From: Candidatus Moanabacter tarae
GTDB taxonomy: Bacteria > Verrucomicrobiota > Verrucomicrobiia > Opitutales > UBA2987
DNA length: 64,000 bases
Reading direction: 5' to 3'
NCBI GenBank assembly: GCA_003226295.1
Contig: CP029803.1
Coordinates: forward strand, 2,485,001-2,549,000
In this document: positions 1 through 64,000 of the stretch, one piece after another
How the letters are laid out: the number at the start of each line of letters is the position of its first letter
Position numbering within the stretch: the first letter of the stretch is position 1
Notes under the pieces: generated by a model
What the model was told of the DNA's origin: nothing
The model's input: the letters and a program-made list of their open reading frames with translations, nothing else
Databases searched by the model: none
Program-made: the position numbers and the translations under genes

Positions 1-578
1 CAGGACCGTAGGGATTGAGTTTTTGAGACTATCTTCTACCGCCCGGAGTTGTCCCTCTGTTACTTCGTAGGTTGAGTTATCGATTGTAAGCCATTGGATG
101 CCCCCATCCGTGTAGCAGTTGAATGCTGGTTCACCATGATGCAAGGGCATTAGTAGAGGCCAGCTGGCTTCTCTTAACCCCGAGCGTCTACTCCAGGGAA
201 GTACCAGTCATGGTTTCCAGCTGTATAAAGAATTGGAGTATTGAGGCCAATAAGGGCCTCGGTTACATGATCGAGATTGGCTTGGGATGGGAAATGTATA
301 ATGTCTCCGGTGAGTGCCAGAAGATCAGGATTAAGACTTTGAACTTCGGCAATGACCTCGATAAAAGTCATTTCAGATGGGATTATCCTTCCGTTATCCG
401 CTTTGCGTTTAGTTCGGAATGTCTCACACGAGCTTTGAGAGGCCTATTTGTATTCTGCATCCCGATTGTCAATAAGTGCAACATGGGTATCAGTGAGGTG
501 TACCATTCGAATTGGCTTTGCTAGGCCTTCGAGGCGAATAGTCGCGGATTTGTTTGTCCAGGAATGGGTTGCTCGCAT
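1..578 (-). pseudogene. Decayed calcineurin-like metallophosphoesterase, continues past the left edge
   Basis: Reading the minus strand from about 578 gives a metallophosphoesterase broken in at least two places. A first segment carries the Asp-x-His motif (LTDTHV, about 480-497). An in-frame TAG follows at 444-446. The same frame then resumes with LTGDIIH (about 294-311) and GNHDW (about 207-221), the second and third metal-binding motifs of the family. Near 174-180 this frame stops, and homologous-looking sequence (GEPAF..GGIQWLTIDN) continues in another frame to base 1. No good start codon in a continuous frame is seen above 578, so the N-terminus may be damaged too. One stop plus one frameshift fits a recent pseudogene, though sequencing error cannot be excluded. 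The family hydrolyses phosphoesters using two metals; this copy should not yield an active protein. Confidence 0.75.
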
Positions 579-960
579 TCTGATGTGCCGAATCTTGAAT
601 GATGATACGTGCGGAATGTCGATCTGATTCGTTCAATTCCCCTCTCAGGCTCTGTAGAGTAAGAGGGAAGCAATTCGATAATGCTTTAGGTTGTAGCGGC
701 GAGGATGGAATAGGTCTTGAATGGGAGCAAGGCAATATACAAGAAGGGATTATGCTTTCACTTTTATACCGAGCCTGATACTTCAGATGCTCACTTCCTC
801 AGGCATGTTCGAGTTGATTTTTGTTGATCTAATTTTAACTTGATTCAGCTGTTTTGTAAACAGATGGAAAGCGCGGATTGGAATTGAGTAAACGGTTATG
901 TACATCTAATTACATCTTTCTCTCTCGAGATGGATGATGTTCCGAAGGTGAGTTAAGATT
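579..960. other. Gap upstream of the first enolase-family gene
   Basis: No convincing gene is seen. A perfect small hairpin CTGTTT-TGT-AAACAG lies at 849-863, and an ATGTACAT palindrome lies near 898-905. The stretch should hold the promoter of the gene starting at 961 and perhaps the lost 5' part of the decayed phosphoesterase. An 81-codon open frame (490-735, minus) overlaps the phosphoesterase remnant and was not accepted. Confidence 0.4.
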
Positions 961-2199
961 ATGAATAATACGTCCCAGTTGATTGAATCCCTTGGCCGCG
1001 AACATTTAAGTATCAGCCGAATCAAGGTGACTCCTATTTCCTATCAGCCGGAAGATGGATCCTTCATTCATGAATGCGGGCCAGTCGTATTGACTAAACG
1101 TGATGAGGCCGTGGTTCAAATCTGGACCGAGGAGGGACTTGAGGGCATTGGCCCAGGTTCGCTCTCTTATTCAGAACAGAATTTCGATTCTCTCATCGGT
1201 CAAAATCCCTTCGACCTTCTTGAAGCCAATCTGCCTCAAGGCCTCAATGTGGCTTGCTGGGATCTGGTCGGTCGGGCGAAGAATCGGCCGGTGTACCAGC
1301 TCCTTGCCCTGGATCAACATTCCAACCCTAGAGTCCATGTTTATTCCAGTGGTGGGGTGATGTGGACCTATTATGACCGTGGAGATGGGAAGATGTATGG
1401 TGTCGATGCGCTTATCGAAGAGGCATTGAATTACAAAGAACTTGGATTTGACACATTCAAGTGGCGCCCCGGAACAGATTGGGAAGAGGCAGGAGTAAAC
1501 CCAAAAAAGTTGGGAGAGATCTGTCGCCAGCTGCGCCAGGCTGTAGGTCCTGATTTTAAACTGGGACTGGAGAAAAAAGGCTACGATTCATGGACTCTTG
1601 AGGAATGTCTTCAAATAGCTCCTATTATCAGCGATTTGGGTTTCTATTTTTTTGAGCAACCAATGGGTGACGCTGGGCCAGAGCAATTTGATGATTATTT
1701 GAAGATAAAGGCGTTGATGCCTGGGGTTATGTTATGGGGAGGAGAGAGTTTCCGTACATTTGATGAAGCGGAGCCTTGGATGCGTGAGGGAATCTATGAC
1801 GCAGTGCAATCCGATTGTCTGCACCTCGGGTTAACGCAGAATTGGCGAATTGCCCAGCTGGGGCGCGAAACTGATACTAAGATCGTTCCACACAACTGGA
1901 GCACTAGTCTCGGCACAATGTGTAATGCCCACCTAGTTGCTGGTACGGGTGGTCACATGCTCGAGTTTTTTATGTATCCTTCGGGATTTCGATATGGTCT
2001 TTTCAAAGAACCGTATCGACCGGATAAAGGAGTTATCACTTTGACAGATGCGCCTGGGTTTGGCGTCGAACTAATTGACGATTTTGCCGATAAATTTCCT
2101 TACCGGTCGGGGCCTAATACCATTCCGAATCCACGAATCCCGGAGGCTTGGGATCGGGCGCAAACGCGGCAGAGGGCTGTAGCGGGTCGGTACCGTTGA
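961..2199 (+). CDS. Enolase-superfamily dehydratase/racemase (mandelate racemase-like)
   Basis: A 412-residue MR/MLE-type protein that probably dehydrates or epimerises a sugar acid by abstracting the proton alpha to the carboxylate. Visible motifs are FKWRP (Lys167, Arg169 in the usual KxK position), Glu204 in LGLEKKG, Glu232 in FFEQP, Glu262 in GGES, Asp285 in QSD and His311 in IVPHNW. The three acids are the metal ligands and His311-Asp285 is the usual base dyad. The first ligand is Glu instead of the common Asp of a D-x-N motif, so the subfamily is unclear. The ATG at 961 follows a GGTGAG sequence. A sialidase-like gene follows 159 bp downstream on the same strand, separated by a large inverted repeat. 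The substrate cannot be read from the sequence. Confidence 0.85.
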   Translation: MNNTSQLIESLGREHLSISRIKVTPISYQPEDGSFIHECGPVVLTKRDEAVVQIWTEEGLEGIGPGSLSYSEQNFDSLIGQNPFDLLEANLPQGLNVACWDLVGRAKNRPVYQLLALDQHSNPRVHVYSSGGVMWTYYDRGDGKMYGVDALIEEALNYKELGFDTFKWRPGTDWEEAGVNPKKLGEICRQLRQAVGPDFKLGLEKKGYDSWTLEECLQIAPIISDLGFYFFEQPMGDAGPEQFDDYLKIKALMPGVMLWGGESFRTFDEAEPWMREGIYDAVQSDCLHLGLTQNWRIAQLGRETDTKIVPHNWSTSLGTMCNAHLVAGTGGHMLEFFMYPSGFRYGLFKEPYRPDKGVITLTDAPGFGVELIDDFADKFPYRSGPNTIPNPRIPEAWDRAQTRQRAVAGRYR

Positions 2200-2251
2200 A
2201 CGGAGATTGCGTGAATGAGTCACAGGGTGAGGTGTTGGCCGATAGGTCTAT

Positions 2252-2309
2252 ATGTAAACCCTTTTTTACCCAGTTCAGTCGACTGAATGTTCGTTGGGGG
2301 TCTTTACAT
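2252..2309. repeat. Nested inverted repeats between two catabolic genes
   Basis: The outer arms ATGTAAA (2252-2258) and TTTACAT (2303-2309) enclose a perfect 14-bp palindrome TTCAGTCGACTGAA at 2274-2287. A run of six T lies at 2262-2267. It could be a regulator site, a weak terminator for the upstream gene, or a cruciform. No regulator gene lies nearby. Confidence 0.5.
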
Positions 2310-2358
2310 GGGAAAAGGCTAAGTTTCGAGGAACTCCGACTTCATAACTTACTAGACC

Positions 2359-3462
2359 ATGCTAAAAATAATCGACACTGGAATTGTTTCGCGCGAAGCA
2401 GGCCGGGGCGCCTTTATGCCTGTAATCACCATACTTCCTGATGGGAGCTGGATCGCATCGCAGCATGTTGGGGAAGAATTGGGTTCGCCAGACAATCATA
2501 TCGAGGTGTTGCGGTCTTCCGATGGAGGAGCGACTTGGGCAAATACAGGCAGTATCCATCCGGGAGGAGGTTTGCCAGACGATGGGTGGTGCTATCGAGC
2601 TCCTCGTATCAGTGTGGTGCCTGATGGCCGTTTAGTTATGGAGGCGACTCGTTTTGAAATAGGCGAAAAACTTTTCGAGTTAGAGACCGAAGCGTTACAA
2701 CGCCCGGAAATGTTGCTCTTTTGGTCAAGCAATTTAGGGCTCACTTGGTCAGGGCCACAAGTTGTACCAGTGGATCTACCTAAAGACAGGTACACTTGGA
2801 ATGGAGCCGGGTCTTTGCTTCAGCTTTCATCAGACCGATGGGCCTATCCATTAGAGACATGGAAACCGGAAGGATTCGAGGGACCACCAGACCAGAAAGC
2901 GGGGATGGTTTTTTCATCGGATCAAGGGCGAACATGGGGAGAATTCACCGTTGTTGCAGACGATCCAACTGGAGAGCTCCTTTGGTGGGACCAGATGCAA
3001 ACTGTTCTTCCCGATGGTCGTATTTACACAATGATATGGGCGCACCGCTACGGCACCTCTGAGGATCTCGTAAATCACTGGACCATTTCTGAAGATCAAG
3101 GGAAAACATGGTCGGAACCTAGGCCGACGAATCTTCGAGGCCAGGTATGTTCGCCGGTCGCCCTATCCGATGGGAGAGTCGCTGCGATCTACAATTTCCG
3201 GCATGACCCTCAAGGCATTCATGTTTCCTTGACCAGCGACCTCGAAAACTTCGATGTGGAGAATAAGGTAGTGGTGTGGGATGCTGGTGGAGAGGCTACA
3301 TTTGGCGAGCCAGAGACTGACAATTTTTTGGCGGAGCATATGAAGATTGCATTTGGGAGGCCGGCTGGCTTGCTGCTGCCCAATGGTGATTTGTTAACCT
3401 TTTTCTGGTGTACCTCAAAGGAAGTTACCGAAACCCGTTGGGTAAAGGTGAGAGTTGATTAG
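2359..3462 (+). CDS. BNR-repeat sialidase-like protein
   Basis: A 367-residue six-bladed propeller protein. Four Asp-box motifs are visible: SSDGGATW (53-60), SSNLGLTW (123-130), SSDQGRTW (186-193) and SEDQGKTW (244-251). The FRIP/YRIP arginine motif of true GH33 sialidases is not seen near the N-terminus, so exo-sialidase activity is unproven and another glycoside or binding role is possible. No signal peptide is seen (MLKIIDTG start), which suggests a cytoplasmic location. It lies between an enolase-family gene and a sulfatase on the same strand, consistent with handling a sulfated or acidic sugar. The start was chosen as the first ATG giving the propeller from its first strand. Confidence 0.8.
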   Translation: MLKIIDTGIVSREAGRGAFMPVITILPDGSWIASQHVGEELGSPDNHIEVLRSSDGGATWANTGSIHPGGGLPDDGWCYRAPRISVVPDGRLVMEATRFEIGEKLFELETEALQRPEMLLFWSSNLGLTWSGPQVVPVDLPKDRYTWNGAGSLLQLSSDRWAYPLETWKPEGFEGPPDQKAGMVFSSDQGRTWGEFTVVADDPTGELLWWDQMQTVLPDGRIYTMIWAHRYGTSEDLVNHWTISEDQGKTWSEPRPTNLRGQVCSPVALSDGRVAAIYNFRHDPQGIHVSLTSDLENFDVENKVVVWDAGGEATFGEPETDNFLAEHMKIAFGRPAGLLLPNGDLLTFFWCTSKEVTETRWVKVRVD

Positions 3463-3752
3463 GGAGAAATAATTGTTCGCTTTTTGTTGATAAGATGCCG
3501 GCGGTAGCAGATTATGGATATTGAGCTCCAAGTTGTTGGTTCGAATTTTGGCATTGGGTCTTTGATCGGGATTCCGGCCCTGGTAGGGGTGTGGAGACCC
3601 ACGAGTTTATAGAGATAAAGAGTTCCCATTCCGTTGAGGGTAACATTTCATTTTGGTAGCTTTGCCACTTTTTGACCAATAGAGATTTCTATGCATGTCT
3701 ATCTTATTCCTATTCTTCTAGAGACTGTTACCATCTTATCGAAAAATTGCAA
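3463..3752. other. 290-bp gap before the sulfatase
   Basis: Nothing certain is seen. An open frame of about 31 codons begins near 3514, has no recognisable product, and is probably chance. Confidence 0.3.
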
Positions 3753-5147
3753 ATGACCCGACCTAATATCCTTTGGTACTGTACCGATCAGCAACGCTTC
3801 GACACAATTGGTGCACTAGGTAATTCCTACGTTAGGACGTCTGCAATCGATTCCCTTGTAAAAGGGGGGGCCGCATTTACTCACGCATACTGCCAGAGCC
3901 CGATTTGCACACCTAGTCGATCGAGTTACATGACTGGACTCTATCCCAGTCGCCTCCATAATACTCGTAACGGCAATGATACTTTTCCCACTTGGCCTCC
4001 ATTGGTCTCTAAAATTATGGCTGATGCTGGTTACGTTTGCGGATTGATCGGTAAGTTTCATCTGGTCAGCGCAGGTGGTCGACCTGAGCCGAGGTTAGAT
4101 GATGGGTTTACCTATTGGCAGCATTCTCATGCTCCGCGTGATGATTGGCCACTCGGGACTCACCCCTATGCCGATTGGGTTCGTGCTCAGGGCCAGGACC
4201 TCAATGCCCTACGTGAATCGAAAGATCGCGTCCCGACCACACTTCATCAAACCAAGTGGGCTTCAGACCGAGCCATCGAATTTATCAACTATGAGCATGG
4301 CTCGCCCTGGATGTTAAATGTTAATGTATATGATCCTCATCCGCCTTTCATCCCCCCAGCTTCTTACTCTCGCAGATTCGATTCTAGTATTATGCCGGGT
4401 CCTTATTTCAGAGATTCCGACTTGGATAATCAGGCTAAACTGGAGAATGTCGATTTCCAAGGGGGAGCAATGCCACCGGAGGAGTTTGGAGGAAAGGATA
4501 TTCAAGCCAAATACTATGCAATGATCGCTCAGGTTGACGATCAGCTTGCCCGTATTATGGAGACCTTGGAAAAATCTGGCCAGATCGATAACACGGTAGT
4601 AGTGTTAACTTCGGACCATGGGGAGGCCCTTGGTGATCATGGGCTCGTGCAAAAAGGATGCCGATTCTATGAGGGCCTTAGCCGTGTTCCATTGATCTTT
4701 TCTTGGCCGGGCGTCATTGTCCCTAACCAGAAGCATTCAGGGTTGGTTGAGCTCCTCGATCTATCTGCCACCTTACTTTCCATCAGCGGGGTAGAGATTC
4801 CCGATTACCACCAAGGGCTGAATTTGCTGCCGATTCTTAAGGGAGAGCAAAGGGGAGATTCTATTCGGAAGAGTGTTCGCTGTGAATACTTCGACGCTTT
4901 GGATACCACTAGAGAAGGAAGTGGAAGTTTTGCCACCATGCATCGTACAGAGCACCACAAGATATGCGTCTATCACGATCAGGGGATAGGAGAGCTATTT
5001 GACCTCCAGGAGGATCCTTGGGAGTTTAACAATCTTTGGGATGATCCGGCCCACGTTGATATAAGAAACCGCTTGATTTTTGAGAGTTTCAATTCGCATG
5101 TCTTGTTGACGACTGATGTGGGGTCCAAGCGAATTGCTCAGATGTAG
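3753..5147 (+). CDS. Type I sulfatase (arylsulfatase family), no signal peptide
   Basis: A 464-residue sulfatase that would release sulfate from a sulfate ester. The N-terminal TRPNILWYCTDQQ carries metal ligands (Asp12, Gln13). CTPSR at residues 52-56 is the signature in which Cys52 is converted to formylglycine by a separate maturase. TSDHGEALGDHG further on supplies Asp and His metal ligands. The ATG at 3753 is preferred over an in-frame TTG at 3672, because family homology begins right after it and the 27 extra residues look non-coding. Most environmental sulfatases are exported; this one has no signal peptide and would act on an imported substrate. No formylglycine-generating enzyme is in the window. 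The gene converges with the short-chain dehydrogenase downstream. Confidence 0.9.
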   Translation: MTRPNILWYCTDQQRFDTIGALGNSYVRTSAIDSLVKGGAAFTHAYCQSPICTPSRSSYMTGLYPSRLHNTRNGNDTFPTWPPLVSKIMADAGYVCGLIGKFHLVSAGGRPEPRLDDGFTYWQHSHAPRDDWPLGTHPYADWVRAQGQDLNALRESKDRVPTTLHQTKWASDRAIEFINYEHGSPWMLNVNVYDPHPPFIPPASYSRRFDSSIMPGPYFRDSDLDNQAKLENVDFQGGAMPPEEFGGKDIQAKYYAMIAQVDDQLARIMETLEKSGQIDNTVVVLTSDHGEALGDHGLVQKGCRFYEGLSRVPLIFSWPGVIVPNQKHSGLVELLDLSATLLSISGVEIPDYHQGLNLLPILKGEQRGDSIRKSVRCEYFDALDTTREGSGSFATMHRTEHHKICVYHDQGIGELFDLQEDPWEFNNLWDDPAHVDIRNRLIFESFNSHVLLTTDVGSKRIAQM

Positions 5148-5174
5148 GTAAGGGTGCAATTCGGACCTCGACTA

Positions 5175-5197
5175 ACAGGGAGGCCCATATTCCCTGT
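5175..5197. terminator. Hairpin between convergent genes
   Basis: A perfect 7-bp stem ACAGGGA/TCCCTGT with a 9-nt loop sits between the convergent stop codons of the sulfatase and the dehydrogenase. The flanking T runs are weak, so a bidirectional terminator is plausible but not certain. Confidence 0.45.
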
Positions 5198-5201
5198 ATT
5201 G

Positions 5202-5948
5202 CTAAATGCATCGACCGCCATCTACCTCCATGGCGATTCCGGTGATAAACGAGGCTTCATCTGAGGCCAAGAAAACTGCTGCCTGGGCGATATCGACTGG
5301 TTCACTGAATCGTCCCATTGGCACGGTTGCAATGATACCTGCCCGACGCTCCGAGGTGTCTTCTCCAATGAAATCTTTAAACATCCCGGTTTCACTTGCT
5401 ACCGGGCATATAGCGTTCACTCGAATTTTCTCAGGGCCAAGCTCAATGGCCATTGATTTAGTCAATGCGATAATGGCGCCCTTGCTTCCGTTATACCAAG
5501 TCAGACCTGGACGCGGTCGAATACCTGCTGTGGAGGCCATGTTCAGAATCAATCCTTTGCCACGCTTTCGAAAGTACGGAATCACCGTCTGTGCACTGTG
5601 ATAGAGGGACTTAACATTGACCGAAAATACCCGACTGAACGTGACTTCATCAACGTCAAGTAGTGGTTGGTTGGGATGGGCTATTCCCGCATTGTTCACT
5701 ACCACATCCAAGTTGCCAAAAGCCTCTAATGTCGCCTCTACCATGGCCCGGTATTGGTCCCCCTCACTCACGTCCACCATCACGGGCAATGCTGTTTCCC
5801 CAATCGCATCAGCTACGACTTGTGCCCCAGCCATATTCAAGTCTGCAACTGTTACCCGAGCTCCCTCCTCCGCATATCTCCGGGCGATCTCGCGCCCAAA
5901 CCCAGACGCACCCCCTGTAACAATAGCTACTTTTCCTGATAGTCTCAT
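5202..5948 (-). CDS. Short-chain dehydrogenase/reductase (SDR)
   Basis: A 248-residue classical SDR that oxidises or reduces a hydroxyl/carbonyl with NAD(P). The cofactor loop TGGASGFG is at 11-18, NNAG at 85-88, and the catalytic residues are Asn112, Ser139, Tyr152 and Lys156 (YNGSK). It ends with the common EVDGGRCI. The start at 5948 follows a GGAGAG ribosome site; the open frame extends to 6026, but those residues lack family similarity. Asp36 after the second strand (VADLN) hints at NAD preference. It faces a divergent enolase-family gene across 334 bp and may act on the same sugar-acid route. Substrate unknown. Confidence 0.9.
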   Translation of the reverse strand: MRLSGKVAIVTGGASGFGREIARRYAEEGARVTVADLNMAGAQVVADAIGETALPVMVDVSEGDQYRAMVEATLEAFGNLDVVVNNAGIAHPNQPLLDVDEVTFSRVFSVNVKSLYHSAQTVIPYFRKRGKGLILNMASTAGIRPRPGLTWYNGSKGAIIALTKSMAIELGPEKIRVNAICPVASETGMFKDFIGEDTSERRAGIIATVPMGRFSEPVDIAQAAVFLASDEASFITGIAMEVDGGRCI

Positions 5949-6282
5949 CTTTTCAGTCTCTCCTCTCTGCCCAATCCTTTTCAACCCCGAATTTTGTGCC
6001 GGAGGCTTCGAGGTCAGAATCATCAAGTATTTGAGATTTTGAAATTCTTAGAATAGACATTTTAGGAGTACTTCTAGTAGATTTGGTCTAGTTCTTAGAG
6101 GATGATGCAGATATTCTTCAAGGGTGAATTCAGCTCAATTTTGTTTTGGCTTGGCAACCTAAAGCGGTTATTGTTCCAGAATAATATACATGGTGTCTGG
6201 AGCTTATTGGTGGTAGGTGGCTTTGGTACAAGAATTGGTCGAGTGTAACAGATTGGATTAGATAAGGATAAGGAGAGAACGA
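5949..6282. other. Divergent intergenic region
   Basis: This 334-bp AT-rich gap separates the divergent dehydrogenase (minus) and enolase-family (plus) genes and must hold both promoters. No clear operator or RNA structure was picked out. A purine-rich AAGGAGAG site precedes the ATG at 6283. Confidence 0.35.
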
Positions 6283-7380
6283 ATGAAGATCACAGAAGTA
6301 GACCTATATATTGTGGAGAGAATTTCATCAAAAAAAGCGAGCTGGAGCCCGCCCCAGCCACCGGATAATGAGCTAGTATTTATTGCAGTTAGGACGGATG
6401 AAGGGATTGACGGTTACAGTATGGCATGGAGTTCGAGGGGAGGGCGCAGGATAGCAGAGGAAATAGCAGCCGTGATTAAACCGGAGCTTATAGGCGAGGA
6501 TCCGATAAACCGGGAATATCTTTTTCACAAGATCCGCCAGGCCGATCGGTTTGGGGGTCATTTGCCGATTACGGCCCATGGCCCAATCGATGTAGCTCTA
6601 TGGGATATAGCGGCTAAGAAAGCAGACCTACCGATTTACCAACTAGCTGGTGGATACAGGGACCGCATCATGGCCTACGCCACAGGGGGACGATCTCCTG
6701 ATCCTGAGTACTATATTAAGGATGCGATGGCAGCAAAGGAGCAGAACTTCAAGGCCTATAAATTGCACCCTCCGGGAGATGCTGATTTGGATATCGAATG
6801 TTGTCGCGCTGTGCGGAAAGCAATGGGGGACGATTTTATTCTTATGAGCGATCCAGTGGCTGCCTACGACCACGAAGATGCGTTGCGAGTGGGTAGAGAG
6901 TTAGAAAAACTAGATTACTTCTGGTACGAGGAGCCTTTGCATGATTATGATGTTCACGGCTATGTCCAATTGGCCCAGGCTTTGGACATACCTATTGCAG
7001 GCTTGGAGTGGGCAAGTGGCAGCTACCATACAGCCGCTGAGTACCTTGTCCGAGGAGCAGTCGACATTGTTCGAAGTGATGTCTCATGGAAAGGAGGCAT
7101 CACCGGTTACCTCAAGACTGCTCACCTATGTGAGGCATTTGGTGTTAACTGTGAAATTCACTTAGCTGTGTTCTCCTTGCTTAATTTGGCGAATCTCCAT
7201 GCTGCTTGCGGGGTGCGCAACTGCCGTTTTCTGGAATTAACCGTAAACCGTGATCACTTTGGTCTTTCTGAGGGGATCTCGGTCGATCAAGACGGTAACG
7301 TGAGAGCTCCTCAGGGACCGGGATTGGGGGTAGAACTCGATTGGGCAACAATTGAAAAACATACGAAGATCCGACTTTAA
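6283..7380 (+). CDS. Enolase-superfamily dehydratase/racemase
   Basis: A 365-residue MR/MLE-family protein. Predicted metal ligands are Asp190 (LMSDP), Glu216 (WYEEP) and Glu242 (GLEWA). The base side shows Lys160 in YKLH, so His162 replaces the second Lys of the usual KxK. The His293-Asp266 dyad (EIHLAV, RSD) is present. This suits a dehydratase or racemase of a hydroxy acid or sugar acid. GGERD-type sequences seen in many relatives are replaced by GLEWASG, so it belongs to a less common subgroup. A good ribosome site (AAGGAGAG) precedes the ATG. The propeller gene at 7451 follows after 70 bp and is probably co-transcribed. Confidence 0.85.
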   Translation: MKITEVDLYIVERISSKKASWSPPQPPDNELVFIAVRTDEGIDGYSMAWSSRGGRRIAEEIAAVIKPELIGEDPINREYLFHKIRQADRFGGHLPITAHGPIDVALWDIAAKKADLPIYQLAGGYRDRIMAYATGGRSPDPEYYIKDAMAAKEQNFKAYKLHPPGDADLDIECCRAVRKAMGDDFILMSDPVAAYDHEDALRVGRELEKLDYFWYEEPLHDYDVHGYVQLAQALDIPIAGLEWASGSYHTAAEYLVRGAVDIVRSDVSWKGGITGYLKTAHLCEAFGVNCEIHLAVFSLLNLANLHAACGVRNCRFLELTVNRDHFGLSEGISVDQDGNVRAPQGPGLGVELDWATIEKHTKIRL

Positions 7381-7450
7381 ATTGACTAGACAGACTGGCA
7401 CCCAGGAGAAGCATCCTGTTTTTAATGAACAAGAATAGAGGTTGAGAGAT

Positions 7451-8134
7451 ATGGCTTTTAAAATTGCGAAGGTAGATAAGAGGTTTCTTAGTCCAGGGCC
7501 TCAACCAAATGGATTGCAAGCGGCGGCGGATGGGTTGTGGATTATAGATCAGGTAGATCTGAAGGTCTACAAAGTAAATTATGAGAACGGGGAGGTGCTT
7601 TTTGAGGCGCAGACCGATACAGAGCATTCGAGTGGGATTACAATAGGAGATGGCGCGCTCTGGGTATCGTCAACCTTTGAGCTGGAGATAGCCAAGATTG
7701 ATATGGAGACGGGGAAGTCGATTGCCAGGTATAATTCACCAGAATCGGGAGTTGTCTCGTGGGCGGAGGATCAAGTGAATGGTCGAGTAACGGGAGCACA
7801 CGGGCTGGAGTGGCGCGATGGGAGAATCTATATTGCTGTCCCGCCCTCTCAAAAGGTTCATGTTATGAATGTCGATCCATGGGCAGAAATAAACCAATTC
7901 CCTACTCCCGGCTTACGTAATCATGGATTGGCATGGGCAGATGACGGGCGGCTATGGGTCGCAGACACATCAGCAGGAACGGTTTCCTTGCTGGATCGCG
8001 AAGATGGGAGAATTTGGGAAGTGATTCGGGTGGAAGCGCCAGATGAAGTCCATGGATTAACCATTCACGAGGGTGTTCTTTGGTATTGTGACGCAAATAC
8101 GCGGGATATTGGGAGATTAGTGGTAGAAGAGTGA
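7451..8134 (+). CDS. Small beta-propeller protein (Vgb/SMP-30-like)
   Basis: A 227-residue protein made of repeated blades of the form G-x-LW-x-x-D (GLWIID, GALWVSS, GRLWVAD, GVLWYCD). It resembles the streptogramin-lyase (Vgb)/YncE-like propellers and more loosely SMP-30 lactonases. Such proteins may bind or hydrolyse a lactone, but no catalytic residues can be assigned. The ATG at 7451 is chosen over a TTG at 7442. No signal peptide. It lies directly behind the enolase-family gene, so a role on the same substrate (for instance lactone opening) is conceivable but only inferred. Confidence 0.7.
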   Translation: MAFKIAKVDKRFLSPGPQPNGLQAAADGLWIIDQVDLKVYKVNYENGEVLFEAQTDTEHSSGITIGDGALWVSSTFELEIAKIDMETGKSIARYNSPESGVVSWAEDQVNGRVTGAHGLEWRDGRIYIAVPPSQKVHVMNVDPWAEINQFPTPGLRNHGLAWADDGRLWVADTSAGTVSLLDREDGRIWEVIRVEAPDEVHGLTIHEGVLWYCDANTRDIGRLVVEE

Positions 8135-8588
8135 TAGAAGAGAAGTGTCCCCTCTATTGACGGAGTACAGATTTCCCTCTGAAACCTAAAAATCCCTATT
8201 ATCCCCGAGGTTTTGGGGTATTTAAGTGTCTTGGGGGTTAGGCTAGAAAAATCAAGCCCCAGGCCCTCTAAATTTTAAGTGGGACCATTTGGATTGCGGG
8301 GTAGGGTGTTCGTGAAGTAGTTTCCGACTATGGTGGCGATTTATCGCAGCCTTCAAAAGAGCAGCCTTGGTAGTAGCGGTAATGCTGTATGTAATCCACA
8401 GCTTATCTTTGCATGAGTTATTTGAACTTTCAGTAGGAAGGAAAACATCGTTACTCTGGATCAATGAGTAGTAGTCGTTTACAAATGATTCAGACTGGAA
8501 TCGAGCCTGGTAGATTGATTGGGGGCAGCAGGCTGGTCCCGCTTTTAGGATATGGGATCGGCATTGGTAGACGAATGGAGTCCTTCGA
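8135..8588. other. 454-bp gap before the MFS gene
   Basis: No recognisable gene. A weak hairpin CCCC-GAGGTTTT-GGGG near 8202-8217, followed by TATTT, may terminate the propeller transcript. A 122-codon minus-strand frame (8252-8620) overlaps the MFS start and has no family features I recognise, so it was not accepted as a gene. Confidence 0.35.
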
Positions 8589-9866
8589 TTGACTTCATCT
8601 TTTTCATATTTTCGTGGCAACCTGCTCGTGCTGATGGTGTCTGGTTCTCTGGGTATGTTCAGCCGAGGTATGGTTTTCCCCTACATACCGCTCTTCATTC
8701 TATCGCTTGGGGGCGAACCCGTTCAAGTGGGTATAGTCTATGCGTTGGGACCTCTCGCCGGTATACTTGTATTCCCGATTGCTGGGTATCTCGCCGATTA
8801 CATGAACCGAGCATGGTTGATAGTTGTTACAGGATATTTTTCAGCTGGAGTGGTATTAATTAATGCGGCGGCTCCGAGCTGGGAATGGGTTGCTCTAGCA
8901 AGCCTGCTGAGGGGTTTTTCGGTCTTCAACTTTCCCGCAGTTTCATCAATTGTCGCAGACTCCCTGAGGCCCGAGCGTCGAGGCCGAGGTATGGCCATCA
9001 TGGCGGCATTGACCAGCCTCCCGGCACTTTTGGCTCCTTGGGCGGCGGGTTCAATGCTTGATGCCTTTGGAGTGGAAGCAGGAATGCGGATTCTCTATGT
9101 TGTGATGGCCTCAGCTTATGGCATTGGAGCAACGATCCAACTCATCTTCCTCAAAGAAACGAGAACACGAACCAAGGATTCGATTCGATTCAGTAATCTC
9201 TCCCGCACATTTAAACGTTCCTACATCGATATTCCTCAAATGGTTAAGAACTTTCCTTCGTCCCTTAGGGGACTTTCGGTGATCATCATTCTCTGCTTCA
9301 TTGCCAACGGAATCGCTAGCCCCTTTTGGGTTATTTACGCTAACACTTTCATTGGGCTATCGTCTGCTCAGTGGGGATTAATTCTTCTAATGGAGACGGC
9401 ATTGAGAGATCTTGCTACAATCCCTGCTGGATTCCTGATTGATCGATTTGGGCGTTCTAGATTCATAATCGGTGCCCTAATCTCCTCGACTGCCATACCT
9501 TTATTCCTTTTGGCTGGAACATTCACGCAGGTCTTAGCAATTCGTTGTCTGGTGGGACTTACCTCAGCTTTTTTTAGTCCCTCGACTTCCGCTTTGCTGG
9601 CGGATCTTGTTCCTAGTGAGATCCGAGGGAGAACTATGGCGGCAATTGGGCGTGGTTCGGTGATGATCGGGGCAGCCTCCGGTGGAACCGGTGGACCGGG
9701 CACGGGTTTTCTCATTGCAGTTCCTCTGATGCTCGCATCTTGGGCGGGTGGTCGACTTTATAGCTGGAATCCAGTTTCGACCTGGCTGTTGGTTTTAGCT
9801 TTGATGGTGGCCGCATTGGCGGTGGCCATCCTTTTCGTCAGGGATCCAAAGAGTGCAGAAGAATAG
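8589..9866 (+). CDS. MFS transporter
   Basis: A 425-residue major facilitator with about 12 hydrophobic segments, located in the inner membrane. The loop motifs GYLADYMNR (between TM2 and TM3) and GFLIDRFGRSR (between TM8 and TM9) are the two copies of the family's D-R-x-G-R signature. A hydrophilic stretch at about 195-220 is the central cytoplasmic loop. The TTG at 8589 is used, since it keeps the first helix whole and an in-frame TAG lies 21 bp upstream; the ATG at 8634 would cut into it. It is the only transporter seen in the first 43 kb, so it may import a substrate (sugar acid or similar) for the neighbouring enzymes. Drug efflux is an alternative. Confidence 0.88.
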   Translation: MTSSFSYFRGNLLVLMVSGSLGMFSRGMVFPYIPLFILSLGGEPVQVGIVYALGPLAGILVFPIAGYLADYMNRAWLIVVTGYFSAGVVLINAAAPSWEWVALASLLRGFSVFNFPAVSSIVADSLRPERRGRGMAIMAALTSLPALLAPWAAGSMLDAFGVEAGMRILYVVMASAYGIGATIQLIFLKETRTRTKDSIRFSNLSRTFKRSYIDIPQMVKNFPSSLRGLSVIIILCFIANGIASPFWVIYANTFIGLSSAQWGLILLMETALRDLATIPAGFLIDRFGRSRFIIGALISSTAIPLFLLAGTFTQVLAIRCLVGLTSAFFSPSTSALLADLVPSEIRGRTMAAIGRGSVMIGAASGGTGGPGTGFLIAVPLMLASWAGGRLYSWNPVSTWLLVLALMVAALAVAILFVRDPKSAEE

Positions 9867-9908
9867 TCTTTCGTAGAAATGCTGCTAATACTACGATCTG
9901 AAGATTGT

Positions 9909-9936
9909 GATTTCTGTGATCAGAATCAGCTTTTTT
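9909..9936 (+). terminator. Rho-independent terminator of the MFS gene
   Basis: GATTTCTG and CAGAATC pair with a single bulged T around a TGAT loop, and the stem is followed by AGC and a run of six T (9931-9936). It lies 43 bp after the MFS stop codon. Confidence 0.65.
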
Positions 9937-10152
9937 GACTTAATCTTTGTGCTTAGGAGAGGCACCGAGATATTTCCTATTAAGAGCCTTAAATAATTCA
10001 GCTCTGGCACCCCAAGATCTAATTTATTTGCGAGTTACCAAGTTCGTCCGATTGACTTTTGAGCAACACCTTCAAAGAGGATTGCTATACGAGGATGCAA
10101 TCCAGACTCTTTACTTCGAAGCTTACGAATTACACCAAGCAAGTTTCATAAT

Positions 10153-11388
10153 TCAGTCACAGATCACTGGACGGAGAGGATTGATTCTAGCTGCTTTAGC
10201 TTTTTCCAAATTGGGAATCTGAATGGGATGCGTAATTGTTCCAGGCACACCTGATTTCCAAACGGCGTGTGCTACAAGGCGTTTTCGAATGCTTCGCGTT
10301 TGACCGTGACAATCTTCCAGATCCATGGTGGCTTTTTCGAGAGCAAGGATGGCAATATCGGCCTCTTGTCCAACGCCGAGAGTTCCAATGCGATCTTCCC
10401 ACCCAATTGCTTTTGCTGGAGTGAAGGTGGAGGCTTCTATGACCGCTTCTAAGGGCATACCGATATGGAGCAGCTTGGACATGACAGTGGGCATGTCATA
10501 TGCGGGCCCTTCATGCGTGAAACAGTGAATATCGGTACTGATGACATCGGGCCAAAATGATTCTGAAGCACAGATCTCACCCACTGTCCAGTTAAACGCT
10601 CCCATCCCATGACCTATGTCGAAAAACACGCCTCTCTCCCGGGCAGCGAGTACGGCAGGATGAATTTTTCTACTGTTCGGATCAATTATGGAGCTACGAT
10701 GTCCGTGAAAAGCGTGCGTGTAGATATCATTCTTCGCCATAGCACCGGGACAGTCATCGAGGGGCACGACGGATAGACTATGGTGTACCATTAGCGGGAG
10801 TCGGGTTTTGGCTGCGGTAGCTAAGGCTCGACGATAGGCTTCATTTTCATTTTTCCCTTTATCCGCCAAAGTATCGCTTAAACGGACTTTTACCCCGACG
10901 AGCAAATCTCGGTTTGCCTCGATGCAATTGACGCAGTCTTCTTCATTAACAAGCTTCAGGGATTCAAGCTCCCCAAGATCAACCCCTCCTGCCAGGCTGC
11001 AAAAGGAGAGGCCAGCTCTCGAAATGTGGAGAAAAGCAAGAAGGCGTGTCCTGGACTGCTTCACGGAAAAAGCGCGGAATCCTGGAAATGTGTCACATCC
11101 GGCACTCCCGGCATCAACTGCAGTAGTGACACCCCGGCCAAGGCAGTAGTGATCGGCGTCCACGCTTAAAGGAGTGGCGTGGTTGTAAACATGAGTGTGA
11201 ATATCGATCAGGCCTGGTGCAACCAGTTTTCCCGTGGCATCATAGGTATCTTCGGCCAACGCGACATCCAGGTTTTCTGCTACCACTTCGATATGACCTG
11301 AGTTAATTCCAATGTCAAAAATTCCGTCAACATCATTGGCTGGGTCGATAACCCGTCCCCCATGGAGAATCCAATCATATTTTTTCAT
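10153..11388 (-). CDS. Amidohydrolase/deacetylase family metallohydrolase
   Basis: A 411-residue amidohydrolase-superfamily protein of the dihydroorotase-like, binuclear type. Metal ligands visible are His64 and His66 (DIHTH), Lys167 (GVKVR, probably carboxylated), His202 (MVHHS), His225 or His228 (THAFHGH) and catalytic Asp286 (STDIH). It matches the group often named amidohydrolase/deacetylase, whose few tested members cleave acyl groups from small hydroxy- or amino-acid derivatives. The start is followed directly by the KKYDWILHGGRVIDP strand typical of the composite beta-domain. It is divergent from the FMN hydroxyacid dehydrogenase, so a pathway deacylation, then oxidation of the freed alpha-hydroxy acid, is an attractive inference. 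Cytoplasmic. Confidence 0.85.
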   Translation of the reverse strand: MKKYDWILHGGRVIDPANDVDGIFDIGINSGHIEVVAENLDVALAEDTYDATGKLVAPGLIDIHTHVYNHATPLSVDADHYCLGRGVTTAVDAGSAGCDTFPGFRAFSVKQSRTRLLAFLHISRAGLSFCSLAGGVDLGELESLKLVNEEDCVNCIEANRDLLVGVKVRLSDTLADKGKNENEAYRRALATAAKTRLPLMVHHSLSVVPLDDCPGAMAKNDIYTHAFHGHRSSIIDPNSRKIHPAVLAARERGVFFDIGHGMGAFNWTVGEICASESFWPDVISTDIHCFTHEGPAYDMPTVMSKLLHIGMPLEAVIEASTFTPAKAIGWEDRIGTLGVGQEADIAILALEKATMDLEDCHGQTRSIRKRLVAHAVWKSGVPGTITHPIQIPNLEKAKAARINPLRPVICD

Positions 11389-11542
11389 TTATTCCCTTTT
11401 TTCGGTTTCCGCCTTTGCCCTGCATCAGTTGCTACTACTCATTAGAATTCCGATTGTAAGAAAGTTAGCCCTTTCTGTCGAATTGACATTATACTCATGC
11501 TTCAGCTTGTTTTCTGAAGAAGGCACCGTCGAGTCTCGATTC

Positions 11543-12700
11543 ATGAAAAAAGAACAGTTATCAAATCTAATGCAAAGGTTTCCCTCTATCAGTGACTTGA
11601 GACAAAGAACTCGGAGGAGGATCCCTCATGTTGCCTGGGAATATCTCGATTGTGGAACCGGCGAAGATCGAGCGGTTAGTCGCAATGTCGAACGTATGGC
11701 TAATGTTACTTTAATCCCCCAGTTTATGAAAGGCGTTCTGACCCCTAAGATTTCAACGCGCTTATTCGGTCGCAATTACCGGGCGCCGATGGGAATTGCC
11801 CCCGTGGGCTTGGGAGGCCTGATGTGGCCCCATATGGAACGTACTTTAGCAAGAACCGCTTCCCGATATTCGATTCCTTATTGTGTGAGTACGGTAGCTG
11901 CAGAATCACTCGAGACTTTGGGTCCGATAATCGGTGATATGGGATGGTTTCAACTTTACCCTCCGCGTGACTTGAAGGTCAGAACCGACTTACTTAAACG
12001 GGCCAAGGATTCAGGATTTACCACTTTGGTTGTGACGGCTGATGTCCCCACATCAAGTCGCCGGGAAAGGACGCTAAGAGCGGGACTGAGGATGCCGCCA
12101 AAGATCACTCCACGTTTCATTTGGGAGGCGTTGAAGCATCCTGTATGGACAATCCAAACCTTGAAGGCGGGATTACCCAAGTTAAAGACGGTAGAAAAGT
12201 ACGCTGACTCGGATAAAACTCACGATGTAGTGGATTACGTCGAGAAGTGCCTCGGAGGTACGCTTTCGTGGGATTACATAAAAGAGCTCCGAGAGGAATG
12301 GGAAGGCCCGCTCGTTATCAAAGGAATTCTTCACCCAGGAGATGCGGAACGGGCAGTCGAGGTGGGAGTGTGTGGTATCCAAGTTTCAAATCATGGAGCT
12401 CGCCAGCTCGATGCCGTGCCTGCGGCTATTGATGTCCTGCCTGAGATTGTAAGGCAGGTTAACGGACGTGCACGAATACTCTTTGATAGTGGCGTAAGAT
12501 CTGGTCTGGATATTATTCGTGCAATTGCGTTGGGTGCTGATTTTGTTTTCCTTGGGCGCGGCTTTATTTACGGAGTAGCTGCATTGGGTGAAATAGGGGG
12601 TGACTATGCCACCGAATTGCTAGAGACGGAGTTGAAAAATTGTATGGTCCAGCTCGGGTGCGAGGAATTATCGGAGCTCCCTGAAACTATAGTAACCTAA
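11543..12700 (+). CDS. FMN-dependent alpha-hydroxy-acid dehydrogenase/oxidase
   Basis: A 385-residue member of the glycolate oxidase / L-lactate dehydrogenase (LldD) / mandelate dehydrogenase family, oxidising an L-2-hydroxy acid to the 2-keto acid with FMN. Motifs are YLDCGTGED near the N-terminus, FQLYPPRD (Tyr139), Lys260 (VIKGIL), the catalytic SNHGARQLD segment (His284, Arg287), and the FMN phosphate site FDSGVRSG and GRGFIYG. The open frame begins at 11312, but the first 77 residues overlap the divergent gene and lack similarity; the ATG at 11543 starts the usual MKKEQ helix. No membrane anchor is seen. The electron acceptor cannot be told. Confidence 0.9.
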   Translation: MKKEQLSNLMQRFPSISDLRQRTRRRIPHVAWEYLDCGTGEDRAVSRNVERMANVTLIPQFMKGVLTPKISTRLFGRNYRAPMGIAPVGLGGLMWPHMERTLARTASRYSIPYCVSTVAAESLETLGPIIGDMGWFQLYPPRDLKVRTDLLKRAKDSGFTTLVVTADVPTSSRRERTLRAGLRMPPKITPRFIWEALKHPVWTIQTLKAGLPKLKTVEKYADSDKTHDVVDYVEKCLGGTLSWDYIKELREEWEGPLVIKGILHPGDAERAVEVGVCGIQVSNHGARQLDAVPAAIDVLPEIVRQVNGRARILFDSGVRSGLDIIRAIALGADFVFLGRGFIYGVAALGEIGGDYATELLETELKNCMVQLGCEELSELPETIVT

Positions 12701-12734
12701 TTCAGGCACAAATTCCAAATTTGAATGTCTTCAA

Positions 12735-12753
12735 GGTCAACGCGGTCTTGACC
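12735..12753. repeat. Short inverted repeat before a PhyH gene
   Basis: GGTCAA and TTGACC are separated by 7 nt, 42 bp upstream of the ATG at 12795. It may be an operator or a weak stem after the FMN enzyme gene. TTGACC also resembles a -35 hexamer. Confidence 0.3.
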
Positions 12754-12794
12754 ATTCTTAAGTAAGATCCTTTCCTTTGTTCTGGGGTCTTACG

Positions 12795-13664
12795 ATGACT
12801 GAAAACGAGAGATATTTATTCGACATTAATGGTTATATTGTCGTACCTGAGGTGCTTTCTATAAAGGAAGTTTCCGAAGCCAATCGAGCGATCGATAAAC
12901 ACTCTGATGAGATTCAGGAGCGTACTGGAGATTTGTCGCTTTCTGGTGTGTCGTCCACTTTGAAGGGAATTGCGGGTCGAGGCGATGTGGGGGGCATGCT
13001 GACGTGGGAGAAACCCTGGTGTGATCCTTTTCGCGCTATGCTGATACACCCTAGAGTCGCGCCTTATTTACAAGCACTGTTGGGCCTTGGGTTTCGAATG
13101 GATCACAAGCCCAACCTAATTACGATGCGAGAAGGGACGGAAGGCCATGTTTTTCATGGATCTTCCGGGCCGGAATTTGATCCTCGCCAATATTATATTG
13201 TGAGAAATGGCCGGATGCATAATGGGTTGATGGTGGCAGCTTGGCAGCTTGCCGACCAAGACGAAGGGGATGGTGGGCTCTGTGTAATCCCAGGTAGCCA
13301 TAAAGGAAATTTCGCCTGTCCTGAGGAGATAAGAAATTTTGAAGCCTATCATGAGTTCATCAAGCAGATCACGGCTAAAGCGGGGGACGTGGTCATATTT
13401 TCAGAAGCTACTACTCACGGGACTTTACCTTGGAGAGCCAAGCACGAGCGGAGGTCTCTACTCTTTCGCTATTCGCCAAGTTGTTTGGCGTACTCAAGCA
13501 GTTATCTTTCTTGGCCGGAAGGGACATTGGACGGGCTAACATCAGAGCAACGAGCGATTCTGGAGCCTCCCTATCATAAGGAATTCAGGGAAAACGAATA
13601 CAACATTCCGCAAACGCGGGATCGTCGGATGGTTGATTATGGGGAAGCTCCTACAAAAGAATAA
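12795..13664 (+). CDS. PhyH-family protein lacking the canonical HxD
   Basis: A 289-residue phytanoyl-CoA dioxygenase-family protein, predicted Fe(II)/2-oxoglutarate type. It has the LFDINGYIVV N-terminus, the CVIPGSHKGNF core motif, distal His208 (TTHG) and Arg219/Arg220 for 2-oxoglutarate. The first metal motif reads His121-Gly-Ser123, so the Asp of HxD is missing; the paralogue at 33251-34072 has His-Cys-Ala at the equivalent place. It may use another ligand, bind the metal as a two-His site as in halogenases, or have lost activity. The ATG at 12795 is preferred to a TTG at 12777. The next gene starts 3 bp after its stop, so the two are translationally coupled. Substrate unknown. Confidence 0.85.
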   Translation: MTENERYLFDINGYIVVPEVLSIKEVSEANRAIDKHSDEIQERTGDLSLSGVSSTLKGIAGRGDVGGMLTWEKPWCDPFRAMLIHPRVAPYLQALLGLGFRMDHKPNLITMREGTEGHVFHGSSGPEFDPRQYYIVRNGRMHNGLMVAAWQLADQDEGDGGLCVIPGSHKGNFACPEEIRNFEAYHEFIKQITAKAGDVVIFSEATTHGTLPWRAKHERRSLLFRYSPSCLAYSSSYLSWPEGTLDGLTSEQRAILEPPYHKEFRENEYNIPQTRDRRMVDYGEAPTKE

Positions 13665-13667
13665 ATC

Positions 13668-14423
13668 ATGGTTGCTAAGAAAAAAGTATTGATCACGGGA
13701 GCCGCAGGTAGAATTGGGACCATTCTTTGGAATGACTGGGAGAAAAATAAATGCTATGAGTTAACTTTAGCAGATCGTGTTGGAATCGAAGGCTCTAAGT
13801 CACGAGTCGAAGTTGGGGATTTACGCGACAGCAGATTTGCTAAAAGGATTTGTGAAAAGCAGGATGTAGTTGTGTCACTTGCTTATTTGCGACCAGAGAA
13901 TGTTGGAGAAGAAAATGGAGGCATGACGGATATCGGCATGCAGATGCAGCTTTTTGAAGCCGCTCATCAAGCGGATGCAGGCAAGATTATTTTCGCAAGC
14001 TCTAACCATGCTAGTGGTTGGAATGAGATGCACGACGGGCCACCTCTTTTTTCGACTGTTGATCAAATCAACCCTGATAGTTGGTATGGAGCCATGAAGT
14101 GTATGGCAGAGGCGGCGGGCAAGTATCTAGTGAATGTATGCGATCGTCGCTTCGTTGGAATTCGTATTGGCACCGTGAATGGAGAATCCAAGCCAAAGTG
14201 CATTCGACATTGCAGTACTTTATTGGCTCCGGTTGATGCTGCGCAACTATTTGGTCTGGCGGTGGATTACGAAGGACGAAAGAAATTTCTTCTCGTATAC
14301 GGCGCTTCCGACAATGTGCACGAAGAGCGGAAAGGATTCCTTGATCTTTCAATTGCTAAAGAAGTATTAGGTTACAAACCTAAAGTAAATATCATGAGTT
14401 TTCATGACCAATGTGTGGAATGA
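13668..14423 (+). CDS. NAD-dependent epimerase/dehydratase (uronate dehydrogenase-like)
   Basis: A 251-residue extended SDR with the Rossmann motif GAAGRIG (11-17), a SSNH strand (Ser111/Ser112) and the catalytic Tyr140-Gly-Ala-Met-Lys144. The size and the ITGAAGRIG...SSNHASG...YGAMK pattern resemble uronate dehydrogenases, which oxidise uronic acids to aldarolactones; sugar epimerase is the alternative. It sits 3 bp after the PhyH gene, showing a two-gene operon. If it is a uronate dehydrogenase it would feed the enolase-family sugar-acid dehydratases elsewhere in the region; that link is inference. Confidence 0.8.
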   Translation: MVAKKKVLITGAAGRIGTILWNDWEKNKCYELTLADRVGIEGSKSRVEVGDLRDSRFAKRICEKQDVVVSLAYLRPENVGEENGGMTDIGMQMQLFEAAHQADAGKIIFASSNHASGWNEMHDGPPLFSTVDQINPDSWYGAMKCMAEAAGKYLVNVCDRRFVGIRIGTVNGESKPKCIRHCSTLLAPVDAAQLFGLAVDYEGRKKFLLVYGASDNVHEERKGFLDLSIAKEVLGYKPKVNIMSFHDQCVE

Positions 14424-14586
14424 AGAATTTCAGCTAAATGATCTATCAAGTTGAATTTAGATGGTTGTGATCGTAAAGTACAACAAAGGAAAAGGACGGG
14501 AACGTTGATAGGAAGAAAAGCCGCCATCACGAATTTTGGTTTTTAAAGGCTTAGTTTCCCGGGACGGATCTCAAAATGACAATATT

Positions 14587-15693
14587 ATGCTAGAACGGTT
14601 TAGAGTTTCAGATAGGGATTGTATTTACATAAAGGAGAAGCGAATCAGGGCAGCTGTAGAAACATTGTTCCATAAGATGGGACTCGACAATAGAGGCGCT
14701 GCTGCTGCTGCTGATGTGCTTGTCAAGAGTGATCTTATGGGCGTCGAATCACATGGCGTTTCCAATATGCTACGCCGATATATTGAGCGATATCAGGCTG
14801 GGACATTAAATCCGAGCCCAGAGCCGACGATCGTCAGAGAAACTGCGACTACGGCAAGTGTGGACGGAGATGGTGGACTTGGAATTCACATCGGGGCAAA
14901 GATGATGGGAATTGCAATTGAAAAGGCGCGGCGCAGCGGAATGGGTGCAGTATCGGTATCTCATAGCGGGCATTTAGGTGCCTGTGGTTACTTTGCGCTG
15001 CAAGCAGCAGAGGCGGATATGATCGGAGTATGCATGACTGGGGGATTCTCGGGCGATAATGCAGCTCACGGGATGGTTCCTACTTTCGGTGCCCAATCTC
15101 GTTTGGGTACAAACCCTATTGCCTGGGCAGCTCCAGCTAAAAACCGAGCACCGTTTTTATTCGATGTTGCCACGACCCAGGTAGCGGGAAACAAGCTCAT
15201 TCTTGCTGAGAGATTGAAAGCGGAACTTGATCCCGCATGGATAGCGAGAAGAGACGGCACGCCAATAATGGAAAAGGGGCTAGTGCCTGAAGAATTCTTC
15301 CTACTTCCTTTTGGGGGAACCCGTGAGAATGGATCACACAAAGGATACGGATTTGGTATTATTAGTGCCATTATGTGCCAGACGTTGGCTGGGTCAGGCT
15401 TGCAAGGAAAGAGTACAAAGTGGGGGAATGGGCACCATTTTTTTGCTGCTTACCAGATCGAAGCATTCTGTGATTTAGAGGAGTTTAAGTGCAATCTTGA
15501 CGAAGCTTTGGATCGGCTAGCTAATACCCCACCAGCACCGGGACATGAACGCGTAATCTATCCCGGTCAGGATGAAGCCGAGGAGTTTAATAAACGAACA
15601 GAGGAGGGAATTCCTTATCATACCGAAGTAATCAACTGGTTCCACCAGATCGGGAAGGAGTTGAACATCGCGATCGATCTTCCTGAGCAGTAA
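14587..15693 (+). CDS. Malate/L-lactate dehydrogenase-type (LDH2 family) oxidoreductase
   Basis: A 368-residue NAD(P)-dependent 2-hydroxyacid or imine reductase of the LDH2/malate-ureidoglycolate dehydrogenase fold. Signature pieces are VKSDLMGVESHGVSN, VSHSGHLGACGYFA, LGTNPIAWAAPA and GSHKGYGFG. Members act on malate, L-sulfolactate, ureidoglycolate, 2,3-diketogulonate or cyclic imino acids, so the substrate is open. A TTG at 14536 would add 17 residues; the ATG at 14587 fits the family better. It lies 163 bp after the epimerase on the same strand and converges on an esterase gene. Confidence 0.88.
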   Translation: MLERFRVSDRDCIYIKEKRIRAAVETLFHKMGLDNRGAAAAADVLVKSDLMGVESHGVSNMLRRYIERYQAGTLNPSPEPTIVRETATTASVDGDGGLGIHIGAKMMGIAIEKARRSGMGAVSVSHSGHLGACGYFALQAAEADMIGVCMTGGFSGDNAAHGMVPTFGAQSRLGTNPIAWAAPAKNRAPFLFDVATTQVAGNKLILAERLKAELDPAWIARRDGTPIMEKGLVPEEFFLLPFGGTRENGSHKGYGFGIISAIMCQTLAGSGLQGKSTKWGNGHHFFAAYQIEAFCDLEEFKCNLDEALDRLANTPPAPGHERVIYPGQDEAEEFNKRTEEGIPYHTEVINWFHQIGKELNIAIDLPEQ

Positions 15694-15717
15694 TTAGGGT
15701 TTGGAAGTCGCCGAGTT

Positions 15718-15745
15718 GGGGAAGAAGATATAGGTTTCCCCTTTA
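15718..15745. terminator. Hairpin between convergent genes
   Basis: GGGGAA (15718-15723) pairs with TTCCCC (15736-15741) and is followed by TTTATG. It lies between the LDH2-type gene and the convergent esterase gene. The T run is short. Confidence 0.4.
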
Positions 15746-15767
15746 TGCTGTTTCAAGCGGAGTACTG

Positions 15768-16739
15768 TCACTTCTTGAGAAATAGGCCAAACCAGTTGGC
15801 CATCCATTCGAAGTACTCTAGAAGAAAACGGTGACTACCCTTTGGTTGGTGGACCTTGAAACGCTCCGAGTATCCCGCAGCGGCATAAGACTTGCTGACG
15901 GCTAGCGCAAGATTATCAACTCCCTTACGCGGCATGTCTTCATCCTCAGTCGGGGCTACTATCATGAAAGGGCGGGGCGGTATGCAAGCGGCTGCTAACT
16001 CGGGGTGATCAAAGTAGCGAAGCATATGTGGAATATAGAAGTAGCCACTGTGTCGGTCGGAGTCCCCATGCTGAATTACGGCGGCCAGGCTTCCTAAGCC
16101 TCCGCACAACGGAACACCAGCTGCGATCCAAGAAGCGCAGGCCATAGCATACCAGGTCGCATTCCCTCCCAGCGAAAAGCCTGTAAGTCCAATCCTATTG
16201 GGATCAACATTTGGCGTCGATGCAAGTATGCGGGCCGCCTTAAGTGTCTCTTCAACAAGTAGACCCATTTGGGTACGCCCATAGGGTTGTAGGAGTTTCT
16301 GTTCAGTCGCCCATTCTTTGGGGTTAGGGCATCGAGATAGGGAACCTTTTGGAGTGATCGAAAGGGTGGCAAAGCCGCGGGTGGTCAATTCTCGCGCCCA
16401 TCCGAACAAACGACCTTCCCGAGATTCGTAAAAACTGGAATTGGCAAGATCTTCAGCACATCCGCGAGTGCCGGGAATGCAGACGATCCCAGCGCGATTA
16501 CTTGTGCAGTTAGTGCGGGGTATCATAAGAATTCCGGGAACAGATTCTTCGAGCGAATTCCGATATGATATATGAGTGGTTTTGATTTGCTCAGTTTTCA
16601 TTTCGCGTATCGAATCGTACCCAACTTTGATAGGAATTTCATCGAGCCCGAGGAGTTCCACGAGTTTGTCGCGAATGTGTAGCTTTTCGATCTGTATAGG
16701 ATGGTATGGATGGAAATTTGGTGGAAAAGGGGAAGCCAT
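15768..16739 (-). CDS. Alpha/beta hydrolase (acetyl-xylan-esterase/dienelactone-hydrolase type)
   Basis: A 323-residue serine hydrolase. The nucleophile elbow is GFSLGG with Ser189; His303 (GSHRF) and an acid in TEDEDMP (about 264-268) complete the likely triad. IVCIPGTRG forms the oxyanion strand. The layout matches the AXE7/abhydrolase-7 group found with sugar-degradation genes, which removes acyl groups from carbohydrates. No signal peptide is present, so it would act inside the cell. It is transcribed toward the LDH2 gene and away from the HpaI aldolase gene. Confidence 0.82.
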   Translation of the reverse strand: MASPFPPNFHPYHPIQIEKLHIRDKLVELLGLDEIPIKVGYDSIREMKTEQIKTTHISYRNSLEESVPGILMIPRTNCTSNRAGIVCIPGTRGCAEDLANSSFYESREGRLFGWARELTTRGFATLSITPKGSLSRCPNPKEWATEQKLLQPYGRTQMGLLVEETLKAARILASTPNVDPNRIGLTGFSLGGNATWYAMACASWIAAGVPLCGGLGSLAAVIQHGDSDRHSGYFYIPHMLRYFDHPELAAACIPPRPFMIVAPTEDEDMPRKGVDNLALAVSKSYAAAGYSERFKVHQPKGSHRFLLEYFEWMANWFGLFLKK

Positions 16740-17121
16740 TGATTTATCGATGATGTCAGTGAGATTAATTTTAAGTAGCAGGGATCATCCTTTACAATGA
16801 TTTAACAAAGAACTTTGCAGATCATTCAACTCGAGTAATATGGTAAATGTTATTTTTGCTGAGGTTTATAGACTTACCTATACGTAAGGAAAAGAGCCGA
16901 CGGAGTGATTTTACTTTCATTGGGCTTTGACGGGCAAGGATACGATTTCGGTTCTTCCTAATCTTGCTTAACCTTTATTCTTTCAGTTTACCGAACTCAC
17001 GGATCGACCTAGTATCTGTATTAGAGAAATAGGCTTGGAACTAGAGAAACTGAGAGAAGGCGGTAGTTTAGAATTACAAGGCTAGCTTGACTTCCGTTGA
17101 TGCGGTCAGATTATTTGTTCT
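16740..17121. other. Divergent intergenic region with an imperfect palindrome
   Basis: This 382-bp gap separates the esterase (minus) and aldolase (plus) genes. The 16-bp near-palindrome CTTACCTATACGTAAG lies at 16873-16888 with one mismatched pair and could be an operator. CAAAG-AA-CTTTG near 16805-16816 is a small hairpin. No gene was recognised. Confidence 0.4.
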
Positions 17122-17856
17122 ATGGTACCTAATCGAATCTTAGAGAGAGCAGCAAAGAACGAAAAAGCACTGGGCCTTAGTTTAACGCATTGTTCGGGCG
17201 AACTCGTAGAGTTGGCAGGGAGAATGGGGCTCGATTTTGTTGATTTTGATGGCCAACACTCGCCGGTGACGCCAGCGGAAATTGGGGAGATGTGTCGCAT
17301 TGCGGATGCGCTCGGAATTACTGTTATGATGCGAATCCCCGACGGACGGGAGAGTACAATTCTAAGCTTTCTAGATAGAGGAGTTAGGGGTATCACAGTA
17401 CCCAACCTACTTACCAAGGAGGAAGCCGAATTGCTGGTCAAATACACATATTTCGCTCCTTTGGGGTTGAGAAGTGCGACCAGTATACCAACAATGCACA
17501 GCCAGGTGGATAACGATAGTATTCGTCTTTTCAAGGACGTTAATGCGAATACTCTTTTGGTGCCGCAGCTTGAGAGTATTGTGGCTCTGGAAAATCTCGA
17601 AGAGATTCTTTCCGTAGAGGGAATCAACTATTTCGCCGCTGGACGGGAGGATATGGCTCAGAGTTTAGGCCTTCCGGGACAGCCGGGTCATGCCAAAGTT
17701 ACTGAGGCCTATGAGAAAATTGACGAAAAACTGCATGCGGCAGGCAAGAAGTTGATAGCAGAAGTGGTTGAGAGTGTCTCAACGTTCATGTTGACCAAAG
17801 ACGCGATTTCAAAGCTCTTAAAGCAACACGGCCGCGAATCGAAATTGGGGTGGTAG
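17122..17856 (+). CDS. HpcH/HpaI-family class II aldolase
   Basis: A 244-residue TIM-barrel pyruvate aldolase. VDFDGQHSP (His46) and MMRIPDG (Arg71) match the active-site motifs of HpaI/GarL, and VPQLES gives the metal-binding Glu. The family splits 2-keto-3-deoxy or 4-hydroxy-2-oxo acids into pyruvate (or oxaloacetate) and an aldehyde. That fits as the step after enolase-family sugar-acid dehydratases, whose products are 2-keto-3-deoxy acids. It is followed after 73 bp by the M19-like gene on the same strand. The exact aldehyde product is unknown. Confidence 0.88.
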   Translation: MVPNRILERAAKNEKALGLSLTHCSGELVELAGRMGLDFVDFDGQHSPVTPAEIGEMCRIADALGITVMMRIPDGRESTILSFLDRGVRGITVPNLLTKEEAELLVKYTYFAPLGLRSATSIPTMHSQVDNDSIRLFKDVNANTLLVPQLESIVALENLEEILSVEGINYFAAGREDMAQSLGLPGQPGHAKVTEAYEKIDEKLHAAGKKLIAEVVESVSTFMLTKDAISKLLKQHGRESKLGW

Positions 17857-17929
17857 TGCCGAGAATCTACCCGATCGGGTTCAATATCCACCAAACAATG
17901 AAGATTCAAAGTTTGGAAGATTCCTAGCA

Positions 17930-19024
17930 ATGCTTATTTTCGACGGTGACTATCCAATGGCCTACGGGGCACTGGAATTGAATAGGGATTTAACTCTTCC
18001 AATTGATGAAATTCGTGCAGCTGATCCTGATTCCAAAAACGTTCCTTTTGCCTGTCTGCCGGAAATGCGTCGAGGAGGAATTTTTTGTGCACTGATGAAG
18101 TTCACAATTCGATATCAATGGGGAGATGCTGTGCTAACAGGGTACCGCAGCTCAGAGGGAGTGTATGGGGCGGCGAAGGGACAAGTAGCTTATTATCAAA
18201 TGCTCGAGCGTTGCGGCGAAGGAGTGATTCTTAGGTCTGGGAAAGAATTGTCCGAACACGCCCGTAGATGGGAAGGAAAGGAAGATTTCTTGGACCAACC
18301 GATTGGATTCATCCTCGGTATGGAAGGAGCTGACCCGATTCTGGAGCCGGAGCAGGTTTATGAGTGGTTGGAAGAAGGAGTGCGCGTTGTGAGTCTGACG
18401 CATTATGGTCCCAGCAGATATGCTCAAGGAACTGGTACCGAAGGGGGCCTCCGGCCACAAGCCGTTGATTTGCTGCGAGAGATGGACAACTGTGGAATGC
18501 TTCTCGATATGACTCATATAGCTGATCAAAGCTTTTGGGAGGCGCTTGAATTTTACTCGGGACCTATTCTGGCGAGCCATCAGAATTGCCGGTCGCTGGC
18601 GCCCGGGACCCGTCAATTCACAGATGAGCAACTTAAAGCGGTGATTGAACGGGGAGGGGTGATTGGAGCCTCCATGGACACGTGGATGCTCCGTGAAACA
18701 CAGGATGTAGATTGGGCTGATACAGGTTCTTGTGTGCGACGCGATCATTTCCCACGGTCGGCGGTTTCACTCAAACACATTGCTGATCATATTGACCACG
18801 TGTGTCAACTGGCTGGCAATGCCGGTCATGCTGCGATTGGAGGGGATACTGACGGGCAGGGGGGAGTGGACGGAGCTCCCTTTGAAATAGATACGGTGGT
18901 AGACTATGGAAAGCTAGTCCCGATATTGGAGGCGCGGGGATATAGCGAGAGTGATATTTCTGACGTAATGTATCGCAATTGGTTGAGATTCTATGAGAAA
19001 CACTTACCCAGTTCTGGCGGATGA
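17930..19024 (+). CDS. Membrane dipeptidase-like protein (peptidase M19) with altered first metal site
   Basis: A 364-residue renal-dipeptidase-fold protein. Bridging Glu132 (GMEGADP), His196 (DMTHI), His217 (ASHQN) and the GGDTDG segment (Asp306, Asp308) are in place. The N-terminal HxD that normally provides two zinc ligands (DGHND in the family) reads DGDYP here, so His becomes Asp7 and Asp becomes Pro9. The following MAYGALELNRDLTLP matches a bacterial subgroup, so the start looks right. Activity may be altered toward a single-metal or non-peptide amidohydrolase role. No lipid or signal sequence is seen; a cytoplasmic location is likely. Confidence 0.85.
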   Translation: MLIFDGDYPMAYGALELNRDLTLPIDEIRAADPDSKNVPFACLPEMRRGGIFCALMKFTIRYQWGDAVLTGYRSSEGVYGAAKGQVAYYQMLERCGEGVILRSGKELSEHARRWEGKEDFLDQPIGFILGMEGADPILEPEQVYEWLEEGVRVVSLTHYGPSRYAQGTGTEGGLRPQAVDLLREMDNCGMLLDMTHIADQSFWEALEFYSGPILASHQNCRSLAPGTRQFTDEQLKAVIERGGVIGASMDTWMLRETQDVDWADTGSCVRRDHFPRSAVSLKHIADHIDHVCQLAGNAGHAAIGGDTDGQGGVDGAPFEIDTVVDYGKLVPILEARGYSESDISDVMYRNWLRFYEKHLPSSGG

Positions 19025-19182
19025 GATTAAGATAGAATAGTGCTACAGTCTTCCAAATGTGATTTGATTGTGCGGATCTCAGATATCAATCCCAGAGCTA
19101 TTTTAATCAATTGAGAAAGGTTACTTAAACCCCAAGTTCGATTGAGTCGGATTAATGAAATAGGAACAAGGAGGAGTAGGAA

Positions 19183-20121
19183 ATGGCGATAGCGATGACA
19201 CCGGAGCAGGAAAGGGACTTCGATGAGAAAGGGTTTATCATCCTTGAAGATTTTTTGCAAAAGGAAGAGTTAGGAAGACTCTTGTCAGCAATTGACGAAG
19301 TTGCGGTTCGTGTGCGTAAAGCGAAAGGTTTGGGTCCGAAGGAACCTTTTTCGATTCGTAATGCGTTGACCCATCATGATGCTTTCCTCGATTTGATTGA
19401 TCATTCGCGGATGCTGCCTTTGGTTGTGGATGCTATTGGTTGGAATATACAGATTCGGACTACTCATCTTGACTACCGTCCTCCTTATCCAAAGGAGATG
19501 CGTGTTGGCGAGGTGGGCAGGGGAAAGGGAGAAGATCATGATGCCGGCTATAAAAACGTGACGTGGCATCCGGATCTATCGGGAGATTATTTATTTGAGG
19601 CACCATCGCTGGATGGCCGATTGCCTTTTATGGAGGTCAAAGTCTTCTATGTCTTTTCCGATTTGAGCGAATCGAATTCTGGTAATCTTTGGTTGGTTCC
19701 GGGAAGTCACAAAAGAAAACCGGACGAACTCCGGAAAGACGACCGTACCATTGCTCCGGACGAAGCCTTAGAACTAAAGCTTGGACCCGGGACGGCTGTA
19801 CTTTGGCGTACTGCTACTTGGCACTGCGTGGGACCAAACCATTCGGATAAGATACGTAAAGTTATGCATGTGGGGTACCACTACCGGTGGCTTCGTCCTA
19901 CTGATTTCATTCATCAGGCCGATTCTGATTTGGTCGCGAGGAGTTCGCCAATTCGAAGACAGTTATTGGGCGCGGTTGTTACCGACGGAGAACCGTTGGG
20001 GAGTGATCCTGATTTTCTTCCCCATTCTCCCTATTGGCTTATTAAAGATGATGCTCAAGTACCGTTGAGAGCCTGGGCGGAGGACAAGGCTGACTTTCGG
20101 GCATTTCGGGCACCGCTTTAA
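19183..20121 (+). CDS. PhyH-family Fe(II)/2-oxoglutarate dioxygenase
   Basis: A 312-residue PhyH protein with the complete metal triad: His129-Pro-Asp131 (TWHPDLS) and distal His214 (ATWHCVGPN). Arg225 is placed to bind 2-oxoglutarate. LWLVPGSHKRKP is the family core. It should hydroxylate a small molecule with O2 and 2-oxoglutarate; the substrate is unknown. GGAGTAGG precedes the ATG. It is the full-length relative of the truncated gene at 42635-43297: both share the N-terminal 150 residues and the C-terminal PLGS..VPL+AWAED block. Confidence 0.9.
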   Translation: MAIAMTPEQERDFDEKGFIILEDFLQKEELGRLLSAIDEVAVRVRKAKGLGPKEPFSIRNALTHHDAFLDLIDHSRMLPLVVDAIGWNIQIRTTHLDYRPPYPKEMRVGEVGRGKGEDHDAGYKNVTWHPDLSGDYLFEAPSLDGRLPFMEVKVFYVFSDLSESNSGNLWLVPGSHKRKPDELRKDDRTIAPDEALELKLGPGTAVLWRTATWHCVGPNHSDKIRKVMHVGYHYRWLRPTDFIHQADSDLVARSSPIRRQLLGAVVTDGEPLGSDPDFLPHSPYWLIKDDAQVPLRAWAEDKADFRAFRAPL

Positions 20122-20350
20122 AAAAAAGAGTACTGGGCGAGGCTTAGATAGATTGGATGGGGAATGGAATTCCAAAGGGATTCTTGGTGATGCATAATTT
20201 AACCCAAAAGTTCGAAAACAGATTTCAGATTCTGGGATTAGGTGTTTTGCAGTCAACCCCTTGTCTATTGAGAGTGGTTTCTATCTTCTTCTCTGTAACA
20301 TCTCAGGTTGCTGTGTATACTAAAAATTTCTGTTGAGAAAGGAGTTATCT

Positions 20351-21544
20351 ATGGCAGTAGAGAAGTTTACAATTTCCAGAGACGATTCGGTTTACGAATG
20401 TTTCCCACATTTGTGTCGCACGGAATCGGGGCGGATAATCCTGACCTACAGAGAGAGTAATGGACATGTTGCAAGTGACTTCTCTCGACTTATTGTTCGC
20501 TATAGCGATGATGCAGGTAAATCCTGGTCGGACCGAAATGTGATCACTGAGACGCATATTTCGTCCGGATCCGTATGTGTGTGTAACTGTCCAAAGATCC
20601 AGCAACTTAAGGACGGTCGGATTCTGCTTATTTGCGATCGGTACTATTATCCACCCGGCGAGTGGTATGTTGAAAATCAGTCTCGTTTAACATTCTGGTT
20701 TAGTGATGATGAAGGAGGGAGTTTTTCTGAACCGGAAGATACTGGTGTGCGTGGAATTTGTCCGGATGAAGTATCCGAACTTCCGGATGGTCAATGGTTG
20801 GTTCTCACCGCTGTTCGCGATTCTCAGGACCACATTCTTCAGATGCTTACAATCAGTCGGGATAAAGGGCAGACGTGGGAAGAGCCCTACCCTTTGATTC
20901 GCAATCTGGACTATGAGCTCGACGAAGGCAGCATTGTTCAGATGCCAGGCGGCGAATTGGTTTCCTATCTTCGGGATGATTCGGGACGGCCGCTTCAAAA
21001 AATGATCTCAAAGGATTGTGGGATCACTTGGGAGGGGCCTTTTGATACCCTTAATCCTGCTGCTATCGGTATGCCGATTGCTCGTTTAACTCAGGACAAT
21101 CTGGTTTTGGTGAGCGGTCGCTTCGGTGTGCCTGGGAGGTGGCGAGTCGACATGAGTGAAGAAACTTGGGAAAAACGAATAGCTAAACGGTCTATAGTCA
21201 TCCCTAAGGTAACGGAAAATTTGAACAATATGCGCTTTGTTAATTCAGTGGAGCGGACACCTTACATGAAGGAAACAAAAAACGAGCTTGTGCTTGGAAT
21301 GGGTGGTTCATCAATCCACACTTTTGCGTTTCTAGAGCCAGCTGAGAGTGCTCTTAATCCGAATCTTAGGGATCAAAAAGGTCTGTTGTTACCGCTAGAT
21401 CTTGACTCTAGTCCCTTTGCGGATAGCGGGTACACCGGTTGGGTCGAATACGAGAGGGGAAAGTTCTTGGTTGTTAATTACATCAATGACGATGCTCCTC
21501 TTGCTCAGATACGTGGGTATCGGTTTGGGTTAGAGGACTTTTAA
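20351..21544 (+). CDS. BNR-repeat sialidase-like protein
   Basis: A 397-residue propeller protein with Asp boxes at 52-59 (SDDAGKSW), 118-125 (SDDEGGSF), 169-176 (SRDKGQTW) and 220-227 (SKDCGITW). ECFPHLCRTESGRIILTYRE occupies the place of the sialidase first blade, with Cys-Phe-Pro-His in place of YRIP, so true neuraminidase activity is doubtful. A clear AAAGGAGT site precedes the ATG at 20351; an in-frame TTG lies at 20333. No signal peptide. It may be a glycosidase or binding protein for an unknown sugar. Confidence 0.82.
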   Translation: MAVEKFTISRDDSVYECFPHLCRTESGRIILTYRESNGHVASDFSRLIVRYSDDAGKSWSDRNVITETHISSGSVCVCNCPKIQQLKDGRILLICDRYYYPPGEWYVENQSRLTFWFSDDEGGSFSEPEDTGVRGICPDEVSELPDGQWLVLTAVRDSQDHILQMLTISRDKGQTWEEPYPLIRNLDYELDEGSIVQMPGGELVSYLRDDSGRPLQKMISKDCGITWEGPFDTLNPAAIGMPIARLTQDNLVLVSGRFGVPGRWRVDMSEETWEKRIAKRSIVIPKVTENLNNMRFVNSVERTPYMKETKNELVLGMGGSSIHTFAFLEPAESALNPNLRDQKGLLLPLDLDSSPFADSGYTGWVEYERGKFLVVNYINDDAPLAQIRGYRFGLEDF

Positions 21545-21591
21545 TTGCCAAACATTGCGATGCATTGGGATAATCGGCTGAGACTTCTAAT

Positions 21592-22356
21592 TTAAACGCA
21601 GCCCTCGAACTCGGTCCCTTTGAGAAGGGGGTAGTTAGGTTTTTCGTTGGGTTCGCCAATCCAACGGGATTGTGAACTCATAAAATGTGTTGCATACCCA
21701 CGTCGAAAATCGGGTGTGTTGTTAGGGCCAGAGCGGTGGAGGATTAGACTATGATGGAATGAGCAGTCTCCTGCTTTCAAGGTGATAGGTATTTCCTTGG
21801 AACGGTCGATAGCGCTGTCGGGAATTTGCATATCCGTACGATCGCCCACTTGCCAGGGTTCGCTATGGTCGAGTGCACCCTCGAGATGGCTTCCGGGGAC
21901 AACGTAGAGGCAACCGTTTTCCAAAGTGACATCATCCAACGCCGCCCAAGCTGTAATTAAATTCATGGGGTCGATTTTGAAGTAGGGCGAATCTTGATGA
22001 TAGGTCTTTTCGACACCGCCAGGAGGTTTAATAAAAAACTGGTCACCGAATAATTTGAGGTTGTTGCCGAGGAGAGACTCGATAACCTCAAGGATGCCGC
22101 GGTGTCGGGTATGGGCCTCGAGGACTGGATCGGACCTGGATCCTTCATTGATCTTACGGACGTACTTGAGGTTCAAAGCATCTTCTGGTGCTCCGGGTTC
22201 GCGTTCAATTTTTTCAGAGGGGAAGTCGACACTTCCAGAAGCGATGTCCTCTGTTCTTTGACGTAGATCGCCCATTTCATTGGGTGAGAGAAGCTGTTTA
22301 ACTACCAGGTAGCCGTCTCGTTGGAAACGGTGAATCTGTTGTTCCGTTAATTTCAT
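21592..22356 (-). CDS. PhyH-family Fe(II)/2-oxoglutarate dioxygenase
   Basis: A 254-residue compact PhyH protein with a full set of ligands: His120-Gln-Asp122 (TYHQDSPYF), distal His207 (LILHRSGPN) and Arg218/Arg219 (DFRRGY). YVVPGSH and LKAGDCSFHHS are family core strands. Of the eight paralogues it is closest to the textbook phytanoyl-CoA hydroxylase pattern seen in bacterial small-molecule hydroxylases (ectoine hydroxylase-like). Substrate unknown. It converges with the sialidase-like gene 47 bp away and stands alone on the minus strand. Confidence 0.9.
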   Translation of the reverse strand: MKLTEQQIHRFQRDGYLVVKQLLSPNEMGDLRQRTEDIASGSVDFPSEKIEREPGAPEDALNLKYVRKINEGSRSDPVLEAHTRHRGILEVIESLLGNNLKLFGDQFFIKPPGGVEKTYHQDSPYFKIDPMNLITAWAALDDVTLENGCLYVVPGSHLEGALDHSEPWQVGDRTDMQIPDSAIDRSKEIPITLKAGDCSFHHSLILHRSGPNNTPDFRRGYATHFMSSQSRWIGEPNEKPNYPLLKGTEFEGCV

Positions 22357-22689
22357 CGTTGTTCCGAGATTTTAGGAGCATTTATTTACTCCCAAATCGT
22401 GATAGGGCGTTTTTAGGGACCGAAATGCAACTACAAAAGAATATAATTGGAAACGAATAGAGGAAGAATTGAGTTCTACCTCAGAAAAACCATAGATTGT
22501 CTGGACTAGGGGAGTTTTACAAATAGCACGAAATGTTACTATTCGGGACTTTTTGGACAGGCTAAGAACGGGTAGAAGACCAATTACCTGAAGGACTGCC
22601 GTGTTCAGATTAGAATCGGGGAAATTTTCAGTCTCTTTTGGCTACGGTTCGGAAGCTGTCGTACCTTTCGGTACATGATTGTACTCTAA
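22357..22689. other. 333-bp gap with a tetraloop hairpin
   Basis: No gene was recognised. At 22661-22674 the minus strand reads GTACC-GAAA-GGTAC, a small stem with a GNRA-type tetraloop. It lies 15 bp beyond the stop of the Gfo/Idh/MocA gene on its transcript side, but no T run follows. The rest should contain the promoter of whatever precedes the PhyH gene start at 22356. Confidence 0.35.
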
Positions 22690-23694
22690 CTATAGATATA
22701 TCTTTCGGCCTAACCGAGCAGATTCGAAGGCGGATTCGACAATTTTGAGGGTACCGATTGCGTAATCGGCTGTAAAGGAGGAGACCTGTTCCCCTCGGAT
22801 GAAACTCTGGATAGATTCAATCGCTGGCTGGAAAGGAGGAACACCCGAGTTGATTGCTTCGGACCGAATCTCGGGGTTGGCTTTTTCCCTCGTCACCACA
22901 TCAAAGGTGCTCGTTTCCCGTGGGTGGAAAGGAGAAGGGATATCAAGAAGGCCGTTTGTGCATTCAACTCGGGCATGTTGGCTGCCGCCGCTGTCAAAGG
23001 CACTGTAAAGTGTTGCAGTCACTTTATTAGGATACTCAAGGATGAGTACGGTTCGCATATCTACTCCTGATTCTTCGTCAATATTCATGACGGCATGGAC
23101 GCTTATAGGATCGGTACCTGCGATGAATCGGGAGAAGGTGATGGGGTAAACACCTCCGTCGTAAATACTGCCGCCTCCTAATTCTTTGAACATACGGATA
23201 TCAGTCCTATCCTGTAAGTTGAATGTCATTCCTGAACTAATGTGGCGCAGAGGACCGAGTTCTTCCGAATTCAGGATTTCACGGATGCGATAGCTTTGAG
23301 GATGGTGAAGGAAGACGAAGGCTTCGAATAGGAGTACCCCTGACGACTTACAGGCCTCCACCATTTTCTGGCCATCGATTGAGGTGATCGCTAACGGTTT
23401 CTCACAGAAAACGTGCTTTCCCGCTTTCGCAGCACGGATGGTCCACTCAGGATGTAGATTATTAGGCAACGGATTATAGATTGCATGGATGTCTTCACGA
23501 TCGAGGAGTGCTTGGTAGCTTCCCAATGCTACGGGAATGTTGTACTTGCGAGCAAAGGTCTCAGCTCGTTGTTGATCACGGCTCGCCACCGCGAGAACTT
23601 TAGCGTGTGGGGTCAATTGGGCAGAGGGAATGAATGAGCGGGCCCCAATTCTCGCGGTACTAAGTATACCCCAATTGACGAGTTGATTGGACAT
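22690..23694 (-). CDS. Gfo/Idh/MocA-family oxidoreductase
   Basis: A 334-residue NAD(P)-dependent sugar or inositol dehydrogenase. The Rossmann motif GILSTARIGARSF starts the protein, EKPLA (CEKPLAITS) carries the conserved catalytic/cofactor Lys, and GGGSIYDGGVYP gives the later glycine-rich strand with the active-site Asp and Tyr. Families of this kind oxidise a ring hydroxyl of a sugar or cyclitol. It is followed on the same strand by nothing closer than the 333-bp gap; upstream, the TauD gene ends 70 bp before its start, so the two may form an operon (TauD first). Confidence 0.9.
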   Translation of the reverse strand: MSNQLVNWGILSTARIGARSFIPSAQLTPHAKVLAVASRDQQRAETFARKYNIPVALGSYQALLDREDIHAIYNPLPNNLHPEWTIRAAKAGKHVFCEKPLAITSIDGQKMVEACKSSGVLLFEAFVFLHHPQSYRIREILNSEELGPLRHISSGMTFNLQDRTDIRMFKELGGGSIYDGGVYPITFSRFIAGTDPISVHAVMNIDEESGVDMRTVLILEYPNKVTATLYSAFDSGGSQHARVECTNGLLDIPSPFHPRETSTFDVVTREKANPEIRSEAINSGVPPFQPAIESIQSFIRGEQVSSFTADYAIGTLKIVESAFESARLGRKIYL

Positions 23695-23764
23695 GATCAG
23701 TTGAGCCTACAAGTGCTGAGAGTTAAAAGTGAACTATAATTATCTGCAGCTATAAGGTTTGGAG

Positions 23765-24646
23765 TCATAGAGCAGATTCCGAATTTGTTTTGAAAAAACT
23801 GGATAAATGGGAAGAACGACAGCGTCCGAGAGCTATGCGATGCATAATGCGTTTGAACCCATGGTAGTCGTTTACCGGATTGTGTTGGGCACAGCGATTA
23901 TCCCAGAGCGCAAGTGTGCCTTTTCCCCATCGCAAACGACAAGTGAATTCTGGCTTGATCTGATGTTGGTAAAGGTATTCAAGCAAAGGGAGACTCTCTT
24001 GTTCCGTCCAGCCTTTGAAATGGGTAGTATGGGCGCAGTTAAGGTAGAGTGCTTTACGTCCAGTTTCTGGATGGGTGCGGACCACTGGATGGGCAGCGCT
24101 AAATGACCTTGTCTCTTGGCCCGTTTGACGTAGGCGTTCTATTCGAGTATTAGCCATATCGGGCTTCGTTGAGGAGTTGACACCGATCAGGCCTTCAAGT
24201 GTTGCCTTCATGCCTTCCGATAGAGTTTCGTAGGCCATGTACTGATTAGCGAAAAGAGTATCGCCTCCGTAAGGTGGGACTTCGATTGCGTAGAGCATGC
24301 TTGCAATGGGTGGGTTCTCTAGGTACGCAGTGTCTGAATGCCAAACCCCACCAAAATTCACTTTTTCGTCCTCTAGCTTAACTACTTCTGTGAGAAGCGG
24401 AAAATCAGGTAGTCCTTTGAGTTGGGGATATTCGATGGGCTCACCGAACATTTGAGCGAATTTGAGCTCCTGTTGCGGGGCGATGTCTTGGTCTCGAAAG
24501 AAGATAACTAGATGTTCCAAGAAAGCTTGGTGTATCTCTGATTCGACTTCCGCTCCTAAGGGTTTTGAGAGATCCACACCTGATAGTTCAGCACCAAGGG
24601 CACCTGCTATCGGGTGAACGTTGATGTGTCGAAAATTTCGCTGCAC
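23765..24646 (-). CDS. TauD/TfdA-family 2-oxoglutarate dioxygenase
   Basis: A 293-residue enzyme with PIAGALGAELSGVDLS at the N-terminus and VFFRDQ-type strand (VIFFRDQ). Metal ligands are His103-Ser-Asp105 (WHSDTAY) and distal His255 (WDNRCAQHNPVNDY); Arg266 or Arg270 binds 2-oxoglutarate. The family hydroxylates taurine, alkyl sulfates, aryloxy acids and similar anions. The start is a GTG at 24646; no better in-frame ATG lies before the conserved region. It precedes the Gfo/Idh/MocA gene by 70 bp. With a sulfatase in the region, release of sulfite from a sulfonate is one option, but the substrate is not readable. Confidence 0.9.
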   Translation of the reverse strand: MQRNFRHINVHPIAGALGAELSGVDLSKPLGAEVESEIHQAFLEHLVIFFRDQDIAPQQELKFAQMFGEPIEYPQLKGLPDFPLLTEVVKLEDEKVNFGGVWHSDTAYLENPPIASMLYAIEVPPYGGDTLFANQYMAYETLSEGMKATLEGLIGVNSSTKPDMANTRIERLRQTGQETRSFSAAHPVVRTHPETGRKALYLNCAHTTHFKGWTEQESLPLLEYLYQHQIKPEFTCRLRWGKGTLALWDNRCAQHNPVNDYHGFKRIMHRIALGRCRSSHLSSFFKTNSESAL

Positions 24647-25057
24647 GAGGTGTTCTCTAGTTTAAGAGTTTGCTGGCAATTGGGGAGCAAAAGTTGTGTC
24701 TGGATGAAACTTATATGGGAAACAGGCAGCTCTAGGCTTGTCCATTACTTGTGGAAGTATATCAGGGTCTAGGTTGCCAGGCTCAAAAGCAAGCTAATGA
24801 ACTAGATGCAAAGTTGCAATTGTGCGACCTCGGAGAAGTTTTCAGAAATATTCTAACTTCTCTCTTATCAATAATCGAATATTAACAACAGCCTGGTCGG
24901 CCGTTGCGGCGAGTTTCTTGTAAGAAAGTCCTGTATCTTCTATAAGGTCCTATTTGGATTTTGTTGTGGATTTTCCCAAGCTATTACCACAGGATATTAT
25001 TAGTGACGTACATGTGCGGCAGTTCCGCATCGCATAAACGCAAAGGCTAGTGAGGAT
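24647..25057. other. 411-bp divergent intergenic region
   Basis: It lies between the divergent TauD (minus) and enolase-family (plus) genes and so should carry both promoters. TACATGTGCGG near 25008-25018 includes an ACATGT palindrome. No gene, RNA or strong hairpin was recognised. Confidence 0.35.
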
Positions 25058-26164
25058 ATGATGGTGGGTAACGAACACGAAGACAAAGCTTCGAGTATTC
25101 GGGTAAGTGGATTGACGGCAATCCCAGTGGGAAGGAAGGGATACGTAAAGGTTGAAACCAACGCTGGAGTTGTCGGGTGGGGTGAAATTAATAATATGGA
25201 CACGAAGGTTGCGTGCGCTTTGGCAGTCTCCCTTTCCCAGTTAATTATTGGGGAAAATCCGACTCGGACAGAGCATCTATGGCAGCGGATGTTCCGGGCC
25301 CACCGCAATATCCGAAACGGCGGTCTTATGATGCACACTATTTCTGCGATTGACATGGCGCTTTGGGATATCTGCGGTAAACTGCACGGAGTCCCAGTCT
25401 ATCGACTATTAGGTGGACCGTGTCGGGATAAGATTTGGATGTATCCAGGACCGAATGCCATTAAAGTATCTCCTGGTGGACCGCAGAATTTCGCTGGAAC
25501 TCCATCGGAGATAAAGGGACTCTTACAGAGAATAAAGGAGGCGCGTGAGAAGGTTGGTCCCGATGGAGCAGTTATGTTCGATGCCCATAGCTGTATGCCG
25601 CCTCCCATCGTGAAACAATTTGCAGGTTTTTTAAAGCCCGATGACCTATTGTTCCTAGAAGAAGCTTGGGTGCCGGGAAATATCGAGGTTATGCGTAAAG
25701 TGAGAGAGGCTGTCCCGGTTCCCTTGGCAACTGGTGAACGCGATCGAACGATATGGGAAGTCCGTGAAATATTAGAGGCCCAAGTCATCGATATCCTTCA
25801 GCCGGATTGCGGCCATGGTGGAGGAATCTCGCAAATGCGGAAGGTTGCTGCTCTGGCTGAGGCTCACTACGTACCCATTGCGCCGCATTGCACCATGTCG
25901 AATTTGGGTAAAACAGCTAGTCTTCACGTTGCTGCTTCCGTGCCCATGTTTCTCATTCATGAGGGGTACGCCAAAGTTCTGCCGGAGGATGTCGCTATTA
26001 AATCATGGGTGATGGACGACGAGGGGTATGTCTCTCTGCCAGAAGGTCCTGGACTGGGCGTTGAAGTGAACGAAGCCCGGGCCATAGAAGTCGGCCAGAC
26101 TACTGAACAGAAATTCGAATGGCCCAACGCAAGATTACGGGACGGGGCTGTCTCGGATTATTGA
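25058..26164 (+). CDS. Enolase-superfamily sugar-acid dehydratase (galactonate/mannonate dehydratase-like)
   Basis: A 368-residue enzyme of the MR subgroup with the D-x-H arrangement typical of mannonate/galactonate dehydratase relatives: Asp175 and His177 (FDAHSC), Glu201 or Glu202 (LEEAW), Glu227 (ATGERD), Asp250 (LQPD) and His277 (IAPHC). There is no KxK base. The expected reaction is dehydration of an aldonate to a 2-keto-3-deoxy-aldonate, which an HpaI-type aldolase such as the one at 17122 could cleave. Two ATG codons (25058 and 25061) are adjacent, with GTGAGGAT upstream. It stands alone on the plus strand. Confidence 0.9.
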   Translation: MMVGNEHEDKASSIRVSGLTAIPVGRKGYVKVETNAGVVGWGEINNMDTKVACALAVSLSQLIIGENPTRTEHLWQRMFRAHRNIRNGGLMMHTISAIDMALWDICGKLHGVPVYRLLGGPCRDKIWMYPGPNAIKVSPGGPQNFAGTPSEIKGLLQRIKEAREKVGPDGAVMFDAHSCMPPPIVKQFAGFLKPDDLLFLEEAWVPGNIEVMRKVREAVPVPLATGERDRTIWEVREILEAQVIDILQPDCGHGGGISQMRKVAALAEAHYVPIAPHCTMSNLGKTASLHVAASVPMFLIHEGYAKVLPEDVAIKSWVMDDEGYVSLPEGPGLGVEVNEARAIEVGQTTEQKFEWPNARLRDGAVSDY

Positions 26165-26392
26165 TGGATCTAGGATCCCATTTGTGTAGGCACCTCACTT
26201 CGATGTAGTTTTTTCGCTATATTTCTTACGGTTTCATTCAATCCGAAGACTTATAACTAACTTTCCGCGCCACTTAGTTTTGGTGATCTTCAGAAAAGAA
26301 AGCAAAGAGAAGGATTCCTGCTTTGTTGCGGGAGTATCGGCCAAGAGGAGTTGATAGACGGCTTCCGGACTATTGCCTAGAATTAGGTAAGG

Positions 26393-27355
26393 CTACCCAC
26401 CTTTAGCTGTTACAGTACTCGCATGTCCGATGGGAGGAAATCCGTGTTGGTCGCGATGATACTGCGAATCGAAATGTTGCGTGCTCTTAAACCATTCGTG
26501 ACGACCGTCAACAGATTCTTCGTAAACGTGATCCAGTAGCTCCTGTTTCTCTTCATTTCCCATGGGCTTGAAGTTCCTGGCTATGTTCAAGTCCTGTTCT
26601 AGATTCTCGAGGGACTCTATCCCACAGACTAGGGTACTGATCGACAATGTCAGAGAGAAGCGTCGACACTGATCGGCAGTCAAATCAAGTTCAGTAATGG
26701 GTTGTCCGCGCCCCCCGAGACACTTCATACCGATGGCACCAATATTCCGGCGGTTGAGTTCAGGAAGGATCTCTTTCTGAAAACTTCGATAGTGTGCATC
26801 CATCAGGTTGATGGGAAGTTGACAGGTATCCCAGTCAAAGTCGCGATCTAACATTTTTTTAAGAATGTGCGGACTTTTGTGACCTGTGAATCCAATAAAT
26901 CTCACCTTTCCGGCTTGGCGCGCTGCCAGTGCGGTTTCTATTGCGCCCCCCTCGCGAAAAATCAGCTCGGGATCATTGTCATAATTAATCTCGTGGAATT
27001 GCCAAACGTCGATGACATCGGTTTGAAGGCGGCGCAAACTGTCATGTAGTTGCACTTCCGCCGTCTTACTATCGCGGGCACAGACTTTTGTCATTAGGGT
27101 GACTTGGTCACGATTGCCTTTTAAGGCCAGTCCCATCCTGCGTTCCGATTCACCTTCACCATATTCCCAAGCAGTGTCCATGAAGGTGAGTCCAGCATCG
27201 ATCCCCATTCTCACCATTCGTATCGACAACTTTTCGTCAATATGGGGACGGACAAAATGACCGCCACCGAAGCCGATGATTGAAACTTCTAATCCAGTTC
27301 GTCCTAGCGTGCGGACTGGGAGACCTGCGGAATTGCGTCTTAGAGTCTCAGTCAT
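26393..27355 (-). CDS. Aldo/keto reductase
   Basis: A 320-residue NADP-dependent AKR with the catalytic tetrad Asp60, Tyr65 (MDTAWEYGEGESE), Lys90 (LMTKV) and His121 (VWQFHEIN). LGRTGLEVSIIGFGGG is the usual N-terminal strand. The C-terminal part (after about residue 250) is a short helical tail and lacks a ferredoxin-type cysteine cluster. It would reduce an aldehyde or keto sugar, or oxidise a sugar. It is on the same strand as the SDR upstream (146 bp away) and converges with the enolase-family gene. Substrate unknown. Confidence 0.9.
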   Translation of the reverse strand: MTETLRRNSAGLPVRTLGRTGLEVSIIGFGGGHFVRPHIDEKLSIRMVRMGIDAGLTFMDTAWEYGEGESERRMGLALKGNRDQVTLMTKVCARDSKTAEVQLHDSLRRLQTDVIDVWQFHEINYDNDPELIFREGGAIETALAARQAGKVRFIGFTGHKSPHILKKMLDRDFDWDTCQLPINLMDAHYRSFQKEILPELNRRNIGAIGMKCLGGRGQPITELDLTADQCRRFSLTLSISTLVCGIESLENLEQDLNIARNFKPMGNEEKQELLDHVYEESVDGRHEWFKSTQHFDSQYHRDQHGFPPIGHASTVTAKGG

Positions 27356-27501
27356 TACCCGTCATCCGTTCGGTTTTGTCTTTTTGGAACTAGCTTTGTT
27401 CTAAAGTTCATTAATCTGGAAAATAATGGGCGTGGGATCAGCCACGATTCGTGAATGTGTTTAGAGGACAAACTTCCTCCCTTAAAATGCTAGAAGATTT
27501 C

Positions 27502-28260
27502 CTATGGTAACGGTTCAATTTCCTCAGACATATCACGCTGTATTGTCGGCCGGATGATCAATTCAGGAATGTTCGTCCTTATAGGAAGATTCGCAATATG
27601 GCAAATGGTGGCAGACGTTTCCTGAACGTCCACCATTTGCTGACGAGCTTCGGATGATGGAGGGAATGGACGTTTGTCAAGAATCGGAGTTGTGACTTCG
27701 CCGGGGATAATAACGCTGGCCCGAATTCCTGTATTTGGGAGATCGGCATTAATAAAGTTAGTAAAGTTAATAATTGCAGCCTTAGCGGCGCTATAGGCCG
27801 CGCCGCTTAATGGACCGGGCGTCAAAGCAGCGATCGAAGAAACATTGATAATTGTACCTTCTCTAGCTTCTAGCATCGCAGGTACCACAGCTTGAGTACA
27901 GAAGATCGTTCCAACTAGGTTGGAATTAATAACCCCATGTATCTCTTCCGGGGTGCTGGTCAACAACCTGCGGTGGGGGGAGCTGTGCCCAGCATTGTTC
28001 ACCAAAATATCTATTCGGCCAAATATATTGAGAGTCTCTTTGGCCATTGCATGAGTAGCAATATGATCAGCTACATCCAGAACAAATGTTTCGGCGATGC
28101 CTCCGTCAGCCTCGATTTCATCTTTGACAGCTTCGATTTTTTCAGCCGTTCGGCCAATCAATACGACCTTAGCGCCCTGTTGTGCCATTTTTTTCGCTGA
28201 TCCGCGGCCAATACCACTTCCGCTTCCAGTGATGATACAAACTTTATTTTTCAAACTCAT
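27502..28260 (-). CDS. Short-chain dehydrogenase/reductase
   Basis: A 252-residue classical SDR with TGSGSGIG (11-18), NNAG (88-91), Ser141/Ser142 and Tyr156-Ser-Ala-Ala-Lys160. GRTAEK after the second strand, with Arg37, suggests NADP. The C-terminus lacks the usual VDGG stretch and ends in a shorter tail (QRDMSEEIEPLP), so substrate binding may differ from the gene at 5202. It lies upstream of the aldo/keto reductase on the same strand. Confidence 0.9.
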   Translation of the reverse strand: MSLKNKVCIITGSGSGIGRGSAKKMAQQGAKVVLIGRTAEKIEAVKDEIEADGGIAETFVLDVADHIATHAMAKETLNIFGRIDILVNNAGHSSPHRRLLTSTPEEIHGVINSNLVGTIFCTQAVVPAMLEAREGTIINVSSIAALTPGPLSGAAYSAAKAAIINFTNFINADLPNTGIRASVIIPGEVTTPILDKRPFPPSSEARQQMVDVQETSATICHIANLPIRTNIPELIIRPTIQRDMSEEIEPLP

Positions 28261-28484
28261 TAGGTAATTATCTCTCGGGTAAAATTTATTGGGTAATCCT
28301 CGTGTTCTACTCTATTTTGGGATTCACAGCAAACTGACGCACGGTAGACTAGAACATGGTGATAGGCAATGATCAAGAAGACATTCTGCACCCGTACCGC
28401 CAAGTACAGTGTAACCTATGTCTCTTCCGTACCGTTCATGTTGAAAGATCAAATTAGAAAATATCGAAAAGCAATTCGAGTAAG

Positions 28485-28534
28485 CACATGAGCACTATAA
28501 AAAGTTGCTCACTAATAGACTGAGAACTCATGTG
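28485..28534. repeat. Nested, competing inverted repeats after the deacetylase gene
   Basis: CACATGAG (28485-28492) and CTCATGTG (28527-28534) are perfect 8-bp arms. Within them GAGCA and TGCTC form a second, overlapping stem. On the minus strand this lies 13 bp after the deacetylase stop codon. It could be a terminator without a T run, or a switchable structure ahead of the SDR gene 225 bp further on. Confidence 0.45.
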
Positions 28535-28546
28535 GATACTCTAGTT

Positions 28547-29281
28547 TCAAGTAACACCTCTCTGCCGTCGGATATGGCCGGCGACCGATGCCACGGGAGC
28601 GCACCAGAGGTCATCCCGCCGCCGAGCTATGTATTCACAGAGCAACTGGAAATCATATCTACTAGTTGTTAGACGGTCACCGTTGATGTCGTGAAAGACC
28701 AGGACGACCCACTGATTTTGTCCCACTGCTAACTCTTCGACCATTCCGATCATCTCGAATGCACTCATTCGCTCACAGGGACAACCTCCAATACAGGCGA
28801 TATCAACTTTTTCAGGAACATTGGCAAAGCCATACTCCTGAATACCTCGCCCAGCTATAAAATGTTTCTCAATGAAAGGAATATAACTCTTTCGGCCTAG
28901 ACCGAGGCCAATGTCGGTGTGATAGCAGGGATAACAGAACGTCCATTTCTCCTGGGTGGGAGCAATTTCCTTGAGACGTGATTGTGCCTTACTGATATCA
29001 CTCTCTAGGCTTTCAAGAGTCATATCGCTGTAATGGACTCCTTCTACTGAATTGTGATTTGGGGGTCTCGGATGTGAGACCGAATGATTACCGATCTCGT
29101 GGCCATGCCTAGCAACCTCCCGCCAGGGAGACAATTTCTTGCGCCAATCAGCACCATTCGGAATCAGATAGAAAGTTCCCTTTAGATCCAACCGATTCAT
29201 GATCGGGAGAGCGTGTTCGAGTTGCGTTGGTCTACCGTCATCAAAAGTAAGTGAGATTGCGCCTTGGTGAGGGGAGAACAC
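28547..29281 (-). CDS. Polysaccharide deacetylase family (CE4/NodB fold) protein
   Basis: A 244-residue NodB-fold protein. TFDDG (12-16, metal ligand Asp15 with Asp14 as base) and HEIGNHSVSH (His66 and His70) form the metal triad. The third motif, usually R-x-P-x-(G/F), reads FCYPCYH, so the helper Arg is absent. The family removes acetyl or formyl groups from N-acylated sugars or acts on cyclic amides. The start is a GTG at 29281; no ATG occurs in frame above it before a TAG. No signal peptide or membrane anchor, unlike envelope deacetylases, so a cytoplasmic catabolic role is likely. Confidence 0.82.
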   Translation of the reverse strand: MFSPHQGAISLTFDDGRPTQLEHALPIMNRLDLKGTFYLIPNGADWRKKLSPWREVARHGHEIGNHSVSHPRPPNHNSVEGVHYSDMTLESLESDISKAQSRLKEIAPTQEKWTFCYPCYHTDIGLGLGRKSYIPFIEKHFIAGRGIQEYGFANVPEKVDIACIGGCPCERMSAFEMIGMVEELAVGQNQWVVLVFHDINGDRLTTSRYDFQLLCEYIARRRDDLWCAPVASVAGHIRRQRGVT

Positions 29282-29410
29282 TGAAAGTCCTTGTTTCGAT
29301 AATTCGGGAACTATGACTGACTGTTCCTTAGTTTTCTAGGTCTCGGTTCAGAAAAATACTAAGGAGTTTTGATTCGATCGATGTCTGATTCTCAGAGATT
29401 AATTACCCAA

Positions 29411-30355
29411 TCAGATTTCCCCGCTCATTTCCTCATGCTGTCCTCGAACCATTTCGAGCTGATCCCTATCCCAGGTCTCTTTTTGTTGTAGAGCGTAGAG
29501 AGATGTATAGCCTCCTGACCAGTCGGGCGGAATTAGACAGGGGCGGGAGTCATGGTGGGCCCATTTAGCAGGAGAACCTCGGACTATTGAGCCAGCATAT
29601 TTTGAGGGTAAAGGATTGTAAGTGTAAGGAATCGCATCCGCACTGGAATAAGCATTGAGTAAAAGCGGGCGCCCTAGGTCTGAAAGATTCTGAGCCGAGC
29701 CATGGATTACTCTGCAGTTATGGATTGTAACGGATCCTGCAGGGCCAGGTAGATATGCTGCTTTCGACACATCGGCACTGGATAGGTCCTTATCGCTCAG
29801 GTGCCCAACCCATTGACCCTCGTCGTTGAACTGATCGTACAATGGCCCTTTATGTGATCCAGGTATTGCGCCTAAAGGGCCTTGATTAGGACTGCAGTCA
29901 TAGAGCAGGGTGCCCATCGTCAGCGGAGAATAATTGGTATGTGGCCAGTAACTGATATCCTGGTGCCATTTGACCTCTTCCCCACCCTTAGACCACTTAA
30001 AATTCAGCTTGGAATGATGGAACTTTACATCGGGGCCTACCAGGTCAGCTGCTATATCGGCCAGAATTGATTCTGAGGCGAATTCCCAATAGGCCGGATG
30101 ATGCTCTACTGGACTGGACAATCGACGGAGCCTTGGTTCTTCCGGAGTATGGCTCGGCTCGAGGTCAAAGATAGCATCTGACTTAGTCAAATCACGACTG
30201 CGCTCGACAATCTCATCCGTTACTTCAATTAATCGTCGAATCCAATGATCCGGGATGATGCTTTCTACTAATAGATAACCGTTCTCAAAGTAACTCTCGC
30301 GTTGTTCTTTAGAGAGCACTTTTGGCTGTTGGTGGAGAATTTTCTCAGATTCCAT
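29411..30355 (-). CDS. PhyH-family Fe(II)/2-oxoglutarate dioxygenase
   Basis: A 314-residue PhyH enzyme with a complete active site: His131-Gln-Asp133 (KWHQDISYWPH), distal His218 (RVIHGSAQN) and Arg229 (GRPLL). AIPGSHKGPL is the core motif. The W-P-H-T-N-Y segment after HxD is common in a subgroup acting on small hydrophilic or quaternary-amine substrates, but the substrate here is unknown. It lies 107 bp downstream of another PhyH gene on the same strand; the two may share a transcript. Confidence 0.9.
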   Translation of the reverse strand: MESEKILHQQPKVLSKEQRESYFENGYLLVESIIPDHWIRRLIEVTDEIVERSRDLTKSDAIFDLEPSHTPEEPRLRRLSSPVEHHPAYWEFASESILADIAADLVGPDVKFHHSKLNFKWSKGGEEVKWHQDISYWPHTNYSPLTMGTLLYDCSPNQGPLGAIPGSHKGPLYDQFNDEGQWVGHLSDKDLSSADVSKAAYLPGPAGSVTIHNCRVIHGSAQNLSDLGRPLLLNAYSSADAIPYTYNPLPSKYAGSIVRGSPAKWAHHDSRPCLIPPDWSGGYTSLYALQQKETWDRDQLEMVRGQHEEMSGEI

Positions 30356-30462
30356 AGGAGACTATCCATTTGCGAATTTTTTTCACCTTTCAACAATAAA
30401 GCTCCCTTTTAGAAAAACCTGGAACAACCTATTTGGCAAAAGAGTGTTTTGCTATGATTGGG

Positions 30463-31569
30463 TTAAAAGATGGGTACATCTCCTTGAAAAGCTTTGCGTG
30501 CTTGCGCAGAGAGTTTTCCGCTAGTTTCCATACGATTTACCCAGTGGAATGGTACGCTTTCTGCCCATTTGGCTGGAGCGGCTTGGGGATCTGGAGTTCG
30601 GAATGCCATGAGTAATCCCCAGCGGGTGGGTAATCCCGGGTTGCGGTTGCCGACGTGGTGCGGCATGTGGTGGACAAAGGAAACCATGCTTCCAGGAGGC
30701 AACGTTAAATGAGCAATTTCCAGCGGTTTACCCGTGAAAGGGTGAATCTTTCCCTTAAGCCAGCCGTTTTCCATTGCATCATCATCATCAAGACGCGAGG
30801 TGTTCCACTTGTATGGGATGCGGTAGAGATGAGCGCCAGGAATTACCGCGAGTTGCCCTCCGTCCTCGGGAGAAGCGCCTTCGGGATAGCATAATGTCCG
30901 GATGCATTGGAGCTGAAGAAATTTTCGGGTTACCGAGTTGTCTGTACCGATGGGATCCTCAACCTCATAACTCCCGTCTCGATATTGGTGTGCATGCCAG
31001 GTTCTTCCAGATCCGGACGCCCGGTTGAGTACGAAACAGTGATCTAACACGAATCGGTTGCCAAGTAGCTTGCTGAAGAGTTTGTTCATCTGAGGGTGAG
31101 CTGTGATGACTTCAAGAGTGAAGTCATCATAGCAAAAAGGAGAATATTCTGGCATAATTCCCTGTGACTCAAATCCTCGAGCGATGAGGGAAGGGCTGGG
31201 ACCGTGGAGACCGTGGTTATGCATGTAGCCACGACATTCGGCAGTCCTGAGGAACTGGGGCATCTGCTCTGATCCACCACAGCATTTGTCAAGAAACTCA
31301 GGCGTTATTTGTTCTGGCGGTGGTGGTGGCAGGCCTATGCTTGGAAAGTCGATTGAAGCCCAGTCTGTATCCACAAGGACACGGTCATTCATGCTTTGCA
31401 ATTTCTTAAGGCTCTCCGTCCACCGTTGGCGGCCGGTGCTGGTCAGTATCCCTTCCCAGATCCAGTATCCTTCTTGTTCGAAGGCAGTACGATCAAAAGC
31501 GTCAAGGACTTCGGTCCGTAGAAGATCGGTTACACTAAAGGCAGGGGAAGTCTTATCAGATGCATTCAT
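30463..31569 (-). CDS. Large divergent PhyH-like protein (His-Ala-His at the metal motif)
   Basis: A 368-residue protein with a PhyH core: AVIPGAHLYRIPY, an LTLPPGSMVSFVHHMPHH strand (distal His304 or His305) and an Arg at 317 (TRWG). The first metal motif is His192-Ala-His194 (TWHAHQYRD), so Asp is replaced by His; Asp198 lies four residues on. A polyproline run (PPPPP, about 81-85) and two Cys (96-97) mark an N-terminal domain not seen in the shorter paralogues. It could use a three-His iron site or another ligand. It is upstream of the canonical PhyH gene at 29411. Substrate and activity are unknown. Confidence 0.75.
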   Translation of the reverse strand: MNASDKTSPAFSVTDLLRTEVLDAFDRTAFEQEGYWIWEGILTSTGRQRWTESLKKLQSMNDRVLVDTDWASIDFPSIGLPPPPPEQITPEFLDKCCGGSEQMPQFLRTAECRGYMHNHGLHGPSPSLIARGFESQGIMPEYSPFCYDDFTLEVITAHPQMNKLFSKLLGNRFVLDHCFVLNRASGSGRTWHAHQYRDGSYEVEDPIGTDNSVTRKFLQLQCIRTLCYPEGASPEDGGQLAVIPGAHLYRIPYKWNTSRLDDDDAMENGWLKGKIHPFTGKPLEIAHLTLPPGSMVSFVHHMPHHVGNRNPGLPTRWGLLMAFRTPDPQAAPAKWAESVPFHWVNRMETSGKLSAQARKAFQGDVPIF

Positions 31570-31777
31570 GATATTGTTTCGATATTAGGATTGGATGTGG
31601 AGAGAATTTCCTAGTTTCCATTTCATCTTAATCTTAGCAAGTTACTTTAGCCTCGTAACGAAAGCGGGAGGAATGGGCTCCGTTTCCTCATCTTATAAAA
31701 ATCTATTGTCTAGGATTAAACGTTTTCGAGAATAGAATTATTTTTTGTGTGCGGCTTCTTTACTATAATTCTTTCGT

Positions 31778-32782
31778 TTATTTTCCGCACTCGGACAATG
31801 AGCGGCCAAAGCTCATTAGTTTCAGAAAATTATAACTTCCAGCTTCGTAAAGACAGAGGCCTGTTCCGTCCCGAAGCACTGCCAGGTCAGAATAAGCAGC
31901 AAAGTCCGGCTCAAGGACCCTGGCGGCTGACCAATTTTGGCATTCGTCGGTACTTGTCCGCAAAACAAGGGAGGCTCGGCAATCGGTTTTGGATGGATGG
32001 GCGAGCAGAACGCATGTAGGGTCCAACCTTACGATGCTTCCTTGGCACGAAGGTTCGGGAAGAAAAGGATCGTATTCAACTTTTGTCCAGGTCGATCCTC
32101 TGTCGCTGCTCCGAGCAAAGGCGCGACATTTCCGTCCCTGTCGGCTTCGCATATTCATGTAAACGGAACCATCCAACATTTCGACTACCTCGCACTCATC
32201 CGATGCGTTGGTTGTTAACTTTTCGCTCGTCTGCCAGGTTTTCCCATGATCGTCGCTGAAGAAGACTACTGATGATTGAACTTTGCCCCATTTTGCCGGA
32301 CGCCAGGTTGCTGGTCCGGGACTTTCGTCGCACCAGGAAGGGATTAATAGCCTACCGCATTTAAGCTGAATTCCGTGGCCGGGGCCCGTCCCTATGTAAG
32401 TCCACGATGGGTCTTTAACGCTATAAGTGATTTCCTGGGGCAGCAACCAGGTTTCGCCCTCGTCTTCGCTGCGAGTAATGAAAACCTGTTGATTGTCTTT
32501 ACAGAAGGTCAAGAGAATTGTCCCAGTATCTCGATCGACTACCGGGCAAGGGTTGCCACAAGACCGGGTGCCATCAGAAATTATTACCTGTTGTGGTCCC
32601 CAGGTTTTGCCATTGTTGGCACTTTTTCTCAGGACGATATCTATTTCGTCATCATCGTGGCCGTTGTGCCTACGGGCCTCGCAGAAGGCAAGCACAACAC
32701 CCTCCGTGCTTACCGTAAGGGCCGGGATGCGATAAAGGAAGTATCCGGCTTCCCCGGATGAAAATAGAACCTGTGATTCCAT
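31778..32782 (-). CDS. Exo-alpha-sialidase (GH33 pattern), apparently cytoplasmic
   Basis: This 334-residue protein has the full sialidase signature. YRIP gives Arg18 of the arginine triad; Arg212 (NMRS) and Arg269 (DCRAS) are the likely partners. Tyr297 (AAYSDLA) is the probable nucleophile, with Glu196/Glu198 (DECEVVE) and Glu313 (LYEAG) as helpers. The Asp-rich GHDDDE segment after CEARR holds the acid/base. Asp boxes are SANNGKTW (54-61), SEDEGETW (105-112), SDDHGKTW (176-183) and SSDRGSTW (225-232). The family releases terminal sialic acid from glycans. No signal peptide is seen, which is unusual for a glycan-scavenging sialidase. No nan genes (lyase, kinase, transporter) are in the window. 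It is followed by the NIPSNAP-like gene only in the sense of lying next to it, since that gene is upstream of it on the minus strand by 28 bp. Confidence 0.9.
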   Translation of the reverse strand: MESQVLFSSGEAGYFLYRIPALTVSTEGVVLAFCEARRHNGHDDDEIDIVLRKSANNGKTWGPQQVIISDGTRSCGNPCPVVDRDTGTILLTFCKDNQQVFITRSEDEGETWLLPQEITYSVKDPSWTYIGTGPGHGIQLKCGRLLIPSWCDESPGPATWRPAKWGKVQSSVVFFSDDHGKTWQTSEKLTTNASDECEVVEMLDGSVYMNMRSRQGRKCRAFARSSDRGSTWTKVEYDPFLPEPSCQGSIVRLDPTCVLLAHPSKTDCRASLVLRTSTDECQNWSAARVLEPDFAAYSDLAVLRDGTGLCLYEAGSYNFLKLMSFGRSLSECGK

Positions 32783-32810
32783 CGGTCAGGATATTCTAAA
32801 GATTCCAAGG

Positions 32811-33131
32811 CTATTGGATTACCGAGCGTCCGGTAGCAATCATACGAGTTACGACAATTTTATCGCGATGCATCAGTTCACCCACTTTCGGGCTCAGATT
32901 CTTTGTCCAGTGAGAGTCCTCATAGACGGCTTTGTAGAGCCTGTCCTTCTCTGATTCGCTTTCAAAGCGACGGATCCAAATGTAGAGATTCTTTTCTTCG
33001 TCTCCCACAAAGCTTCCCAGTATGACCATGCCCTTTGCCACCTGGTAGGGAATAATTTCCTTTTCCATAAACTTTACCCATTCTTCCATCCGGCCGTCTT
33101 TAATTCTGTATTGTCTTAGTTCAAAAAACAT
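32811..33131 (-). CDS. NIPSNAP-family small protein
   Basis: A 106-residue ferredoxin-like (dimeric alpha/beta barrel) protein. MFFELRQYRIKDG, FVGDEEKNLYIWIRRFES and a repeated strand-helix layout are typical of NIPSNAP domain proteins, whose biochemical role is poorly defined in bacteria. The ATG at 33131 follows GAAGGAAAG and is preferred to the in-frame start at 33146. The sialidase gene begins 28 bp downstream on the same strand, so the two are likely one operon. In marine bacteria such proteins often accompany sugar-degradation or PhyH genes. Confidence 0.82.
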   Translation of the reverse strand: MFFELRQYRIKDGRMEEWVKFMEKEIIPYQVAKGMVILGSFVGDEEKNLYIWIRRFESESEKDRLYKAVYEDSHWTKNLSPKVGELMHRDKIVVTRMIATGRSVIQ

Positions 33132-33250
33132 GGGTCTTTCCTTCAATTTTGGTTAATGTTGGCTTGAGCGATAGTGCTCATGCCAGGGTTAGTTTGCAAC
33201 ATTACAAAAAGGAATATTGCCTCCCTATAAAATCATCTGCTATTCCTCGG

Positions 33251-34072
33251 CTAACTAAGCGTCACGATCTCCTGCATTACAATTTCTTTGGTTCGGCTGC
33301 GGGGTACGAACTCGATCAACTCCCTGGTTTCGGGCGAAAGCCTTTCGAGGATTTCACTTGGGAAAGGAAATGGCAAATTATCGCCTATTGGACCCAAAAA
33401 TTGCGGAACATAGCGCAGCATGAGAAACCGGCGATCACGATTTCGGGGTCGCCAGGTAAGTACCCCATGGGTTAGAAGCTCAGGGATGATGACTACATCT
33501 CCGGCTTTCGGTGTCAGGTTGAGGACGGAGGGATGTGGATCGGGATCAGCGGTTTCTTTAGTGCTGACAAAGAATGAATCCGGTCGTTTGAACGCTCCTT
33601 TGTGGGAGCCAGGGATGACAACCAGACCTCCATCACCTGGGAAGACGTCCGTCAGGTAAAAAAAAACGACGAAATAATCACAGTAAATGAGGCCATTCTC
33701 AACAAAATAGCGGGGGGTTTGTGGCCCCCAATCGTCTCTGGCACAATGTAGAGAGTGAAATTTGGTATCTTCGTGTGTGTTGACTGTTAGATTTCCCTGT
33801 GCAAGTCGTGGTTTCAACCCTGTTAATTCCTTGACGATAGGCCACGTTTTGGGATGAAAAGCCAGGGCTTCCAGGGTCTTATCAAATGCGAACCCATGAC
33901 TGAAATTGCGCCCTTTTACTTCGAAACCAGAGGGAAGACTGTTGGAAGGTGTATCGATATAGCGCTGGGCTGCCTCCCTTGCAGCTGTCAGCTCCGAACC
34001 TTTTAGGGCTCCCTCAAGAAAGAGATACCCTGAGGTGTCGAAAAAGTAGCGTTGTTCAGAAGTCATCATCAC
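33251..34072 (-). CDS. PhyH-family protein with His-Cys-Ala in place of HxD
   Basis: A 273-residue PhyH-fold protein of the same subgroup as the gene at 12795 (shared pattern: NGL.....LTD...GDGGL.VIPGSHKG.F....THG.L.W). Distal His202 (LLTHG) and Arg214/Arg215 are present. At the first metal motif it has His109-Cys-Ala111, lacking Asp; Asp113 and Asp114 come shortly after, and an earlier HED (100-102) is out of register. In 2-oxoglutarate halogenases such as SyrB2 the same position is Ala or Gly and chloride binds the iron, so halogenation is a formal possibility besides loss of activity. Three Met codons begin the frame. It lies upstream of the NIPSNAP gene and is divergent from the DMFase-like gene. 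Confidence 0.82.
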   Translation of the reverse strand: MMMTSEQRYFFDTSGYLFLEGALKGSELTAAREAAQRYIDTPSNSLPSGFEVKGRNFSHGFAFDKTLEALAFHPKTWPIVKELTGLKPRLAQGNLTVNTHEDTKFHSLHCARDDWGPQTPRYFVENGLIYCDYFVVFFYLTDVFPGDGGLVVIPGSHKGAFKRPDSFFVSTKETADPDPHPSVLNLTPKAGDVVIIPELLTHGVLTWRPRNRDRRFLMLRYVPQFLGPIGDNLPFPFPSEILERLSPETRELIEFVPRSRTKEIVMQEIVTLS

Positions 34073-34301
34073 GAATGCCTAGATAGGGAGGTTGATTTGG
34101 TTCACGCACTGGGACCAATTTCTCCTCGATCACCACATTTCTGCGTTCTTGTGGCAAGAATGAATCCTACACAAATAGGGAGGAGAGGGCGGGCAGAAAT
34201 CAACAGGATGAACCATATTAATTGGGAGGCGTCTAGGATTTGCACGAGGGAAAGTCGATTAGTTTGACGTAGTGGGAAAAGGAGGAATTATATGAGACTA
34301 A

Positions 34302-35885
34302 ATGCTTGTGGGATATGTCAGTGACGAGCGCTATATTGCTCTGTCCGAAGTAGCGTTGGAGTTTTGTAACGACACCGGCGTGACGCTGGCCCGTTCCAGT
34401 GCTTCAGGAGCGGTTTATGCGGATGTTGAGCCAGGTCTCTATCGCGTTACACTGGCACGGGATGGATTTGGGGCCAAGTTCGTGGAGGTAGAAGTTTCGG
34501 AGGATAAGCCGCACCAGTTTCGTCTTTTGAGGGACTGCTTGATGGGTTATATGTGGCCAAAGTGTGTTCAATCCGGAGAGAGCTCAGAATTCCGGATACA
34601 TTCTTATGAGCAGTATAAGCTCGAGTTTTGGCGATACGGGTTGGAAAAGGAGTTGGTGCGGCCGATTGGGTGGTACGATGAGCATGGCCCAAGAGCGACA
34701 GTACAAATTACACCGGATGGAGATTATACCCAGCAAGGAGTGCAATGGAACCAGGTTGGCTACACAAGCCCACGTCATAAACAATTTCTCATCGGACCGG
34801 AGAAATCTGGCCTTTACTATCTGCATGCGAAAACGGAGAGCGGTTGTTTTTTCTCTTTCCCTTGGGTGGTAGCCCCGCGGCGCCCAAAGGCAAAAGTAGC
34901 GGTGCTAGCCTCGGATATCAATTGGAATTGCTACAACAATTTTGGTGGGCGCAGTAACTATATTCATCCCGACAAGATGCCATCGACGCCGACGATTAAC
35001 TCCCGGTTGGAGCTTAAACGCTATACGGATCCTGAGCATTTTCATTACCATTCTAAAGAATATCTCCCTCTTTCATTTGATCGTCCGGAGCCGATCAATC
35101 ACGTGCCGGAAGGAGTGACGATTATGGATCCTATCGAGGGCCGATCACCCAACCACATTGCCCCGGCTGAGTGGCGTTTACTTGGCTGGTTAGAGCGGGA
35201 AGGATTTGATTATGACGTGTGGTCGGAAACGCAATTCCACTTTGGGAAACTCGACCTCGACGATTACAAGGTCCTGGTACTTGGACCCCATCCAGAATAT
35301 TGGTCTGCGAAGATGTATTTCGAATTGAAAGACTGGGTGTTTAACCGAGGAGGGCGATTGATGTACCTCGGTGGGAACGGGTTAAATTGCGAGGTCGAAT
35401 TTCTCGATGAGTCAACCATAGTTGTGCACAATGGACACAACAGGCGACAATACGAGGAGGGTTATGAAAGTCGTTTCCATATGCGACAAGAGTCGGAAGC
35501 CAATTTACTTGGAGTTGTGTACACGCAGACAGGAATCATGACGGCAGCTCCGTATCGGGTTATGGATGGAAAACATTGGGTTTTCGAGGGGATGGGGTTC
35601 AAGAATGGGGATCTCTTCGGGGAAGAATCTCTTCATATGCGGGTTCCAGGCGGTGCATCTGGACATGAGACAGATAAGATTTCATCAAGATTTTCTCCTT
35701 CCAATGTGTGCTTGCTGGCGAAAGGAACTAATCCTGATAAAGGCGGTGCGGAGATGGTATTGCATGAAAGGGAGGGAGGCGGGTCTGTTTTTTCGACGGG
35801 CTCGATTACTTATCTGAGTTCAATCTTGGTGAGTGAGTCGATCTCGAAGATAACGGCAACCGTATTAAGTCGGTTTCTGGGCTAG
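34302..35885 (+). CDS. N,N-dimethylformamidase large-subunit-like protein
   Basis: A 527-residue protein. Residues 1-75 form a beta-sandwich-like domain (VALEFCNDTGVTLARS.., a carboxypeptidase-regulatory pattern). Residues 80-527 resemble the DmfA2 beta-subunit family with SDINWNCYNNFGGRSNY, LGPHPEYWS (Tyr333), LMYLGGNG and GHETDK (Glu456). In the characterised DMFase the mononuclear iron is held by two Tyr and one Glu; Tyr333 and Glu456 are candidates here by motif, but the second Tyr cannot be assigned with confidence. No small alpha-subunit gene lies next to it. It probably hydrolyses an amide of unknown structure in the cytoplasm. It is divergent from the PhyH gene and converges with the 529-residue propeller gene. 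Confidence 0.78.
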   Translation: MLVGYVSDERYIALSEVALEFCNDTGVTLARSSASGAVYADVEPGLYRVTLARDGFGAKFVEVEVSEDKPHQFRLLRDCLMGYMWPKCVQSGESSEFRIHSYEQYKLEFWRYGLEKELVRPIGWYDEHGPRATVQITPDGDYTQQGVQWNQVGYTSPRHKQFLIGPEKSGLYYLHAKTESGCFFSFPWVVAPRRPKAKVAVLASDINWNCYNNFGGRSNYIHPDKMPSTPTINSRLELKRYTDPEHFHYHSKEYLPLSFDRPEPINHVPEGVTIMDPIEGRSPNHIAPAEWRLLGWLEREGFDYDVWSETQFHFGKLDLDDYKVLVLGPHPEYWSAKMYFELKDWVFNRGGRLMYLGGNGLNCEVEFLDESTIVVHNGHNRRQYEEGYESRFHMRQESEANLLGVVYTQTGIMTAAPYRVMDGKHWVFEGMGFKNGDLFGEESLHMRVPGGASGHETDKISSRFSPSNVCLLAKGTNPDKGGAEMVLHEREGGGSVFSTGSITYLSSILVSESISKITATVLSRFLG

Positions 35886-35917
35886 AGCGATTTGTTTTGG
35901 TATATTCTGACGAAAAC

Positions 35918-37507
35918 CTACCACTCTTTTTCTGTCTTATACGGGTCAGGATCGTCGATCGAGTGCGTGAAGCGAAAGGAGAATAGTTCTGCATTTCGAA
36001 GATGTATTCGCAACTTCCGCCAATAGAGATCTTGCCCCCTCCCTGTCGGGATTCTAGGATCGCTCTTCCAGGTCATGGTATGGTGGGTAGAGTCCCCGAC
36101 GAAGGGATCGCACGCTTCCTTTGTGCAGGAACCAAGAACCTTATTATCCCGATCAAGGATCTCTATTCGGATGGAACCGTTTAAATAACAACGACCATTA
36201 ATCGCAAGCCGACTCCCCAAGCTAATGAGCGGACGTGTAATCACTATACCTTCTCGGTAGCGGTTGGCAAAAAGCCCGGCGTAGCCGTCTTTACGCATTT
36301 TTGCCAACCCCATACCGAAGGCTGCACCGCACCCTAGTGGGTCTTTTGCTTCCGGGTGATCGATGCCTTCACGCTGTCCGACTAACCACCAGTCATGATG
36401 GAAATCGGTGCCACTATAGTAAAACCATAGCTCCTCATCGACTTCGATTGGAGGGTTGACAATTGTTACCATGTGGGAATCCCAGCAGTTCTCATGGTTT
36501 CGAGCCAAGAAAGGTTGTCCCTTCATAGTTCGTTTCCATCGCAAACCATCGCGGCTGTGAAACAGCTGTACATCCATCACGTTATCAACGGCTTGAAAAA
36601 CACATAGAGGAGCAAGATATTGGGTGCCAATCCGATAGGGTACCATTCCATAGAAGGATTCATCGATATTATCCATGTCCTCGTCTGCTGTTGCCAATAG
36701 AATTGGTTCGCTCCAATGAAGGAAATCAGAACTTCGAATTTGCCAGATACGTCGTTGGGAGTATGTAGAAAAGTTGTCGGGTTCAAAGGGGCGTGAGAAT
36801 GTCTCATCGCGGTTGAAGCGGGTACGAGTTGCACCAGCTGTCATTAGGAAGTGTCGTGTGTAGGCAACATACTCTCTAGCTTCCCAATCATAGCCAACGA
36901 TATGGACATCACAGAGTCGAGGCCCAGCATTGCCTACGCAGGGAAGATCGTCGTAGATTTGCCATTGAATTCCATCTGGGGAATAGGCTGCTACGATCTG
37001 ACGGTTGTTATTTTGATCCCACATCCGAGTGAACAGCCCCTTAAAGCGCTCGGCTTCCGAGTTTGGAAAGGGATCTTCAACGACAGTGAGGCCGTGAGCG
37101 CCTGATTTGGAATTACCGAGAACGATATTGGTTTTATGATTGTTAGTGGAGGGTCGGTCGACCTCTGGCTTATCCCAAACTATACCGTTTGAACTTACCG
37201 CGTAGCACATTCGGCTCTCAAGCCCGAGTTGCATTTTACTACTATCGGGTTCTCCAACCAGGATTTCATACCAACACTTGAAGAGGCCGTCCTGAGTGTC
37301 ACGGATTACCGTGTAGTTAGCACAACCAAAGTAGGGCAACCCCTCCCAGTCTTCAGTTTTTTTGATCAGCGGACTTGTGTCGTAACGATCTGGGGTATGC
37401 CATAAACGGGTGACATCGGTCACGGATTCCAAGATTACGTTGTCTACGAAGATCTGGACCTTGTCTGCAATGTAGAGTTGGGTGCTGTCCTTAAAAAGTT
37501 CGTTCAT
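35918..37507 (-). CDS. Large five-bladed-propeller glycosidase-like protein, function unknown
   Basis: A 529-residue protein with repeated strands reading RMCYAVSSNGIVWDKP, VAAYSPDGIQW, IWQIRSSDFLHWSEP and QLFHSRDGLRWKR. Each blade has the S-x-D-G-x-x-W form seen in GH32/GH43/GH62-type propellers and related hypothetical proteins. The C-terminal about 90 residues (LAINGRCYLNGSIRIEILD...) look like a beta-sandwich. I cannot assign catalytic acids. No signal peptide. It may be a glycoside hydrolase with an unusual substrate or a non-enzymatic binder. The ATG at 37507 is the first in the frame. It is divergent from the PhyH gene at 37717. Confidence 0.72.
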   Translation of the reverse strand: MNELFKDSTQLYIADKVQIFVDNVILESVTDVTRLWHTPDRYDTSPLIKKTEDWEGLPYFGCANYTVIRDTQDGLFKCWYEILVGEPDSSKMQLGLESRMCYAVSSNGIVWDKPEVDRPSTNNHKTNIVLGNSKSGAHGLTVVEDPFPNSEAERFKGLFTRMWDQNNNRQIVAAYSPDGIQWQIYDDLPCVGNAGPRLCDVHIVGYDWEAREYVAYTRHFLMTAGATRTRFNRDETFSRPFEPDNFSTYSQRRIWQIRSSDFLHWSEPILLATADEDMDNIDESFYGMVPYRIGTQYLAPLCVFQAVDNVMDVQLFHSRDGLRWKRTMKGQPFLARNHENCWDSHMVTIVNPPIEVDEELWFYYSGTDFHHDWWLVGQREGIDHPEAKDPLGCGAAFGMGLAKMRKDGYAGLFANRYREGIVITRPLISLGSRLAINGRCYLNGSIRIEILDRDNKVLGSCTKEACDPFVGDSTHHTMTWKSDPRIPTGRGQDLYWRKLRIHLRNAELFSFRFTHSIDDPDPYKTEKEW

Positions 37508-37716
37508 GAGGCTTATTTTGGCCCTTCCAAATGAAGGGCGAACAGATGTAGAGTCTTAAAAAACAAGATCGTTTACAGAAAATGCATCTGCCAATTTAGA
37601 GCCAGATTAATCGGGGTTGAAATTTAATCTGCATAGTTCATATTCCCGTGTCCAGCGAAGTGCCAAAATTTCGTCTTACTACCCACATCAACTATATAAT
37701 CCCCAAACTAGTAGCT

Positions 37717-38556
37717 ATGACAGCAAATCGATTATCTCGAGAACAAAGTTCATTTTTCGACACATTTGGCTTTCTTTCCCTTCCCGGTTTCATGGCCGAT
37801 GACATAGGCGAAATAACTGATGCCTTTGAAGAGGTTTGGGCTGAGCGCGGAGGAGGGCATCATGGACAACCCCACGATGGCAAAAACAGATCCTGTATCG
37901 TCCCCTTCATAGACCAGCATGAACGGCTTTGTGCTCTCTTAGACGATCCCCGCATAGAAGGACTGTTGTGTGGTCTTTTAGGAGACGATTTCAACTACAT
38001 GGGCTCCGATGGCAATTACTACGCAGGCGATACGCAGTGGCACTCCGATGGTTACAAGAAAACTATACGCCATACAAAGATTGCCTTTTACCTTGATTCC
38101 CTTACAAGAGACACCGGATGTCTCCGAGTGATTCCGGGTAGCCATCGGCTTGGGGAAGGTTACTCCGAAGTCCTAGAAGGTGAGGTCCGTGATTCAGAAG
38201 ATCGTTGGGGTGTAAGAGGTGAAGAGGTTCCGGCTGTGGCCTTTGAAACGAAGCCAGGTGATATATTGATCTTTCAGCATAATCTGAAGCACGCTGCTTT
38301 TGGCGGTGGAGGACGACGTCGCATGTTTACCATCAATTGTTGCCAGCGGGTTGGAGAAGATCAGATCCATCTTCTAAAGGAGGATATTGCAGCCCGTGCT
38401 CGATTCTGGTTAGATCGAAACTATGGGGAGAAGATGATCGCGACGGCAAATGAGCGTCGGATGGTCCATTTGGAGCAAGTCATGGCGAATGACAGTCACC
38501 TGGCGGAACTTAGCGCTAGAAGTCGTGAGGAAATGCTGGAGCCATCTAGGGGATAG
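37717..38556 (+). CDS. PhyH-family Fe(II)/2-oxoglutarate dioxygenase
   Basis: A 279-residue PhyH enzyme with an intact triad: His109-Ser-Asp111 (TQWHSDGYK), distal His192 (HNLKHAAFGG) and Arg200-Arg202 for 2-oxoglutarate. CLRVIPGSHR is the core. The GGGGRRR turn after the distal His is a subgroup trait shared with several marine PhyH proteins. The ATG at 37717 is preferred over a GTG at 37648, because the family N-terminus (REQSSFFDTFGFLSL) begins just after it. It stands alone between two minus-strand genes. Substrate unknown. Confidence 0.9.
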   Translation: MTANRLSREQSSFFDTFGFLSLPGFMADDIGEITDAFEEVWAERGGGHHGQPHDGKNRSCIVPFIDQHERLCALLDDPRIEGLLCGLLGDDFNYMGSDGNYYAGDTQWHSDGYKKTIRHTKIAFYLDSLTRDTGCLRVIPGSHRLGEGYSEVLEGEVRDSEDRWGVRGEEVPAVAFETKPGDILIFQHNLKHAAFGGGGRRRMFTINCCQRVGEDQIHLLKEDIAARARFWLDRNYGEKMIATANERRMVHLEQVMANDSHLAELSARSREEMLEPSRG

Positions 38557-38653
38557 ATACATAATCAGAGATTTGAGGAACAGGAGACAAGACGGCCATC
38601 AATGGGCGCCTGAGGACCTTAGATTGAGCGTATTGAGAAATTTACAAAACTCG

Positions 38654-39589
38654 CTACTGGATTGCGATTTTCGCCAGGTAGATAGAAGTTTGACCTTCGT
38701 GGGAGGAATAGTAACTTACCCAGAGCATACCATCATGCCAGACCATGCCGGGGTACGAGCAATCTCCGCCACTGGGTAAGGCCAGTACCGGGGCATAACT
38801 GTTGCGGGTCATTTGTGCTAGGACGGTGATAGGTTTGCCGTCAGGCCGCATTCCTCGAGCAGAAGCCCAGAGAGAACGATTGGGAAGAAGGATAAAATTA
38901 GGGCCGCCAAGATCCGCTTCGAGTTGCGTAAACGACCAATTCGTATACGGCGGACGGCTTGTTCCAATCCAGTTGGGGCGAATAAGAGCAATCATCTCAT
39001 CATCGGGCATGATTCGGAGTGTCGTCTCGCTAACGGTCCAGGTATTATTGGGCAAGATGAATTCGGTGACCCACTCCCATTCGAGAGCATTTGATGTGCG
39101 ATAGAGAAATCCCCTCCGAGGATTGGTGCCCTCGCCGAGTTTAGATACGCAGTAGCCGATATTGTCCTTCCAAGTGACTCGCCATAGCCAGTGGTCCTCG
39201 GCAAGTAGTTTTTTATTAGGGGACCACGACCATCCATCATTGGAAAAGGCTACCCGGGGAGAACGCGTTTCCTTAACGTTGTTTTGGAGGGAGGTCCCCC
39301 CCATTAATAACAACAGGCGACCGTCAGGCATGATCGATATTTTGGGATCCCGCAGATCAATGCTATCTTCAGATAGTAGGGCTGTGGAGGTCCAGGAATC
39401 TCCATCGTTGGATACGATTACGCGGATCATTCCAATCGAGTTGTTATGGCCCGTCGCCTCCCGAAATGTGCACCACCATCTATCCTCGAACCGAATCAGA
39501 TCAGTGAAGGCGTTGTGTGGCGCGTGGCTCCAGATTTTCTTAACGGAGAGAATCCTGGGTTGTTTATGCGGAACCTGGGCACTGTTCAT
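38654..39589 (-). CDS. BNR/sialidase-like propeller protein
   Basis: A 311-residue propeller with Asp-box-like motifs VSNDGDSW and FSNDGWSW and blade strands ending in MPDGRLLLL and MPDDEMIAL. SHAPHNAFTDLIRFEDRWWCTFREA begins the first blade, where an Arg-bearing strand corresponds to the sialidase YRIP region but does not match it. True sialidase activity is unlikely to be inferable. No signal peptide. It converges with the PhyH gene at 37717 and lies downstream of an enolase-family gene on the same strand (174 bp). Confidence 0.78.
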   Translation of the reverse strand: MNSAQVPHKQPRILSVKKIWSHAPHNAFTDLIRFEDRWWCTFREATGHNNSIGMIRVIVSNDGDSWTSTALLSEDSIDLRDPKISIMPDGRLLLLMGGTSLQNNVKETRSPRVAFSNDGWSWSPNKKLLAEDHWLWRVTWKDNIGYCVSKLGEGTNPRRGFLYRTSNALEWEWVTEFILPNNTWTVSETTLRIMPDDEMIALIRPNWIGTSRPPYTNWSFTQLEADLGGPNFILLPNRSLWASARGMRPDGKPITVLAQMTRNSYAPVLALPSGGDCSYPGMVWHDGMLWVSYYSSHEGQTSIYLAKIAIQ

Positions 39590-39763
39590 CGGTAGAACTT
39601 AAAGTTACAGCAAGAATAAAGTACAGGTCTGTGAGCCACTAGCAATTAAGTTCCCCCTAGTTTGCTCTTTAGGAGAGGAATCTAAATAACTTTCAATCAT
39701 TGATGGAGGCATCGCTATCGAAGAGTGAAACCAAGAGGAAGTTTCTTTCAAAATGATTCACAG

Positions 39764-40945
39764 TTAAAACCCCCTTCGAACATAATCATCAGGGAAAAAG
39801 ATAGGCCGTACAACCTCGTGAGGATCAGCCTGTCTCGGCGTGCCGGCCGGGACTCGATACTCCATGATCGCATCTTCGTTGAGGTCAAGACCAAGGCCGG
39901 GAAGAGTGGGTATCTTAATCATGTCGCCATGAATTTCAAAAAGATGTGGTGTATTCATCAGCTGAAGTAGGGGTTCCCACTGTTCTTCTGGTCGAAATGG
40001 CGGGGTGATTACTGCCACTTCAAGCATTTTACAGCTTTTAATTGAGGCTGCTAACTGGATCACAGGAGCTAGAAGTAGGTGGTTAGCTCCGTGCATGATA
40101 AGGGGAACACGAAAACCTTCGGCGATTGCAGCAACACGATGGACTGTCATTATTCCACCGGAAAGGAACGCATCAGGTTGCCAGATATCAAGTGATTTAT
40201 GGGTTCCATAGCGGATGAAGGGCTCGAGACCGAAATCACGTTCGCCGGCGGTTATAGGAAGATCGACGGATTTAGTGAGCCGGGCATAGCCGTCAACATC
40301 TCCGTGTTCTAAAGGCTCCTCTAACCATTCTGCCTGGAGAAAATACAGGCAGCGGGCGATTTCGAGGGCTTTCTCAATATCCCAGAGGCTTCCTGAGCAC
40401 GAAGCCGTTCGATCGAACATGAATCGGACCTTATCAGGACCTCCCAAATGGTCGCGCAAATGTTGAAACATCTCAATCCTCTCGAATGGGTTGTCATCCC
40501 ATATCTGAAGTTTTATTGCACGGTACCCATTTTCCACGTATTTAATTACATCCTCCAGTTCCTGTTGAATTGGGGTCTTCTGTACAGCAGGCCAGCAAAC
40601 CGTGGCATACATTTGAATTTCCTGGCGGAAAGACCCGCCAAGCAGACGGTATATTGGTTGGTTAGTTGCTTTCCCGAGTAGATCCCAAAGAGCATGTTCA
40701 ACGCTTGCAGCGCGGCCTAATCCGTGGGCAACATACTCCCCAATCCGGAAAGGATCGTTACCAAGGAGCATAGGACGGACAAGTGAGTCGAGTAGAGTAT
40801 CGCGCACTTCACCTACTCCCCAGCCAGTCAGGTTTTCGTTGGTTTGTACTCGCACAAATCCGACTTCGCCGTATTTACCTGCACGCAGTTCATCGTCCGT
40901 ACATGGAACTTGGACTCGGATTGTATCGATGCTAGTGATTATCAT
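39764..40945 (-). CDS. Enolase-superfamily dehydratase/racemase
   Basis: A 393-residue MR-type enzyme. Lys145 (IKLQ; Gln147 replaces the second Lys), Asp178 (MFDRT), Glu209 or Glu210 (WLEEP), Glu235 (TAGERD), Asp258 (WQPD) and His285 (IMHGAN) form the metal site and the Lys/His-Asp bases. This is the most typical MR active site among the four paralogues and fits a sugar-acid dehydratase or an epimerase. ATG at 40945. It may share a transcript with the downstream BNR protein. Substrate unknown. Confidence 0.88.
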   Translation of the reverse strand: MIITSIDTIRVQVPCTDDELRAGKYGEVGFVRVQTNENLTGWGVGEVRDTLLDSLVRPMLLGNDPFRIGEYVAHGLGRAASVEHALWDLLGKATNQPIYRLLGGSFRQEIQMYATVCWPAVQKTPIQQELEDVIKYVENGYRAIKLQIWDDNPFERIEMFQHLRDHLGGPDKVRFMFDRTASCSGSLWDIEKALEIARCLYFLQAEWLEEPLEHGDVDGYARLTKSVDLPITAGERDFGLEPFIRYGTHKSLDIWQPDAFLSGGIMTVHRVAAIAEGFRVPLIMHGANHLLLAPVIQLAASIKSCKMLEVAVITPPFRPEEQWEPLLQLMNTPHLFEIHGDMIKIPTLPGLGLDLNEDAIMEYRVPAGTPRQADPHEVVRPIFFPDDYVRRGF

Positions 40946-41097
40946 ATGTTCGCTTTAAACTTTTTTCCTTAAAGTGAAGATATGCTAAGGATGCCTTACT
41001 TTCCTGCCACTCTCCAGATCTTAAAACTTCATCTACAATGGGTTGGCAACTCCAGAAATTTTGATTTCTTAGAACTCAATTTTGAGGTCAATATTTA
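40946..41097. other. Gap upstream of the enolase-family gene and a decayed frame
   Basis: Nothing certain is seen. It should hold the promoter for the minus-strand enolase-family gene. Confidence 0.3.
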
Positions 41098-41448
41098 ATG
41101 GGTAGCCGCCCTATATGCGGATTGAAAATCTTGATCCAGGAACAGAGTGTCTTCCTCGGAGTCGCTCGGTTCGATTGCACCTTGACCATGATTGGTACAA
41201 GCGGCCTTTACAAGCACGATAACACTATGAATCCGGGTTTCGGATTTCCAAACGAGGATGTTTTACCCATTTAGTCTGTTGCGGATAATTGGCGCTTGCC
41301 AGGGGCCTTGACAGCCGAGCAATCAGGTAAGCGTGTCGCGACTCGTGGAGCTAACCCGGGTCAAGATACTTTGGAGTTGTTGATAAAGGTTGACTTTCTA
41401 CAGTTGTCTCGGCGCAAACAGAGTCGGTATTATAGTGGAGTTTCGTGA
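41098..41448 (+). pseudogene. Possible decayed gene with one in-frame stop, family unknown
   Basis: A plus-strand frame runs for 116 sense codons from the ATG at 41098 to the TGA at 41446-41448, interrupted only by TAG at 41272-41274. The second half reads like ordinary protein (NWRLPGALTAEQSGKRV, GANPGQDTLELLIKVDF), and the first half contains HDNTMNPGFGFPNEDVLP just before the stop. I do not recognise the family. It fills most of a 603-bp gene-free stretch ahead of the 2-hydroxyacid dehydrogenase. Chance openness cannot be ruled out. Confidence 0.35.
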
Positions 41449-41548
41449 CCCTGATATTGACTGATGGAGCTACTGATTTCCCAGAGATAAGACTCGAAAA
41501 CTTTGAAGAGTCCATTTTAATTAGTGACAGAAATTGAGGAGACCCCCC

Positions 41549-42586
41549 ATGAGTAGAAAGATTGTGATTGGAATCACGCGGGAGTTTTTAAATGCGGAGG
41601 GCAACTTCGCTCTTCCTGGACCCGGACTAAAACTTTTCGACGAGATGCCAGGGGTTGAGTATCGGTTATTTAGCGAGGACCTTCCGGTAGTGACTCCCGA
41701 GCAGGTGCTCGGATGTGATATGGTTATTTCGGGCGGAATCCGATGGGAGAGCAGCTCCTTTGAAGGAATTGATCAACTCGTGGCGGTGCTCTATACTGGA
41801 GTCGGGTACGAGCATCTAGATCTTGATATTCTGACCGATGCCAACGTAATGTTTTGCATTGCGCCTGATGCGGTGCGCCGGCCAATGGCCTCGATTATCA
41901 TTACTATGTTACTAGCACTGACTTTACAGCTAATTAACAAGGATCGCATCACACGTGAAGGTCGTTGGGAGGAACAAGAACGATTTCGTGGTGAAGGTGT
42001 AACTGGCAAAACCCTCGGCTCAATTGGAGTAGGGAATATTGGCCATGAGATGTTTATGTTAGCTAAACCTTTCGGAATGCGGCATTTGGGGTGTGACCCC
42101 AATGTCACTCAGGAGGCGGTTGCCGAGGTTGGGGTTGAGTTAGTCGATTTGGGTCGTTTATTGGCGGAGTCTGATTTTGTGAATGTGAGTGTTCCACTTA
42201 GTGAGCAGACACGGCATTTGATTGGGGAGGCTGAACTGCAGAAAATGAAGCCTTCAGCTTATCTGATCAACACCTCCCGGGGTTCAGTTGTTGACGAGAC
42301 GGCTTTGATACGGTCTCTGCAAAGGGGCCAAATTCGTGGAGCTGGCCTCGATGTATTTGAACAGGAACCCGTAGATCCCGACAATCCGCTCCTGAAAATG
42401 GAGAACGTTGTCGTTTCCCCTCACTCTTTATGCCACACGGAAGAATTTTACATGAGAGCATGGACGGGAAAATTACAGCAGGCTAACCAAATTGCTCGAG
42501 GGAAGGTGCCTGATCATGTCGTCAATAGGGAAGTTCTAGATAAATTGGAGTTGCGGACGAAGCTTCGTAAATTTGGGGAAACTTAA
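41549..42586 (+). CDS. D-isomer-specific 2-hydroxyacid dehydrogenase
   Basis: A 345-residue NAD-dependent dehydrogenase of the SerA/hydroxypyruvate-reductase fold. GSIGVGNIG (157-165) is the cofactor loop, and Arg244 (NTSRGS), Glu273 (FEQEP) and His292 (SPHSLCH) form the catalytic set. There is no C-terminal ACT domain, so it is a short catabolic type, separate from the biosynthetic SerA at 55567. The ATG at 41549 follows TTGAGGAG. It would reduce or oxidise a 2-keto/2-hydroxy acid such as glyoxylate, hydroxypyruvate or a larger acid. It converges on the truncated PhyH gene. Confidence 0.9.
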   Translation: MSRKIVIGITREFLNAEGNFALPGPGLKLFDEMPGVEYRLFSEDLPVVTPEQVLGCDMVISGGIRWESSSFEGIDQLVAVLYTGVGYEHLDLDILTDANVMFCIAPDAVRRPMASIIITMLLALTLQLINKDRITREGRWEEQERFRGEGVTGKTLGSIGVGNIGHEMFMLAKPFGMRHLGCDPNVTQEAVAEVGVELVDLGRLLAESDFVNVSVPLSEQTRHLIGEAELQKMKPSAYLINTSRGSVVDETALIRSLQRGQIRGAGLDVFEQEPVDPDNPLLKMENVVVSPHSLCHTEEFYMRAWTGKLQQANQIARGKVPDHVVNREVLDKLELRTKLRKFGET

Positions 42587-42634
42587 AAACTCTCGTTGAG
42601 CTTGGCCAAATTATAAAACGTGAACTCTGGTTAA

Positions 42635-43297
42635 CTACACTTTTTTCTCTGGAACCTTCAGCTGAGTAAACTCGAAGTCGGGTCCTTTGGAGAAGGTGGC
42701 TCCGTAACCTAGTCCCCAACCGTGCGGGCCGTCACCAGCTTGATCCTCGGCCCAGGCCTTGAGAGGAACGCTATCCCAATCTTCAGTGAACCAATACTGG
42801 GACTCGGGTCTGGATGTGGGTTCGCTCCCGAGAGGATTTCCGTTATGTCCCGGTTCGGCGTGATCCGAAATGTACCAGCCAACTTTAAAATCTAGAAGTG
42901 GCATGACCCTGTCGACCGTGGTGCCGGCAAACTCTTCTTCGTAGACAAAGTGCCAGCCTAGTTTCAACTTTTTGGGATCGGAGCCTTCTTGCAGGGGCGC
43001 CGCGTAGTCGAAAATGGAGTCACGATTCTGGATGTTCCATCCTAACGCATCTACTACTAAGGGAAGGATCTTCGGATGGTCCAATAAGGCCAGGAAGGCT
43101 TCATGGCGTACCAGACCGTTGCGACAAGACACGCTTTCCTTAGATTCCACGCCTTTTTCCTGCCGAAGGTGATTCGCAACCTCGTCCATTGCGGACGATA
43201 TCCGCTCCAATTCCTCATCCACTAGGAGATTCTCCAGCACCGTCCAGCCCCAATCGTTGAGCTGGTGTACTTGTGTCGCTGTTATCGCAATAGTCAT
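42635..43297 (-). pseudogene. Internally truncated PhyH paralogue
   Basis: This 220-residue open frame matches the 312-residue PhyH protein at 19183 end to end except for an internal gap. The first 150 or so residues align (MTIAIT, LLDHPKILPLVVDALGWNIQ against LIDHSRMLPLVVDAIGWNIQ), then the sequence jumps to PLGSEP..VPLKAWAED, matching PLGSDP..VPLRAWAED. About 100 residues are missing, taking the GSHK core, the distal His and the 2-oxoglutarate Arg. In addition HPD is replaced by His-Phe-Val at 116-118, and the C-terminus is extended by some 30 new residues. The frame is open, so a product may still be made, but it cannot be a standard dioxygenase. Confidence 0.75.
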
Positions 43298-43472
43298 TAT
43301 AGAAGTCGTCCTGATTTGGTAAAACTTGGACAGTCCTCAACCGGGGGCAGGTAGCTTTCTGATTGGTCAAAAGTCAACGAGAAGATGTTGTTAAAAAGTT
43401 ACAATCCCGAATTGAATATAAGCTTGCTGGCTATCTATATTAATGTGAGCGTGCCCTTCCAGAACGGTGAGC

Positions 43473-43841
43473 ATGGAGGAAGAGATTGAGCTGGCTCGAA
43501 AGTATGTTAATCTTTCCAATCGTCATGAATTAGAAATGGTTTTTCGTATGTTCGATGAGAATGCGGTATATCATTCTAATTCCGTAGGCTCGTTCAAAGG
43601 CTTGGTGGCAATATCTACAATGATGCGGGAATTTTTCGCGCGGTATAAGGATGTCCATTGGGTGGTAGATAAGTACAGCGTCTCTAAAAAGGGAGGCGTT
43701 GAGTTCGGGTTTGTTCGACGTAGTTCCGACCCAGAGTCAGGCAAAGCAACAAGCGGAAGAGGGTGGGAGCGAATTGTTTTCAATGATACAGGCCTCATCA
43801 CGGAGATCGAGGTGGATACATTTAAATCCAGATCTTCATAG
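43473..43841 (+). CDS. SnoaL-like / NTF2-fold small protein
   Basis: A 122-residue cone-shaped alpha+beta-barrel protein. ELARKYVNLSNRHELEMVFRMFDENAVYHSN followed by FKGLVAISTMMREFFARYKDVHW is the typical helix-strand layout of SnoaL-like polyketide-cyclase/ketosteroid-isomerase relatives. No catalytic acid can be fixed, and the partner is unknown. ATG at 43473 or GTG at 43467 may be used. It is the last gene of the accessory stretch; its stop lies 16 bp from the parC stop. Confidence 0.75.
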   Translation: MEEEIELARKYVNLSNRHELEMVFRMFDENAVYHSNSVGSFKGLVAISTMMREFFARYKDVHWVVDKYSVSKKGGVEFGFVRRSSDPESGKATSGRGWERIVFNDTGLITEIEVDTFKSRSS

Positions 43842-43857
43842 TTCTAATAATGGGTGC

Positions 43858-45825
43858 CTAACCCGAAAGATTCTTGGATACTCGCTGTACTTTATGACGA
43901 GTAACTATATTCCCGCGAGAGTCTCTGCCTTTGAGCGCAAGTTGCGAAAAGTCAAAGTCGATGATCTTGTTTCGAGCTTTCGATTGCGGGTCCAGGTGGA
44001 GATGGACGATCCCTTCTGATTCACCGCATATTATTTGGTTAAAGAAGAGAATACGAGTGCCTGGATTTCCCTGTGCAAGATCGTAAAGCTTGTCCCTGGT
44101 AACCCCAGAAACACGAAATTTTTTTGCAAAGGTACGACCAGATTTACCGTCTCGATAAATCATGCTGTAGACGACTGGAGCTTCTTTGTTGAATATAGCG
44201 ATGTGGGCAGGGTTTTTCCCTACGAATGACTTTTCGGTAACACGCGATACCTGCATTGTGCCGTCCCTCCTGAAGACAATGATGTCATCCATACGTGAAC
44301 ATTTTTCTATGGCTCGTTCGCGTTTCAGTCCAACACCGGCGAATCCTTCCTGGGCGTTAAGAAAGAGAGTTTCTCCGGCCACCGCTACTTTAGAGGCGAT
44401 AATCCTATCAAACTTTTCAATGGAGGTGCGTCGCTTCTGATTCTCACCGAATTGATTTTTCAATTCCTTAAAGTATCGAACCGTGTATCTAGTCAGGCCC
44501 TTGAGATTTCTTCTGACCTGATCAATATCCCTTTCGAGGGCGTCAATTTGGTCTGTTGCCTTTAGCAAATCGTATTTTGAAATTCTTTTTATGCGGATCT
44601 CGAGAAGTCGGAGAATATCATCTTTTGTTATTTTCCTCTTCAGTGGTTTTTGGTAAGGTGCGAGAGCATCTGAAACCACATTTATTACTGCATCCCAAGT
44701 TATTTTGTTCTCAATTTTCCGGTAGATCTTTTTCGCAATAAAGATCCGTTCAAGTGATAGGGAATGCCATTGCTCGAGGAGTTCATTTAGCCGGATCTCA
44801 AGTTCCTGAGCGAGAAGTTCTTTAGTTTTGAACGCGGAACGCTTAAGAAGGTCGTTGACGGAAAGAAAGCGAGGTTTCATGTTATCGATCACGCAAGTAT
44901 TCGGAGCAATTGATACTTCGCAGTCGGTGAATGCGTAGAGCGCCTGGATTGCCTGGGAGGAATCGGTACCGGGTGGAAGGTGGATTATAATTTCAACTTC
45001 CTCGGCAGTATTGTCTTCAATTTTGTTAATTTTAATCTTCCCCTTTTCGTTAGCCGCAAGAATTGAATCGATCAGGCTCGTGGTGGTTGAGCCGAAAGGT
45101 ATCTCCACGATTGCCAGTCTCCTTCTTGGGAGGATTTCAATTTTCGCCCGGATGCGGACCCGCCCACCTCGCATTCCTCCGTTGTAGTCACTAGAATCGG
45201 CGATTCCCCCGCTTGGAAAATCAGGAAGGATGTTTGTTTTCTTTCTTCGAAGAGCATCGATTGATGCATCGACCAGTTCATTAAAGTTGTGGGGTAGGAT
45301 TTTGGTTGAGAGGCCGACCGCTATACCTTCTGCGCCGTGTGCTAAGAGAAGAGGAAATTTCACTGGGAAGCTGACTGGTTCCCTGTTGCGTCCATCGTAG
45401 GAATTGGCCCAGAGGGTTGTTTTAGAATTAAAAATGACTGCTAAAGCAAATCTAGAGAGACGTGCCTCAATGTAACGGGCAGCTGCAGCAGGATCTCCGG
45501 TAGCAGGATTCCCCCAGTTACCTTGGCAGTCGATGAGAAGATGTTTTTGGCCTAGCTGAATGAGAGCATCCGCGATAGCAGCGTCTCCGTGGGGGTGATA
45601 TTTCATAGTGTTGCCGACAACATTGGCCACTTTATTATAGCGACCATCCTCCATTTCTCGCATGGAATGAAGGATGCGGCGTTGAACTGGTTTCAATCCG
45701 TCCTCTATACTGGGCACGGCCCGTTCGAGAATCACGTAAGAAGCATAATCTAAAAACCAGTCACTATACAAATCGGCGACGTGAGGAACAACGGGAGCCG
45801 GAGCTGGTTTTCTCTTTCGGACCAT
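43858..45825 (-). CDS. parC: DNA topoisomerase IV subunit A
   Basis: A 655-residue type IIA topoisomerase A subunit. VQRRILHSM and KYHPHGD (78-81) are the winged-helix motifs, and Tyr118 in AARYIEARLS is the DNA-linking tyrosine. The C-terminal beta-pinwheel is short, with no GyrA box seen, which together with the partner supports topoisomerase IV over gyrase. It is shorter than the enterobacterial protein (about 750), similar to the form found in Bacteroidota and Verrucomicrobiota. It decatenates sister chromosomes with ParE. It lies 14 bp downstream of parE on the same strand, forming an operon. Confidence 0.88.
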   Translation of the reverse strand: MVRKRKPAPAPVVPHVADLYSDWFLDYASYVILERAVPSIEDGLKPVQRRILHSMREMEDGRYNKVANVVGNTMKYHPHGDAAIADALIQLGQKHLLIDCQGNWGNPATGDPAAAARYIEARLSRFALAVIFNSKTTLWANSYDGRNREPVSFPVKFPLLLAHGAEGIAVGLSTKILPHNFNELVDASIDALRRKKTNILPDFPSGGIADSSDYNGGMRGGRVRIRAKIEILPRRRLAIVEIPFGSTTTSLIDSILAANEKGKIKINKIEDNTAEEVEIIIHLPPGTDSSQAIQALYAFTDCEVSIAPNTCVIDNMKPRFLSVNDLLKRSAFKTKELLAQELEIRLNELLEQWHSLSLERIFIAKKIYRKIENKITWDAVINVVSDALAPYQKPLKRKITKDDILRLLEIRIKRISKYDLLKATDQIDALERDIDQVRRNLKGLTRYTVRYFKELKNQFGENQKRRTSIEKFDRIIASKVAVAGETLFLNAQEGFAGVGLKRERAIEKCSRMDDIIVFRRDGTMQVSRVTEKSFVGKNPAHIAIFNKEAPVVYSMIYRDGKSGRTFAKKFRVSGVTRDKLYDLAQGNPGTRILFFNQIICGESEGIVHLHLDPQSKARNKIIDFDFSQLALKGRDSRGNIVTRHKVQRVSKNLSG

Positions 45826-45839
45826 TAACGCAATCTCGA

Positions 45840-47684
45840 TTAAGCTGAAAGTAGGGCCTGATCTACTTTTAGATTTCTAATGATAAATTGCTGGCGCTCG
45901 GGGGTATTCTTGCCCATGTAGAAACTAAGTGTTTCTTGGATCGACATATGTCTCCCGATGACGACTGGGTCGAGCCGCATCTTATCGCCGATAAAATTCT
46001 TGAACTCATCTGAAGAAATCTCACCAAGGCCCTTAAAACGGGTAATCTCGGGATTCGGGGACAATCGCTTGACCGTTGCGTTTTTCTCTTCCTCGGAGTA
46101 ACAGTAGACTGTTTCCTTCTTGGTTCTTACCCTAAAGAGGGGTGTTTGCAAAATATAGAGATGCCCCTGCTTGACCAATTCGGAAAAGAACTGGAGGAAG
46201 AAAGTGATCAGTAAAAGTCGAATGTGCATCCCATCGACATCAGCGTCGGTAGCGAGAACCACTTGATTGTAACGTAAGTCATCAAGATTTTGTTCGATGT
46301 TGAGCGCATTTTGGAGCAGATTGAATTCTTCATTCTCATAGACCACCTTTCGAGCGAGGCCGTAACAATTTAGGGGTTTGCCCCTCAGGCTGAAAACGGC
46401 CTGAGTTTGGACGTTCCGTGCCTGAGTAATCGAACCACTGGCGGAATTTCCTTCCGTAATAAAGAGAGTAGATTCCAAACGTCTACGGTCTTTGCTGTTG
46501 AGATGGGTTCTACAGTCCCTCAATTTGCGGTTGTGAAGACGTGCCTTACGGGCTCGCTCCCTCGCGATTTTCTGTATACCTTTAAGTTCCTTTCGCTCTT
46601 TCTCACTTTCAAGGATCTTTTGGAGGAGGAGGTTGGCAGTTTCGGGATGACGATGGAGATAGTTGTCGAGTTCTTCCTTAACAAAAGTATTGATATACCC
46701 TCGAATCGAGTCCCCGCCGGGTGCCATCTCGTGTGAACCTAACTTCGTTTTGGTCTGAGATTCAAAGACGGGTTCTTCCACCCTGACGCTCAAAGCAGCG
46801 ATTATGGAAGAACGAATGTCCGATGTATCAAGACTCTTCTTGTAGAATTCCTTCAGGGTTCTCCCAATCGCTTCTCGAAACGCTGCTTGATGGGTGCCCC
46901 CCTGGTTTGTGTTCTGACCATTGACGAAAGAGTAGTACTCCTCTCCGTATTGGCTGCTGTGAGTAAAGGCAATTTCGACATCGATTCCGCGAAGGTGGAT
47001 AATAGGATATAAGGGCTCTTCATTCAGCTTCCCAACCAAAAGGTCGTAAAGTCCATTCTTGGACTTAAAGCGTTTTCCGTTCAATCTCAGCATGAGTCCA
47101 CGATTTAGATAGGCGTAATTTCGAATCATATTTTCTACATATTCCTCCCGAAATTTAAAATCGCCAAATATCTTGGAATCAGGGTTAAAGGATACAGAAG
47201 TGCCGTCACTAGCACTAGTCTGCTGATTTACTCGGTGCTGCCGTGTTACCTTGCCACGGGAAAAGGACAATCGGCGGGTCTTTTTGTTACGAACCGCTGA
47301 AATCTCGAATTCCAAGGAAAGCGCGTTGACCGCCTTTAGCCCAATTCCATTGAGCCCCACCGATTTTTTAAAAGCTTCGGAATTGTACTTCGCGCCGGTG
47401 AAAATCCCCGCTGCGCAGTCCTGTATCTTAGTCAATGGTATTCCTCTTCCGTAGTCCCGAACTGAAACGCTGTTATTTCTTAAAGAGATTTCGATTTCCT
47501 TTCCAAAACCCATCACAAATTCGTCGACTGAATTGTCCACCACCTCTTTCAGCAAAACATAGATACCGTCGTCGGCAGCTGAACCGTCCCCCAGCTTACC
47601 GATATACATCCCCGGTCGCAGGCGGATGTGTTCCTTCCAGTCCAATGTGCGGACGCTTTTTTCAGTATAAGTTTGGTGAGACAT
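45840..47684 (-). CDS. parE: DNA topoisomerase IV subunit B
   Basis: A 614-residue ATPase subunit. The GHKL site shows VVDNSVDE (Asn51), VRDYGRGIP (Asp77) and [14 protein letters not shown] (108-122), with QTKTKLG at 310-316 as the ATP-Lys loop. The TOPRIM part has [11 protein letters not shown] (Glu411) and ATDADVDG (Asp480, Asp482). EGNSA is unusual: gyrase/ParE proteins nearly always have EGDSA, so Asp413 is Asn here while the main metal ligands remain. No long gyrase-type insert is seen. It is the first gene of the parE-parC operon and is divergent from gltB. Confidence 0.9.
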
Positions 47685-47833
47685 TTGCTATAATTTTTTC
47701 TCGGTAACTGCCGATTGGGTACTTTCGGGGAAGAAGTTTACATGAACAATTGGAGATACATCCGGATGCATTCCCTGGCAAGAATATATGTAAACAAATG
47801 AGCACTAACGAAAACTTATGATTATTCCTTGAT

Positions 47834-47868
47834 GGTACTGTGGAATAAACTCAACTCGCGAGTGTACC
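47834..47868. repeat. Nested palindromes in the parE-gltB divergent gap
   Basis: GGTAC (47834-47838) and GTACC (47864-47868) frame a perfect 10-bp palindrome ACTCGCGAGT at 47854-47863. It lies about 115 bp before the gltB start and is a candidate operator. No sigma-54 GG-N10-GC pattern with a good -12 box was found in this gap. Confidence 0.35.
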
Positions 47869-47980
47869 TTCGATCTGAATTTCAAAAGGATTGCCCTTCT
47901 CATTTTGTCTTGCTTGAAGGTGGTAAATTGTCAGCCTTTGGATATTCGGGTGGAGGAGGCGATTCTTTCCCCATTTTATC

Positions 47981-50900
47981 ATGATTAGAAAATTCACCAA
48001 TCCGTCTCCCTTGTACAGTTGGGAATACGAACACGATTCTTGCGGGGTGGGGTTTATCGCGAACATTAGGGGTGAGCGGTCTCATACCATTATCGACCGG
48101 GCAGTAGTTGGGTTAAAGAATCTGGCTCACCGGGGTGCGATTGATGCGGATGCGGTGACCGGGGACGGTTCTGGAATACTGACTCAGATTCCTTATGAGC
48201 TCTTTCGCGAGTTTCTGAAATCAAAAGGCAAGCAACTCTTCAGAGAATCAGATTTAGCGATCTGTGTTGTCTTCTTGCCTCGGGATGATGAGTACGCTGA
48301 GGCGCATGGTAGGAAGATTATAAGGGATGCGATTGACGGAGAGGATCTCGCTTTTCTGGCATGGAGGGAAGTTCCTGTAAATCCAACTTGCTTGGGGAAG
48401 ACGGCAGAGATGAGTCGGCCTCTGATTCTTCAAGCGCTCGTAGGCCGCAAGGAGAAGGAGGAAAAAGAGGAAAGTCTGACTGAAACGGAAGAAGCAGAGG
48501 CCTTTGAGAGGAGCTGTTTCTTGGCCATGAAAATGGCTGAGAAGAGGGCGGCCGAAGAGAATTTCGAAGATTTCTACATTGTCAGTTTCTCCAGTCGGAC
48601 GATCACATACAAGGGACTGTTGAGCGCCCCCCAAATACATCGGTTCTTCCTTGACCTAAGATCTCCCCTCTACACTTGCGCCTTTGCTATCTTTCACCAA
48701 CGGTTCGCTACTAATACGATACCTGATTGGACACGGGCTCAACCCTATCGAATGTTGGCTCATAATGGAGAGATCAACACCATTCGCGGGAACCGAAATT
48801 TGATGCGTGCACGTGGCTTTGCCTCCTCCGTTGGGATTTGGGATGATCGGTTTGCCGACCTGCACCCGATAATCCAGCCGGAGATGAGTGATTCGGCAAG
48901 TTTTGACAATGCCCTTCAGCTGATCGCTCTTTCCGGTCGGTCTAGTGTCGAAAGTATATCCATGATGATGCCAGCATCATGGGAGAAAGATAAGGGTTTG
49001 GCGCAAAAAGTTAGGGATTTCTATCATTTCCACTCCACTATGATCGAACCGTGGGACGGACCCTGTGCTATTGTATTCACCGATGGGCGCTTTGTGGGTG
49101 CATCCCTCGATCGCAGCGGATTACGGCCCCTCCGCTATAAGGTCTTCGATGATGGGACTATTGTTATGGCTTCAGAAGCCGGGATAATTCCCGACTGGGG
49201 AGCCAAGGTAGTGACTAATGGCCGACTGGGCCCAAGTAGGATGGTGACGGTAGACCTTAAGGAAAAAAAGCTACTTGAAGATGGCGATCGTCAATCTTAC
49301 CTAGCGAACCTGGCCGATTTTGGCAAATGGTGCAAGAATTCGCTCCATAACCTACACGATCTCTCAAAAGCCCATGCCGAATACGAGGAGATCTCGCTAG
49401 AGCCCGAGACTTTGGAGGAGCTTCAGATAGTATTCGGGTACCACTTGGATGAACGCGAATTGGTCCTGATGCCCATGGCCGAGACTGGGATGGAGCCCCT
49501 CGGCTCAATGGGTGACGATACCCCTCTTGCAGTCCTCTCTCGACGACCACGGCTCATCTATTCCTATTTCAAACAGCTATTTGCTCAGGTAACGAATCCG
49601 GCAATCGATTCCACCAGGGAGCACCTGATGATGTCGTTGAATATGTATTTAGGCGGCCGCTTGGAATTGTTTGAGGTCAAAGAACTCCCGCACGACCGTG
49701 AGTTTCTGGAGTTAGATACCCCAATACTCATGGATCATGAGTATTGGGGTATCTACTCCACAAACTTCCTTCGTGGACGTATTCTAAAGTTGGACGCCGT
49801 CTTCGAAGCCAGCGAAGGAAAGGGCTCTCTTGAAACTGAGATCCAGGTTCTTAGAAAGAGGGCACGAACGGCTGTAGCAATGGAAGGAGTGCGTGTTATT
49901 GTCGTTTCCGATCGTAAGGTGAACGAAAACAAGGCACCGATCCCAATGTTGTTGGCAGTTGGGGCCGTTCATCAAGAATTGGTTCGAACTGGACAGCGGC
50001 TAAAAGCCGATATTGTTGCTGAGACGGGAGAGGTGCGGGATGTTCATCAGGTTGCCTGCCTTGTAGGATTTGGGGCCAATGCTGTTCATCCTTATCTGGC
50101 GCTAGATGTAGTCCGGACTCTGATTTCCCGCCAAGAGACTGGGGGAGTCAAAATTGAAGAGGGGTTGGGAAACTATCGTAACGCCCTTAACAAAGGTCTT
50201 CTCAAGATCATGTCCAAAATGGGGATCGGAACTCTTTTTAGCTATCAGGGGGCGCAAATTTTCGAGGCAATTGGTTTGGACAAGAAGTTGGTCGAGGACT
50301 GTTTTTATGGGACCCCATCTCCAATAGGAGGGATTTCCTATGAAGAGATTGCCGAGGAGGTCCTGGTTAGGCATGGGAATGCATACGCCAGAGGAATAGA
50401 GCCAGTAGCTGTCGAATCGGACGGTTATTTCAAAGCAAAGCGCAACGGAGGTGAATTCCACAACTTGAATCCGAAGGTTGTTTCGGGGATGAATAAATTC
50501 CTCCGGAAGAGCGGCTTTGAAGGTTTTGAAATCTTCAAAACAGCGAGCGATGAGCATGTTCCTGTGGCTCCAAGAGATCTACTGAAGTTAAGATTCCCTA
50601 ACGAGGAGATCTTGTTGGGTAATGTGGAGTCAGTTGAGGAAATTCGTCGACGTTTTACTACAGCTGGCATGTCTTTAGGAGCCCTTTCTCCGGAGGCACA
50701 TGAATGTCTTGCTATAGCGATGAACAGTATCGGGGGAAAGTCGAATTGCGGAGAAGGTGGCGAAGATCCAAAGCGGTTTTCCCCTTTGGAGACTGGCGAG
50801 AATGCGAATAGCGCAATTAAACAGGTGGCTAGCGGGCGGTTTGGAGTCACGGCAGAGTACCTAGCGAATGCCAAGGAAATAGAAATCAAAATTGCCCAAG

Positions 50901-52561
50901 GTGCAAAACCTGGAGAAGGAGGTCAGATTCCGGGTCACAAAGTCTCTGAAGTAATAGCACGCCTCCGTTATAGCGTTCCAGGGGTTCCCCTTATTTCTCC
51001 CCCACCGCATCACGACATCTATTCAATCGAGGATCTTGCCCAGCTAATTTTTGATCTCAAGGAAGTTAACCCGCGGGCAAAGGTGTGTGTTAAGTTGGTT
51101 TCTAGTTCCGGGGTTGGCACGATAGCGGTAGGGGTAACGAAAGCATACGCTGACATTATTCTTGTTTCAGGACATGAAGGAGGGACTGGCGCTTCGCCTT
51201 TATCATCAATTAAAAACGCTGGATCAGCTTGGGAGATTGGGATTTCGGAGGTCCACCAGATTCTCATGATGAATGGCCTTCGTAATCGAGTGATTCTGAG
51301 GACCGATGGAGGGATGCGGACGGGGCGTGATATTGTAATCGCGGCGATACTTGGAGCTGAGGAATACAATTTCGGAACCGCGGCCTTGATTGCTGCTGGT
51401 TGCGCTATGTTTCGCGTCTGTCACCTCAATACTTGTCCTGTGGGAGTGGCCACCCAGGAGGAAAAGCTTAGGGAGAAATTTCGGGGAAAAGCTGAAAATG
51501 TTGTTAGGTTTTTTAATGCGGTGGCGGAAGATGTTCGCCGATATCTGGCAAAATTGGGGTATTCGAGGCTTGAGGATATTATTGGGAGAACTGATCTCGT
51601 TGAGCAGGTTGAAGATCCTGAGAATCCAAAAACTAAGAAAATTGATCTTTCACCAATACTGTTCAACCCGGATTTATCAGGGGATTTTCCGAGGGTTAAT
51701 ACGCGCAGTCGTAATGACAGCCCAGGCCATGAGGGGTCCCTCGATCATCAGCTCTTACAGGATGCAAGGAGTGCTATCCTACAGAAAAGTAGCCGTTATG
51801 TCGGCACTTACACGATTAACAACACACACCGTGACGTTGGTACGCGCTTATCAGGGGAAATTGCCTACATGTATGGTAACCGAGGATTAAAGCCGGGATC
51901 GCTAGATCTTACTTTTCGAGGAAGCGCAGGACAAAGTTTTGGTGCTTTTCTTGTTCCCGGCGTTCACTTGCGGTTGATGGGTGAGGCTAATGACTACGTA
52001 GGCAAGGGTATGCATGGTGGCCAAATTGTAGTTCGGCCAAGCGAGGAGGAGACATTCACGTGGCACGAGAACTTCATTTTGGGGAACACCTGTATCTACG
52101 GAGCGACGGGCGGGTTTCTTTTTGCTGCTGGGAGCACGGGTCAACGATTCGCAGTCCGAAACTCCGGAGCTACTGCGGTTGTCGAAGGTGTCGGCGATCA
52201 CGGGTGCGAGTACATGACTCGGGGTACAGTTGTGGTGTTGGGCCCGACGGGGAGGAACTTCGGTGCTGGAATGAGCGGTGGGCTGGCTTTTGTCTACGAT
52301 TCCGATCTAACTTTTAAGGACCGAGTCAATCTGGAAATGGTGAGGATTGAAGGAATGCAGTTCGATGAGGAGGCCGAGGAATTGCGCAAACTCATTGATC
52401 TCTATGCTAATTTGACGGGAAGTCCCTATGCTCGTAAGGTTCTTAAAGATTGGGAAGGGGCCATCCTAAGGTTTCGAAAAGTGATACCGAATGCTCTTTC
52501 AACAGACACCGTTTACCCTCAGTACCAATTCGATATTCACGCACAAGCTTTAGCTGTATAG
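47981..52561 (+). CDS. gltB: Glutamate synthase large subunit
   Basis: A 1526-residue GOGAT alpha chain, converting 2-oxoglutarate plus glutamine to two glutamates. An N-terminal class-II amidotransferase domain follows a short propeptide-like 20 residues, with Cys21 in EHDSCGVGF. The central FMN-binding barrel and the cluster Cys residues in VCHLNTCPVG are present. The C-terminal beta-helix domain contains repeated G-G-x-I/V segments (GGQIVVRP, GATGGFLFAAG, GMSGGLAFV). No gltD small subunit flanks it in this window; either it lies elsewhere or the electron donor is ferredoxin. Its neighbour downstream is an NtrC-type activator. The ATG at 47981 is well placed. Confidence 0.95.
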   Translation: MIRKFTNPSPLYSWEYEHDSCGVGFIANIRGERSHTIIDRAVVGLKNLAHRGAIDADAVTGDGSGILTQIPYELFREFLKSKGKQLFRESDLAICVVFLPRDDEYAEAHGRKIIRDAIDGEDLAFLAWREVPVNPTCLGKTAEMSRPLILQALVGRKEKEEKEESLTETEEAEAFERSCFLAMKMAEKRAAEENFEDFYIVSFSSRTITYKGLLSAPQIHRFFLDLRSPLYTCAFAIFHQRFATNTIPDWTRAQPYRMLAHNGEINTIRGNRNLMRARGFASSVGIWDDRFADLHPIIQPEMSDSASFDNALQLIALSGRSSVESISMMMPASWEKDKGLAQKVRDFYHFHSTMIEPWDGPCAIVFTDGRFVGASLDRSGLRPLRYKVFDDGTIVMASEAGIIPDWGAKVVTNGRLGPSRMVTVDLKEKKLLEDGDRQSYLANLADFGKWCKNSLHNLHDLSKAHAEYEEISLEPETLEELQIVFGYHLDERELVLMPMAETGMEPLGSMGDDTPLAVLSRRPRLIYSYFKQLFAQVTNPAIDSTREHLMMSLNMYLGGRLELFEVKELPHDREFLELDTPILMDHEYWGIYSTNFLRGRILKLDAVFEASEGKGSLETEIQVLRKRARTAVAMEGVRVIVVSDRKVNENKAPIPMLLAVGAVHQELVRTGQRLKADIVAETGEVRDVHQVACLVGFGANAVHPYLALDVVRTLISRQETGGVKIEEGLGNYRNALNKGLLKIMSKMGIGTLFSYQGAQIFEAIGLDKKLVEDCFYGTPSPIGGISYEEIAEEVLVRHGNAYARGIEPVAVESDGYFKAKRNGGEFHNLNPKVVSGMNKFLRKSGFEGFEIFKTASDEHVPVAPRDLLKLRFPNEEILLGNVESVEEIRRRFTTAGMSLGALSPEAHECLAIAMNSIGGKSNCGEGGEDPKRFSPLETGENANSAIKQVASGRFGVTAEYLANAKEIEIKIAQGAKPGEGGQIPGHKVSEVIARLRYSVPGVPLISPPPHHDIYSIEDLAQLIFDLKEVNPRAKVCVKLVSSSGVGTIAVGVTKAYADIILVSGHEGGTGASPLSSIKNAGSAWEIGISEVHQILMMNGLRNRVILRTDGGMRTGRDIVIAAILGAEEYNFGTAALIAAGCAMFRVCHLNTCPVGVATQEEKLREKFRGKAENVVRFFNAVAEDVRRYLAKLGYSRLEDIIGRTDLVEQVEDPENPKTKKIDLSPILFNPDLSGDFPRVNTRSRNDSPGHEGSLDHQLLQDARSAILQKSSRYVGTYTINNTHRDVGTRLSGEIAYMYGNRGLKPGSLDLTFRGSAGQSFGAFLVPGVHLRLMGEANDYVGKGMHGGQIVVRPSEEETFTWHENFILGNTCIYGATGGFLFAAGSTGQRFAVRNSGATAVVEGVGDHGCEYMTRGTVVVLGPTGRNFGAGMSGGLAFVYDSDLTFKDRVNLEMVRIEGMQFDEEAEELRKLIDLYANLTGSPYARKVLKDWEGAILRFRKVIPNALSTDTVYPQYQFDIHAQALAV

Positions 52562-52592
52562 CTTTAAAATCCAACTGGGCTTGGAAGGATTA

Positions 52593-52613
52593 AAGTCGTT
52601 TCTCGCTCGACTT
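52593..52613 (+). terminator. Weak stem after gltB
   Basis: AAGTCG and CGACTT pair around a 9-nt loop, 32 bp after the gltB stop, without a T run. Possible terminator or attenuator between gltB and the activator gene. Confidence 0.25.
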
Positions 52614-52688
52614 GCTTAAGCCTTTGGAGATTTGGTCTGCTAGGACTCTTTTGACAGGTTCCAAACAATTCACAAGACTGCGCGACTA

Positions 52689-54275
52689 ATGAAGGAGGAG
52701 AATAGAGAGACTCGCGTCCTTATAATCGATGACGATGCCGAGATTAGGTACTCGATTAATCGGGTGCTTTCCAGAGGCGGATACTCGGTTTCGCTGGCAG
52801 GTAGTGGAGATGAAGGTCTGAAGAAGGCCGAAAACGAAAATCCCGATGTTGTCTTTCTTGATAATCGAATGGAAGGAATGTCGGGAATTGAAACCCTTCA
52901 GCGCCTTCTCGATTTGAATCCTAACTTTGTTGTTTTGATCATGACCGCTTACGGCACCCCCCAGACTTCAATCGAAGCAATGAAATTCGGGGCCTACGAT
53001 TACCTTCTGAAACCCTTTGATTCGGAAAAGTTGCTGGGACTTACGGCACGGGCTTATCAAGCCCGTTGCAATCTTGAAAAATCAGCTGGCGAGCAGTACT
53101 CACTGATCGATTCGGATGACTACAAGGACAGTATAGTAGGAAACTCAGATGCGATGCAGGCCGTCTATAAGACGATTGGGCAGGTTGCAGCGAGTGATGT
53201 TACTGTCCTAATATCCGGAGAAAGTGGGACTGGGAAGGAACTTGTGGCGAAGTGTATTTGTAACCATAGTCTCCGTGGGGAAAAGTCCTATGTAGCAGTC
53301 AATTGTGCTGCTTTGCCGGACAATCTCATTGAGAGCGAGCTTTTTGGGCATGAAAGAGGATCCTTCACTGGTGCTACGGCGCAAAAAATCGGGAAATTCG
53401 AACTTTGCGATGGCGGAACAATCTTTCTTGATGAAGTTGGCGATATGTCGCCCCTAACTCAAACGAAGCTCTTACGTGTTCTTCAGGAGGGAGAGTTTCA
53501 GAGAGTTGGAGGCAACGAGACAATAAGGGTAGATGTAAGAGTAATCGCAGCTACGAACCGGGATCTCGAAGAGATGGTTGTTCATAGTAAGTTTCGGGAG
53601 GATCTTTACTATCGTCTTAACGTTGTTCGCATTCGCTTGCCAGCCTTGCGAGCAAGAACTGAGGATATTCCTGCTCTTATCGATTTTATCCTACGCAGGG
53701 TTTCTAATAAAGGTCAGACAAGAGTGAGGGCCTTCTCGGAGGAATCGCTATCAATGATGATGAAGTATGACTGGCCGGGAAACGTTAGGGAATTAGAGAA
53801 CGTCGTGCAGCACTGCACCGTCATTGCACAAGGAGAGATTATCCTCCCTGATGACTTGCCGGATCAGATTCTTCCTGACGGGGCAAGTAAAAATTCGGAG
53901 ATTAGCGGCCAGGGTTCTGAATCAGGACCGCCCTTGGATAGAGAGCAGCATGGAGTATTATCAGCTGGGTCGGAGTTAGACAATGCGAGCTCCTTGCTGT
54001 CAGAGATGGTAGAAATTGATCGTAACTCTTCTCGATCAATGTTCGAGAGTGTAGAAGAAATCAGTTTAGATTCGGAGTCAGACGCTGCTTATGATCGGGT
54101 ATTTGCTGAACTTCGCCGTCAATCGGACCAATCTATTCTACGTACTCTTGAGATCGAAATGATCCATCGGGCACTCAAAGAAACTGGTGGGAATCACGTA
54201 AAAGCATCAGCTCTTCTCGGCATAACACGGGCTACTTTGAGAAAGAGGATAGAACAATACTCCATCCGTTACTAG
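52689..54275 (+). CDS. NtrC-family sigma-54-dependent response regulator
   Basis: A 528-residue activator. The receiver domain (about 8-120) has Asp14-16, phospho-acceptor Asp58, Thr86 and Lys108. The AAA+ domain (about 148-385) has Walker A GESGTGKE (177-184), the sigma-54-contacting loop GSFTGA (224-229, Ser in place of the usual Ala) and Walker [11 protein letters not shown] long, acidic, serine-rich linker (about 395-470) joins it to a C-terminal Fis-type helix-turn-helix ([19 protein letters not shown]). It is probably phosphorylated by the soluble GAF kinase at 57156-58859 and likely drives the sigma-54 promoter of glnA. Its place beside gltB supports nitrogen control; another stress signal remains possible. 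Confidence 0.9.
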
Positions 54276-54363
54276 GAATCCATTGGGAATGTTAAGTGTT
54301 GTGAAGAAACCTGAGATCTTACAGATTTCCAGTTTCTCGCGATCGCATTAACCGAAAAGCTTA

Positions 54364-55455
54364 CTAACCATATCGCCTCTCGAATTCGTCCAAGAATTCG
54401 ATGAGGGCTTTCACCCCTTCGATTGGCATTGCGTTGTATAGGGAAGCCCTCAGGCCGCCGATCACTCGATGTCCCTTCAAGGCGTAGAGGCCTTCTTTCT
54501 CAGCCTCATTCAGCAATCTTTCTAGAAGACCTTCCTTTGCAAGATCGAATACTACGTTTGTAATTGAACGATGTTCGGGTAAGGCAAAGGTCTTATAGAA
54601 TTGTGTTCCGTCGAGATATCTATAAAGAAGGGCTGCTTTCCTCTCGTTGATCTTCTCCACTTCGGCAATTCCTCCCTGAGACTTCAACCACTGCAAGACC
54701 CTATTGGCCAGAAAGATAGCAAATGTGTTGGTCGTGTTGACGAGAGATTCCTTCTCTACGGTTAGAGTATAGTTGAGGAGAGGTGGAGTCGATGGAGAAG
54801 CAAAGCCAAGTAAATCTTTGTGAATTACTGCGATTGATAAACCGGAAGGTCCAAGGTTTTTCTGGAAGCCCGCGTAGACCATACCAAACTTTGAATAATC
54901 TACTTCTCGGGAGAGAATTTCCGAAGTAGCATCTACAATGAGTGGAAGGGAGTCAGTGTTGGGGAATTGCTGCCATCGAGTTCCGAATATGGTATTGTTG
55001 CTTGTGATATGGAGGTAGGAAGCGTTTGAGTCTATCTTTCTATCCGGTAGATTAGGAATTCGATCAAAGTGAGTATTTTCACTACTTGCGATTGTTTCAA
55101 CGCGACCGAAGATCTTAGCATCTTCGGTCGCGATCTTGGACCAATATCCTGAGACAACATAGAGGGCTTTACGAGAAGGGCGTCGGGCGCCAAGATTTAG
55201 CGGGAGAGCTGAGAAGTGCATACGAGCACCGCCATGCATATAAAGAATTTGATGCGAACTAGGAAGGTTGGTTAGATCACTAAAGAGTTGTGATGTCTCA
55301 TCCATTAGTTCACGAAATTCCTTTGATCGATGACTGATCTCGATAATAGATGCGCCTATTTCCTGGTAGTCGGGTAATTCTGCCTGAACCCGTTCAATTA
55401 CTTGGGTTGGAAGCATTGCGGGTCCACCACTGAAGTTATAGACACGAGAGGTCAT
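54364..55455 (-). CDS. serC: Phosphoserine aminotransferase
   Basis: A 363-residue class V PLP enzyme that turns 3-phosphohydroxypyruvate and glutamate into phosphoserine. NFSGGPAMLP at the N-terminus, HGGARMHFSALPLNL and the PLP-Lys in YAGFQKNLGPSG are diagnostic; VIGGLRASLYNAMP is the conserved C-terminal Arg region. It is divergent from serA (111 bp between starts), so the two serine-biosynthesis genes probably share a control region. It converges with the activator gene. Confidence 0.95.
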   Translation of the reverse strand: MTSRVYNFSGGPAMLPTQVIERVQAELPDYQEIGASIIEISHRSKEFRELMDETSQLFSDLTNLPSSHQILYMHGGARMHFSALPLNLGARRPSRKALYVVSGYWSKIATEDAKIFGRVETIASSENTHFDRIPNLPDRKIDSNASYLHITSNNTIFGTRWQQFPNTDSLPLIVDATSEILSREVDYSKFGMVYAGFQKNLGPSGLSIAVIHKDLLGFASPSTPPLLNYTLTVEKESLVNTTNTFAIFLANRVLQWLKSQGGIAEVEKINERKAALLYRYLDGTQFYKTFALPEHRSITNVVFDLAKEGLLERLLNEAEKEGLYALKGHRVIGGLRASLYNAMPIEGVKALIEFLDEFERRYG

Positions 55456-55566
55456 GAAATTCTAACCTTTTTCGTAAATTTCGGCTCCATTTATTTCCAA
55501 GTATTCTATATTAAAATAATCGACTACGTTATGGAAAGTTAATTTGCAGTAGGGAAACAATTGCTT

Positions 55567-57159
55567 ATGAAAGTACTAGTTGCAGATGCGATCTCGGAGA
55601 GTGGACTGAAATATCTCGAGAGCGAACCTGATATTGAGGTGCTCAATGCAACTTCTGTCCAGAAAAGTGAGCTCCTGAAGTTGGCAATTGATGTCGACGC
55701 CATAATTGTAAGAAGTGAGACCGTCGTATCGGCTGATCTTTTAGAGGTTGCTTCCGAGCTAAAGGTTATTGGGCGTGCTGGCGTTGGTTTAGACAACATC
55801 GATCTCGAAGAAGCGACCCAGCAGGGTGTTGTCGTTATGAATACCCCAGAGGGTAATACTGTCGCAACCGCGGAGTTGACAATGACTCATCTTCTCTGTT
55901 CAGCGCGGCCTATAGCGCAAGCATATATGACACTCAACGCAGGCGAGTGGGAACGGAAAAGTTTCTCCGGCTCCGAACTTCGCGGAAAGACCCTCGGTAT
56001 AATCGGAATGGGGCGAATTGGAGGTGAAGTGGCAAAGAGGGCAAAGGGATTCGATATGCAGATTATCGGATACGATCCCCATGTAACAGAGGATCGTATC
56101 AATTCCCTTGAGGTAGATAGGGTTGAGCTCAAGGAGCTTTTCCGGCTAGCAGATTTTATAACCGTGCACATTCCACTCACCGATTCTAGTCGACACCTAA
56201 TCGATGCAAGAGCTCTTGCGCAGATGAAGGATGGGGTTCGAATCATTAACTGTGCTCGCGGGGGAATTGTTAAAGAGGTGGATTTGGTTAAAGCACTGCG
56301 TTCAGGGAAAGTCGCTGCTGCTGGAATGGATGTTTTTGAAAAGGAACCATTGCCGAAAGACAGCGAACTGCGTGATTGTCCGAATCTGGTTATTTCCCCG
56401 CATTTGGGTGCCTCCACGGAGGAGGCGCAGGAGAGCGTGGGGCTTGAAATCTCGAAGGCTGTAACAGAGATGCTCAAGGGAGGAATTATTCGGAATGCGG
56501 TAAATATGCCCGTTATGGACAGGCGCACGTTCATGATAATCAAGCCTTATTTGGATCTTGGTTCAAGATTAGGCACCGTTTTGCAACAGATTGTACCTGA
56601 AAGAGTCGAAAGGCTGAAGATCGTCTATTCTGGCAGGCTAAGCGATTTGAATCTTGTTCCTCTCACGCGGAGCATTCAGTGTGGATTCCTGCGTCGGATT
56701 AGCGGGAGAAAGATTAATGAGGTAAACGCACCGAGCTACATGAGACGGCTGGGAATCACGGTCGACTTCGTTGTATCTAGCTCGGGGACAGACTACACTG
56801 AATTAGTCAGGCTTGAGGCACGCGATGTACTGCAGAACCTTCACTCGGTCGAAGGCACTTTAATGGGGACAAATCAGAATCCGCGTATTGTTCAGGTCAA
56901 TGGTCGTTCCATTGAAGTACCTCTGGAGGGGAATCTTCTCTTTCTCGAGAATAAAGACCGGCCTGGTATGATCGGTTACATAGGCACATTGCTTGGTGAG
57001 AGCTGGATCAACATTGGTGACATGTCGCTTAGTCGGAATTCAATAGGGGGTCTTGCTCTAACGGCTCTTGTTCTCGACAGTGTACCTCCCGGCGACGTCC
57101 TGGGTGTGATCGAGGGGCACGATGCCATTCGAAAGCTGAACTTTGTCGAAGTGGATTAG
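55567..57159 (+). CDS. serA: D-3-phosphoglycerate dehydrogenase
   Basis: A 530-residue enzyme for the first step of serine synthesis. The cofactor loop is GIIGMGRIGGEVA, and catalytic residues lie in NCARGGIVKE (Arg), FEKEPL (Glu) and SPHLGASTEEAQ (His). An intervening domain (about 315-445) and a C-terminal ACT domain (about 455-530, LFLENKDRPGMIGYIG) match the long form that can be feedback-inhibited by serine. The ATG at 55567 is two codons inside a TTG-started frame. Its stop codon overlaps the stop of the convergent kinase gene by 2 bp. Confidence 0.95.
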   Translation: MKVLVADAISESGLKYLESEPDIEVLNATSVQKSELLKLAIDVDAIIVRSETVVSADLLEVASELKVIGRAGVGLDNIDLEEATQQGVVVMNTPEGNTVATAELTMTHLLCSARPIAQAYMTLNAGEWERKSFSGSELRGKTLGIIGMGRIGGEVAKRAKGFDMQIIGYDPHVTEDRINSLEVDRVELKELFRLADFITVHIPLTDSSRHLIDARALAQMKDGVRIINCARGGIVKEVDLVKALRSGKVAAAGMDVFEKEPLPKDSELRDCPNLVISPHLGASTEEAQESVGLEISKAVTEMLKGGIIRNAVNMPVMDRRTFMIIKPYLDLGSRLGTVLQQIVPERVERLKIVYSGRLSDLNLVPLTRSIQCGFLRRISGRKINEVNAPSYMRRLGITVDFVVSSSGTDYTELVRLEARDVLQNLHSVEGTLMGTNQNPRIVQVNGRSIEVPLEGNLLFLENKDRPGMIGYIGTLLGESWINIGDMSLSRNSIGGLALTALVLDSVPPGDVLGVIEGHDAIRKLNFVEVD

Positions 57160-58859
57160 GTTCCTACCGGCAGCCAAATCTTGAAGGTTGTTCCGGAGCT
57201 TGAAGAGGAGACAATCTCGATGTCTCCCTGATGACTAGTCATAATTCTCTTCACAATGTTGAGTCCTAGCCCTTCTCGCTCGGTTTTTTCTAGAAGGGTT
57301 GATTCGAAAATCTTTTTCTGTGATGCTTCCGGAATCCCCGGTCCGGTATCCGAAATCTCTGTTACTGCAATCGCGTTTTCCCCTGAGTGATCGAGGTAGG
57401 ATCGAATGGCAATGTCACCCCCTTGTGGCATTGCTTGGACCGCATTGAGTAGAAGATTGAGTAAGACCTGTTCGAGCTGTCCTCGCTTTACGCGGACATT
57501 GATTGGTTGATCTCCTCCAGAAGAAGAAATTCTCACTTTAGACTGCTCGAATTTTAGTCTCATCAAAAGGAGCGATTCTTGAATTAGGTTGTGAATCTCA
57601 AGTTCGATCCAATCGTTCTCCTTGGATCGGCTGAAATCAAGCACACGAGTGACAATTGATTCCAATTGATCGAGTTTATCCTTGATGATATTGAAGTCGG
57701 TATGACGGGGATCGTAAGTTTCGAAATTCAGGTCCAGCGATTCTAGAAGGAGCTTTAGTACCGTGAGAGGGTTGCGAATTTCGTGGGCAATTTCTGCTGA
57801 TAGGAATCCGAGTGTGGTTAGTTTTTCGCTCCGTCTCAGCTTTTCCTCGCTCTCAAGAGTGCGAAAATAAAGTCGTGCGTTATGGATCGCTGCTGCTCCT
57901 AAACTGGCTAGCGTGGCTAAGGTGGTTCGGACCTCGTTGTCGAATCGATTTGGACGATCGGTATAAACGTTAAGGACCCCGATCGGCGTATCTTCGTAAA
58001 GGATCGGTGAAGCAAGCATAGATATAAGGCCCTCCTTCTGAATAAGCTCTGTAAAGTGATGTTCTTCCGTCTTCCTTAGATCCAAAACTTCCACCTGTCT
58101 TTTGCGAAGGATAACTGTTCCAATTGCTGAATCTGAGAGCTTGAGAGTTTCCTGGTAGTCGCGGTTTCCGGAGATATCGGTGAGGGCCTCTAATTGAAGC
58201 AACTCCTCTTCACTCTCGTACAGATAAAGGGCACAGAGACAGCAGTCGGTGATCATGAGCGCATTTCGTGTCAAACTCTGTAGAAGCTCTTGGAGGTCGA
58301 TTTCCAGAACCAGACTCTGCCCCATCCTGATTAATGCTTCCATTTGTAAAGCCCTTCTTCGCAGCTGTTGAATAAGCCAAAGTCTCCCGATTACCTTCGA
58401 GGCTTCATTTGAGAGAAGGGCTAATACTTTCAAGTCGCTTTCGTTAAATGCCTCGATCTCTTCACTTTCGACATTGAGAACCCCTATCGTTGCCCCTCGC
58501 TCCTCTATCAGGACAGCCATTTCGGAACGAGTTCTCGCATTAAGCGGATGATAGCGAGGGTCCTTTCTTACGTCAGGGACCAAAAGAGGCTTGCCGTGAT
58601 GTGCTACCCATCCGGCAATTCCCTGCCCAATTTCGAGCTCAATCTTCCCATCGGGTTTGGGGTTTCCCGATGAGACCTCAATTCTCAGATTTTTTGATTC
58701 GGGTATCCTTAAGGCTATACTAGCCCGATTAGCGTCTAAGACATCAATTACTGTAGCAAGGATCAGTTCCAGTGCCTCGTCTGAGTTCTCAGTTTTGTTT
58801 ACGAGACTACTGATCCGGTATAGGGCATCGACTATTTTGGGTCCACTCTCAGTTTTCAC
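57156..58859 (-). CDS. Soluble GAF-domain sensor histidine kinase (NtrB-like)
   Basis: A 567-residue kinase without transmembrane segments. Two GAF domains (about 20-160 and 180-330, with ESGxGxA-like sensing folds such as GQGIAGWVA and SPILYEDTPIGVLNVY) precede a dimerisation helix with phospho-acceptor His359 (AEIAHEIRNPL) and an HATPase domain with NLLLNAVQAM, DTGPGIP and GLGLNIVKRI. It senses a cytoplasmic ligand or redox/nitrogen signal and should donate phosphate to a response regulator, most likely the NtrC-type protein at 52689. It is divergent from glnA. Confidence 0.88.
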   Translation of the reverse strand: MKTESGPKIVDALYRISSLVNKTENSDEALELILATVIDVLDANRASIALRIPESKNLRIEVSSGNPKPDGKIELEIGQGIAGWVAHHGKPLLVPDVRKDPRYHPLNARTRSEMAVLIEERGATIGVLNVESEEIEAFNESDLKVLALLSNEASKVIGRLWLIQQLRRRALQMEALIRMGQSLVLEIDLQELLQSLTRNALMITDCCLCALYLYESEEELLQLEALTDISGNRDYQETLKLSDSAIGTVILRKRQVEVLDLRKTEEHHFTELIQKEGLISMLASPILYEDTPIGVLNVYTDRPNRFDNEVRTTLATLASLGAAAIHNARLYFRTLESEEKLRRSEKLTTLGFLSAEIAHEIRNPLTVLKLLLESLDLNFETYDPRHTDFNIIKDKLDQLESIVTRVLDFSRSKENDWIELEIHNLIQESLLLMRLKFEQSKVRISSSGGDQPINVRVKRGQLEQVLLNLLLNAVQAMPQGGDIAIRSYLDHSGENAIAVTEISDTGPGIPEASQKKIFESTLLEKTEREGLGLNIVKRIMTSHQGDIEIVSSSSSGTTFKIWLPVGT

Positions 58860-58903
58860 CAGCTAAATAAGGTCAAGTTCTTCTTGGACGATTGCATTAA
58901 TTG

Positions 58904-58921
58904 AGCAAGCTTCAAACCTAA
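58904..58921 (-). promoter_or_regulatory. Weak sigma-54-like promoter for the kinase gene
   Basis: On the minus strand GG and GC are separated by exactly 10 bp (AGG...TTGC), 45 bp ahead of the kinase start. The -24 box lacks the TGGCAC pattern, so this is only a candidate. Confidence 0.25.
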
Positions 58922-58963
58922 TTAAGGTGTTAGTGGACGGTAGAAAAAGCTCCCAAAAGACTG

Positions 58964-58995
58964 TTTAGTCATATTCTCTTTGAAAAATGACTAAA
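58964..58995. promoter_or_regulatory. Candidate activator (enhancer) site upstream of glnA
   Basis: TTTAGTCAT (58964-58972) and ATGACTAAA (58987-58995) are perfect 9-bp inverted repeats with a 14-bp spacer. The centre is about 136 bp before the start point predicted from the sigma-54 promoter, a distance typical of NtrC-type enhancer sites. It could also control the divergent kinase gene. Confidence 0.6.
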
Positions 58996-59089
58996 ATCGA
59001 CCAATGGTTTCTTCTCCTTTTAACGAATCCGGTTGTTTTTGACCATTATTCTGCCCAGATTTTCAAAAAGGGTGTGCTTGCCGTTCGAC

Positions 59090-59105
59090 TGGCATTTTTT
59101 TTGCT
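59090..59105 (+). promoter_or_regulatory. Sigma-54 promoter of glnA
   Basis: TGGCA, a T run, then TTGCT: GG at 59091-59092 and GC at 59103-59104 are exactly 10 bp apart, matching the TGGCAC-N5-TTGC consensus at both boxes. The start point would be near 59116, about 65 bp before the glnA ATG. Confidence 0.8.
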
Positions 59106-59180
59106 GATCTTCGAGTGGGCTGGAGTCCTGTTCATTTGTCCGTGTGCTAAATAATTATTATTAATATTAGAGAATTAACC

Positions 59181-60590
59181 ATGAATCCATCTGAAGTAAT
59201 TGCGTTTGCGAAAGAAAAAGACGTCAAGTTTGTCGATCTGAAGTTCTGTGATATCCACGCTACCTGGCAGCACTTTACTGTGCCGGTAAGTGAGTTAACA
59301 GATGATGCGTTCAACGACGGGTTTGGGTTTGACGGGTCGTCCATTCGGGGATGGCAAGGAATTGAAGCCTCAGATATGCTCGTAATACCTGATCCTGGTA
59401 CCGCAATTATTGATCCCTTCGTCAAGGCAACTACCCTCAGCTTAGTCTGCGATATCGAAGATCCTCTAACCAGAGAACCTTATGGGCGATCGCCGCGAGG
59501 TGTGGCCAAAAAGGCCGAGGAATATCTACAGTCTACCGGCCTTGGTGACACTGCATATTTCGGTCCGGAAGCTGAGTTTTTTATTTTCGACGATGTTCGG
59601 TTCGATTCATCTGCCAACGAGGCTTTTTACTCTGTTGATTCATCGGAAGGAGTTTGGAATACTGGCAGGGACGAAATGCCAAACCTTGGACATAAGATTC
59701 GGCATAAAGAAGGATATTTGCCAGTTGCTCCTAAGGATCAGCTCATGGACCTTCGCAACGATATGGTGCTAACCATGATCGATCTTGGTATCGAGGTCGA
59801 GGCTCAGCATCATGAGGTTTCTACTGGAGGTCAGGCAGAAATAGATCTCCGGTTTGGGCCACTTCACTCAATGGGAGACAGCCTTTGTCTCTATAAGTAT
59901 GTTGTAAAGAATGTGGCAAGAAGGTATGAAAAAACAGCAACGTTCATGCCTAAACCGATATTTGGAGATAATGGATCCGGAATGCATGTACACTCGTCCA
60001 TTTGGAAAGGAGGAGAACCGACATTTGCGGGAGACTGCTATGCAGGTCTCAGCCAGGAGGCTATCTATTATATCGGAGGTCTTTTGAAGCATGCCGCGGC
60101 ACTGTGTGCCATATGTAACCCAACTAACAACAGCTACAAACGCTTGGTCCCCGGATTTGAAGCGCCTGTAAACCTCGCCTATTCTGCTCGGAATCGGTCC
60201 GCAATTTGCCGAATTCCGACCTATAGCAATAGTCCTAAAGCAAAACGAGTCGAATTTCGGGTTCCTGATCCTTCTTGCAATCCCTACCTCGCTTTTTCTG
60301 CCATATTAATGGCGGGTCTAGATGGTATTGAAAATCGAATCGATCCTGGCGATGCGGTTGATAAGAATCTTTATGACCTGTCGCCGGAAGATGCGGACCA
60401 GATTAAACAAGTCCCAGACTCGCTAAAGGGATCTCTTGATGCTTTGGCAGACGATCATAAATTTCTGGTCAAAGGAGGTGTTTTCACCGAGGATTTCATC
60501 CAGAATTTCATCGAATTGAAGAATGAAGAGTACGACGATGTGAGGATTCGTACCCATCCCCACGAGTATTTTCTCTACTATGATATATAA
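59181..60590 (+). CDS. glnA: Glutamine synthetase, type I
   Basis: A 469-residue GSI that makes glutamine from glutamate, ammonia and [39 protein letters not shown] and the NRSA-type loop ([13 protein letters not shown]) are present. Tyr398 in NLYDLSPED is the adenylylation site, so control by a GlnE-type enzyme is likely. Length and motifs fit the GSI-beta form. It is preceded by a sigma-54 promoter and an upstream inverted repeat, and followed by a good terminator. Confidence 0.96.
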
Positions 60591-60631
60591 TCTCCTTTTG
60601 TAGATCGTAGAGGGTGTGATCGAAGAGATCG

Positions 60632-60665
60632 ATCGTCCCTGGAACGGCAGGGTACGATTTCTTTG
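60632..60665 (+). terminator. Rho-independent terminator of glnA
   Basis: ATCGTCCCTG pairs with CAGGG-T-ACGAT (one bulged T) around a GAACGG loop, followed by TTTCTTT. It lies 42 bp after the stop codon. A second small stem, GATCGA/TCGATC at 60618-60634, overlaps its left arm. Confidence 0.65.
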
Positions 60666-61113
60666 GTGTACTTCACGCGCTTTAGGTCGGTCCAATAAAC
60701 TTAGGGGGAGAGTTTTGGCTGTTCCCAGTCCCAACGGGATTGGCCGCAGTTTACTTGTCGTCTGATCATTGGCTTCCCTGATGTCTTCTGTGTGCCCTAA
60801 GCTTTCTTAGGGACTAACAGTATCAAGTAATCGGAAGCAGTCGGAGGAGGATTTATCCACTAACTAGTGAACTTTACCTGGATAAAGCCTTTCGAAATAT
60901 CTCGAAAGGGTCCAGATTGAACGCTGTTACCTTTGTCCATGCCTTTTTGATATGCACAGGGCTAAAGATTGGTAGTCGTCTAGCATATTTTTCAGGTACG
61001 CTACATCGTCTTGTAGTTGAGGGGAATGAGTGGCCTACGCATTCTCAAAGCTCCTTAGTCGCCTTAACCACTGTGTTCCAGGGCGCGTGTTTGAGTCCTA
61101 AAGCTAGAAAGGC
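60666..61113. ncRNA. Hairpin-rich gene-free stretch, possible structured RNA
   Basis: Four separate stems lie within 190 bp. CCAGTCCC/GGGATTGG (60725-60743) has a 3-nt loop and one G-U pair. CCCTAAG/CTTAGGG (60795-60812) has a 4-nt loop. TTTATCCA/TGGATAAA (60852-60886) has a 19-nt loop. CCTTTCGA/TCGAAAGG (60888-60909) has a 6-nt loop. They follow the glnA terminator and precede imuA. No known RNA family (SRP, RNase P, tmRNA) was recognised, and a strand cannot be fixed. A small RNA is a guess; scattered regulator sites or decayed sequence are alternatives. Confidence 0.3.
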
Positions 61114-61138
61114 TTGACATACGTGAACAAATATTCAC
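61114..61138 (+). promoter_or_regulatory. -35 hexamer overlapped by a LexA-like palindrome before imuA
   Basis: TTGACA (61114-61119) is followed at once by the imperfect palindrome GTGAACAAATATTCAC (61123-61138). Its core GAAC-N4-ATTC differs by one base from the GAAC-N4-GTTC LexA box of Gram-positive type. imuAB-dnaE2 cassettes are usually damage-induced under LexA. A good -10 hexamer is not obvious. Confidence 0.5.
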
Positions 61139-61202
61139 CACATGGGTATGTGGAACGATTCAAATCTGTGAGTGGTTGAGCCGGGGAGTAAGGGAATGGG
61201 TC

Positions 61203-61955
61203 ATGGAGATTGTAGGTAATGAGGCAATGGCCTCTCTATCAGGAAAGCGGGTAGAGGAGAAGGTACTGGAATTGCGGCGGATGGTGGAGGAGCGGTATCC
61301 GACAGTCTACAGAAAGCGGATCCGTAATCTAGAGGTGGAAGTATCTGGAATTAGCGGGATCCTAGGAGGAAATTTGCCGCGCTGTGCATTAAGTGAGATC
61401 GTGACCGAGATGCCCAGCGTGGGAGGCCAACTAGTTCTGCTGACACTCTTGCAAGGGGCGGAGAAAAAACGAGTGTATTCAGTATTGGTAGACGGGAGTG
61501 ACAACTTTGATCCGGAGACGGCAGGGGAAAAGTTGATTCGGCCATTGCTTTGGGTACGGTGCGGCGGGGTAGATGAGGCGATGCAGGCGGTTGATATCCT
61601 AGCTCGAGATAGCAATTTCCCGCTCGTAATCCTGGACTTGAGGTGGAATGCGCTGTGGAGGTTACATCGGATTGCTGACAATTTTTGGTATCGGTTGCAG
61701 CGGGTAGTGGAGCGGTCGGGTACGACTCTTGTGGTGTTTACTCCCCGGCCAATGGTGGTCAGTGCTGAGGTGCGCTTAAAGCTTAGGAAGGGATTCCGGA
61801 TTGAAAGCTGTGAAGTAGTCCGCAACACCCTTGTCCCGCTGCTGGAAGGTGAAATCCTACGCTATCGGGGAAGGGCCGGGAGCGAGAGTTTTATTTTCTC
61901 TTCGGAAGGCAGGCCTGAAAAAGAGAAAATTGATGAGGTGTTTGTGGCGGGATGA
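61203..61955 (+). CDS. imuA: ImuA-like RecA-fold protein of the mutagenesis cassette
   Basis: A 250-residue protein with a RecA-like core: LSEIVTEMPSVGGQLVLLTLLQ, a strand LVILDLRWNALW and a later VVFTPRPMV. The Walker A loop is degenerate (TEMPSVGG), as common in ImuA/SulA-like proteins, so ATP use is doubtful. It is thought to link ImuB to RecA and to stimulate DnaE2-dependent translesion synthesis. A TTG at 61176 would add 9 residues; the ATG at 61203 is preferred. Its stop overlaps the imuB start (ATGA), so the two are translated together. Confidence 0.82.
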   Translation: MEIVGNEAMASLSGKRVEEKVLELRRMVEERYPTVYRKRIRNLEVEVSGISGILGGNLPRCALSEIVTEMPSVGGQLVLLTLLQGAEKKRVYSVLVDGSDNFDPETAGEKLIRPLLWVRCGGVDEAMQAVDILARDSNFPLVILDLRWNALWRLHRIADNFWYRLQRVVERSGTTLVVFTPRPMVVSAEVRLKLRKGFRIESCEVVRNTLVPLLEGEILRYRGRAGSESFIFSSEGRPEKEKIDEVFVAG

Positions 61956-63415
61956 AATACGGTGTTTTATACATGCCGAGATTTGCCCTTCAGGCGGTTT
62001 TACGAATAGAGTCTTTCTCCAGCGAGACTGTAGTTATTATAGTGGCCGCAGCTTCCCGAAATACGGTTGTGCTAGAAATGACGGAATCAGCGCGCAGGGT
62101 TGGAATTATGGAGGGTATGCCAATTGCCCAGGCGGTAGCTCGGAGCCCTGAAGTGATTGTTCGATGCCGTTCCAAAGACGCGGAGAGATCGGCAGCAAAA
62201 GCCATTTTTACTTATGCCTATACTCTATCTCCTCGGGTTGAAGAAACAGGTAAGGGTATCTGTACAGTTGATCTGAGGGGGGCTTCAGAAGAGTCACTAC
62301 TATCACGCGGGGAGGATCTTCTGAGACAGATCGAAGAGGTTGGGTTTAGGGTACAAATTGGATTTTCGGAAACACCTAGGCTAGCTTATTTTGCAGCTTA
62401 TCATGCCCGGCCCATTTTGGTGGTTGCCGAGCGAGATCGGAAGGGGTTTCTGAACCAGTTGTCGCTGAGGACAGCAGGAATTTCCGAGAGAATGGCAATG
62501 ATTCTGCAACAGTGGGGTATTCGTACCCTGGGGGCCTACAGTGTTTTGCCGCGTGAGGATGTCGGGCACCGCCTGGGAAAAGAGGGTTTAACTCTCTGGG
62601 ATGAACTAGCCGGGAGGGAGGAACGGTCTCTGGTCATATCAACGTTGCCAGAGGTATTTGAGGAATCTCTCGAATTGGAGTATGAGATCGAGACGATGGA
62701 GCCGCTCCTCTTTATTCTGCGTCGGTTTCTGGAGTCGTTAACCCTTCGTCTGAAGCTGGTTTACATGGTTGTCGGGCTCTTGCGCCTGACTCTCACCTTA
62801 TCAAATGGGTCTGTTTATCGTCGGCTTTTCAAGATTTTGGAACCAACACGCAAGGTGGAAACGCTCTTCAGGATGCTCTTTTCTCATCTGGAAAATGTTG
62901 GGACGGAATCTCCGATAACTGCTGTATCGATTAAGATAAATCCAGTCTCGCCGCAACTACGCCAGCGTGATCTGTTCGAGACTGCTCTAAAGAATCCACA
63001 GGGATTTTCCGCGACGCTAGCAAAACTGGTTGGGGTGGTTGGTACGGGGCGGGTGGGTACGCCACGGCTCAGTAATACCTACCGGTCCGATTCTTTTTGT
63101 TTGGAGCCCATGCCGGCTGTTCTAAAAGAGGTTGAGGATAATTCTCCCAAAGCAGTTTACGGTTTACCTTTGCGTCGTTTGCGTCCTTCGGTCCCAGCCC
63201 ATGTAAAACTGGAAAATGGGAAACCAAGATTCATATCCAGCCAATTTGTTCGAGGATGCATTACAAAAGAGTTTGGACCGTGGCAGAGTTCGGGTGGTTG
63301 GTGGGAAAAGGAAGGCTGGGCGTGTGAGGAGTGGGATGTAGAATTGGAAAAAGGAGGGCTCTATCAGCTGAGGCGAGAGGATGGGAAATGGTTTGTGGAA
63401 GGAATGTATGATTAG
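61952..63415 (+). CDS. imuB: ImuB, inactive Y-family polymerase-like hub protein
   Basis: A 487-residue DinB/UmuC-fold protein. The N-terminus reads YGVLYMPRFALQAVLR where active Y-family polymerases have an F-x-D-x-D-x-F-F motif, so the catalytic acids are missing, as expected for ImuB. A little-finger-like region follows (about 230-350), and the C-terminal region (about 400-487) is the part that recruits DnaE2 and ImuA in studied systems. It overlaps imuA by 4 bp and is followed by dnaE2 after 161 bp. Confidence 0.88.
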   Translation: MKYGVLYMPRFALQAVLRIESFSSETVVIIVAAASRNTVVLEMTESARRVGIMEGMPIAQAVARSPEVIVRCRSKDAERSAAKAIFTYAYTLSPRVEETGKGICTVDLRGASEESLLSRGEDLLRQIEEVGFRVQIGFSETPRLAYFAAYHARPILVVAERDRKGFLNQLSLRTAGISERMAMILQQWGIRTLGAYSVLPREDVGHRLGKEGLTLWDELAGREERSLVISTLPEVFEESLELEYEIETMEPLLFILRRFLESLTLRLKLVYMVVGLLRLTLTLSNGSVYRRLFKILEPTRKVETLFRMLFSHLENVGTESPITAVSIKINPVSPQLRQRDLFETALKNPQGFSATLAKLVGVVGTGRVGTPRLSNTYRSDSFCLEPMPAVLKEVEDNSPKAVYGLPLRRLRPSVPAHVKLENGKPRFISSQFVRGCITKEFGPWQSSGGWWEKEGWACEEWDVELEKGGLYQLRREDGKWFVEGMYD

Positions 63416-63576
63416 TCTGCGAACTTTTTGAACAGCAAAGTCGTAATCGTTCGACACAGCTCGAGACAGATATTTGTTCTGCCAGATTTGAGAAGAAGCT
63501 GATAAGGGGCAGGGGATCAGGAGTTTGCGATAAATGGGCAAGATTGCAAAGGCTAAGGAATAATTAATAATCTGGA

Positions 63577-64000
63577 ATGTCTGCTTATATCGAACTTCAT
63601 GCGCGGAGCGCTTACAGTTTCCTTCGAGGGGCGTCGCGCCCCGAACATCTGGTGGAGGCTTGTGCGGCAGCGGACCTTCCGGCGATGGCATTGTGTGACC
63701 GGGACGGAATTTATGGGGCACCACGGTTTTACGGAGCGGCTCGGGAACATGACATTCGGCCAATTGTAGGGAGCGAATTGACGATGGAGGACGAGAGCGT
63801 TTTACCGGTTTTGGTTGAGAACCGCACCGGGTATCGGAATCTCTGCCGACTTTTGACACGTGCCCAGCTTCGCTCTGCTAAAGGTAAATCCCGTGTGCGT
63901 TGGGCTGATGTGAAATTTTTTTCTGAGGGACTGATTGCCCTAACTGGAGATGAAGAGGGTCCGGTCCATCGAGCGTGGCTGAGGGAGGGTTCTCAAGGTG
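63577..64000 (+). CDS. dnaE2: Error-prone DNA polymerase III alpha subunit DnaE2 (5' part)
   Basis: The frame opens at ATG 63577 and continues to the window edge with 141 codons and no stop. YIELHARSAYSFLRGASRPE, LVEAC...ALCDRDGIYGAPRFY and IVGSEL match the PHP domain at the start of DnaE polymerases, with the SAYSFL...GAS layout of the DnaE2 branch. This is the translesion polymerase of the imuAB-dnaE2 cassette. It needs the next window to be complete. Confidence 0.92.
   Translation, partial: MSAYIELHARSAYSFLRGASRPEHLVEACAAADLPAMALCDRDGIYGAPRFYGAAREHDIRPIVGSELTMEDESVLPVLVENRTGYRNLCRLLTRAQLRSAKGKSRVRWADVKFFSEGLIALTGDEEGPVHRAWLREGSQG

Follow-up and report, generated by a model that had tools for sequence, protein, structure and literature searches.

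Expansions of the PhyH family are already in print for a phylum of sponge symbionts, because Kamke et al. (2014; PMC3909097), in their account of these domains, place a PhyH domain in more than 1.9% of the genes in all poribacterial genomes and describe most of these genes as being without reliable functional annotation. Loss of a catalytic residue has also been described for this enzyme class. TlxI, as presented in PMC12141560, is without the 2-oxoglutarate Arg and one of its loops is short, yet it forms an extensive heterodimer interface.

We find 84 matches to PF05721 in the 2.63-Mb genome of Candidatus Moanabacter tarae, one of them with an internal TAG; a looser profile search gives 98 PhyH matches, four of which contain in-frame stops, and some of these stops may be located beyond the end of a gene. 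A second genome from this order, G016 of 2.1 Mb, has at least 46 PhyH matches (46 of 46 scored, from 111 first-look candidates), three genomes within the taxonomic family contain 11, 15 and 21, and no PhyH match is found in 30 of the 52 genomes searched, a set that includes the window's own genome. Here we analyze one gene of this family, 220 codons long, within a stretch of 64,000 nucleotides that we call the window. We put the probability at roughly 0.8 that it is a recently inactivated PhyH-family oxygenase gene, reflecting ordinary turnover in a genome so rich in PhyH matches.

The short gene and its intact sister

The first-pass annotation had described an open frame of 220 codons that was shortened relative to a 312-residue paralogue at 19183. 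The frame is indeed present on the minus strand and starts with ATG (Table 1), with AGGA 11 nt upstream, and the top minus-strand match of a promoter scan overlaps its start codon. The gene is solitary, being convergent with a D-2-hydroxyacid dehydrogenase gene and divergent from a SnoaL-like gene. No RNA family reaches its gathering score in the 64-kb window, and searches for viral contigs and for plasmids gave no match. We further note that the dehydrogenase family has 18 matches at E 1e-20 in the window's genome, compared with 4, 8 and 8 in three other genomes from the organism's family.

The relationship to the 19183 paralogue is borne out by BLASTP (38% identity over 174 columns, E 1e-33), and the paralogue itself matches PF05721 at E 5.8e-16. 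The short protein has no Pfam match at limits of E 0.001 or 10 (HMMER's filters drop most matches above about 0.1) and no NCBIfam match at 0.1. One relative was recovered with it from the genome_contigs collection (84,980 species), where the scan by short peptide patterns detects close relatives only. This relative, L006 (OY282370.1, L006:4001-4957, from an uncultured Acidimicrobiia), covers query residues 3-217 and is an intact PhyH of 318 aa with a PF05721 match at E 2.7e-13. When L006 is used to search the window's genome, it matches the locus in two pieces, residues 3-150 (53% identity) and 252-316 (62%), which lie 3 nt apart and thus indicate that about 100 residues (roughly L006 152-251) were deleted in frame. 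The short form is a real open reading frame, and this significant homology together with its placement inside the family tree marks it as a descendant of the PhyH-type Fe(II)/2-oxoglutarate oxygenases.

The tree, built from 14 proteins of our choosing (ten from an existing alignment and four further from the window's genome), groups the short form and L006 as sisters (100/98) and places the 19183 paralogue in a separate pair with L007 of G016 (95/96). The long branches flagged by the tree program (L083 and L086) fall outside the short form/L006 group. An insert of 18 residues is present in the alignment in 19183 and L007 and absent from both the short form and L006, so that 19183, which had served as the reference for comparison, is not the proper parent or reference for the short gene. 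The paralogue retains its full catalytic set and has no C-terminal tail, whereas the last ~30 residues of the short form can be aligned with L006 with no large gap, and both contain the run SKGPDF there. The same tail in an intact relative rules out the gain of about 30 residues that had been claimed, and on sequence grounds the tail is most simply ancestral to the subgroup formed by the short form and L006. The argument for a new role based on a new tail falls with it. The deletion and the loss of the HxD Asp are confirmed, but with a nearby paralogue as reference in place of the true sister, a tail that was inherited can be mistaken for a newly gained domain. That the short gene arose as a duplicate of the 19183 gene, later deleted and fitted with a new tail, is highly improbable: the two share the same 64 kb and the identity noted above over their common part, but the tree separates them, and the tail and the absence of the insert are common to L006 and not to 19183.

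A longer version in the same organism had been named as a finding that would speak against a deletion, and genome searches return paralogues only, with no longer copy of this gene. A split gene with its middle elsewhere in the window is ruled out, as L006 152-251 matches only 19183 below E 1e-3 and none of its five window matches up to E 1 lies near the short gene. Across the whole genome a split gene is rejected less firmly, the L006 search having scored the best 7 of 40 candidates; in a genome profile search with 122 of 122 candidates scored, the only match near the short gene is its own N-terminal part. One imperfect inverted-repeat pair (27 nt, 74%) flanks the gene, and a mobile cassette bounded by it is rejected as chance. 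Pairs at least as good occur in 4 of 33 window tiles of 1601 bp (overlap of a tile with the locus is possible), and no second instance of the arm pattern exists in the window.

Table 1. Features of the locus and related PhyH genes, in window coordinates unless a locus handle is given.
Feature	Position	Strand	Basis or remark
Internally deleted PhyH-family gene, 220 codons	42635-43297	-	ORF; L006 sister in tree
Codon 116, proximal His of HxD	42950-42952	-	Retained
Codon 118, Val (GTC)	42944-42946	-	Asp of HxD in most of family
Deletion junction, codons 151-154 (H-N-G-N)	42836-42847	-	L006 ~152-251 (~100 residues) absent
C-terminal tail, residues 189-220	42638-42733	-	Common to L006, hence inherited
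Intact 312-aa PhyH paralogue	19183-20121	+	Other subgroup (with L007 of G016)
D-2-hydroxyacid dehydrogenase gene (PF02826)	41534-42586	+	Tail to tail with short gene
SnoaL-like gene (PF12680)	43467-43841		Head to head with short gene
parC-like ORF	43858-45825		Named by reading translation; beyond SnoaL-like gene
PhyH-like ORF, HxD Asp replaced	12777-13664	+	
PhyH-like ORF, HxD Asp replaced	33251-34072	-	
PhyH-like ORFs, HxD Asp replaced	L062, L086, L090, L095, L096, L100, L102, L115, L116		

Lost active-site residues and the predicted fold

The deleted stretch lies between His151 and Gly153 of the short form, and the alignment places PGSH (157-160), His198 and Arg209 of L006 inside the missing part. 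The distal iron-binding His and the Arg that we take to be the 2-oxoglutarate binder of the PhyH family are thus both absent. Counted over an alignment of 21 members with the short form left out, H115, G187, H198 and R209 (L006 numbering) are invariant and P157-H160 nearly so. The aligner put one His residue of the short form into the column of the distal His, but its sequence context identifies it as His151 beside the junction and not the distal His. The iron motif HxD/E is lost as well, reading H116-F-V118 in the short form and HFD in L006. The earlier account of these losses, comprising the GSHK core, the distal His, the Arg and the HxD Asp, therefore stands.

The column of the HxD Asp holds Asp in 78 of 92 aligned sequences and another residue in 14, with Val in the short form only. 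The 92 sequences comprise the short form and L006 together with 90 PhyH-like ORFs (at least 230 aa) from the same genome. A home-made profile applied to the 84 PhyH loci gave 96 distinct ORFs, of which six shorter ones were dropped. Four of the 90 share long identical stretches with another, mostly as one gene in two overlapping loci, and merging leaves 86, of which 73 keep the Asp. None of the remaining 13 has Val, and all of them retain the distal His and the Arg. Given these 13 of 86, loss of the HxD Asp is by itself no proof of a dead gene.

Eleven of the 86 ORFs retain the proximal His, the distal His and the Arg and have Gly, Ala, Ser or Asn in place of the HxD Asp; two more have His. 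In nine of the eleven, F[ST]E directly precedes the distal His. Fe/2OG halogenases have Ala or Gly in place of this Asp, and by analogy the eleven ORFs may be halogenase-like or use another ligand.

The loss of the Asp also bears on an assembly or sequencing error, under which the true gene would be of full length, with 300 bp omitted from the sequence. The sequence is known from one genome only, which leaves room for such an error, but the Asp lies 33 codons from the junction and a dropped stretch would not explain its loss. The contig is moreover a single 2.63-Mb piece (98.21% complete), and direct repeats reaching 12 nt are absent from 42300-43900. We consider such an error unlikely.

AlphaFold2 models the short form with a mean pLDDT of 64.8 and a pTM of 0.57 (22-row alignment). 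Averages over blocks of ten residues are 71-95 as far as residue 110, confidence is low past about that residue, and residues 113-127, 147-172 and 188-220 fall below 50. The model contains two strands of at least three residues and no complete double-stranded beta-helix, which is complete in the L006 control. L006 itself (pLDDT 81.8, pTM 0.82, 21 rows) is predicted as a jelly roll with its barrel strands present, and strands E153-155, E180-182, E188-192, E198-200 and E209-218 lie within the deleted part. Residues 294-318 of the L006 tail are also below 50, so the disorder predicted for the tail of the short form is uninformative.

The confident prediction of the first ~110 residues, together with the open frame and an unraised rate of change, would fit retention of the short protein in a non-catalytic role, as partner or regulator, with its N-terminal region binding a full-length PhyH (for example the 19183 product) or a substrate. 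A precedent within the enzyme class is the catalytically incompetent TlxI, which supports TlxJ according to PMC12141560. However, the interface that this source describes is kept in TlxI, while the short form has lost ~100 barrel residues and its remainder is predicted without a barrel. The gene also stands alone between convergent and divergent neighbours, and the short form was not found in other genomes searched. We regard a partner or regulator as improbable. The same holds for the more specific proposal of a retained barrel-less PhyH in which an N-terminal helical module and the inherited tail would serve as a non-catalytic partner or decoy for one of the many full-length PhyH enzymes in the cell. 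Nothing that we find speaks positively for the new role that had been suggested for the shortened protein.

Timing and origin of the probable inactivation

At the 125 sites where both outgroups (19183 and L007) agree, the short form has 10 unique changes and L006 has 19. The corresponding counts are 19 and 27 over 194 sites if 19183 is the sole outgroup and 12 and 23 over 188 sites if L007 is, and the branch lengths in the tree are 0.32 and 0.52. By these counts, the short lineage is no faster than L006 and gives no sign of a long neutral phase. Codon positions 1, 2 and 3 differ at 0.349, 0.307 and 0.583 over 218 codons, and 64 of 117 identical-residue codons differ synonymously, which we take as saturated. 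In a simulation of random, uniform substitutions only, the frame stays open with a chance of 0.51 after 15 changes (2.3%), 0.28 after 30 and 0.07 after 60 (9.1%).

The open frame and the unraised rate fit either recent loss or continuing selection, and these data do not separate the two. We prefer recent loss because of the two separate active-site lesions, the missing barrel and the fact that the short form is unseen elsewhere; the recent decay offered as one explanation in the first-pass annotation thus fits the data. On the other side, a maintained gene would look alike, with a fully open frame free of stops and frameshifts and AGGA before its ATG, and an unraised rate is equally expected under continued selection. 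The frame is moreover kept by chance in one third of deletions.

Related genomes, in which the same short form had been proposed as a check, yield it in none of the others searched, and none of the papers listed by a literature search deals with the gene. With the short form as query, 3 of 52 relative genomes have a match at E 0.001; 19183 (49% and 56%) and a G016 gene (44% and 53%) are likewise matched as two segments, and both frames are 313 aa with the middle present. With L006 as query, matches occur in 13 of 286 genomes of the class, 7 of 288 of the phylum, 5 of 138 of the order of L006's genome and, at E 1e-20, 9 of 395 of the class of L006's genome and 6 of 372 of the order. Either the window's own genome or that of L006 is included in every count, the genome sets overlap and several are samples of larger groups, and the searches of 286, 288, 395 and 372 genomes scored no more than the best 5 to 7 candidates in each genome. 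Leaving aside L006 and the window's gene, the best match listed in the searches with L006 is 41% identical (19183 and G016), and among the matches listed in those searches the two-piece pattern is found in the window's gene only. Within the searched data, the tail-bearing subgroup comprises the window's genome and one Acidimicrobiia only, and further members may exist elsewhere.

The GC3 of the short gene is 0.584, compared with 0.468 ± 0.041 for the 86 merged PhyH-like ORFs of the genome (0.467 ± 0.040 for the 90 before merging), one of which is at or above it (maximum 0.61). The 35 window ORFs of at least 280 aa have a GC3 of 0.477 ± 0.028 (maximum 0.571), and that of L006 is 0.909. This composition suggests that the short gene arrived horizontally, from a GC-richer genome. 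Under recent inactivation, the ancestor would be a PhyH of the tail-bearing subgroup acquired in this way. An in-frame loss of ~300 bp took out the larger part of the double-stranded beta-helix along with the distal His and the 2-oxoglutarate Arg, and Val stands in place of the HxD Asp, both lesions being visible against L006. With these ligands missing, the remainder could presumably not bind iron and 2-oxoglutarate in the family's way, and stops and frameshifts would not yet have had time to arise, leaving the frame open.

In so large a family, a handful of broken genes is probably to be expected. Elsewhere in the genome (G000), L051 (G000:C1:1755570-1756199, minus strand) is a PhyH with an otherwise readable frame and a TAG inside HxD, between His and Asp, and represents either another broken member of the family or a case of unusual readthrough. 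The PhyH neighbours G000:C1:847797-848405 and 848657-849265 (minus strand) have equal scores and share long identical stretches, and are probably a recent tandem duplication. A single decayed copy is of little import by itself. Pfam counts can overlook decayed family members, and a 2.63-Mb genome with 84 PhyH matches would allow birth and death to be traced within one large oxygenase family.

Comparison with described PhyH-type proteins

The Foldseek matches listed for L006 are PhyH-type oxygenases, with 8zyb as the best (E 2.8e-16) and 7VBQ (TlxIJ) at rank 5, and a profile search of solved chains includes EctD, DhiD, SnoK, SptF, SyrB2 and PHYH among the matches listed. EctD (3emr), DhiD (8zyb), SnoK (5epa), SptF (7eyw) and TlxIJ (7vbq) thus match the intact relatives in both profile and fold. 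Unlike these solved Fe(II)/2OG oxygenases, the short form is without most of the barrel and without two of the three iron ligands. Human PHYHD1 isoform C resembles it as a form of a PHYH relative that PMC12709175 reports as inactive, but is an isoform of an active human gene and not a decayed bacterial gene. TlxI, as PMC12141560 presents it, is similar in being a protein of the same class that has lost a residue needed for catalysis, and differs in forming a solved heterodimer with a large interface.

Follow-up and report, generated by a model that had tools for sequence, protein, structure and literature searches.

The NtrC box of the proteobacterial Ntr system is TGCACCAnnnTGGTGCA, an operator of 17 bp (PMC8743547), and the NifA operator, TGT-N10-ACA, is the nearest published form to the operator that we describe here (PMC2820453). 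A survey of sigma-54 regulons covering Opitutia records, in the portions of it drawn on here, some enrichment of nitrogen-fixation genes in Opitutia and places the control of glutamine synthetase and ammonia permease chiefly in Pseudomonadota (PMC12316311). Those portions name neither an operator nor a regulator for Opitutia; candidates for both are put forward in this study. Our literature searches surfaced no description of a TGKTCA-N4-TGAMCA operator, which is not proof of absence.

The window, by which we mean the whole 64-kb stretch of DNA that was analysed, is part of a single-contig 2.63-Mb genome that named relatives of its glnA assign to the order Opitutales (Verrucomicrobiota), and genome-wide statements made below rest on pattern searches and family searches. 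Upstream of glnA lies a gap of 321 bp that is common to glnA and a divergent GAF-GAF-HisKA-HATPase kinase gene, and the features of this region are as follows.

47981-52561, plus strand: gltB, large-subunit glutamate synthase gene and 5' neighbour of the regulator gene, from a reading of the ORF and its translation.
52689-54275, plus strand: NtrC-like sigma-54 activator gene, 3' of gltB; receiver, AAA+ with GSFTGA and Fis-type HTH (Pfam).
57156-58859, minus strand: soluble GAF-GAF-HisKA-HATPase histidine kinase gene (Pfam), likely partner of the 52689 regulator.
58964-58995, no strand assigned: inverted repeat TTTAGTCAT-N14-ATGACTAAA with perfect 9-bp arms, probably coincidental as a whole.
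58988-59003, plus strand: distal predicted enhancer dyad TGACTAAAATCGACCA, the best in the gap at 11.6 bits, 86 bp before the -24 box and centred at about -121.
59030-59045, plus strand: proximal predicted enhancer dyad CGGTTGTTTTTGACCA, the second-best in the gap at 10.0 bits, 44 bp before the -24 box and centred at about -79.
59090-59105, plus strand: sigma-54 promoter TGGCATTTTTTTTGCT, with the -24 GG at 59091-59092, the -12 GC at 59103-59104 and a predicted start at about 59116.
59181-60590, plus strand: glnA, type I glutamine synthetase (TIGR00653, 664 bits, above cut-off; Pfam).

Elsewhere in the genome a single PII gene and a single Amt gene lie in tandem. Within the gltB coding sequence (49713-49755) lies an inverted repeat with perfect 20-bp arms around a loop of 3 bases, much longer than chance predicts. 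On the 3' side of glnA, at 61176-63999, there follow a small gene without Pfam matches, a Y-polymerase-like gene of the impB/mucB/samB family and the beginning of a gene resembling DNA polymerase III alpha / DnaE2, a probable ImuA-ImuB-DnaE2 mutagenesis cassette.

A sequence-only reading of this DNA had proposed a GG-N10-GC promoter at 59090-59105 and had named a missing rpoN gene as one sign that would speak against it. The promoter is present and rpoN is encoded in the genome (PF04552 at C1:1578319, E 2e-59). TGGCATTTTTTTTGCT scores 15.6 bits, lies 91 bp ahead of the glnA start at 59181 and fits the TGGCAY-N6-TTGCW consensus. As the sigma-54 pattern is expected by chance about once per 64 kb, support for the site comes from its position and from its recurrence before glnA in relatives, clear -24/-12 sites being found ahead of glnA in eight loci (the window genome, G001, G002, G009, G016, G026, G041 and an Opitutaceae MAG). 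No sigma-54 site was found ahead of glnA in G010, G011 and G025, where kinase and activator are both missing. The same negative result in G020, G022, G038 and G040, which do have the two genes, counts against the account preferred below. For amtB, sigma-54 sites were found in 16 genomes, the window genome and 15 others. Judged from sequence, glnA of this genome has a genuine sigma-54 promoter with a predicted transcription start. A strict search for TGGCAY-N6-TGCW returned 16 sites against 11 for the reversed pattern and most of these strict sites are therefore due to chance; none of the other 14 has a convincing dyad at an enhancer position.

Palindromic motif discovery with no positional input across 24 glnA and amtB sigma-54 promoters returned a 16-bp dyad, TGKTCA-N4-TGAMCA, which converged as TGtTcA-ATAT-TgAaCA with a log-likelihood of 83.6 against 35.1 +/- 2.9 in 30 shuffled sets, the training promoters coming from one order only, with G001-G003 representing one genus and some promoters picked by a sigma-54 score that was also used later. 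Often the dyad ends 21-22 bp ahead of the -24 box. Using the form TGK-N10-MCA, eight sites lie 20-22 bp before the -24 box (amtB of this genome, G001 and G003; glnA of G001, G002, G016, G026 and G041), while no 3-bp window held more than three across 1000 shuffles. Dyads away from the 21-22 bp position tend to sit at whole helical turns, out to about 149 bp (Rayleigh p 0.005 at 10.5 bp, n=10, a small sample assembled post hoc). No further enhancer motif common to the promoters emerged. The palindrome TTGCAC-C-GTGCAA occurs only at G026 among the glnA upstream regions compared and, upstream of amtB in three genomes of one genus (G004, G029 and G046), another repeat, TTCATT-N5-AATGAA or close variants of it, lies directly before the -24 box.

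The dyads in the glnA gap were scored with a hold-out model from whose training the window promoter had been left out, and the second-best score of 10.0 bits was reached in 0.17% of shuffles of the upstream sequence. The distal and proximal dyads are 42 bp, or four turns, apart, and both (11.6 and 10.0 bits) lie off the usual 21-22 bp position and score below most other dyads of the set, among them the amtB dyad of this genome, a perfect palindrome with the core TGGTCA-TTTT-TGACCA that scores 18.4 bits and lies 21 bp before the -24 box. The perfect form TGGTCA-N4-TGACCA has one further site in the genome, which is within coding sequence and hence attributed to chance. Just upstream of C1:301119-301134, the amtB-glnK promoter is preceded by a palindrome with perfect arms of 14 bp, GGACCCAATGGTCA-TTTT-TGACCATTGGGTCC, which exceeds the shared dyad in length. 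Comparison of these promoters points to a likely glnA enhancer in the form of the 16-bp palindrome common to other nitrogen genes across the order.

In 52 Opitutales genomes a composite search for a dyad followed after 20-23 bp by TGGCA-N7-TGCT gave 14 matches compared with 5 for the reversed pattern, and 11 of the 14 precede nitrogen genes, namely glnA, amtB, a second glutamine synthetase that is GlnII-like by sequence, urease and CbiM-type uptake; the remaining three, with scores no higher than 1.1 bits, are inside coding sequence. Pairing by PWM, under score thresholds and with gaps from 10 to 100 bp allowed, found 20 pairs in a selected set of loci and 0 in their reversed sequence, a count that is no blind test of gene specificity because the loci were chosen for glnA, amtB, activator or kinase genes. 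At one locus (L236, in G020) a urease operon (ureA) and a gene for CbiM-type metal uptake have divergent sigma-54 promoters, and a single dyad lies midway between these, at 22 bp from either one. Judged by the promoters and dyads ahead of glnA, amtB, glnII-type and urease genes, the activator may control nitrogen assimilation.

Only two convincing sigma-54 activators are encoded in the genome, the 52689 regulator and one elsewhere behind its own histidine kinase gene, a third match being weak (31 bits, part of the domain). The 52689 regulator has the make-up of a sigma-54 activator of the NtrC family, with a receiver, an AAA+ domain with a GAFTGA-type loop (GSFTGA) and a Fis-type HTH, and falls below the NtrC equivalog (NR-I) cut-offs (TIGR01818, 487 of 558.6; PRK10923, 395 of 620). 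The palindromic motif recovered de novo (TGtTcA-N4-TgAaCA) is not of the TGCACC-type, 17-bp form that would mark NR-I before glnA. The kinase falls below the NtrB (NR-II) cut-off at 79.8 of 240 bits and has two GAF domains and no PAS match in Pfam. Kinase and activator occur together in 34 of the 52 genomes, are both absent from 17 and are discordant in one that is 50% complete (34/0/1/17; Fisher p 8e-13, phylogeny ignored); the two are probably partners, with predicted phosphotransfer. Their genes are not adjacent in the relatives examined, where kinase orthologues have other neighbourhoods.

Best-dyad strength tracks the similarity of the activator HTH to its consensus (Spearman 0.76, p 0.0003, n=18 genomes, phylogeny ignored). 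No recognisable dyad was found in G015 and G036, which have degenerate HTHs and are also the two most GC-rich; as it is upstream regions rich in GC that give the lowest scores, composition may contribute to the trend (GC against dyad score, Spearman -0.43, p 0.08). The neighbours of the activator gene, gltB here, M50 peptidase-glnE-glnA in G041 and carAB with amtB-glnK in G001, agree with the HTH trend in pointing to the activator as the dyad binder. At four loci in relatives (L231, L232, L233 and L234) the activator gene adjoins a divergent gene with a similar start, which in L231 encodes an M50 (site-2-protease-like) peptidase.

The same reading had singled out a perfect 9-bp inverted repeat about 136 bp upstream of the predicted start, in the gap shared with a histidine kinase gene. 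Its description was accurate, the repeat lying at 58964-58995 with its centre at 58979.5, about 136 bp before about 59116, and the kinase gene being divergent at 57156-58859 (minus strand). Were TTTAGTCAT-N14-ATGACTAAA itself the operator of the 52689 regulator, its perfection and its typical enhancer distance (about -136) would fit. However, perfect inverted repeats no shorter than 9 bp and with spacers no longer than 24 bp arise in 4.5% of dinucleotide shuffles of the gap and 12 of them are present in the window, so the repeat alone is weak evidence; a chance value of zero for its exact sequence was set aside because it tests one sequence and not any repeat of equal quality. The proposed genome search for further copies near other promoters went against the idea, as the repeat has no second copy in the 2.63 Mb and is absent from the amtB-glnK promoter of this genome. 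It is absent too from all relatives with a sigma-54 glnA promoter, including those whose activator DNA-binding helix is nearly identical, and since most of the order has kept this helix well the operator should be conserved too. Its arms are moreover 23 bp apart, as against the one-turn half-site spacing of NtrC and NifA boxes. Being unconserved, single in the genome, missing at amtB and within reach of chance at 4.5%, the repeat was rejected as the activator operator, a role that we regard as highly improbable. What survives of the proposal that it is the operator of a distinct NtrC-like family is that the operator is probably unlike the enterobacterial NtrC box, the conserved element being the 16-bp dyad. 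A role for the repeat in the divergent kinase gene, either as an operator or as an AU-rich hairpin in the 5' leader, agrees with its location, which on the opposite strand is 105-136 bp upstream of the kinase start, but is quite improbable given the appreciable chance rate of such repeats and the lack of any conserved counterpart ahead of the glnA genes examined, the kinase orthologues lying in other neighbourhoods. Only the right arm overlaps a dyad (58988-59003) and the repeat is probably mostly incidental, a coincidence as a whole.

A different objection accepts the dyad as real and assigns it to another nitrogen or global regulator, with the activator binding elsewhere. The known sites of CRP/NtcA-like proteins, for example, are of comparable length and have TGT...ACA at their ends, so that the ends and the 16-bp length of the dyad would suit such a protein, and a position near -55 is unusually close for an enhancer. 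We consider this unlikely, as dyad strength follows the activator HTH, one dyad serves two divergent sigma-54 promoters in G020, dyads off the usual position stay in helical phase with the promoter to about 149 bp (Rayleigh p 0.005) and the promoters showed no further enhancer motif in common.

Our preferred reading thus remains that the dyads are bound by the 52689 activator. Under nitrogen shortage the GAF-domain histidine kinase (57156-58859) would phosphorylate this NtrC-like activator, which would bind the TGKTCA-N4-TGAMCA dyads at 58988-59003 and 59030-59045 on one helix face and remodel the closed complex, allowing sigma-54 RNA polymerase to transcribe glnA from 59090-59105. The same activator may drive amtB-glnK here, and in relatives it may act on glnA and amtB as well as on a synthetase of glnII type and on urease/CbiM-type uptake. 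What computation establishes is the promoter, the dyad motif, the specificity of this motif for certain genes and the way it covaries with the activator DNA-binding helix. We give the account as a whole, in which the inverted repeat is incidental, a probability of about 0.7. More tentatively, and with somewhat less than even confidence, Opitutales may run a separate Ntr-type system made up of an unlinked GAF-GAF kinase and an NtrC-like activator with its own TGKTCA-N4-TGAMCA operator, typically 21-22 bp before the -24 box or roughly whole turns further out; if so, with this placement activation would often require little looping of the DNA. These results offer a testable operator, a regulator and a probable kinase for nitrogen control in a phylum that has received little study, as well as natural promoters in which to ask how near a sigma-54 enhancer may lie and which face of the helix it may occupy. 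They also illustrate how a repeat that is perfect yet due to chance can draw attention away from a weaker element brought out by conservation.

Among known systems, several reconstructed activator motifs of Desulfovibrio vulgaris resemble the dyad in having TGT and ACA half-sites, 9, 11 or 12 bp apart (PMC4641369), whereas the spacing here is 10 and both the phylum and the regulator are different. The NifA operator shares with it the length of 16 bp, the TGT/ACA ends and a place ahead of sigma-54 promoters (PMC2820453), but NifA sites are usually found 100 bp or more upstream and serve to control nif genes, while here a receiver-domain activator with assimilation targets is predicted and the sites cluster about 55 bp upstream. 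With proteobacterial Ntr (NtrB-NtrC, glnAp2) the locus has in common a sigma-54 glnA promoter, paired upstream dyads, an NtrC-family activator and glnA and amtB-glnK as targets, with urease in a relative. It differs in its operator, which is the 16-bp TGKTCA-N4-TGAMCA and not the 17-bp NtrC box TGCACCAnnnTGGTGCA (PMC8743547), in a kinase with two GAF domains and no Pfam PAS match, in kinase and activator genes that are unlinked in relatives and in an activator that falls under the NtrC equivalog cut-off.
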